Positions 1-33,081 of a stretch of DNA of 33,081 nt are shown here, piece after piece. The stretch spans positions 1 through 33,081 of the forward strand of contig JAKPVM010000036.1 of assembly GCA_029572555.1 (NCBI GenBank), in the 5' to 3' direction. The notes under the pieces were generated by a model that did not search any database, was not told where the DNA came from, and was given only the letters and a program-made list of their open reading frames with translations. The position numbers and the translations under genes were made by a program. Origin of the DNA: Verrucomicrobiota bacterium (lineage in GTDB: Bacteria; Verrucomicrobiota; Verrucomicrobiia; Limisphaerales; JAKPVM01). Numbering within the stretch: position 1 is the first letter of the stretch; each line of letters opens with the position of its first letter.

Positions 1-888
1 AAGAGGATTGATAATTTCAAGATTTCCCATATTCACGCTTTCCCCGCAAATATCACAAGTCTCAAGACCGTATGCAAGATGAGGGATGGCATAAACTTGA
101 TTGTTTGTCTCAGTATTGGGGAGACTCACAATGATATTATATAGCACAGTTGCAAGATCGATACCGTCATTAATCTTGTTACCATCTTCGTCTGGGTTTA
201 ACGGATTGGTTTTTAAAATATTTTCTTCATTATCTTTTAAATAATCATTGTCGGTGTCTTCCTTGATGGGCAATAAATGAGCATCCTGCGAAACCGCATT
301 AATGTTTCCTATAAATAACAATGCGGTTACTGACGCAGTTGTAGCAAGCATTCGTTTTAATTTTTTGCTTTTAACTAAAGTGGGTTTCTTTGTTTGTGTT
401 AATTGGTTGTCGGTTCGGAAAATTCTCAAGCATTCTTCATAAACTTTTCTATATTGAGGAACAATAATCGGGGTTATTCTGCAATTTGGACAGACCCAAT
501 GAAACAAAATCCGCTGAACTGATTCACCTACGTAATTTTTCCTGTATCCATATTTGATAAAGTTTCTAATACAACACGAGGGGTACCCAAACAACTTGCC
601 CTCAATCCACATAGAGCGTGGAGATGAATCTATCTTTTTTTCGTCAAAGTGTTTTAAATATTCTTCGGTGCATTTTTCTGATAGACTGAATACATGTTCA
701 GACAAAGGTTTCCCTGACGTTGTGAGCCGTAAAACCTTTCTTGTTTTAAGACCGAGTTTGCGCAGGATTTCTTCATCTGGTTCGGAAAGTTCGGTTTCCC
801 AGCGACTCAATGGTTTTAACCCTTTGTAAGTGAGGGACGCAAGATAGGCGAGTTCAAATTCCAGAGGTTTAATGTCAACGAGTATCAT
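1..888 (-). CDS. Cys-rich protein with internal membrane/signal-like segment and thrombospondin-type-3-like repeat (3' end outside window)
   Basis: This reading frame is open from an ATG at 888 to the window edge (296 codons, no stop), so the C-terminus is missing. Residues 1-140 form a soluble domain containing YPSCCIRNF (about 102-110) and a CPNC pair (133-136). The paired-Cys motif resembles archaeal-type DUF483 proteins, which is a tentative comparison. A basic stretch (KSKKLKR, 173-179) precedes a hydrophobic segment at about 181-199 that looks like a signal peptide or single membrane anchor. Next comes an acidic DxDxD-type stretch (about 211-243, with TNPLNPDEDGN) typical of thrombospondin type 3 calcium-binding repeats, and then CDIC (278-281), a possible metal knuckle. 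The layout suggests a cytosolic Cys domain joined to an exported calcium-binding part. Function is unknown. The next gene upstream on this strand is the DUF190 fragment, 186 bases away. Confidence 0.75.
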   Translation of the reverse strand, partial: MILVDIKPLEFELAYLASLTYKGLKPLSRWETELSEPDEEILRKLGLKTRKVLRLTTSGKPLSEHVFSLSEKCTEEYLKHFDEKKIDSSPRSMWIEGKLFGYPSCCIRNFIKYGYRKNYVGESVQRILFHWVCPNCRITPIIVPQYRKVYEECLRIFRTDNQLTQTKKPTLVKSKKLKRMLATTASVTALLFIGNINAVSQDAHLLPIKEDTDNDYLKDNEENILKTNPLNPDEDGNKINDGIDLATVLYNIIVSLPNTETNNQVYAIPHLAYGLETCDICGESVNMGNLEIINPL

Positions 889-1074
889 AACATTTGCCTT
901 TGATTACATTTTTGTTTAAACAATTTATAAACAGCATAAACATAATGTTGTCTTTCAGTAATTAGGGCTTACTGCTTAAATAAAACACAATTATTAATGC
1001 TTTTCAATAGGTGAAGATTTATTAATTAAAAAGTGAATAACAACGGCTAAATTATTCGGTTAATTTCTATTTGA

Positions 1075-1320
1075 TTATGAATTCGAACTGGTCGTATCTG
1101 CGTTGTAACGGATTACTTTTACCTTTTCCATTGTAATCAGTCCGCCTTTAAGCATCTTTTCTATTTCGGGCAAAAAAGAATTTATTTTTTCTTCTGTATC
1201 CATAATTTCAACGATTATCGGCAAATCCATTGATAACCTCAGAATTTTTTCTGTGTGTAAACGGCTTGTTTTGCCGAAACCGATAGGACCGCGCAAAACA
1301 GTGGCACCGGCAAGGTGCAT
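1075..1320 (-). CDS. DUF190-family protein, apparently 5'-truncated (possible pseudogene)
   Basis: The 81 residues match the C-terminal two thirds of DUF190 proteins (about 110 residues, GlnB-like fold): AGATVLRG, GFGKTSRLHTEKILRLS, DLPIIVEIMDTEEKI and GGLITMEKV. The family's N-terminal strand and helix are missing. Reading upstream of the ATG in the same frame gives IKTVLKARE, which continues family-like sequence, but a TAA at 1348-1350 interrupts it, and no upstream start is visible before the end of rpoD. The match therefore extends past the only available start codon, which points to decay or a frameshift rather than a naturally short protein. No Shine-Dalgarno is seen. A hairpin (CCCTG/CAGGG) lies at about 1354-1371, in the region where the missing N-terminus should be. 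DUF190 genes are often found near fluoride channel genes; none is present here. Its cellular role is not established. Confidence 0.7.
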   Translation of the reverse strand: MHLAGATVLRGPIGFGKTSRLHTEKILRLSMDLPIIVEIMDTEEKINSFLPEIEKMLKGGLITMEKVKVIRYNADTTSSNS

Positions 1321-1430
1321 TTCGCGGGCTTTTAAAACGGTTTTAATTTATCCCTGTTCTAAACCAGGGGTTGTATAAAATACAATTTAAAATATCAGAC
1401 AGTTTAAACGACTGTTAAAAGAATTAATTA

Positions 1431-3260
1431 TTACACAATCACCGTTGGAATTTCAATGAAACCTTGAAGTTGTCGCAATCGTGTAGGATGCCTCATTTTT
1501 CTTAGGGCTTTTGCTTCTATTTGACGTATTCGTTCACGGGTTACTTTGAATTGTTTACCGACTTCTTCAAGTGTTCGCGAGTAGCCATCAACTAATCCGA
1601 ATCTTAATTCGAGCACTTTTCTTTCACGTTCTGTAAGACTCCCGAGTACGTCGCCGAGTTTATCCTTCAATAAACTAAAGCTTGTCATTTCTGATGGATT
1701 TTCTGCGGTTTTATCCTCAATGAAATCGCCAAAGTTAGTATCCTCGCTATCACCTACAGGTGATTGAAGCGAAATTGGTTGTTGAGCCATTTTCAGGATG
1801 GACCTAACTCGTTCAACCGCTATTTGCATTTCATCGGCTATTTCTTCAGGAGTGGGTTCTCGTCCAAATTCTTGCACAAGTTGTTTTTGAACGCGCATTA
1901 GTTTATTGATTATCTCAATCATGTGAACCGGGATTCTAATGGTCCTTGCCTGGTCAGCTATTGAACGAGTAATTGCCTGACGTATCCACCAGGTTGCATA
2001 AGTTGAAAATTTGTATCCACGGCGATATTCAAACTTTTCAACAGCCTTCATTAATCCCATATTTCCTTCCTGAATCAGGTCAAGAAAAGAAAGTCCGCGG
2101 TTTGTGTATTTTTTAGCAATTGAGATTACAAGACGGAGGTTTGCCTCTACCATCTCCGTTTTAGCCTGGAGCGCCTTTCTGGAATATTCCTTTAACTCTT
2201 TGAATAATTCCATATATTCATTAGAAGGCATCCTCACCATTATTTCAAGTGATTTAATTACATTCAGTTCTGCTTGAAGAGTGGCATCGTTTTCTGGCAC
2301 CTTTCTCCTCTTTAAATCTTCAATCTTATTAAAGCTTGATTGGAACTTATCGTAGATGTTCTCGGCGACCAGCGCAATCTCTTCGATTACTTTTTGTTTG
2401 TAATAAAATTTAGGGAATGTTGCCAGCAGTTTCTTTTCAAGTTTTTTTAGTTCTTTTTCAATCTCATCACGTTTTTGTTTTTTGCTTACAGATATAAAAA
2501 ACGCATATTTTTGGTCAATTTCCTGATCAATTACTCTTGTTTTTTTAATAATCTTCCTTAAATCTTTGAGATGTTCGTCGCGGCTATCTACCTTTTTATC
2601 TACAATAACCCTATCGAATCTTTCTTTTGGGGGTTCAGAAATAAGTTTATCAGCAAGGGCAATATGCTCTTTGGCTGTAAAACCAAAGCTGTAAATGATT
2701 TGTTTTACACGGTTTTCAGCCTCCTCAATTCTCTTTGATATTTCAACCTCTTGTTCTCGGGTGAGTAATGGGACTTGTCCCATTTGTTTTAGATACATTC
2801 TTACCGGGTCGTCGAGAATATCCAGATGTTCTTTATCCTCTTCATCTAAAGGTTCAATTTGTTTTATTTGGTCAACTTCTGCCTGGTCAACGATGTCAAT
2901 GTCAAAGCTTCTTAGTTTTGTTAATATATCATCATAATCGTCAGGGGAGAGTATTTTGTCTGGCAGGGCTTCATTTATGTCTGAATATGTTAGATAGCCC
3001 TGGTCTTTAGCCAAACGGACAAGTTCTTTAATTTTATCATTTATTTCTTCTTTTAATAAAATGTCGGAATCTCCATTGGAAAACGAATTGTCGTTGACTA
3101 AAACAAGTTTAATAGATTTTGCAATAGCAATGCGAGATTTAGCATTATCTTTAGAAAAATTGGTTTTTCTCGCCCTTGTTCTTCTGGATAGTCTTTTGCT
3201 TTTTTGCAGTAAATTATGTTTTTTTAATTTTTTAAAGTTATTCTTTTTTGTCCTGGCCAT
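1431..3260 (-). CDS. rpoD: RNA polymerase primary sigma factor (sigma-70, RpoD)
   Basis: This is the housekeeping sigma factor, which directs RNA polymerase to -35/-10 promoters. In order: a region 1.1-like segment (about 71-125), region 1.2 (151-182, [11 protein letters not shown]), a long Lys/Glu-rich non-conserved region (about 183-365), and region 2 (366-440). Region 2 includes the core-binding and melting motifs [28 protein letters not shown] and [15 protein letters not shown]. Region 3 follows (about 441-520), then region 4 (541-602) with [15 protein letters not shown] and the helix-turn-helix [20 protein letters not shown]. All signature blocks are intact and the length, 609, is normal. 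Unusual is the first 50 residues, extremely rich in Lys and Arg, placed ahead of the acidic region 1.1. It lies downstream of the pyruvate dehydrogenase genes on the same strand, 100 bases after lpd, with its own candidate promoter in the gap. The usual dnaG neighbour is absent. Confidence 0.97.
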
Positions 3261-3293
3261 AGAACTTGAATAGTTAAAATTAAACAGTTATAG

Positions 3294-3322
3294 AATATTC
3301 ATTAGTTTTGTTGATTCGTCAA
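3294..3322 (-). promoter_or_regulatory. Candidate sigma-70 promoter for rpoD
   Basis: Read on the minus strand, TTGACG (3317-3322) matches five of six -35 bases. AATATT (3294-3299) follows after 17 bases as a partial -10; TATTCT overlapping it is an alternative at 19-base spacing. The site lies about 35 bases ahead of the rpoD start codon, between lpd and rpoD, so rpoD may be transcribed separately from the pyruvate dehydrogenase genes. This is pattern match only. Confidence 0.4.
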
Positions 3323-3360
3323 GGGGCTTACCATAAAAATTTAAAATCGGGCTTTTATAT

Positions 3361-4782
3361 TTATTCAGATGGTTTCTTTGGTCGGGTGTAAATATGAGTG
3401 GCATAGCCGTAAAATGCTTCGGCTGCCTCCATCAATGTTTCAGATAGGGTTGGATGGGGATGAACACATTCAGCAAGGTCTCTTACGGTGCCGCCCATTT
3501 CTATCAATACAACGCCTTCAGCAATTAGTTCTCCAGCATTATGTCCAACTATTCCAATACCAAGGACCCTTTCAGTTTCTGGTTCAACAATTAATTTTGT
3601 CATACCATCAATCTTATCAAAGGTCAAAGCCCTGCCTGATGCAGCCCAGGGGAATTTAGATACTTCAACCTGTATTCCCTTTGATTTTGCCTCTGCCTCT
3701 GTCAATCCGCACCATGCAAGTTCGGGCTCGGTAAAAACCACAGCAGGTATAATAATATCTTCAAAGGTGCTTGCTTCTCCACAGATGACTTCCACAGCAA
3801 TTCTTCCTTCTTTTGTCGCTTTATGGGCAAGCATTGCCCCACCTACAATATCGCCGATAGCGTATATATTTGGGTCATCAGTTTGTTGATGTTCATTAAC
3901 TTTTATAAATCCACGTTCGTCAAGTTGAACAAGTGTGTTTTCAAGACCGAGGTTTTCGGAGTTTGACGCCCTGCCAACAGCAACGAGAACTTTATCGTAA
4001 AGTTCATCTTTTGTTTGACCATCTACTTCCATTATAACCCGTATTTTCTTGCCCGCAGTTGACATATCCTTAACTTTTGCCCCGACGCGAATTTCTTGAA
4101 AATTTTTCTTTGCTCGCGCAGCAACAGGTTTTGCAAGGTCAGGGTCTGCGCCTGCAAGGATAGACGGCAATGCTTCGGCAAGTACAACCTTGCTACCAAG
4201 AATAGAATAAACAGTTCCTAATTCCATACCGATGTATCCGCCGCCAATCACTAAAAGGTTTTCAGGGATATCCTCAACATTAAGAGCCTCTGTAGAGGTC
4301 ATAATTCTTGGATTTCCAAGGTCAAAAGCCCTTGGCATAGCAGGTTTTGAACCAACCGATATTATTGCATAATCATAAGTATAAAATTTTTGTCCTTCTT
4401 CTGTTTCTATCCGAACTGTTTTAGAATCTTCAAAATAGGCTCTTCCTTTTATAACTTGAACATTTCGACGTTGTGCAAGCATACCAACACCTTGCGATAA
4501 TTTTAAAAGTATAGAATCCTTCCAGGAACGCAGTTTTTCAAGGTCAATTTGAGGAGGTCCAAACTGTATTCCATTTTTAGAAAATTCTTGTGTTTCAATG
4601 ATTATCTTTGCGGCGTGAAGTAGAGCCTTTGAAGGAATACAACCTCTGTTAAGGCATACACCTCCAAGTCGTTCCTGTTCTACAAGGATTACTTTTTTAC
4701 CTCTGTCAGCCGCGTAGAATGCGGCGGTATATCCGCCAGGACCAGCGCCGACTACAATTACTTCCGTTTTGATTTTTTCCAT
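3361..4782 (-). CDS. lpdA: Dihydrolipoamide dehydrogenase (E3 of pyruvate dehydrogenase)
   Basis: This FAD-dependent disulfide oxidoreductase reoxidises the dihydrolipoyl arm of E2 and passes electrons to NAD. The FAD fold GAGPGG is at residues 12-17. The redox-active disulfide is Cys43/Cys48 in GGVCLNRGCIPSK. The NAD-binding fold GGGYIGMELG is at about 178-187, and the second FAD contact, IYAIGDIVGG, is at about 305-314. The C-terminal dimerisation domain ends in the catalytic His443-Glu448 pair (HPTLSE). The length of 473 is standard. It follows aceF with a 6-base gap, so E1, E2 and E3 form one operon in reaction order. The start has no Shine-Dalgarno, as for most genes here. Specificity for the pyruvate complex is inferred from the operon; the same E3 may serve other 2-oxo-acid complexes or glycine cleavage. 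Confidence 0.97.
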   Translation of the reverse strand: MEKIKTEVIVVGAGPGGYTAAFYAADRGKKVILVEQERLGGVCLNRGCIPSKALLHAAKIIIETQEFSKNGIQFGPPQIDLEKLRSWKDSILLKLSQGVGMLAQRRNVQVIKGRAYFEDSKTVRIETEEGQKFYTYDYAIISVGSKPAMPRAFDLGNPRIMTSTEALNVEDIPENLLVIGGGYIGMELGTVYSILGSKVVLAEALPSILAGADPDLAKPVAARAKKNFQEIRVGAKVKDMSTAGKKIRVIMEVDGQTKDELYDKVLVAVGRASNSENLGLENTLVQLDERGFIKVNEHQQTDDPNIYAIGDIVGGAMLAHKATKEGRIAVEVICGEASTFEDIIIPAVVFTEPELAWCGLTEAEAKSKGIQVEVSKFPWAASGRALTFDKIDGMTKLIVEPETERVLGIGIVGHNAGELIAEGVVLIEMGGTVRDLAECVHPHPTLSETLMEAAEAFYGYATHIYTRPKKPSE

Positions 4783-4788
4783 ATAAAA

Positions 4789-6075
4789 TTATGAGAGTTT
4801 GATTTGGTTTTCGGTTATTTCAGAGAATGCTTTACAAAGGTCAGTTATAAATCGGGCTGCCTCGCCACCATCAATAAGGCGATGGTCATACGAAACGGCA
4901 AGCGGAAGAATAATCCGCGGCTCGATTTTTCCATTCACTACAACAGGTTTTAACTGGCTTTTACCAACACCAAGTATTGCAGCTTCCGGTTTATTGATTA
5001 TAGGGGTAAAATGTCCACCGCCAATTCCACCTTGATTTGATACTGTAATAGTCCCACCACGGATATCGTCAAGCGTGAGTTTTCTATCTCGGGCTTTTCG
5101 GGCAATAGTTGCCAAATCAATAGAAAGTTCAAGCATACTTTTATGGTCAACATTTCTAACGACAGGCACTAAAAGTCCGCCTTCGGTATCGACGGCTATT
5201 CCAATGTGATAATAATTTTTCAGGACAATTTCGTTTGTCGCCTCGTCAAGGCTGGAGTTGAAGATAGGATGTTTTTGCAGGGCAGAAATCAGAGCCTTTA
5301 ATACAAATACCGTGAAGGTTAAGCGAGCGCCTTTTTCTTCATATTGAGGCGCAAATTTTTTTCTTAATCCATCAAGGGCAGTGATATCTACTTCATCAAA
5401 TTGGGTTACTTGCGGTATTGTATTAACACTTTCAAGCATTCTTTTAGCGATTGTAAGCCTTAATTGAGACATTGGCCTTTTTGTAACCGGCCCCCATTGC
5501 GCAAAATCTATGCTTACTGGTTGAACAACAGTAACTTCTGATGGTTTTTTTACGGCTTGTTTTGCAAGTCGTTGAAGGTTCGAAATGTATGCTCGTAAAT
5601 CAGAGATCTGAATCCTACCACCGGGCCCGGTTCCTTTGACCTGCCGTAAATCAATGCCGAGTTCTCTTGCAATTCTCCGTATCGATGGCGCCGCCGCAGG
5701 AGTGTAAGATGATAATCCCTGCTCATCAGCGGTTTCATATTCATCACTTTCCTGGATTTCTATTTTTTTAGAAGTTGTAGGTTGTGGTGTTGGAGCGAGT
5801 TGTTGAATTGTATGTTTTTGAGCCGATGCGGTTTGGGGTTCTCCGGGCATTTCAAGTATCATAATTTTATTTCCCACAGATATTTTATCTCCGACCTTAA
5901 CGAGGATTTTTTCTACTTTGCCGCTTTTTTCCGCTGGTATAGATGCAATTGCTTTGCCAGTCTCAATTTCTATAAGGGATTGTCCGGTTGTTATGTTGTC
6001 GCCTTCTTTTACAAGAATGCTTACGACTACGCCTGAGTCGGCACCTTCTCCAAGATTTGGAAGTTTTATTTCCAT
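4789..6075 (-). CDS. aceF: Dihydrolipoamide acetyltransferase (E2 of pyruvate dehydrogenase)
   Basis: This is the core subunit, which transfers the acetyl group from E1 to CoA. From the ATG at 6075 it is 428 residues; a TTG at 6087 would add four, but the family N-terminus MEIKLPNLGEG supports the ATG. It has one lipoyl domain at about 1-75 (lipoyl lysine Lys41 in IETGKAIAS) and a Pro/Thr/Gln-rich linker. The peripheral-subunit-binding domain (about 125-165, PSIRRIARELGID...GTGPGGRI) follows, then a second linker and the catalytic acyltransferase domain, ending in SYDHRLIDGG with active-site His398 and Asp402. E2 partners of homodimeric E1 often carry two or three lipoyl domains; this one has a single domain. 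It lies between aceE and lpd with short gaps. The lipoyl lysine is the presumed target of the divergent ligase gene at 8916. Confidence 0.95.
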   Translation of the reverse strand: MEIKLPNLGEGADSGVVVSILVKEGDNITTGQSLIEIETGKAIASIPAEKSGKVEKILVKVGDKISVGNKIMILEMPGEPQTASAQKHTIQQLAPTPQPTTSKKIEIQESDEYETADEQGLSSYTPAAAPSIRRIARELGIDLRQVKGTGPGGRIQISDLRAYISNLQRLAKQAVKKPSEVTVVQPVSIDFAQWGPVTKRPMSQLRLTIAKRMLESVNTIPQVTQFDEVDITALDGLRKKFAPQYEEKGARLTFTVFVLKALISALQKHPIFNSSLDEATNEIVLKNYYHIGIAVDTEGGLLVPVVRNVDHKSMLELSIDLATIARKARDRKLTLDDIRGGTITVSNQGGIGGGHFTPIINKPEAAILGVGKSQLKPVVVNGKIEPRIILPLAVSYDHRLIDGGEAARFITDLCKAFSEITENQIKLS

Positions 6076-6116
6076 AAGATTATTCAATTTTTAATAGTTT
6101 AAGATTTTAAAAATTA

Positions 6117-8795
6117 TTAAACACAAAAAGCAAAAGCCTTTTCCGGATTAACTCCCAGTTCTTTTATCGCCTTTGAAACCTGAGAGAACGGAATTTCACC
6201 ACGACTTGCAAGCCCATATAAAACAGCCAGCGTAATAAATTCAGCGTCCACTTCAAAGAATCTTCGCAATGTTTCCCTTGTATCGCTTCTGCCGAAACCA
6301 TCAGTGCCAAGTGTAATCAAACCGCCCGGAACCCATTGTATAATTTGGTCTGGTATTGCTTTTATATGATCTGATACAGCAACGAACGGTCCTTTTTCTT
6401 TTTCAAGAATAGTTTCTATATAAGATTTTTTGGGCTTTTCTTCAGGGTGCAACATATTCCATCGTTTAATCCGAAGCGCTTCTGAACGGAGTTGTTTATA
6501 ATTGGTTGCGCTCCAGACATCGGCAGAAATATTATAACGTTCTGCAAGTATCTCTTGCGCTTTTAAGGCGCAATTCATAATTGTTCCGCTTGCAAAAATA
6601 TTCGCCTTTAATTTCTTTTTTTCGGCAGCCGGTTTATACTTATATAAGCCTTTAATAATTCCTTCTTCTACGGCTTGTGGCATAGGCGGCATTGGATAGT
6701 TTTCATTGTATAAAGTTAGATAATAAAAAATTTCTTCGTCCTCCCGATACATTCTTCGCATCCCGTCTTGAATAATCACGGCTATTTCATAAGCAAAAGC
6801 GGGGTCATAACATAACAGGTTAGGAATAGTTGATGCAAGTAGGTGACTATGACCGTCCTGATGCTGTAAACCTTCGCCATTTAAAGTAGTTCTACCTGCT
6901 GTTGCTCCAAGCAGAAAACCTTTTGCTTTTATATCACCTGCCAGCCACATCAAATCCCCAATCCTTTGAAAACCAAACATTGAGTAGTAGATAAAAAACG
7001 GCATCATATATATATTTGTTTTTGTATATGATGTGCCCGACGCAATAAATGACGCCATCGCACCACCTTCGGTTATACCTTCCTCTAAAATTTGTCCATC
7101 CTTTGCTTCTCGATAATATAATAGCGATTTTTTATCAACCGGTTCATACAGTTGGCCTTTATTAGAATAAATACCTACCTGATAAAACAATGCATCTAAA
7201 CCAAAAGTTCGGGCTTCATCCGGAATTATTGGGACAATTTGTTTTCCGATAGACTTATTTTTTAAAAGGATAGAAAGAAGTCTAACAAATGCCATTGTTG
7301 TAGACACAGGGGTAGGGGAGCCTTTTAAAAGTTCGGCAAATTCAGTCAATTCAGGCATTTTTTGTTTTTCAGCTAGAACTTTTCTTGATGGTATGAAACC
7401 GCCGAGTTCTTTACGTCTATCAATTAAATATTTAATTTCAGGACTATCCTGAGGCGGTTTATAAAATGGAGCATTTGCAATTTCTTCGTCGCTTATAGGT
7501 ATTTTGAACCTTGTTCTAAATTCTCGTAATTCTTTTTCGTTTAATTTCTTTTGCTGATGTGAGATGTTCCGTCCTTCGCCAGCCTCGCCTAATCCATAAC
7601 CTTTTATGGTTTTTGCTAAAATCACGGTTGGTTGTCCTTTATGATTTACTGCGGAATGATAAGCGGCGTAAACCTTTTTGCTGTCATGACCGCCCCGTTT
7701 TAATTTTATCAATTGTTCATCGGTTAGATGGTTCACAAGTTCAAGAAGTTCGGGATATTTGCCAAAAAAGTGTTTTCTTATATAGCTGCCGGGTTCTACG
7801 GAATATTTCTGATAATCGCCATCAACGACCTCTTCCATTCTTTTTAACAATAGACCAGTTTTATCAGCTTTAAGAAGCGCGTCCCATTCTGAACCCCAGA
7901 TAACTTTTATCACATTCCAACCAGCGCCTCGGAAGGCTGCTTCAAGTTCCTGAATAATTTTGCCGTTTCCTCTGACGGGTCCGTCAAGTCGTTGAAGATT
8001 GCAATTTACGACCCAGATTAGATTATCTAAATTTTCGCGAGCCGCAAGAGTTAGAGAACCGAGTGTCTCCGGTTCATCTGTCTCGCCGTCCCCAACAAAA
8101 CACCAGACCCTCGGTTCACGCTTCCAGTTTACGAGTCCGCGGGCTTGCAAATACCTATTAAATCGGGCTTGATAAATTGAAAGAATTGGACCAAGCCCCA
8201 TTGAGACTGTGGGAAATTCCCAAAAATCAGGCATTAAATATGGATGCGGATAGGAAGATAATCCACCGCCCTCGCTTAATTCTCGTCTAAAATTTCTCAG
8301 GTGTTGTTCTGTAAAACGTCCTTCAAGGAATGCTCGCGCATAGATACCGGGTGTTGAATGCCCCTGAAAATAAACCATATCTGCCGGACAATCTGCATTT
8401 GCACTTCTAAAAAAATGGTTGAACCCAACTTCATACAATGTGGCACAAGAAGCATAAGTTGAAATATGTCCACCTATACCATCATTGAAGCGGTTCGCAT
8501 TGACAACCATCGCCATTGCATTCCATCTAATAAGACTTTTAATTCTTATTTCTGTGGCAAGGTCTCCCGGATATTGTGGTTCTTTTTCCGGGGAGATTGT
8601 ATTTAAATAGGGTGTTTGAACAAGTCGTGGGATATTGCGTTGTTTTGAACGTAAAGTTTCTATTAAATTATTTACGAAAATTGTGGCTTGTTCACGTTCC
8701 TCATTTTCAAGCAATGTTTCAGCCAGCCCCTCAAGCTGACTCAAATGTTTTTTATAAAAATTATCGTTAACCGTGTTTTTTTCGTTAGGCTCCAT
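6117..8795 (-). CDS. aceE: Pyruvate dehydrogenase E1 component, homodimeric type
   Basis: This thiamine-diphosphate enzyme decarboxylates pyruvate and acetylates the E2 lipoyl arm. At 892 residues it is full-length for the single-chain AceE family. The N-terminal residues (about 1-60) carry the acidic and helical E2-docking region. The ThDP/Mg motif begins at about 235 (GDGETDEPE...NLDNLIWVVNCNLQRLDGPV). The ISHQQKKLN loop, GLDALFYQVGIYS, the glycine-rich EGITEGGAM segment, TTLNGEGLQHQDGHS and GFGRSDTRETLRRFFEVD are all conserved AceE blocks. It is first in the aceE-aceF-lpd operon, with 41 bases to aceF from its ATG. An AAGG lies 7 bases ahead of the start, one of the few ribosome-site-like sequences here. 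The 120-base gap to the divergent lipoate ligase holds an inverted repeat that could act on both directions. AceE-type PDH is typical of respiring, acetyl-CoA-forming metabolism. Confidence 0.97.
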   Translation of the reverse strand: MEPNEKNTVNDNFYKKHLSQLEGLAETLLENEEREQATIFVNNLIETLRSKQRNIPRLVQTPYLNTISPEKEPQYPGDLATEIRIKSLIRWNAMAMVVNANRFNDGIGGHISTYASCATLYEVGFNHFFRSANADCPADMVYFQGHSTPGIYARAFLEGRFTEQHLRNFRRELSEGGGLSSYPHPYLMPDFWEFPTVSMGLGPILSIYQARFNRYLQARGLVNWKREPRVWCFVGDGETDEPETLGSLTLAARENLDNLIWVVNCNLQRLDGPVRGNGKIIQELEAAFRGAGWNVIKVIWGSEWDALLKADKTGLLLKRMEEVVDGDYQKYSVEPGSYIRKHFFGKYPELLELVNHLTDEQLIKLKRGGHDSKKVYAAYHSAVNHKGQPTVILAKTIKGYGLGEAGEGRNISHQQKKLNEKELREFRTRFKIPISDEEIANAPFYKPPQDSPEIKYLIDRRKELGGFIPSRKVLAEKQKMPELTEFAELLKGSPTPVSTTMAFVRLLSILLKNKSIGKQIVPIIPDEARTFGLDALFYQVGIYSNKGQLYEPVDKKSLLYYREAKDGQILEEGITEGGAMASFIASGTSYTKTNIYMMPFFIYYSMFGFQRIGDLMWLAGDIKAKGFLLGATAGRTTLNGEGLQHQDGHSHLLASTIPNLLCYDPAFAYEIAVIIQDGMRRMYREDEEIFYYLTLYNENYPMPPMPQAVEEGIIKGLYKYKPAAEKKKLKANIFASGTIMNCALKAQEILAERYNISADVWSATNYKQLRSEALRIKRWNMLHPEEKPKKSYIETILEKEKGPFVAVSDHIKAIPDQIIQWVPGGLITLGTDGFGRSDTRETLRRFFEVDAEFITLAVLYGLASRGEIPFSQVSKAIKELGVNPEKAFAFCV

Positions 8796-8845
8796 TTTAA
8801 ACCTTGATAATTTATCTCGTTAATAAAAATAAATAATAACCTCTC

Positions 8846-8889
8846 GCAATACTTAATTTATTGCAAAAACTTGAACAATATTGAATTAT
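8846..8889 (+). promoter_or_regulatory. Inverted repeat overlapping a candidate promoter between aceE and the lipoate ligase gene
   Basis: GCAATA (8846-8851) and TATTGC (8859-8864) form a perfect 6-bp inverted repeat with a 7-base spacer. Its right arm overlaps TTGCAA (8861-8866), a 4/6 match to a -35 box, which is followed after 17 bases by AATTAT (8884-8889), a 4/6 match to a -10 box, directed at the lipoate ligase. Placed between two divergent genes of the same pathway, it could be an operator. This is inference from position and symmetry only. Confidence 0.35.
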
Positions 8890-8915
8890 TTTACATCATT
8901 TTTTTCTAATATCAA

Positions 8916-9635
8916 ATGAAGTATTTAGATAAAACATATCCGACTCCGGAAGAAAACCTCGCTTGCGATGAAATTTTGGTGAAATTATGTAGCGAGAATG
9001 ATGGCTTTGAGTGTTTAAGAGTATGGAAACCACAACAATATTTTGTCGTTATTGGATATAGTAATAAGGTGGAAGAAGAGGTCTTTTTGGAAAATTGCAA
9101 GGAACTAAATATCCCAATTTTTCGAAGAATAAGCGGTGGGGGTACTGTTTTACAGGGACCGGGTTGTTTAAACTATACATTGGTTTTAAGAATCGCCGAT
9201 AATAAAAATCTTGCCACGATACCGGACACAAACAGATATGTGATGAATAAAAACAGGACTGCACTTGCCCGAATGCTCGGAGAAAAGGTCAAGGTATCAG
9301 GGATAACAGATTTAACTATTGATGGGGAAAAATTTTCCGGAAATTCACAACGTCGTTTTAATGACTATGTGCTTTATCACGGTACTTTTTTGATAGATTT
9401 TGATTTATCAATAGTAGAAAAACTATTAAAAATCCCCAAAAGACAACCTTGTTATAGACAAAATAGAAGCCATCAGGATTTTTTGATGAACCTGCATATC
9501 CCAGAGCAAAACGTAAAAGATGTACTGCAACAAGAATGGAGTGCATTTGAAACCTTTCCAGAAATCAGTCCTCAATTATTATCAAAACTTATTGAAACAA
9601 AATATTCAAAAAATGAATGGAATTTAAGGTGTTAA
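8916..9635 (+). CDS. lplA: Lipoate-protein ligase A-like protein
   Basis: Member of the BPL/LplA/LipB catalytic fold, which attaches or transfers lipoyl or octanoyl groups to E2 and GcvH lysines. Seen motifs: RVWKPQQYFVVIGYSN (35-50), the substrate-loop signature RRISGGGTVLQGPGCLNY (70-87), TDLTIDGEKFSGNSQRR (131-147, with invariant Lys139), and LYHGTFLIDFD (153-163). The length of 239 is that of the compact LplA-N/LipM class; the C-terminal accessory domain of E. coli LplA is absent. The protein could therefore be a lipoate ligase lacking that domain, an octanoyltransferase of the LipM type, or require a separate partner. It is divergent from aceE by 120 bases, which fits a role in lipoylating the AceF subunit encoded next door. 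No lipA or lipB is seen in the window. Confidence 0.85.
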   Translation: MKYLDKTYPTPEENLACDEILVKLCSENDGFECLRVWKPQQYFVVIGYSNKVEEEVFLENCKELNIPIFRRISGGGTVLQGPGCLNYTLVLRIADNKNLATIPDTNRYVMNKNRTALARMLGEKVKVSGITDLTIDGEKFSGNSQRRFNDYVLYHGTFLIDFDLSIVEKLLKIPKRQPCYRQNRSHQDFLMNLHIPEQNVKDVLQQEWSAFETFPEISPQLLSKLIETKYSKNEWNLRC

Positions 9636-9683
9636 TATTTACAATTAGTCCGATGCGTACTGAAATTTATAAACCGAACCAAT

Positions 9684-10088
9684 ATGGAAAAGATTAAGGA
9701 TTTTTTTAGTTCAAATGATAAATTTGCTCGGGAGTGTGGCATTGAACTTCTCTCTGTGGAAGAAGGCAAGGCTGTTGCACGAATGTATGTTGATTCAAGG
9801 CATCATAACGGTGTAAACACTGCTCACGGAGGCGCTATATTTACACTTGGAGATTTTGCTTTTGCAACCGCTGCCAATTCTTATGGAACTGTGGCTGTGG
9901 CAATAAATGTTTCCATTTCTTATATGAAAGCGCACACGAAAGGTTACCTTTATGCCTATGCCACAGAACTCACAAAGAACCCCAAATTAGGTTGTTATAC
10001 AGTTGAAATAAAGAACGAAGCAAATGAACTTGTGGCAATCTTTCAAGGTATGGTTTATAGAAAAAAAGATTTATTGCCGATAACATAG
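9684..10088 (+). CDS. PaaI-type hotdog-fold thioesterase
   Basis: This 134-residue single hotdog domain belongs to the PaaI/4HBT family, which hydrolyses acyl- or aryl-CoA thioesters in the cytosol. The family signature NTAHGGAIFTLGDFAFA is at residues 45-61: His48-Gly-Gly binds the substrate carbonyl, and Asp57 is in the position of the PaaI catalytic acid. The later strands (VAINVSISYMKAHTKGYLYAYA, 72-93) and the closing QGMVYRK are typical. It begins 48 bases after the lipoate ligase on the same strand and may be cotranscribed with it. Its actual substrate cannot be read from the sequence; phenylacetyl-CoA-type aryl thioesters are known for PaaI, but no paa genes are nearby. Confidence 0.85.
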   Translation: MEKIKDFFSSNDKFARECGIELLSVEEGKAVARMYVDSRHHNGVNTAHGGAIFTLGDFAFATAANSYGTVAVAINVSISYMKAHTKGYLYAYATELTKNPKLGCYTVEIKNEANELVAIFQGMVYRKKDLLPIT

Positions 10089-10195
10089 AATTACCAAATT
10101 AAAAATCTATTTTTGCAGCTTAAAATCGCTGTAAGGATTTCAAATTATGCGATTTTATATTAAAGATGCTAATTTCAAGTATTAATATTAATTGC

Positions 10196-10769
10196 ATTAG
10201 AGTCTGTTGCACAAATTAATTCAACCATAAATAAACAAAGGATTTACAGGGATATTTTTATTTAACAGGGATAGACACGATAGACAGGATAGAGCAGAGA
10301 GTAGGAGATGGTTATAGGAACAGTGGACGGATAGAAAAAATCCGCAATCGCGGGTGATAGGATTGTAGCAAAACGATACAAATACATTATAAAACCCACG
10401 GCAGTGGGTGACAGAACCATTTGGTTTTTATTATCGGTGGTTGGTATTAAATTGTGGCTCTGTCCCTTTTCGAGGTTCTTCTCCTATTTTAATTTCTTTG
10501 CTACAAATCTGCCACTCCTGTTGGAGTTTTAATATGACGTCGGCATCACTGCTGATATGTCTAAATGTGGTGTCAGCATCCTTGCTGACAATTTTAGTAG
10601 TTGTAAACAAGGATGCTCCCACTACATTAATCAAAACCAATAAATCCATACACAAGATAAATAGGATTTTTTATTTTGTATATCCTGTCTATCCGTGTTA
10701 ATTATTTTGTTCCTTTTCCTATCCTATCTATCTTTGTCAATTTTTAGTATTTGTGCAACAGGCTCTAAT
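10196..10769. mobile_element. MITE-like non-coding element with 21-bp terminal inverted repeats
   Basis: The left end (10196-10216) and right end (10749-10769) are inverted copies of one 21-base sequence with one mismatch; the core is GAGYCTGTTGCACAAAT. Both cores are flanked by TA, as expected for transposons that duplicate a TA target (IS630/Tc1-like or related). The inside, about 530 bases, has no credible transposase; the longest open frames are low-complexity chance frames. Inside are a left arm with GGATNNACA-type repeats, a hairpin series (10340-10620), and a right arm carrying the same GGATNNACA-type repeats in inverted orientation. The element sits in the 708-base gap between the convergent ends of the thioesterase and the ABC permease, where insertion would be harmless. 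It is presumably moved in trans by a transposase elsewhere. Confidence 0.65.
10340..10620. repeat. Series of short tetraloop hairpins with differing stems
   Basis: At least five compact palindromes with 4-base loops are seen: ATCCGC/GCGGGT (10340-10355), ACCCAC/GTGGGT (10394-10409), ACTCC/GGAGT (10514-10527), TCGGCA/TGCTGA (10540-10555) and TGTCAGCA/TGCTGACA (10571-10590). A half-hairpin CAAGGATGCTCCC follows at 10608-10620. The stems differ in sequence while loop size is kept, and the last three centres are about 27-33 bases apart. A second set lies at 27552-27642, sharing a 30-base identical stretch with 10564-10593. Confidence 0.7.
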
Positions 10770-10796
10770 ACAAACATTTCATCTAAATAAACCGTA

Positions 10797-11639
10797 TTAC
10801 GATTTAATATCGCGGATGTGGAATCCTATCATTCCGATTATTAAGGTGGTTAAATTAAAGGTAAAAATAACTATCAAGGATTCAATAATTCTCATCCAAT
10901 TTACTGGTTGACCAAATACGCATATCCAGATTCTCAAGTGATGGATTAAAAAATATTGTCGGTAATCTTGCATAAACGGGAGATTTTCAAATACCAGATT
11001 GAGCAATAAAAAAGATAGACCAAGAATAGTTGCGGCAGCAGGCTTAACATTAAAACAACCGAACATAAAAGCGATTGTCATCATTGTAGCCGCATTGATT
11101 GAAAGAAAAATATGCGCAACCATATAAAGTTTTAAACCTGTAGCTGAATCAAACACGCTGAATATATGTTCAGGCTCTGGAATAAAAACAAACAGACCTC
11201 CCCAGGGAAACCATAGTCTTGCAAAAACCAGAGCCATTACCCCGAGCGAAATTACGAGAATAATTGAGAATATTACTCCGGCGCACCATTTGACTAAAAT
11301 TAACCTAAATCTTGAAATTGGTCGGGACAAAATCATCCGCAAAGTCCCATCTTCATATTCTTTTGCCACAAGGTCGCCACCCACAAGACAGGCATAAAGT
11401 GGCATTAGCATCGTTATTTGGGGAAACAACATTATGATTGCCACTGTTAAAGCAGAGATGAAGTCATAAATGGGGTATCCATTCAATTCTAAAATTTTTT
11501 CCAATCTCACACGCCAGTGAGAAAAATGAAAGGAAAGCAGCATAGCGTTTTGAGCCAGTAAAAAAGCGCCAAACCCGATATAGGTTCTTTTTTTCCCAAA
11601 CAGTTTTAGTAATTCGTTCCGTAGCTGAACTCTAAACAT
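10797..11639 (-). CDS. ABC-2-type transporter permease
   Basis: This 280-residue integral membrane protein has about six predicted transmembrane segments (near 17-37, 58-88, 110-137, 168-192, 200-217 and 245-272). The cytosolic loop DLVAKEYEDGTLRMILSRPISR (about 89-110) is the characteristic ABC-2 permease coupling segment, with the conserved E..GT...L..PI.R pattern. It is the last gene of a four-gene minus-strand cluster and starts 6 bases after the ATPase gene at 11646, so the two form one transporter. ABC-2 exporters of this class move drugs, polysaccharides or lipids, or act in gliding (GldF-like) and copper-related (NosY-like) systems. The substrate cannot be decided from sequence. The right end of the MITE-like element lies 27 bases beyond its stop codon. 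Confidence 0.88.
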   Translation of the reverse strand: MFRVQLRNELLKLFGKKRTYIGFGAFLLAQNAMLLSFHFSHWRVRLEKILELNGYPIYDFISALTVAIIMLFPQITMLMPLYACLVGGDLVAKEYEDGTLRMILSRPISRFRLILVKWCAGVIFSIILVISLGVMALVFARLWFPWGGLFVFIPEPEHIFSVFDSATGLKLYMVAHIFLSINAATMMTIAFMFGCFNVKPAAATILGLSFLLLNLVFENLPFMQDYRQYFLIHHLRIWICVFGQPVNWMRIIESLIVIFTFNLTTLIIGMIGFHIRDIKS

Positions 11640-11645
11640 ATAAAA

Positions 11646-12578
11646 CTAATTTGATTGAACAGTTAAATTGATATTTGTTTTTTCTTCTTTATGCATTAAC
11701 GAGAGATAAAAAGATTCAAGCGTCTCTTCATTCCGACAAAATTCTGAAACTTCAAAACCGTTGTGTATGAGAAATTTAAGTAATTCTGGCAGTTTAATAT
11801 TCGGTGAAGGCAAAATTAATGAGTCTCTGTATTCTTGAATTAGTCCATTGGTTTTTAGTAGGTCAACTGCTTTTTGAAAGTCATTAACTATGAGCCTATA
11901 CCAAATATATCTTTCTTTTATAAAGGAAAGTTTGCCGTCGAATATCAATTTCCCATTTTTCAATACAGCAATTCTGGAACATAATTGTTCAACTTCATTT
12001 AAAAAATGAGAGGATAAAAAGATTGTTAAACCGAGTTCATTATTTAGTCGAAGAATGGTATGGCGCATTTCGGCAATTCCTTCGGGGTCAAGTCCTTCAC
12101 CTGGTTCATCAAGAATTAATAAATCAGGATCCGGAAGCAAAGCCTGCGCAAGAGCCAGACGCATACGCATACCGTGAGAATAAGTTTTCACTTTCAGGTG
12201 TTCGCATCCAGTAAGCCCAACCCAATCAATAACCTCTTTAATTCGCTCTTGTGGCGTAGGCGCAGAATAATAGGAAAGAATTTCCAAATTTTTCCAGGCG
12301 CTTAAATACTCATAAAAGGCAGGGGTTTCAAAAATTGCTCCTACTTTTTTCAAGGCGTTTTCTCTCTCTGAGGCTATGTTACTCTTAAAAAGTTTAATTT
12401 CTCCCGAATCTGCCCAGACTTGACCGAGCATCATACCGATGATGGTGCTCTTACCGGCGCCGTTATGTCCAAGAAGCCCAAATATTTCACCATTTTGCAC
12501 GGAAAATGACACATCATTTACTGCAACTCTTTTACCGAATTTTTTGCAAACATTGTTTATTTCAATCAAGGTTCCCAT
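11646..12578 (-). CDS. ABC transporter ATP-binding protein (DrrA/CcmA class)
   Basis: This is the nucleotide-binding subunit of the exporter with the downstream permease. Walker A is GHNGAGKST (37-45), the signature is [15 protein letters not shown] (133-147; the usual LSGGQ is replaced by SHGM, common in DrrA-type proteins), Walker B is LLILDEP (153-159) and the switch histidine is His191 in [13 protein letters not shown]. The length of 310 includes a C-terminal domain (about 220-300) typical of this class. Its start overlaps the end of the prepilin-like gene by 13 bases, and a GGAGG lies 10 bases ahead of the ATG inside that gene, so translation is likely coupled. The overlap makes the transporter part of the same transcript as the prepilin-like and membrane proteins. 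Confidence 0.93.
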
Positions 12579-13216
12579 TGAATTTGTCCCTCCAGAACAA
12601 ACAAGTTTTTGATATGCCCATCGGCATAAAGGAAGTTTTGTGCTTTTTTCTCACCTCGGGCGATATGAAATTTTTCTTTATCAAACATAAGCGGAACCTG
12701 ATGGGGTTGGAAAGGTATGCCAAGCATATTTAAATTATCTGCATTTTGCCCGTTTAAAAGGCTATTCCATCCATAACTACTACCGGTTTTTGCAAAAATA
12801 TCCTGGTTATCAGAAGGACATTTTAGTGCCATTTTATTTCCTAAATGATTAGAAAGCACTATATCCACGCCATAATTACGATTTGAAAACGAGTTCCCAG
12901 CATCTACTGGAATGTCAAAAATGTAAGGCATCTTATTTTCGTTGTCCTGCACATACATTTGTAGCGCTAATCCAATCTGCCTTAAATTGCTCATACAGGC
13001 AGTCGCTTTTCCACTCTCCTTTGCGCGAGAAATTGCTGGTAGCAACAAACCCGCAAGAATTGCAATTATTGCTATAACTACAAGCAATTCAATTAAAGTG
13101 AAGGCAGAACAGTGGATTGATTTACTATGGATAAAAGGCGGTATTCGTTTTATATCAGCGAATTTATCCATTACCCCTTTTTTCAATTTTTCCAGCATTT
13201 TATTAGCCTCGTTCAT
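12566..13216 (-). CDS. Type II secretion/prepilin-like protein with H-X9-DG-type C-terminus
   Basis: The prepilin N-terminal methylation signal [20 protein letters not shown] is at about 37-56 (cleavage before Phe39, Glu at +5), preceded by an unusually long leader of about 38 residues. The rest is a globular pseudopilin-type domain: [25 protein letters not shown] (about 73-97), [16 protein letters not shown], and near the end [12 protein letters not shown]. The last motif resembles the processing-associated DGH motif of the large pseudopilin-like families expanded in Lentisphaerae, Planctomycetes and Verrucomicrobia, though the usual His ahead of it is not in the standard place. It overlaps the upstream gene by 4 bases (ATGA) and the downstream ATPase by 13. 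It is presumably anchored in the inner membrane and facing the periplasm; its job in an ABC operon is unknown. Confidence 0.88.
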
Positions 13217-13842
13217 CTTAATCCTCTTCCTCTTTCCATCAGCCTCTGAATTTCCTCAAGAACCGGGGCAAGTTCGGCTTTTGACTGAGCGGAACTTTCA
13301 TTATAAAATGTTTTCAAGCCTAAAACCCTTACCTTCTGTTCAAGTTCCGGACTTATTACAGGAGCGTTTGTTCCCCAATTTTGTCGAGCAAATTTATCAC
13401 GAGGATTTTCAGCCGCCATTGTTTCCTGGGCTTCTTTCAATCTTCTTAACGCATCATTGATTATTTTTTTCCTTCGTTCTTCAGGTAATTTTTCAAAAGA
13501 CTCCATCATTTGTTTGAACCCAGCTGGCAATGTTTTTTCAATAAAATCTTCTTTTTCTTTGTCTGTCATCTGCTCAAATAAACGTCGCCATTCGTTCTCA
13601 AGCCTCATCCTTCGTCTATCTTCATACTGGAGGGAATTGAGCATATCGGCTAATTTATCCAAAGCGCGACTCCGTTCTTGTAAAGATAACTTATTCAAAT
13701 CCGTTGTAATGATATAGTGTGACACTTTTGATGGGGTAACCTTATAAACTTCAACGATTTTAAATCCTGCAAAGGCAACAATCCAAACAAATAGAATAAA
13801 TACTAATGCCCAGACAAAAAATCTTTTTTGCTCATTAACCAT
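13213..13842 (-). CDS. Membrane-anchored helical protein of unknown function
   Basis: No family recognised. The 209-residue protein has one N-terminal membrane segment (about 8-31, [20 protein letters not shown]), short basic cytosolic residues before it, and a long charged region likely to be alpha-helical and periplasmic. In that region Leu/Arg/Glu-rich helices (about 55-150) include [24 protein letters not shown]-like acidic stretches and [18 protein letters not shown]. It is first in the four-gene cluster and overlaps the prepilin-like gene by 4 bases, so it is probably made together with that protein and the ABC exporter. The repeated R/K..L pattern resembles adaptor or scaffold helices, but no function is claimed. 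The start lacks a Shine-Dalgarno. Confidence 0.7.
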
Positions 13843-13937
13843 ACTGAAAATAAATTATCACACTTCAAAATTAGATTAAAATAATTAAGTTTTGTTGAAT
13901 ATTGAACGTTTTTTAATAGAAATTTACAATATTTCTT

Positions 13938-13966
13938 GGTTTTAATATGCTGACGGCGTCAGTTTT
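13938..13966. repeat. Short hairpin with flank shared with the 10.5 kb hairpin series
   Basis: CTGAC (13950-13954) and GTCAG (13958-13962) form a perfect 5-bp stem with a 3-base loop. The 11 bases just before it, GTTTTAATATG, also precede the hairpin at 10540-10555. The site lies between divergent genes, about 28 bases ahead of the 13990 start codon, and may be a solitary member of the same hairpin family or a regulator site. Confidence 0.4.
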
Positions 13967-13989
13967 AAATAATTAACGCTTAAGCAACG

Positions 13990-16878
13990 ATGGATTATTT
14001 ACAAAATATATTAAAAAATGTGAATTGTTCTGTGTTATTTGACAATTTCACTCGACGACTATATTCAACAGATGCATCAATTTACGAAATAGTGCCGTCG
14101 GGAGTTGCCTTTCCAAAAAACAAATATGAACTTTCATCATTAATAAAAGCCATAGATGAACACTCTATCCCCGTAACGGCGCGCGGCGCAGGTAGTGGAC
14201 TTACTGGTAGCGCAATTGGAGAAGGCATAGTCATTGACCTTTCGCGCCATTTCAAAAATATTTCTCAAATTGATATTGAAAAACGCACAATAAGGGTTGG
14301 CGCTGGCGTTGTCCTTGATACACTAAATAAATCCCTAAAGCCATACGGATTATGTTTTGCGCCAGATGTTGCAACAAGTTCTCGCGCTACGATTGGCGGT
14401 ATGATTGCAAACAATTCATCCGGCGCTCGCGCGCCATTTTATGGTACAACTGACAATCATATCCTATCCGTTGAATTGGTAATGCCAGATGGGGAAATTG
14501 TTGATTTAAAAACAAATGCGACAAAATTGAAACGGCTGCACGATACCGCAAAAGATTTGGTTCTTAAAAATTGCGATTTGATAAAAGAAAGATTGCCTTC
14601 TGATTTAGTAAAACGATTACCGGGTTATGGTTTATACCCATTCTTAAACGACACTGAAAATTTGAGCCATTTAATATGCGGGAGTGAAGGAACTCTTGCG
14701 CTGATAACTGAAGCGGAACTAAAACTTGTACCATTACCTTCAAAAAAGGGGATTGGTTTAGTTTTCTTCAATAGCATTAAGGAAGCAATGCAGGCGACCG
14801 TCAAACTGCTTGATTTAAAACCAGTTGCAATTGAAAATGTTGATTCAATGCTGTTTAATCAAACGCGTGGACAGCCACAGTTTAAAAAGGCAAGGGATTT
14901 ACTCGAACTGGACAGCAAACCGTGCGAGTCCATTTTAATCGTTGAGTTTTATAACGATAATATTGATGAAAGGCTTCAAATTCTTAAGAACTTAAACTTT
15001 GGTGTTAGAAGTCTAATTCTAACTGATGAATCTTTGATGAATCTTGTGTGGGGATTAAGAAAAGCCGGTCTTTCACTCCTTACAGGATGTAAAGGCCAAG
15101 CAAAACCAGTAACAGGAATTGAGGATGTTGCCGTTCCACCTTCAAAACTGCCCGAATATGTTGATGCGATTGAGTCGGTCTTTAAACCGCTAAACCTCAA
15201 AGTATGTTATTATGGGCATGCTGCCTCGGGTTGTCTTCATATCAGGCCCGTCCTCGATTTAAGAAATGAAGTTGACCGAAAAAAATTTAGAAAAATAACC
15301 GATGAAGTCGCTCGCATAGTAAAGCAATTTAAAGGCTCTCTTGCCTCTGAACACGGCGTCGGAATTGCCAGGACTGAATATCTGGAATCACAGGTCGGTA
15401 AAGAACTCGTTGAAATAATGAAGGAAATAAAGACTTCATTTGATCCGAAAAACTTATTTAATCCCGGTAAGATTATTGATGATGGACGTTATAAGATTGA
15501 CACTAACTTGCGATTAGGTAACGGATACGAAATAAAACTCCCGTTTGAAACCGTTTTAAAATTCAGGAAAAAAGATGAATCGTTTATAGCAAACCTCGAA
15601 CAATGCAACGGTTGTGGTGGATGCAGAAAAGAGACGCCAACAATGTGCCCTACATTTTTGGCAACTGGAGACGAGGCAATGTCCACTCGCGGGCGAGCAA
15701 ATATTATTCGCGCAGCGCTTGATATTAGAAATATTTCAAGCCCAGCCCAAGTTGGTTTTTCAGAACTTTCATCAGTCCTTGCCAGTTGTCTATCCTGCAA
15801 AGCCTGTTCTACCGAATGCGAATCAAACGTGAATATGGCTTTGCTAAAAGCCGAATTATTGAACGGTAAACATCAACTTGAAGGCGTTCCTTTGCAAGCG
15901 AGGATCTTTGGATATGTTGATATTTTCGCAAAGTATGCGTCGCATTTTCCAAAACTTTCAAATCTTGTTTTAAATTTACAACCTATTAGATGGCTGCTCT
16001 TAAAATTCGCAGATATAACAGACAAACGTCCATTACCTTATTTTTCAACATATACATTTAAAAAATGGTTTACCAGCCGCGTAAACAAAGAAGCAGTGAA
16101 ACTTAACAAAAGTGTAATTCTTTGGGACGATACATTCGTTAATTATTATGAACCGGAAATTGGTATTTCAGCTGTAGGAGTGTTAGAAATGCTGGGCTAT
16201 CAAGTGCTTGTTTTAAGAGATAGAAAATGTTGCGGACGCCCTGCATTCAGTCAAGGATTACTGAGACGCGCAGCAAAATTAGGCGAGCATAACCTCTCTC
16301 TCCTTTCCGAAAATAAAAATGACGGCGCTTATTTCATTTCAAAAGATGGAGAAACCTTTTTAACAACACTGGAAATTGACACTATACCCATCATATTCCT
16401 TGAACCATCATGCTATTCAATGTTCGTTGAAGATTATTTAGAATTAGGAATAAAAAACGCAGAAACAATAGCGAAAAGATGTTATTTGTTTGAAGAATTT
16501 ATCGATAACTTAATAAAGGAAAACAGATTTAGCGCAAAAATTAAACCATTAAACCAATCTGTCTCGATACATATTCATTGCCATATAAAGTCCAGATTTA
16601 ATTCTGAATTTGTAAAACGTGTAGCAACCGTTGCAACTACGGCAAAGGTCTCTATTATGGATACTGCTTGTTGCGGAATGGCTGGGGCGTTTGGCGCAAC
16701 AGAATCTAAATATGAACTTTCGCGACAGGTCGGTATGTTAATGGCAAAAATGATTCAATCGCAACCTTCGGATTCTGTAATCGTTGCTCACGGTACAAGT
16801 TGCCGACAACAGATTGAGCACTTAACCGGGAAAAAGGCTCTTCATACAGCGCAATTATTATCAAAAGCAATAAAATAA
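13990..16878 (+). CDS. FAD-linked oxidase fused to Fe-S/CCG reductase domains (D-lactate or glycolate dehydrogenase-like)
   Basis: The 962 residues combine a GlcD-like flavoprotein with a GlpC-like iron-sulfur part. The FAD-binding type 4 domain (about 20-250) includes VTARGAGSGLTGSAIGEG and GGMIANNSSGARAPFYGTT. The oxidase C-terminal domain (about 255-500) has YYGHAASGCLHIRPV and ends in SEHGVGIARTEYLE...FDPKNLFNPGKI. Two 4Fe-4S clusters follow: Cys539/542/545/553 and Cys600/603/606/610. Two CCG domains complete it, with Cys747-Cys748-Gly and Cys894-Cys895-Gly, ligands of non-cubane clusters in heterodisulfide-reductase-like proteins. Known relatives oxidise D-lactate, D-2-hydroxyglutarate or glycolate and feed electrons to quinone or another carrier. 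The substrate is not decided here. Its stop codon directly abuts the stop of the convergent oxidoreductase gene, with no spacer. Products such as pyruvate would feed the nearby PDH. Confidence 0.93.
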   Translation: MDYLQNILKNVNCSVLFDNFTRRLYSTDASIYEIVPSGVAFPKNKYELSSLIKAIDEHSIPVTARGAGSGLTGSAIGEGIVIDLSRHFKNISQIDIEKRTIRVGAGVVLDTLNKSLKPYGLCFAPDVATSSRATIGGMIANNSSGARAPFYGTTDNHILSVELVMPDGEIVDLKTNATKLKRLHDTAKDLVLKNCDLIKERLPSDLVKRLPGYGLYPFLNDTENLSHLICGSEGTLALITEAELKLVPLPSKKGIGLVFFNSIKEAMQATVKLLDLKPVAIENVDSMLFNQTRGQPQFKKARDLLELDSKPCESILIVEFYNDNIDERLQILKNLNFGVRSLILTDESLMNLVWGLRKAGLSLLTGCKGQAKPVTGIEDVAVPPSKLPEYVDAIESVFKPLNLKVCYYGHAASGCLHIRPVLDLRNEVDRKKFRKITDEVARIVKQFKGSLASEHGVGIARTEYLESQVGKELVEIMKEIKTSFDPKNLFNPGKIIDDGRYKIDTNLRLGNGYEIKLPFETVLKFRKKDESFIANLEQCNGCGGCRKETPTMCPTFLATGDEAMSTRGRANIIRAALDIRNISSPAQVGFSELSSVLASCLSCKACSTECESNVNMALLKAELLNGKHQLEGVPLQARIFGYVDIFAKYASHFPKLSNLVLNLQPIRWLLLKFADITDKRPLPYFSTYTFKKWFTSRVNKEAVKLNKSVILWDDTFVNYYEPEIGISAVGVLEMLGYQVLVLRDRKCCGRPAFSQGLLRRAAKLGEHNLSLLSENKNDGAYFISKDGETFLTTLEIDTIPIIFLEPSCYSMFVEDYLELGIKNAETIAKRCYLFEEFIDNLIKENRFSAKIKPLNQSVSIHIHCHIKSRFNSEFVKRVATVATTAKVSIMDTACCGMAGAFGATESKYELSRQVGMLMAKMIQSQPSDSVIVAHGTSCRQQIEHLTGKKALHTAQLLSKAIK

Positions 16879-18174
16879 TTATACAACTGGTTTCCAACCT
16901 TTTCTGTAATCTCTGGACCAGTATTGCATAGCCTCCCTATCGTTTAGAATAATATGCTTTTCTGGCGAAAAATTAATCGTTCTCCCAAGCCGCCATGCAA
17001 TATTTCCAAGATGACACATCAAAGTGCTCTTTTGGCATTCTTCAACCGCGGAATTTGGTTTCTTTCCTGTCCGTATGCAATCAAGGAAATTCATAATATG
17101 ATTTTTTTCTCCACCCTCGCCTGTTTTCTGTTCTACTAATGTACCTTTTGCATCATAAAGTTTATATCCATTACCATCATTAACCATTGTCCCTTCTGTG
17201 CCAAAGAAAGAAACAAACGGCAATTTTTCTGCTCGGCGCGGAAGGCAACTACTATGTTCCCATGTGATTAAACTATTGCCAAAATCATACATTGCAACGC
17301 CCGTATCTGGCGTTTCCTGGTCGTCCTTGAAGTGATACCTTCCGCCACCGTAAGTTATGCGAACCGGCAAATCAACGCCCATCCCCCATCGTGCCAAATC
17401 AATCCCATGTATCCCATTATTGCCAAGTTCGCCATTTCCCCAGTGCCATCGCCAGTGCCAATTATAATGAACAAGATTGTCAACATACGGTCGTTCAGGT
17501 GCAGGTCCTTGCCACAAGGAATAATCTAATGTTTCAGGAACGGGAACAACCTTACCTATACCAATTGAACCACGCGCATTTGTATAATAACATCTTGCTG
17601 TGAGCACTTTTCCAATTGCACCTGATTTTAATTTCTCAACCATTTCAATCAAAGCCACCCAACTTCTCCTTTGATTTCCCATCTGAACTATGCGCTTATA
17701 TTTTTTTGATGCCTCTACAAGCAACTCTCCTTCTCGGGGGTTCTGGCTCGAAGGTTTTTCAACATAAATATGCTTGCCTGCTGAACAACCAAGAATTGCC
17801 GCAGGCGCATGCCAGTGGTTGGGAGCAGCAATAAACAGGGCATCGACAGATTTATCTTCAAGAACCTTTCTGACATCTTTGACTTTTTCAGGCTGTTTTA
17901 TATCGGGTTTTGAGGCTATGATTTTTTCTGCGCCCGGAAAACGGCGCGAATCAACATCACAAATATACGCAATTCTTACATTCGGTATATTAATCAATGC
18001 GCGAATATGGTCACAACCCCTGCCAAGCCCCATAACCGCAACAACAATAGTATCAGAAGGACTTTCAGCGGCGTTTAATCTAATTGCTGGAAAAATGGCA
18101 GTTGTGGTAATTAAGGCTGTTGAATTTTTTAAAAACTGACGACGACTTGTCATTATTTCAACTGTTTTTTTCAT
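16879..18174 (-). CDS. Gfo/Idh/MocA-family oxidoreductase with Tat signal
   Basis: The 431-residue exported oxidoreductase begins with a twin-arginine signal, TSRRQFLKNS (residues 9-18), a hydrophobic stretch, and a likely cleavage after LNA (about 33-36). Met8 (position 18153) is an equally good start, giving a more usual length ahead of the RR motif. The Rossmann NAD(P)-binding fold starts at about 43 (IVVAVMGLGRGCDH), with the family motif EKP at 139-141 and the catalytic-type block GIDLARWGMG (about 240-249). The closing sequence, with REAMQYWSRDYRKGWKPV, is typical of the large planctomycete/lentisphaeral set of Tat-exported members. These act on sugars, sugar acids or derivatives; one subgroup are NAD-dependent glycosidases. 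The substrate is unknown. It is divergent from cstA and convergent with the flavo-iron-sulfur fusion, without a spacer. Confidence 0.92.
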   Translation of the reverse strand: MKKTVEIMTSRRQFLKNSTALITTTAIFPAIRLNAAESPSDTIVVAVMGLGRGCDHIRALINIPNVRIAYICDVDSRRFPGAEKIIASKPDIKQPEKVKDVRKVLEDKSVDALFIAAPNHWHAPAAILGCSAGKHIYVEKPSSQNPREGELLVEASKKYKRIVQMGNQRRSWVALIEMVEKLKSGAIGKVLTARCYYTNARGSIGIGKVVPVPETLDYSLWQGPAPERPYVDNLVHYNWHWRWHWGNGELGNNGIHGIDLARWGMGVDLPVRITYGGGRYHFKDDQETPDTGVAMYDFGNSLITWEHSSCLPRRAEKLPFVSFFGTEGTMVNDGNGYKLYDAKGTLVEQKTGEGGEKNHIMNFLDCIRTGKKPNSAVEECQKSTLMCHLGNIAWRLGRTINFSPEKHIILNDREAMQYWSRDYRKGWKPVV

Positions 18175-18308
18175 ATTAATAACAATATTATTTAAATCGT
18201 ATTATGTAAATTATTAATACGACTTTAACTAAATAAATTTTAAGTTGAAATATACAGTGGAATTATTTTAACAATATATAAAGTTTTGTTCAAATATAAG
18301 GGTTTACA

Positions 18309-20714
18309 ATGAAAAGATTAATTAAGATTGTATTCTGGGTTTTGTTTTCGTTACTTGGAGCTTTTGCATACGTAACGATAGCGTTTCACCGTCAAGAACA
18401 TTTAAATTCAGCCTATATCTTAACTGCTGCAATTTGTAGTTATGTAATCGGATATAGATTCTATTCAAAATGGATTGCGGCAAAGGTGCTGGCGTTGAAT
18501 GATAGACGTGCCACACCTTGCGAGGTTCATGAAGATGGCAAGGATTTTGTCCGCACAAATAAGTGGATTGTATTTGGACATCACTTTGCAGCAATTTCCG
18601 GTCCCGGACCACTTGTTGGACCTGTTTTAGCAGCTCAATTTGGTTATTTGCCCGGCACCTTATGGATTCTGATAGGCGCTGTCCTTGGTGGAACAGTGCA
18701 AGATTTCGTAATCCTCGCTTTTTCTATGCGAAGAGACGGAAAGTCGCTCGGCGAAATGGTCAAGGAAGAGGTCAATACAATAGCCGGGGTAATTGCCCTT
18801 GTTGGAATAATTGCAATTATGACGATTTTGTTAGCTGTTCTATCTCTTGTTGTAGTTAAAGCACTTGCCGAAAGTCCCTGGGGGGTATTCACCGTCGGCG
18901 CAACAATCCCAATCGCAATGTTAATGGGCGGTTATATGAGGTTTATCAGGGTCGGCAAGATACTCGAAGCATCTGCTATCGGCGTAATTCTTCTTTTACT
19001 GGCAGTCTATGGTGGAAAAGTTGTTTATGAAGATAAAGAGGGATTATCAAAAATATTTACACTTGCCGCTGAACCTCTGGCATGGATAATTATTATCTAT
19101 GGTCTGGCTGCAAGCGTCCTTCCCGTATGGTTACTCCTTGCACCGCGTGATTATCTTAGTACATTTATGAAGTTAGGCACAATCTTTCTACTTGCGATTG
19201 GTTGTTTCTTTGTCCTGCCCGACCTTAAATTCCCTGCAATCAGCAAATTTATTGATGGTTCCGGCCTTGTTGTTGCAGGAAAATTATTTCCGTTTTGTTT
19301 CATCACAATTGCCTGTGGCGCAATTTCGGGATTTCATACTTTAATTTCAAGCGGTGTAACACCAAAAATAATCACAAGAGAAAGTTATTCTAGAACAGTC
19401 GGTTATGGAGCGATGTGTCTTGAATCGCTGGTTGCGATAATGGCAATGATTGCAGCGTGCTCTCTGGAACCCGGCGTTTACCTCAGTATGAATGTAAAAG
19501 GCGCGGGACAGGATTACGCCGCGATTGCTGCTGATACTGTCGCAAAAGTTAACGCTGTCGGTTTTCCAATCACCGTGGATAAAATGGAGCAATTAGCCGG
19601 AGAAGTTGGCGAACATACGTTATTTGGAAGAACAGGCGGTGCGGCTACTCTCGCTGTAGGTATGGTTCGAATATTATCCGTGTTTACACATAACCAATGG
19701 ATGGACTTGTGGTATCATTTTGCAATTATGTTCGAAGCATTGTTCATATTAACCACCATTGACGCTGGCACGCGGGTTGGAAGATATATTTTACAAGATG
19801 CCCTCGGACATATCTGGAAACCATTGGGGGATATTCGCAGTATAAAAAGCAACATTGTCGCAAGCTCGATTATGGTTTGTCTCTGGGGATATTTTTTAAT
19901 TCAGGGAGTACGCGATCCATTAGGCGGGGTTAACTCTCTCTGGCCTCTATTTGGAATCGCAAACCAGATGCTCTCCGTTATCGCACTATCTTTAGCTACG
20001 ACTATTATCCTTAAATCTTGTTTGCAAAAAATTAACAATTCACAACAATTATCTCTCTCCACATTGCTTAAAAAATCTGCTCCTATTTTGATTACATTTA
20101 TTCCGATGATATGGTTAGTATCCGTTACATTCACTGCAGGCTATCAAAAAATATTCAATGACGATCCACAAGTTGGCTTCATATCACAAGCAAGGCTACT
20201 TGAATCTAAAATCCCACTCCTACAAACAGACTTTGACAACGCCAAAAAGTCAGGAGACACAGAAAAAATAACAGACATTGAAAAAACGATGAAATTTAAC
20301 CAGACCTTGATTTTCACCAATAAACTTGATGCCGTAGTTACCGGGATATTTATAACTCTTGTAACAATAATTCTTATATTAAGCGCTCGAGAATGGGTTT
20401 TGCTTATAGCACAAAAACGTGAACCGCGACTTCGGGAAACTCCGCCTGTTTGGTTGCCTGACTATGCTGTGGTCGAACGAAAACCAATTAAATGGCTTGG
20501 CTGGTTAACCCTGTTCTTCCTTGCAATTAAAGAAATATCCGGGCAATCAGCCGTTGAACGTGAAGAAAAACTTATTGTGGCAAATGACAGCAACGTTTGC
20601 CATTGTGGACACTCTTTAAACAATAATCAGAGAAACTCCAATTATGATATTAAAAAGTCAGCCTTTATATCCGCAACAGACCACAGATATAGAAACATCA
20701 ATCGTTGTTGTTAA
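18309..20714 (+). CDS. cstA: Carbon starvation protein CstA-family transporter
   Basis: This polytopic inner-membrane transporter belongs to a family known for pyruvate or peptide uptake (CstA, BtsT). Diagnostic blocks: YRFYSKWIAAKVLALNDRRATPCEV (about 51-75), RTNKWIVFGHHFAAISGPGPLVGPVLAAQFGYLPG (about 82-116), GAVLGGTVQDF (121-131), SGFHTLISSGVTPK (about 340-353), DAGTRVGRYILQD (about 485-497) and a late cluster of membrane helices. About 15 or more membrane segments are expected. At 801 residues it is longer than E. coli CstA (701). Two parts are extra: a charged insert after the helix at about 612 (LLESKIPLLQTDF...DIEKTMKF), and a soluble tail of about 80 residues with CHCGHS near 764 and a final RCC. 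A terminator-like hairpin follows. Pyruvate uptake would suit the adjacent pyruvate-metabolism genes, but this is inference. Confidence 0.93.
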   Translation: MKRLIKIVFWVLFSLLGAFAYVTIAFHRQEHLNSAYILTAAICSYVIGYRFYSKWIAAKVLALNDRRATPCEVHEDGKDFVRTNKWIVFGHHFAAISGPGPLVGPVLAAQFGYLPGTLWILIGAVLGGTVQDFVILAFSMRRDGKSLGEMVKEEVNTIAGVIALVGIIAIMTILLAVLSLVVVKALAESPWGVFTVGATIPIAMLMGGYMRFIRVGKILEASAIGVILLLLAVYGGKVVYEDKEGLSKIFTLAAEPLAWIIIIYGLAASVLPVWLLLAPRDYLSTFMKLGTIFLLAIGCFFVLPDLKFPAISKFIDGSGLVVAGKLFPFCFITIACGAISGFHTLISSGVTPKIITRESYSRTVGYGAMCLESLVAIMAMIAACSLEPGVYLSMNVKGAGQDYAAIAADTVAKVNAVGFPITVDKMEQLAGEVGEHTLFGRTGGAATLAVGMVRILSVFTHNQWMDLWYHFAIMFEALFILTTIDAGTRVGRYILQDALGHIWKPLGDIRSIKSNIVASSIMVCLWGYFLIQGVRDPLGGVNSLWPLFGIANQMLSVIALSLATTIILKSCLQKINNSQQLSLSTLLKKSAPILITFIPMIWLVSVTFTAGYQKIFNDDPQVGFISQARLLESKIPLLQTDFDNAKKSGDTEKITDIEKTMKFNQTLIFTNKLDAVVTGIFITLVTIILILSAREWVLLIAQKREPRLRETPPVWLPDYAVVERKPIKWLGWLTLFFLAIKEISGQSAVEREEKLIVANDSNVCHCGHSLNNNQRNSNYDIKKSAFISATDHRYRNINRCC

Positions 20715-20741
20715 TCGAATAATATATCGAACAACAGTCTG

Positions 20742-20766
20742 TTAGGAGGATCTCCCCTAATTTTTA
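20742..20766 (+). terminator. Candidate rho-independent terminator of cstA
   Basis: TTAGGAGGA and TCCCCTAA form an imperfect stem (one mismatch) at 20742-20760, followed at once by five T. It lies 28 bases beyond the cstA stop codon. Confidence 0.55.
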
Positions 20767-20829
20767 ATCTCTGTATTCTTCCTACGTTGTCGGATTTTTT
20801 CTTTCAAAATTTTATTTAACAAATAGCGA

Positions 20830-23800
20830 ATGCTTGTAAAATTGAACCAAAACAGAGTCAAAACAAATATTATGATAGTATCTACCAAAAAGATGATGCT
20901 GCACACGAATTTGTGTGTGGTTTTATTCTGTATAGCAATAAGCCATTTTCTAAATGCAGGTGAATCTTGGCAGAATGATTTATACATTGGTGGCGGAGAT
21001 TACTGGCGTCAAAGAATTAAACTCGTTTTTACCAATTCATCGTCGGTTCAATTTAACGGCGAGCCAGTCCAACTAACCGTCGGAAATTCAAAAGGAGAGA
21101 TTTCAATCGTTAATCAAAAAGCCGAATCAATAAGGGTTGCCGATGAAAATGGAAACGAATATCTATGGGCAATTTATCACGATTCCTTAGTCAAAAAGGG
21201 AGTTATTAATTCAGGGGCAAAAATGATAGTGCCTGTCACAGTACCGACATTCTCTGCTGCAACGTTTTTTATATATTTTGACAACCCTTCGGCATTGGCG
21301 GTGCCTGATTTTTATTCAGTCTCAACATCTATTTTAAATGGCGACCTGGAACAGGAAATTAATAAAGCCCCAGCATTCTGGCAACACGATAAATCTGACG
21401 ACTCACACAAGGTCTATTATAATCAGGAAAATCCGCATTCCGGGAACAAATGCCTGAAAACCGTCGTAGCAGATGGCTCAGAACCGAGCTGGATTTCTAC
21501 CCGTCAAACAAATATCAGGATACATCCCGGCGCACGCTATAAATTTAGTGGATACGTTAAGGCTCAAAATGTAAAAGGTTCTGTCGGCTGGTATGTTCAC
21601 GTAGGAAATTCTGAAAAACCATTTATGATTGGTCCAATGGCAACAATTCCCGGCGGGACTTTTGATTGGAAAGAGGTTAGTGTTGAATTCACTGCGCCAA
21701 CAAATGCAGATAGAATTAGCGTTGGGACTGTACTCTATGGAACTGGGACTGCATATTTTGATGACGCAAAGTTAGAACCAATTGAAGAATATAATCCATT
21801 AAAATTGGTTTCTATTAATTATGAAAGGTTGCCAGAAATAAAAGAGTATGGCGCTCAATTACAGTGGATAACCAAAGGTAAAAACCAATGGGTTTTTAGA
21901 GTCCCAATAAGATTCGATAACCTCTCAGAACAGGCTTTGGAAAACAATTATATACTTGGGGATTTGGCACCAGTTTTAACGAGGTATAGGAACAGTTTAA
22001 ATCTTGATAATATACTTGTTGTTGATTCATCTGGAAACAAAATTCAACCCGTGAGAATTGGCAATCAATTACTGATTGATGCAAATATTAAACCTCTTTC
22101 GCGGAGATTTTTCAACGCATATTTTACTGCTTCAAAAAAGGGTAAAACCGAACCATCAAAAACTACTTATCAATTCACTCAAAACCCGGCTTTGCCAGGC
22201 GGAGACTTCGTTCATAGCAGTTCCAAAATAGCAATTGATGAATATAAAAAATTGTTAACCTCTTCAAAGAATCTCGTTAAAAACCCCGACTTTGAAACAG
22301 GAGAAAACCGCATCGAATTCTGGTCGGGAGGTGAAATCTCAAAAGAAGTAAAGATTCAAACTACTACTCACGGACTGTTTGGGAACATAAGCGCGCTAAT
22401 GTTTATCTCAACCAATGCTCCAAAAGGATGGAGAGGATTGCGTCAGACAATTCAAATAAGAGGAGGCGGGTCTTATCTTTATTCCAGTTGGGTGAAATGC
22501 AGCAATGTGGTAAATGGCGCTATCAAACTCCACGCCCATGCAAAAACTGCAAACGGAGAAATTTGTAAAAATGGCGGTTATATTAGCGTTGGCGATGGAC
22601 TGACTGGAAATCAGGACTGGGTTTTATTGAACGGCATCATCAAATGCCCAAAAGATGCGACGCAAATTGAACTTCACCTAACAACAGATAACAGCGGTGA
22701 AATCTATTATGATGGCGTAGTGTTTGTGGAATTAAAAGACGCCTCTGTTATGCCGATCCAGTTGAATCCCGAACTCAATAAAGACAAACTAACTGTCTGG
22801 CAAGTCCCATCTATCATAAAAGTTTTCTACGACGATATCCCCATAACCAAAATTACCCAGCCAAATATAAGCGCAGCAAAAAACGAACGCGAATCGTTGC
22901 AACTCGCCGTAAGAAGCATTGAAGAAATGGAAATTAATATTAGCGTCACACCGCCAGAAAATTCAAAAGGTCATTCCCTTCCCGCGCCGGAAGTTGGCGT
23001 TGTTGACTATGTTCCGATTGATTTTGTTTCTGGTTATTATCAAACAACGGGTGCGGAGTGGCATAGAAAAAAACCGACATATCTCGGCGGTTCTGATGGA
23101 TGGGCTGGGTTCTGGCCTGACCCGATTATTCCTGTGAACAATATAAAACTTCAGCCAAATCAAAGCCGACCAATCTGGCTCACATTTAAAGTCCCGCAAA
23201 ATGCCTTCGCTGGTAATTATAAAGGAACAATTAAACTAATTTGTAAAAACAAAACTATTAATGAGGTTAAATACACACTTCATATCTGGGATTTTGAAAT
23301 TCCGGAGAAACCAAATGTAAAGGCAATATATGATGTGCGTGGATCAATTAATAGGTGGGCGCCTGATGGTTTTGCCGATAACGATGTAAAAAAAGCAATC
23401 TGGGAGTTTATGTCTGAACGTCGGCTCTGTCCGGATACAATCCGACCCGAACCCAAAATCCAATTTAAGAATGGCAAAGTAGAGGCTGATTTTACAGCCT
23501 TTGATTCTGCGGCAAAGTTTTATATTGAGAAACTTAAACTCCCGCATTTTTACACACCATGGCAGTTTTATTGTTTTGGTTGGGGATTGCCACCGTGGAA
23601 TAAATTTGGTGAAGCACCCTATTCTGGCGTCTCACCTTATGAGGGGATAGACCGTGAAAATCTACGTCCTGAATTCAAAAAGGCATATCAACAATGTTTG
23701 AAAGTTTTCTGGGAACACCTCAAATCTAATGGCTGGGACGACGAATGTATCTTATACATTTCAGACGAACCATTTGATAATATGCCTGAAATCAGAAAAC

Positions 23801-24498
23801 AGATGAAAGCCTTATGCAATATGATTCACGAGGTAGATTCATCAATACCAATTTACTCCAGCACATGGCATCACCAACCGGAATGGGATGGTTATATAAC
23901 CGTCTGGGGATTAGGACATTATGGCATTGTCCCACCTAATAAACTTAAAGAAATTAAAAATACTGGCGCAAGGATACTATGGACAACCGATGGGCAGATG
24001 TGCATAGATACACCGTTTTTAGCAGTTGAACGATTGTTGCCTCACTATTGTTTCCATTATGGAGTCGAAGGATACGAATTCTGGGGATTTGATTGGCTCA
24101 CTTATGATCCTTATGAATTTGGTTGGCACTCTTTTATCCACCAAACTGACCAACCAGGCAGAAGTTACTGGGTTCGCTATCCCAATGGCGATGGATATCT
24201 TATTTACCCGGGCAAGAAATATGGCAGATTAAAACCAATACCGTCCATTCGTTCCGAACTGGCTGCGGAAGGCTGCGAAGACTATGAGTATTTATATTTG
24301 TTGAAACAAAAAATAAATTCGGCAAGAAAAAATCACCCTGCCCTTACAGAAGCAAAGGAGACATTAGAGTTTGCGCGGTCGCTTGTGTTTATGCCAAATG
24401 CCGGAGGACGTTTCTCCTCTCGTATGCTGCCCAATCCACTACTGGTTTACGAAGCAAGGAATAGAATTGCCACCGCAATAGAAAAGTTAAAAGATTAA
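20830..24498 (+). CDS. Secreted GH123-type (DUF4091) glycoside hydrolase with two carbohydrate-binding-like domains
   Basis: The 1222-residue exported protein carries a C-terminal domain of the DUF4091 family, now grouped with GH123 catalytic domains. The signal peptide is best read from Met22 or Met23 (MLHTNLCVVLFCIAISHFLNAG); the 21 residues before it are unlikely to be used. After a beta-rich region, a jelly-roll binding module follows at about 165-320 (ILNGDLEQ...PAFWQ), another sandwich region at about 330-470, and a second binding module at about 480-635 (VKNPDFETGENRIEFWSGG). A beta domain (about 650-820) leads to the catalytic barrel (about 825-1200). There, YISDEP holds Asp979-Glu980, matching the Asp-Glu pair used in GH123 N-acetyl-beta-galactosaminidases. 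YEFWGFDWL and PIPSIRSELAAEGCEDYEYL close the domain. Substrate unproven. The end overlaps the convergent M23 gene by 4 bases. Confidence 0.88.
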   Translation: MLVKLNQNRVKTNIMIVSTKKMMLHTNLCVVLFCIAISHFLNAGESWQNDLYIGGGDYWRQRIKLVFTNSSSVQFNGEPVQLTVGNSKGEISIVNQKAESIRVADENGNEYLWAIYHDSLVKKGVINSGAKMIVPVTVPTFSAATFFIYFDNPSALAVPDFYSVSTSILNGDLEQEINKAPAFWQHDKSDDSHKVYYNQENPHSGNKCLKTVVADGSEPSWISTRQTNIRIHPGARYKFSGYVKAQNVKGSVGWYVHVGNSEKPFMIGPMATIPGGTFDWKEVSVEFTAPTNADRISVGTVLYGTGTAYFDDAKLEPIEEYNPLKLVSINYERLPEIKEYGAQLQWITKGKNQWVFRVPIRFDNLSEQALENNYILGDLAPVLTRYRNSLNLDNILVVDSSGNKIQPVRIGNQLLIDANIKPLSRRFFNAYFTASKKGKTEPSKTTYQFTQNPALPGGDFVHSSSKIAIDEYKKLLTSSKNLVKNPDFETGENRIEFWSGGEISKEVKIQTTTHGLFGNISALMFISTNAPKGWRGLRQTIQIRGGGSYLYSSWVKCSNVVNGAIKLHAHAKTANGEICKNGGYISVGDGLTGNQDWVLLNGIIKCPKDATQIELHLTTDNSGEIYYDGVVFVELKDASVMPIQLNPELNKDKLTVWQVPSIIKVFYDDIPITKITQPNISAAKNERESLQLAVRSIEEMEINISVTPPENSKGHSLPAPEVGVVDYVPIDFVSGYYQTTGAEWHRKKPTYLGGSDGWAGFWPDPIIPVNNIKLQPNQSRPIWLTFKVPQNAFAGNYKGTIKLICKNKTINEVKYTLHIWDFEIPEKPNVKAIYDVRGSINRWAPDGFADNDVKKAIWEFMSERRLCPDTIRPEPKIQFKNGKVEADFTAFDSAAKFYIEKLKLPHFYTPWQFYCFGWGLPPWNKFGEAPYSGVSPYEGIDRENLRPEFKKAYQQCLKVFWEHLKSNGWDDECILYISDEPFDNMPEIRKQMKALCNMIHEVDSSIPIYSSTWHHQPEWDGYITVWGLGHYGIVPPNKLKEIKNTGARILWTTDGQMCIDTPFLAVERLLPHYCFHYGVEGYEFWGFDWLTYDPYEFGWHSFIHQTDQPGRSYWVRYPNGDGYLIYPGKKYGRLKPIPSIRSELAAEGCEDYEYLYLLKQKINSARKNHPALTEAKETLEFARSLVFMPNAGGRFSSRMLPNPLLVYEARNRIATAIEKLKD

Positions 24499-25532
24499 TA
24501 AGTCAAAAGTTCAATCAGACTTAAACCAGTATTTGACAATTGCCAGCCCGAACTATTATGAAGGATAAGTCGGCGAGCGGGGTTGTTTTTCTGCTCTTCA
24601 GGATTAACCCGAAGAAGTTGGACACTGGCAAAGCCTTTGGTTTCTGAGGGTGCACGGGGAATTAATTTAATCGGGAGGCCATTATAATTTAGTGATATTT
24701 CATATCCCGCTACGCCCTCTTTTTCCACAAGCGGATTTTTTTCAACCAATGCAAAATATCGTTTTAAATATGAGAAATCTGTTTTTCTAACAAAAACCGC
24801 ACACAGTTCATTTTGATTTTTAATAAAATTAACAAGATTGAATTGCTTGCCCTGTTTTTGCTGGGTGATAAAGAGCAATCGAGGATCAATCCCGAATAAA
24901 TTCAATCCATTCCAGACACCATGGTCATTGCGTTCATTTGGATAACGCGCCTTAAACCACCAGGAAAACTTATCATTAATAAATAAATTAAGTTCAAAAT
25001 GTAGATGAGCTCGTTCAAGCGAAATTTTTTGACGAGTATTTGCCGTCGTACCCATAATCCCAATTATATCACCTGCCTTCACAGGGGTACCCTCCTTCAA
25101 TGTATCACTGACTTTGCTTAAATGCGCATATAAAGAATAAATTTCAATACCATCAATCACATGACGGATAACAATATATCTTCCGTAGTTTGATAAAGAT
25201 GGCTTGTTGTTTATATATACAACCACGCCGTCAGCAGTGGCATAAATGGGGTCAACAGGATGTCCCATCTTATCTCTTTGAACACATTTAATATCTATGC
25301 CTTCGTGCATCTGATATCCATCTGAACGAACACAGCCAAAGGTACCGCTTTCCCAATTCTTGCCGGGTGTTGGAACATAATATTTTTCTGGATTTCTCCA
25401 GTTAAAAATCTCGGTATTAGGCGTTGGCAAATAGAATGGTTGAGAAAAGCAAACATTAAAAAATAAGTTTGAAACGCACAAAACTAAAACAAGCCCGCAA
25501 GATTTAAGTTTTCCGTAAAAATAGTTTTTCAT
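24495..25532 (-). CDS. Secreted M23 (LytM/NlpD-type) metallopeptidase
   Basis: This 345-residue protein has an N-terminal signal peptide (about 1-30, with VLVLCVSNLFFNVCFS) and one M23 domain (about 70-185). The zinc ligands are visible: HEGID gives His76 and Asp80, and AHLHFE gives His176 and His178, with YAHLS at 135-139 as the usual active-site strand. The intact motif set suggests an active peptidoglycan endopeptidase acting in the periplasm, not a degenerate activator such as NlpD. A C-terminal region of about 150 residues has no recognised family; it may be a substrate- or partner-binding domain. It follows the SecD-P1-like lipoprotein gene after 9 bases, so the two are probably cotranscribed. 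The last four bases overlap the end of the convergent glycosidase gene. Confidence 0.9.
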   Translation of the reverse strand: MKNYFYGKLKSCGLVLVLCVSNLFFNVCFSQPFYLPTPNTEIFNWRNPEKYYVPTPGKNWESGTFGCVRSDGYQMHEGIDIKCVQRDKMGHPVDPIYATADGVVVYINNKPSLSNYGRYIVIRHVIDGIEIYSLYAHLSKVSDTLKEGTPVKAGDIIGIMGTTANTRQKISLERAHLHFELNLFINDKFSWWFKARYPNERNDHGVWNGLNLFGIDPRLLFITQQKQGKQFNLVNFIKNQNELCAVFVRKTDFSYLKRYFALVEKNPLVEKEGVAGYEISLNYNGLPIKLIPRAPSETKGFASVQLLRVNPEEQKNNPARRLILHNSSGWQLSNTGLSLIELLTY

Positions 25533-25541
25533 ATCAGTAAA

Positions 25542-26093
25542 TTATTTTTTCTTTTTAGGTTGAACTGCTTTGGCAACATTATTCAGACCGCGAACAATCC
25601 GTTCTGCCTCTTCACGAGTGGCATCCGGAGTAAAGACAAAGACGCCGTTCGAAATTCTTTGTGTAATCAAAGGTGCAGCAATCCACCTGGCGTCTCCAAA
25701 TTGACAAAATATTGCAATATGTCTTCCCTTGTTTGAAGTTGTTAATTCGTCTAACAATATTGTTCCGGTTGAGTCAAATATGATTCTAATCGCATAAGTA
25801 CCCATAAACTCAACAACATCTGCCCTTTCTACAAAACCTTCGTGTAATGAAGGTGCCCTATCAACCAGGATTATCATCGGTTTTGCCCTGTAAATGCTTG
25901 CTTGAACACAACGGTCTGAGCCGTCGGGATTCATCTCGCAATGGAAGCTAATTTTGGTTGCTTCTTTTCCTGAAGATTTTTTCTGTTTCGGTGGCGCATC
26001 ATCCTTTTTTATAGTCTCTTTATTATGTGCACAACCAACCAGCAACATTACTGACATCAAAATTATGTTGAATCTTAAAATTTTTATGTTCAT
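25542..26093 (-). CDS. Lipoprotein with SecD first-periplasmic-domain-like fold
   Basis: The 183-residue lipoprotein has lipobox LLVGC with Cys21 as the lipidation site. A Lys-rich linker follows, then a domain (about 48-175) resembling the head of the SecD/SecDF P1 periplasmic region: the sequence FDSTGTILLDELTTSNKGRHIAIFCQFGDARWIAAPLI and the closing FTPDATREEAERIVRGLN follow the SecD pattern of a strand, a glycine-rich turn, an AAPxI strand and a final helix. No membrane helices of SecD are present, so this is a free domain anchored in a lipid layer rather than a translocase. Similar free-standing P1-like domains are known as uncharacterised lipoproteins. It ends in Lys-rich KPKKKK and is linked to the M23 peptidase gene, 9 bases downstream. 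A direct role is not known. Confidence 0.8.
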   Translation of the reverse strand: MNIKILRFNIILMSVMLLVGCAHNKETIKKDDAPPKQKKSSGKEATKISFHCEMNPDGSDRCVQASIYRAKPMIILVDRAPSLHEGFVERADVVEFMGTYAIRIIFDSTGTILLDELTTSNKGRHIAIFCQFGDARWIAAPLITQRISNGVFVFTPDATREEAERIVRGLNNVAKAVQPKKKK

Positions 26094-26096
26094 ATT
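26068..26096 (+). promoter_or_regulatory. Candidate promoter for the small basic protein gene
   Basis: TTGAAT (26068-26073) and CATATT (26091-26096) are separated by 17 bases and each match four of six consensus bases. They sit inside the start of the divergent lipoprotein gene, since only 32 bases separate the two start codons. The site gives a leader of about 20-25 bases. Confidence 0.35.
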
Positions 26097-26125
26097 TTAA
26101 CAGAATTATAAACATATAAAGTTTT

Positions 26126-26287
26126 ATGAGCAAACAATACAACAAAATTATAAAACAAAGACGCCGAAAGGCTTACATAAAGCGGAAAAAGAAATTAGAA
26201 AAGTTAGCCGCAAAAACAAAGAAACAAAGCCAAGCAGAGCAAACCGCTCCACCTGCCGAGCAACCAAAAAGTGGAGCAACTGCTTAG
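26126..26287 (+). CDS. Small, highly basic 53-residue protein
   Basis: ATG at 26126 to TAG at 26285-26287. The protein begins MSKQYNKIIKQRRRKAYI, continues with KRKKKLEKLAAKTKKQ, and ends with a short Gln/Pro/Ala tail. About half of the first 34 residues are Lys or Arg, so it is probably a nucleic-acid or ribosome-associated protein. Similar tiny proteins with an N-terminal YNK..K+RRR motif occur in PVC bacteria as far as I recall, but I cannot name a verified family. Evidence that it is real: a promoter candidate just upstream, a strong terminator 26 bases after the stop, and codon content like its neighbours. It is divergent from the SecD-P1-like lipoprotein gene by 32 bases. Function unknown. 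Confidence 0.7.
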   Translation: MSKQYNKIIKQRRRKAYIKRKKKLEKLAAKTKKQSQAEQTAPPAEQPKSGATA

Positions 26288-26312
26288 TATAAAATATTAA
26301 TTATAGAACGAC

Positions 26313-26340
26313 ACCGCCAGTTCTGGCGGTTTTTTATTTT
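26313..26340 (+). terminator. Rho-independent terminator of the small basic protein gene
   Basis: ACCGCCAG (26313-26320) and CTGGCGGT (26323-26330) form a perfect 8-bp inverted repeat directly followed by a T-rich run. It starts 26 bases after the TAG of the small gene and is the clearest simple terminator in the window. It also insulates the downstream RNA region from this transcript. Confidence 0.85.
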
Positions 26341-26561
26341 AAAACCATCAGAACTAATTAAACGGGAACAATTTTGTAATAAGAAGTTATTAACAACCAA
26401 GATTAAATAAATATTCAAGTTGTGAATAACTTTTATGATGATAATTTTGTTTATGAATTATAGGGCAAATTTTCAATTTTAATTCACTTATAAAAATCAA
26501 TCTTGTGGATAATTTGTGCATATCTTTTCATTTACGAAATGTGAAAAATGGTTAATGTTAT
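26341..26561. other. Very AT-rich spacer with two DnaA-box-like 9-mers
   Basis: No gene is seen. The stretch is strongly AT-rich (26461-26520 has 15 G or C of 60). Two 9-mers read on the minus strand as TTATTCACA (26421-26429, one mismatch from the DnaA box) and TTATCCACA (26504-26512, exact consensus). They are 83 bases apart and in the same orientation. The stretch also has to contain the promoter of the large RNA that follows, but I could not single out a convincing -35/-10 pair. Confidence 0.45.
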
Positions 26562-26565
26562 ATTA

Positions 26566-27428
26566 GTTCTTTGAAAGAACAGAGATATCAAACGGGTTGA
26601 AAAATATCTGTCAATGATATCTCGGGATAATCCTGGGTGACCGGGGAAAGGTTGTGCTGGGCTGGTCGGCATAACCCCTCTATCAGACAGGTTAATTACC
26701 AATCTGATAAAGGCATAATTCACCAGTCCCTCTGGCAATGATCGTACATTGCCACATTGCGATTGAGGGATTAGGCGGTTAGGGGTGATTAGAAACCATC
26801 CCGAGCCGAGTAAAGTAACGTCCACTGGTTTCGGGTGGAGGTGAATCGCAGTTATCCAGAGGGTTTACGGTTGCTACTGTGCACCAGCACGGTCAGACGT
26901 ACTCAGAAAGCAGATATAAAAACCTGCAACAAAATCCCGTTGAATACGGGACAAAAAGAGCCATCTGACCGGGAAGGAATCTCGGTTCTGGCAAAACCGA
27001 AGGCACCTTCCACTGCCGGCGATTCTGAAAAGCAGAACCGCGGGCTTGCGAGAAAAAAGCAACCTGAGAGTTAAGAGGCGTGAGACCCGTCGCACCGGGC
27101 AAACGCACTGCCAAAAGCAGTGGCTGACCCGGCGCTAAGTGGTAGAGACGCGAATGTATCGCAAATGTGTCTTTACCTGGTCGGTAAGTAAGTGCCGCAA
27201 ACACTTGCTGAAGCGGGCTAAGAAGCCTCACTCAATAATTCAGCAACCGCAAGGTGCTGGACAGCCCTGCTATGAGGCTGATGACTCCGCCAGCCACGGA
27301 GAATGGCGTCGGGAAGCCGACAGCCTGATGAGCGCCTAATGTCGGCAACGGGAAAGAGAGCGTGGCGAACTCCCAACCCCCAATTTGTCCCTGTCGGTTC
27401 GCAAGAGCCGGCAGGGACTTATTGTTTT
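26566..27428 (+). ncRNA. Large structured non-coding RNA candidate, about 860 bases, class not recognised
   Basis: The region is much richer in GC than its flanks (27061-27120 has 35 G or C of 60) and is filled with perfect stems. Examples: 26582-26590/26615-26623 (9 bp), 26681-26687/26703-26709, 26734-26740/26747-26753 inside 26727-26732/26765-26770 inside 26674-26679/26781-26786, and 26891-26897/26964-26970 enclosing 26935-26940/26946-26951. Further on: 26972-26977/27006-27011 enclosing 26982-26987/26995-27000, 27095-27099/27128-27132 enclosing 27106-27111/27117-27122, 27141-27149/27169-27177 (9 bp) enclosing 27150-27153/27159-27162, 27224-27230/27273-27279, a GCAA-capped hairpin at 27241-27259, and 27305-27325. 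It ends in a 14-bp GCAA-loop terminator with a T-rich tail, which sets the strand as plus. Open frames inside cross the stems and have no recognisable product. The usual signatures of RNase P, tmRNA, SRP RNA and group II domain V were not found. Function unknown. Confidence 0.72.
27387..27428 (+). terminator. Terminator hairpin of the large RNA
   Basis: Bases 27387-27400 pair with 27405-27418 over 14 positions without mismatch (two G-U pairs), closed by a GCAA tetraloop (27401-27404) and followed by TTATTGTTTT. The stable GNRA-capped stem and T-rich tail fit an intrinsic terminator; the stem may also protect the RNA 3' end. Confidence 0.8.
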
Positions 27429-27475
27429 AAGGAAAGCGATTTTACCACACTAATTGTCAAAACTAAGTGAAAAGA

Positions 27476-27766
27476 TTCTCGCAGATGTCGCAGAGATATA
27501 AGAACGCAGATAAACGGAGAGATACTATATGTATCCTTGCCTGTGGTTTCCAATGTGGTGTCAGCATCCTTGCTGACAATTCTAATACTCGGGAGCAAGG
27601 ATGCTCCCGCCACCCTTAGAGTAGCATAGGCATTCCTGCCTGTAGAGGCAAATAGAATCGTGAGATTTACAGGGATTTTTTATTTTTAACACGGATAGAC
27701 AGGATGAACAGGATATTTTATAAGACACAAGGATAAACAAGATACAATTTTTTATCCTGTACATCC
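27476..27766. repeat. Dispersed repeat region: CGCAGA copies, tetraloop hairpins and GGATNNACA inverted repeats
   Basis: This covers most of the 556-base gene-free gap after the large RNA. CGCAGA occurs at 27480, 27489 and 27505. A hairpin set follows: TGTCAGCA/TGCTGACA (27559-27578), CGGGAGCA/TGCTCCCG (27590-27609) and AGGCA/TGCCT (27628-27641), each with a 4-base loop and centres 31-35 bases apart. Bases 27552-27581 are identical to 10564-10593. Next come GATTTACAGGGAT (27664-27676), GGATAGACA and GGATGAACA units (27693-27710), and an inverted partner: 27702-27715 against 27753-27766, 13 of 14 positions matching. The same units occur at both arms of the 10.2-10.8 kb element. No gene is seen in it. 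Confidence 0.7.
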
Positions 27767-27814
27767 AATTTCTTTTCCTTATTTCAGAGGTGATTTTTAA
27801 AATGTGTTAAAAAA

Positions 27815-27850
27815 CTCCTGAAAAATCAGGGGTCAGAACTTGATTTTTAC
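27815..27850. repeat. Hairpin followed by a GGGGTCAGAACTTGA-type end sequence
   Basis: CTCCTGA/TCAGGGG (27815-27832) forms a short hairpin with a 4-base loop and runs directly into GGGGTCAGAACTTGATTTTT. Sequences of the form GGGGTCAG(G/A)(T/A)CTTGA are, as I recall them, common at the ends of REP/RAYT (TnpA-REP) type elements. No transposase gene is present, so this would be a relic. The rest of the gap to 27984 shows nothing further. Confidence 0.35.
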
Positions 27851-27984
27851 TAATTATGAGATGATAATATTTCCGTTTCTTTTTCACACCCTACTTTTAC
27901 AGTTTAAAAAAATCCTTAATTGCAACTCCGTTCATTCATCTATTTAATTGAATTAATTCCTCCTCTGCTTATATCTTTTAATAA

Positions 27985-30159
27985 ATGGCAAGTATCTCAA
28001 AAGATATGTCTGATAGGAATATTCTAATTTCCATCGGATTGCTTGGCGCATCGGCATTAACCGTGCAATTAATTCTAATGAGAGAACTGCTTGCCACTTT
28101 TAACGGCAACGAATTATCAATCGCCATTATTCTTGGGAATTGGCTTTTCTTGAGCGGGATTGGTTCATATATAGGACGGCGTTTTTCATTTAAAACCGAT
28201 ATTTCAATTCCAGGAATTTTGCATTTTTTAATCGCACTAATACCAATAATCGAACTTATTACAATAAGGCTATTGAGAGACAAAATATTCACCAGAGGTT
28301 CTCTTATTGGAATAACAGAAATGGTCGTTTCAACTTTTATACTACTGCTCCCGTTCTGCGTTATATCAGGCTTTTTTCTTGTGTTAGCGTGTGAACTTGC
28401 TTCCGGACGATATTCATCAGGAAAAATTTATATTTCCGATAGTATAGGCAGCGTCATCGGCGGGATTTTTTTCAGTTTTCTCCTGCTCCAATTTTTTGAC
28501 CATTTTAAAATCCTTGCTTTTGTCTCAATGCTTAATTTTCTTTTTTCAATAGTTCTATTCTATTATGGACGGTTTAAACTTTTGAGCATTATATCAGGGA
28601 TAATTTTAATTATAACAGCCACAGTTACATTCAAATACGATGTTGACTTTTACCTTACCCAAAAACAATTTCCTGAACAAAAACTGCTATTCAGCGGCAA
28701 TTCCCCACAGGGACGTATCGTCAGTACTGAATATCAAGGACAAATAAATTTTATTGAAAACGGAGTCCCGCTCAGTCCATCGCACAACTTGCAACAAGCA
28801 GAAGAAACAGTCCATTTTGCAATGGCTCAACGTCCACAAGCAAAAACAGTGTTGTTAATCGGTGGCGGTTATACAGGCACTGCGCAGGAAATCTTAAAAT
28901 ATAGTGTTAGTAGAGTTGATTATGTTGAAATTGATTCATTGATAATCAACCTTACAAAACAATTTTTAAAAGAAAAAATATCATCTCAAAAAATCAACAT
29001 TATCAACACCGATGGACGAAAATATATAAGGGAAACGACTGAAAAATACGATGTAATAATCATTGACGTCCCCGATCCAACAACATCGCAAATTAATCGA
29101 TTTTACACATTAGAATTTTTCAAAGAATGTCTTCGAGTTCTCAAACCAGACGGAGTTATCTCATTTGGGATAGCCCACTATGAAAATTATGTCAGCGAAG
29201 GCATTATCAAAATCTTAAGCACCACATCTCAAACATTAAGAGAATGTTTTAAAAATATTTTAATTGTTCCCGCAGGCAGAGTTTATTTTATAGCCTCTAA
29301 TAATAATATGTCTTCCGAAATTGCCGATGAACTTGAACGGCTGCAGATTCAAACCCGATATGTTAGAAGAGGATATTTAAACTCCATAATGACACCTGAC
29401 CGATTAGCAGACATAAAAGAAGCAACTTCACATCAATCTCACATTAACAAAGATTTCAATCCTGTCTTGTATTTTTACAACATCCAGCACTGGATGAGCC
29501 AGTTCAGGATTAAATTCGGTTTATTGCAGTTCATACTACTCGGAATAGTTGCAGTTTATATTTTAAAAATGCAATTAACTCAACTGACAATATTTGCCTC
29601 CGGTTTTACTGGCGCTGCTCTTGAAATTGTTTTGTTGTTTGCGTTCCAAATTATATATGGGTCTCTTTATCTCCAACTTTCTATAATAGTAACCTTATTT
29701 ATGTGTGGACTAACTTTTGGGGGCCTCTATTCAAACCATTGGCTTAATAATAAATTCAACACAGACGCAAAAATTAATACCGCCATCAAAAGACTTTTCA
29801 ATTTAACCATTCTATTAGCCCTGATTGGGGCACTGATTTATCCTGCGCTATGGATATTTTTGAAACTAATATCGGGCTATCCAATCATCTCTCAATGCGG
29901 GATTCCTGCAATTACATTTATTGTGGCGCTTATTGCCGGTTCTCAATTCCCTATTGCCTGCGCAGTTGCGTCGGAAAGAAAAATTGAAGGCGCCTCCAAA
30001 ATTTACACCGCTGATTTTATCGGTTCATCAATTGGTTCAATGCTTGCCGGCACACTTTTAATTCCCGTTGCGGGGGTATTCTCCACCTGCGCAATTACAT
30101 CGTTATTCAATATTCTATGCGCAACTCTTTTATACTTTAATTTAAAAAAAATTGGATAA
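27985..30159 (+). CDS. Membrane protein with central spermidine-synthase-like domain
   Basis: The 724-residue protein has three parts. Residues about 12-215 contain roughly seven membrane segments (including ILISIGLLGASALTVQLILMREL). A soluble aminopropyltransferase-like methyltransferase-fold domain follows (about 228-460), then about six to seven further membrane segments (about 512-722). In the central domain, GGGYTG (293-298), DYVEID (312-317), NTDGRKYI (341-348) and IIDVPDPTTS (359-368, with Asp361 and Asp364) follow the nucleotide- and substrate-binding order of spermidine synthases. Such membrane-embedded synthase fusions are widespread in bacteria but their substrate is unsettled; polyamine synthesis is only the family-based guess. 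It is the first gene of a plus-strand run with hisI and trpE, but with 64 bases before hisI and no shared pathway. The start has no Shine-Dalgarno. Confidence 0.85.
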   Translation: MASISKDMSDRNILISIGLLGASALTVQLILMRELLATFNGNELSIAIILGNWLFLSGIGSYIGRRFSFKTDISIPGILHFLIALIPIIELITIRLLRDKIFTRGSLIGITEMVVSTFILLLPFCVISGFFLVLACELASGRYSSGKIYISDSIGSVIGGIFFSFLLLQFFDHFKILAFVSMLNFLFSIVLFYYGRFKLLSIISGIILIITATVTFKYDVDFYLTQKQFPEQKLLFSGNSPQGRIVSTEYQGQINFIENGVPLSPSHNLQQAEETVHFAMAQRPQAKTVLLIGGGYTGTAQEILKYSVSRVDYVEIDSLIINLTKQFLKEKISSQKINIINTDGRKYIRETTEKYDVIIIDVPDPTTSQINRFYTLEFFKECLRVLKPDGVISFGIAHYENYVSEGIIKILSTTSQTLRECFKNILIVPAGRVYFIASNNNMSSEIADELERLQIQTRYVRRGYLNSIMTPDRLADIKEATSHQSHINKDFNPVLYFYNIQHWMSQFRIKFGLLQFILLGIVAVYILKMQLTQLTIFASGFTGAALEIVLLFAFQIIYGSLYLQLSIIVTLFMCGLTFGGLYSNHWLNNKFNTDAKINTAIKRLFNLTILLALIGALIYPALWIFLKLISGYPIISQCGIPAITFIVALIAGSQFPIACAVASERKIEGASKIYTADFIGSSIGSMLAGTLLIPVAGVFSTCAITSLFNILCATLLYFNLKKIG

Positions 30160-30178
30160 ACTTTTAAAACTTTATAAT
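30152..30178 (+). promoter_or_regulatory. Candidate promoter for hisI-trpE
   Basis: A perfect TATAAT lies at 30173-30178, about 45 bases ahead of the hisI start. The best upstream box, TTGGAT (30152-30157), is only a 3/6 match with a short 15-base spacer, so the -10 carries most of the support. Confidence 0.35.
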
Positions 30179-30223
30179 ATTAACACGGATTAAGTTTGTC
30201 ATAACTGTAAACATTAAATTTTT

Positions 30224-30613
30224 ATGAACTGGATTGGACAACTGAAATATGATTCTAATGGGCTTATACCGGCAATAATCCAGGAAGAATCGACCGGTAA
30301 GGTGCTGATGATGGCGTATATGAATAAGGATTCTATTGAAATGACGGTTAAGACTGGAAAAACGCATTTCTGGAGCAGGTCGCGCAATAAATTCTGGATG
30401 AAAGGCGAATCAAGTGGACATGTTCAGTTAGTTAAAAATATTTCTTTTGACTGTGATGCCGATACTCTGCTCATTCAAGTTGAACAAGTCGGGGCTGCCT
30501 GCCACGAAGGTTATAAGACTTGCTTTTTTAGAACCGTCAACACAAATGACGGGACCATTGTGATTAATCAAGAGCGTCTTGTTGACCCTAATCAGGTGTA
30601 TTGTAACAAGTAA
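30224..30613 (+). CDS. hisI: Phosphoribosyl-AMP cyclohydrolase
   Basis: This enzyme catalyses the third step of histidine synthesis, opening the adenine ring of PR-AMP, and is a zinc- and magnesium-dependent cytosolic enzyme. At 129 residues it is the stand-alone HisI form, without the fused HisE pyrophosphohydrolase. Motifs: [21 protein letters not shown] (14-34), the substrate loop [20 protein letters not shown] (47-66), the metal-binding DCDADTL (76-82) and the zinc cysteines Cys93 and Cys100 in [13 protein letters not shown]. All expected ligands are present. It precedes trpE by 24 bases, so the two amino-acid genes are likely cotranscribed. A hisE and the other his genes are not in the window. 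Confidence 0.96.
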
Positions 30614-30637
30614 TTTGAACAAAGATTTTAAATAAAA

Positions 30638-32176
30638 ATGTTTTATCCCGATAAAGAAAAATTTCTTGAATTGAGTAAAAAGGGTAACTTAATTCCCGTT
30701 GCCCTAAAATTACTTGCCGATTTTGAAACACCGCTTTCCGCATATACAAAGATTAGAGGCAAAAGCGAGGCTTTCCTTCTTGAGTCGGTTGAAGGTGGCG
30801 AACATATCGGAAGGTATTCCTTTGTGGGATGTAATCCTGCTAAGGTGATTTGTCAAATTGGAAATCAGGTCGAGGTAAAATCAAAAGACACAATAGAATC
30901 CATATATACAGTTACTCAATCTCCAAAAAACAAGAACGAGGTGCACGATGGATTAGAAGTAATCCAGAAAATAATGGAAAAACTTAAACCAGTATCACTT
31001 CCGGGTCTGCCAAGATTTAACGGTGGCGCTGTTGGATATATAGGCTATGAATTCATTCACGATATTGAACCGGTTGTCCCTCGCCCACTCAATGATGAAT
31101 TAAAAACTCCGGTCATTTATTTTTTAATTGCCGGCGAACTGATTGTCTTTGATAGGGCAACTCAAACATTGACAATCCTTGTGAATGTATTCATCGACAA
31201 TTACAGTTCACCTGAAAAGGCTTATGACGATGCAGTAGAAAAAATCAAACGGATTATGGCAGTCCTGCAAAAGCCTGTCCCCAACTCAATTGCGATTTTC
31301 TCAGACAAAATCCGTGATGTTTCAGCATCCTCAAATACGCCAAAAGAAAAATTTATTCAGAATGTCTTAAAGGCAAAACAATATATCATTTCTGGCGATA
31401 TAATTCAGGTCGTAGGTTCGCAAAGGTTCAAGATTCCAATCAAAACAACCGCAATAGATGTTTACAGGGCTGCGCGGTCAATCAATCCATCGCCTTATAT
31501 GTTTTTGCTTGAATTAGACGGTTTCTCACTTGTTGGCGCATCGCCAGAAACCCACGTTCGCTGTGAAGATGGTCTCGTCGAAATTCGTCCTATTGCCGGT
31601 ACCCGTTCCAGAGGCAAAACAGAAGAGGAAGATTTAGCCCTTGAAAAAGAATTACTCGCCGACCCAAAGGAACGCGCCGAGCATGTAATGTTGGTCGACC
31701 TTGCAAGAAATGATATCGGCAGGGTTTGTGACTTTGGTTCCGTGAAGGTGCAAGACTTGATGATAATAGAAAAGTATAGCCACGTAATGCATATTGTCTC
31801 GGATGTTAAAGGGAAACTTTCTCCCGATAAATCCATTTACGATTTAATGCGGGCAACATTTCCAGCAGGAACATTGACTGGTGCACCAAAAATCCGCGCA
31901 ATGCAAATTATCTCTGAATTAGAACAAACCTCTCGCGGTCCTTATGGTGGTTGCGTGGGATATTTCTCATTTAACGGAAACCTTGATTGTTGTATAACAA
32001 TAAGAACGGCGCTAATTAAAGACGGTTTCGCTTATGTTCAGGCTGGCGGCGGGTGGGTAGCAGATTCAAATCCTGAAGCCGAATATATGGAAACGATTAA
32101 TAAAAGCAAAGCAATGATTAAGGCTGTCGCATTGGCAGAAAATTTCCAAAATCAAACAAACAAATCCGAAACCTGA
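30638..32176 (+). CDS. trpE: Anthranilate synthase component I
   Basis: This enzyme makes anthranilate from chorismate and glutamine-derived ammonia, the first committed step of tryptophan synthesis; it works with TrpG, which is not seen here. At 512 residues it is full-length. The N-terminal domain carries the allosteric tryptophan-binding segment FLLESVEGGEHIGRYSF (about 47-63), followed by the GAVGYIGYEF block. The chorismate-binding domain (about 235-500) has the family run DLARNDIGRVCDFGSV, FPAGTLTGAPKIRAMQIISELE (with GAPK at 415-418), YGGCVGYFSFNGNLD and QAGGGWVADSNPEAEY. The LLES residues predict feedback inhibition by tryptophan. It is 24 bases after hisI. I see no clear trp leader peptide or attenuator upstream. 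Confidence 0.97.
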   Translation: MFYPDKEKFLELSKKGNLIPVALKLLADFETPLSAYTKIRGKSEAFLLESVEGGEHIGRYSFVGCNPAKVICQIGNQVEVKSKDTIESIYTVTQSPKNKNEVHDGLEVIQKIMEKLKPVSLPGLPRFNGGAVGYIGYEFIHDIEPVVPRPLNDELKTPVIYFLIAGELIVFDRATQTLTILVNVFIDNYSSPEKAYDDAVEKIKRIMAVLQKPVPNSIAIFSDKIRDVSASSNTPKEKFIQNVLKAKQYIISGDIIQVVGSQRFKIPIKTTAIDVYRAARSINPSPYMFLLELDGFSLVGASPETHVRCEDGLVEIRPIAGTRSRGKTEEEDLALEKELLADPKERAEHVMLVDLARNDIGRVCDFGSVKVQDLMIIEKYSHVMHIVSDVKGKLSPDKSIYDLMRATFPAGTLTGAPKIRAMQIISELEQTSRGPYGGCVGYFSFNGNLDCCITIRTALIKDGFAYVQAGGGWVADSNPEAEYMETINKSKAMIKAVALAENFQNQTNKSET

Positions 32177-32261
32177 CTTTATGGAACATAAATCTGACTG
32201 GTTCAAATCAATCAGAGAAGGACATTTAAAACATCCTAACGGATATATACGTGATTTAATT

Positions 32262-33081
32262 ATGAAGAACCATACAATCGTTAGTATATTTTGGATAATC
32301 TGTATTTCGATTGGCTTAACCCATTTCGAAACTAAAGGTCAAGAAAACACTGGTCTACCCACAAGTTTTAAATGGAAAATCAGTCCGCCTCTTGTATTAC
32401 CTGCAAAACGGACAAATGACCCGTGCTATTCAGTAAAGGATCCATCTATTGTCTTTTATAATGGTCGCTGGCATCTGTTCTGCACAATTCGCAGCCAAAA
32501 AAGGACACACCAGATTGAATATTTATCTTTTGATAAATGGGAAAACGCAAATAACGCCCCGAGACATATCTTGAATTTGACTGATGGATATTTTTGCGCC
32601 CCGCAGGTCTTTTATTTCACACCGCATAAAAAATGGTATTTGATATATCAAATAATTGAACCATCGCGTAAACCTTCGTTGCAACCTGCCTTTTCAACTA
32701 CAACAGAAATTGACAAACCCGAATCGTGGTCAAAACCGACTTTGCTCTTCTCAACAGCGCCAAGAAATGTTAATCAATGGATAGATTTCTGGATAATCTG
32801 CGATAACAAAAAGGCGCATCTTTTTTTCACTTCAATGGATGGCAAAATGTGGCATTCTGAAACCGATATAGAAAAATTCCCTGATGGATGGAAAGAACCA
32901 ACCGTCGTATTAAGAGGAGACATCTTTGAGGCAAGCCATACTTATAAGGTCAAAGGAGAAAATATTTATCTAACAATTGTTGAAGCCCAAAACGCTGGTC
33001 GTAGATATTATAAAGCTTATACAGCGACAAGGCTTGATGGAGAATGGAAACCGCTTGCCGATACACTGGAAAATTCGTTTG
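32262..33081 (+). CDS. GH62-type alpha-L-arabinofuranosidase, secreted (3' end outside window)
   Basis: The frame runs open to the window edge. An ATG at 32181 would add 27 residues, but the signal peptide begins at the ATG at 32262 (MKNHTIVSIFWIICISIGL), so that start is preferred. The mature part begins FKWKISPPLVLP, then VKDPSIVFYNGRWHLFCTI, which holds the catalytic base aspartate of five-bladed beta-propeller enzymes (clan GH-F). Later blocks, YFCAPQVFYFTPHKKWYLIYQ, WIDFWIICDNKKAHLFFTSMDGKMW, FEASHTYKVKGENIYLTIVEAQ and GRRYYKAYTATRLDGEWKPL, fit GH62 more than GH43. GH62 enzymes remove arabinose side chains from arabinoxylan, so this suggests plant hemicellulose use. It follows trpE by 85 bases with no evident link to amino-acid synthesis. 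The C-terminus, possibly with a binding module, is not seen. Confidence 0.75.
   Translation, partial: MKNHTIVSIFWIICISIGLTHFETKGQENTGLPTSFKWKISPPLVLPAKRTNDPCYSVKDPSIVFYNGRWHLFCTIRSQKRTHQIEYLSFDKWENANNAPRHILNLTDGYFCAPQVFYFTPHKKWYLIYQIIEPSRKPSLQPAFSTTTEIDKPESWSKPTLLFSTAPRNVNQWIDFWIICDNKKAHLFFTSMDGKMWHSETDIEKFPDGWKEPTVVLRGDIFEASHTYKVKGENIYLTIVEAQNAGRRYYKAYTATRLDGEWKPLADTLENSF

Follow-up and report, generated by a model that had tools for sequence, protein, structure and literature searches.

A full-length MISL RNA in a Verrucomicrobiota genome: a pseudoknotted fold, predicted transcript ends and probable control by DnaA

Several large, ornate, stand-alone bacterial RNAs are known whose function is unclear, among them ROOL, GOLLD and OLE (PMC12286853). 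The raiA motif (ModT) RNA, in the part of its literature drawn on here, is likewise noncoding, conserved and structured, with a complex fold, and the HEARO and OMEGA RNAs are structured and several hundred bases long. The RNA described here resembles all of these. It lies in a stretch of 33,081 nucleotides ("the window") from contig JAKPVM010000036.1 of a Verrucomicrobiota assembly (GCA_029572555.1), and it differs from them in being a MISL RNA, chromosomal in Verrucomicrobiota: the window has no Rfam match to ROOL, GOLLD, OLE, HEARO or OMEGA RNAs or to the raiA motif (another family, with hosts given in the same part of its literature as Bacillota and others), and the window proteins examined near MISL include no nuclease gene.

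Positions 26625 to 27373 of the plus strand match Rfam family RF03079 (MISL) over model positions 1-751 at 567.2 bits in cmscan (E-value about 1e-172 to 7.8e-172), roughly twice the gathering cut-off of 274.6 bits, and it is practically certain that the RNA of about 860 bases is a full-length MISL. A sequence-only reading of this region had left it without an assigned class, possibly a new one, and had named an Rfam search as the check by which novelty would fall; the family is already known, and this copy is a further member of it. Other parts of that reading have fared better. The large structured RNA is real, given the MISL match and the covariation among homologues described below, and it stands apart from OLE, GOLLD, ROOL and HEARO, none of whose models is matched in a cmscan to E = 5 over 26000-28000, where all Rfam matches besides MISL stay under their own cut-offs. 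The GC-rich island in AT-rich DNA is there (52-53% GC at 26751-27500, against about 37% in the flanks), as is the absence of a plausible protein: the only two ORFs of at least 80 amino acids in the RNA region (97 and 112 amino acids) are on the minus strand and have no Pfam match. The lack of a tRNA or HNH-nuclease context was also seen correctly, with no tRNA anywhere in the window and no nuclease gene among the nearby proteins examined. Folding gives -355.5 kcal/mol for the plus strand (z = -8.2 against dinucleotide shuffles), and the minus strand does equally well (z = -8.4, same control); since folding energy does not separate the two, the choice of strand is based on the family match and on covariation. 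The 3.34-Mb assembly contains a single MISL copy. No published function was found for MISL in the open literature searched, where the RNA appears in one chemical-mapping data paper.

The fold was evaluated in an alignment of 108 non-redundant MISL homologues with a mean identity of 64%. Every column pair was scored by a G statistic with APC correction, the null being generated by replaying substitutions on the tree; the test is an implementation of our own rather than R-scape, and helix support was drawn in addition from pair counts compared with shuffles. The elements concerned are:
26625..27373, plus strand: MISL RNA core, the RF03079 cmscan match.
26869-26874 (GGUUGC) with 27059-27064 (GCAACC), plus strand: PK1, a long-range pseudoknot that is not in the Rfam structure.
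27046-27051 with 27159-27164, plus strand: PK2, a long-range pseudoknot that is not in the Rfam structure.
26742-26746 with 26758-26762, plus strand: PK3, a pseudoknot called from pair counts.
27268-27272 with 27304-27308, plus strand: PK4, a pseudoknot called from pair counts.
26902-26904 with 26958-26960, plus strand: junction stem that closes two hairpins and is absent from the Rfam structure.
27059..27090, plus strand: the most conserved core, GCAACCUGAGAGUUAAGAGGCGUGAGACCCGU, with runs at least 93% conserved in the 108 homologues.

The covariation that the sequence-only reading had asked for is present: 27 base pairs covary at E <=0.05 in these homologues. Most of them fall in Rfam consensus helices, which are thereby supported in this clade; those outside are in PK1 (26871/27062), in the hairpin at the 3' end, and at the poorly paired 27082/27224. 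The supported helices that the Rfam MISL model lacks comprise at least four covarying pseudoknots, the junction stem, a 5' stem and the terminator-like 3' hairpin, the novelty of the pseudoknots being relative to the Rfam structure line only. Individually significant pairs among these extra helices are in PK1 and the 3' hairpin, and the others are supported by stacked pairs with compensatory types and by pairing above that of shuffles. PK1 is the strongest long-range contact, with 98% of cells paired against 90% when shuffled and with the pair 26871/27062 (UA 81, CG 20, AU 3) above every null value. For PK2 the corresponding figures are 96% and 86% (27050/27160: AU 57, GC 41, CG 3), for PK3 96% and 87.5% (26745/26759: CG 64, UA 40), and for the junction stem 87% and 67%, while PK4 is 100% paired (27271/27305: UA 43, CG 39, UG 26). 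The alignment thus supports a multi-domain MISL fold that would be held together by at least four pseudoknots.

One possibility, compatible with the explanation preferred below, is that MISL forms a homo-oligomeric RNA cage or scaffold in the manner of ROOL, GOLLD and OLE, which assemble into RNA-only multimers (PMC12286853). Size and ornateness are alike, and several conserved stretches of MISL have no intramolecular partner, but the raiA motif, also ornate, is a monomer in the same study; by analogy, then, oligomerization is conceivable and on balance doubtful.

The predicted transcript is longer than the Rfam model, by about 59 nt upstream and about 55 nt downstream, and its ends are marked by the following:
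26549..26558, plus strand: predicted extended -10 element, the window copy TGGTTAATGT being a weak match to the family consensus TGNTANNNT.
26566..26580, plus strand: 5'-terminal hairpin, GUUC-UUUGAAA-GAAC, boxA-like and conserved upstream of nearly all MISL loci.
26582..26623, plus strand: 5' domain stem, outside the Rfam model.
27387..27418, plus strand: terminator-like 3' hairpin of 14 pairs, then a T-rich tail, from a terminator scan; outside the Rfam model.

A transcript of about 860 nt, from about 26566 to about 27428, is predicted from these elements, its start being likewise a prediction. The limits proposed by the sequence-only reading were nearly exact, since the 5' hairpin begins at 26566 and the terminator-like stem runs to 27418 before its T-rich tail, and the dedicated 14-bp terminator that it described was recovered by the scan and covaries in homologues (98% paired against 73% shuffled over nine tested pairs, seven of which vary). 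No sigma-70 promoter (-35/-10) passes a strict scan, and the -10 call is based on conservation in the aligned upstream regions. The 15-base 5' hairpin is GUUCNUUGAAAGAAC in the window's own order, where it lies about 58-60 nt ahead of the core and is preceded by a TGNTANNNT-like -10, and GUUCCUUGAUAGAAC in Opitutales. It is nearly invariant (95.6% paired against 94.8% shuffled) and so is without covariation support, unlike the adjacent 5' stem, in which 26582-26584 pairs with 26620-26622 in 88% of cells against 57% when shuffled, one of the pairs showing four Watson-Crick types. A boxA antitermination leader of the rRNA kind is one possible reading of the hairpin, which nearly matches the boxA of the same genome's rRNA leader (GTTCTTTGAAA). 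In an Opitutales genome (G117), the rRNA boxA is GGCTCTTTGAAA and the MISL hairpin GTTCCTTGATA, and MISL does not track the rRNA boxA there.

MISL is patchily distributed. A search with the conserved pattern over named genomes gave 117 stretches; among the matches listed with a title (80 of 117), all are from Verrucomicrobiota bar one called only "bacterium". The hosts are mainly Opitutales and Pedosphaera/Limisphaerales MAGs, and a nucleotide search gave no related phage or plasmid records. MISL was matched in 24 of 289 genomes of a phylum-wide sample. Within the window's order it is found in 26 of 58 genomes; missing from the other 32, it is therefore not essential. Two Opitutales genomes have second copies (L092 and L168), both without DnaA boxes, which suggests a paralogue under different regulation. 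A position at the replication origin was ruled out from GC skew sampled along four complete genomes of Opitutales (G156, G332, G075, G148): in three of them MISL is within about 0.1-0.4 Mb of the skew terminus and in the other it is mid-arm, four genomes being too few for a positional rule.

The genes around MISL differ from order to order, and no neighbor is constant across orders. In the window's own order it is preceded by genes for an M23 peptidase, a SecDF-like lipoprotein and a small basic protein, and cysK lies downstream in 20 loci; in Opitutales the flanking genes code for an HrpB-like helicase on one side and a BipA-like GTPase on the other, names taken from a reading of the sequences rather than from a family search. 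The two elements next to MISL in the window are:
26126..26287, plus strand: ORF for a 53-aa Lys/Arg-rich basic protein (MSKQYNKIIKQRRRKAYIKRKK...), a neighbor outside MISL.
26313-26330: terminator-like site of the gene for the 53-aa protein, from a terminator scan.

The basic protein, which has no Pfam family, was considered as a specific MISL partner and ruled out, its gene being present in 52 of the 58 genomes of the order irrespective of MISL. Farther away, at 1431-3260, the window contains a gene for a primary-type sigma-70 factor with regions 1.1 to 4. In about 20 loci of its own order MISL is followed by cysK, and on that ground it could be taken for a cis-acting leader of a neighboring gene or an intron-like part of it. 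Against this, MISL has its own covarying terminator, the next gene downstream in the window starts 557 nt on (27985) and is not cysK, the neighbors in Opitutales are others, and cysK is kept in at least three loci without MISL, so that a cis-acting role is very improbable. The earlier description of an RNA standing alone between unrelated genes, not resembling a cis-regulatory element, is borne out by the terminator and the varying neighbors.

Twenty genomes of the same order that lack MISL keep the neighboring genes, without MISL and without its 5' hairpin, and a maximum-sensitivity profile search of these 20 loci ruled out a diverged copy hidden in them. As far as can be read from the loci compared, MISL is shown to be an autonomous unit with its own putative promoter region, 5' hairpin and terminator.

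A clue to regulation comes from sequences on the upstream side that resemble binding boxes for DnaA, the initiator protein of DNA replication:
26421..26429, minus strand: DnaA-box-like site TTATTCACA, by direct reading.
26504..26523, plus strand: paired DnaA box, TGTGGATAA-TT-TGTGCATAT, with 2-bp spacing and the same orientation, scoring 15/16.

The paired box precedes the predicted transcript start by about 43-62 nt. At -300..-100 from the start of the RNA core, the MISL loci (104-105) contain 166 copies of the box core TTATNCAC, a density of about 0.8 per 100 nt. The rest of these loci has 0.0038 copies per 100 nt and 1.6 Mb from complete Opitutales genomes has 0.003, which makes the enrichment more than 200-fold. 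A double box (at least 12 of 16 bases matching, with 2-3 bp spacing) is found in 94 of 105 MISL loci but in only 8 of 525 shuffled sequences and one of 315 other windows; about 10% of the loci are without clear boxes, including the second copies L092 and L168. E. coli DnaA favors boxes in pairs with 2 or 3 bp between them (PMC11317965), and in having paired boxes with this spacing by its promoter MISL looks, by sequence, like a member of the DnaA regulon.

In the window's own genome, the 19-base pattern of the paired box, TGTGNATAANNTGTGNATA, has three exact copies in the 3.34-Mb assembly: at MISL, at the 16S rRNA promoter (G000:C335:3140-3158, L287) and at the promoter of the mraZ division cluster (G000:C71:29488-29506, L285). 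Of two one-mismatch copies, one is at dnaA, and the reversed control has zero copies. A slightly wider version of the pattern, looked for in 32 genomes of the order, is found at dnaA in ten, at mraZ in five and at dnaB in one, as well as beside unrelated genes. Of the genomes with the pair upstream of dnaA, six have MISL and four lack it; for mraZ the numbers are two and three. A related pattern has only three exact matches in 12 Opitutales genomes (about 60 Mb), all beside MISL. In a genome without MISL, tandem GTGGACAACTG repeats with an 11-base period occur (L325:593-644, G034:C328). For one box-bearing locus (L302), a ParB-like reading was dropped when Pfam gave no confirmation.

Another possibility is that TTATNCACA-like sites bind a different factor of similar specificity, which would make MISL growth- or stress-regulated and unlinked to replication. 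The presence of the same pair at the genome's own rRNA promoter would fit, as would the C that Opitutales boxes often carry as ninth base (TTATTCACC), but the pair marks the promoters of dnaA, mraZ and dnaB in the genomes just listed, and both the 9-mer and its 2-3 bp spacing match what DnaA recognizes (PMC11317965), leaving this reading unlikely. Less probable still is that the boxes themselves are the point, as a DnaA-titrating or resetting site comparable to E. coli datA or DARS, with MISL a mere neighbor. The dense box clusters and the confinement of the exact paired-pattern matches in the 12 Opitutales genomes to MISL would agree with this, and titration at promoters has been discussed for E. 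coli (PMC12371093). On the other side, the boxes vanish together with MISL (19 of the 20 MISL-less loci have no DnaA-box core nearby), they keep a fixed place by the promoter, and the RNA fold is itself strongly conserved. That DnaA binds these boxes and controls MISL expression seems, from their sequence and placement, fairly probable.

The one exception among the 20 MISL-less loci (L196; G042:C39:2000-6800, minus strand) has, at about 850-1065, boxes and a -35-like element followed almost directly by the 3' hairpin. Its sequence marks it as a deletion scar holding only the two ends of the MISL unit, so MISL has been lost in at least that lineage.

Some indication of transcription comes from phage contigs. 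Three IMG/VR contigs of ssRNA phages, with maturation protein and replicase genes, begin with pieces of MISL, all in sense orientation:
L336:1-900, sense: nearly complete MISL.
L337:1-600, sense: MISL piece.
L339:1-330, sense: MISL piece.

The pieces differ in length and share 83-89% identity with the nearest of the host copies compared. In L336 and L337 the junction is at, or a few bases from, the position where relatives place the phage 5' end. MISL was found in none of 160 other contigs of the same scans; an RNase P control gave 64 contigs, 0 with a detectable RNA-phage gene, and a 16S control two matches only, too few to be informative. Virus-host chimeras are treated as a recognized assembly problem in the part of PMC8376068 drawn on here. 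The MISL-phage contigs are probably cDNA template-switch chimeras, because a junction near the phage 5' end fits run-off of reverse transcriptase followed by a template jump; genuine capture of MISL by RNA phages, making them recombinants, is possible and not favored. Since ssRNA phages exist only as RNA, both cases, chimera or recombinant, point to transcription of MISL on the expected strand.

Taken together, the reading preferred here (with a probability of about 0.6) is that this MISL RNA is an autonomous, pseudoknotted RNA, probably under DnaA control, that acts in trans as a structural RNA. Its transcription would start at a promoter directly before 26566 and stop at an intrinsic terminator near 27428, with no other gene included. 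DnaA would bind the paired boxes beside the promoter and set MISL expression jointly with dnaA, mraZ and, in its own genome, rRNA, so that the MISL level may track replication or growth. The RNA would then work in trans as a structural or RNP-scaffold RNA, a role to which we would give somewhat better than even odds because no neighbor is constant across orders and MISL has its own terminator. A bolder version, speculative and quite improbable as a whole, would have DnaA act as a transcription factor whose chief noncoding product is MISL; the RNA would be synthesized in time with the initiation of replication, would feed back on replication, division or ribosome output, and could be captured by RNA phages at their 5' ends via recombination.

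MISL is among the larger bacterial RNA classes, and no assigned role was found for it; the DnaA boxes are the first testable clue to one. The pseudoknots and likely ends define a construct for structure work, and because MISL is absent from over half of the genomes sampled in its order, natural comparisons exist. The paired boxes that its promoter has in common with those of dnaA and mraZ raise a more general question: is MISL part of the cell-cycle program of these bacteria?
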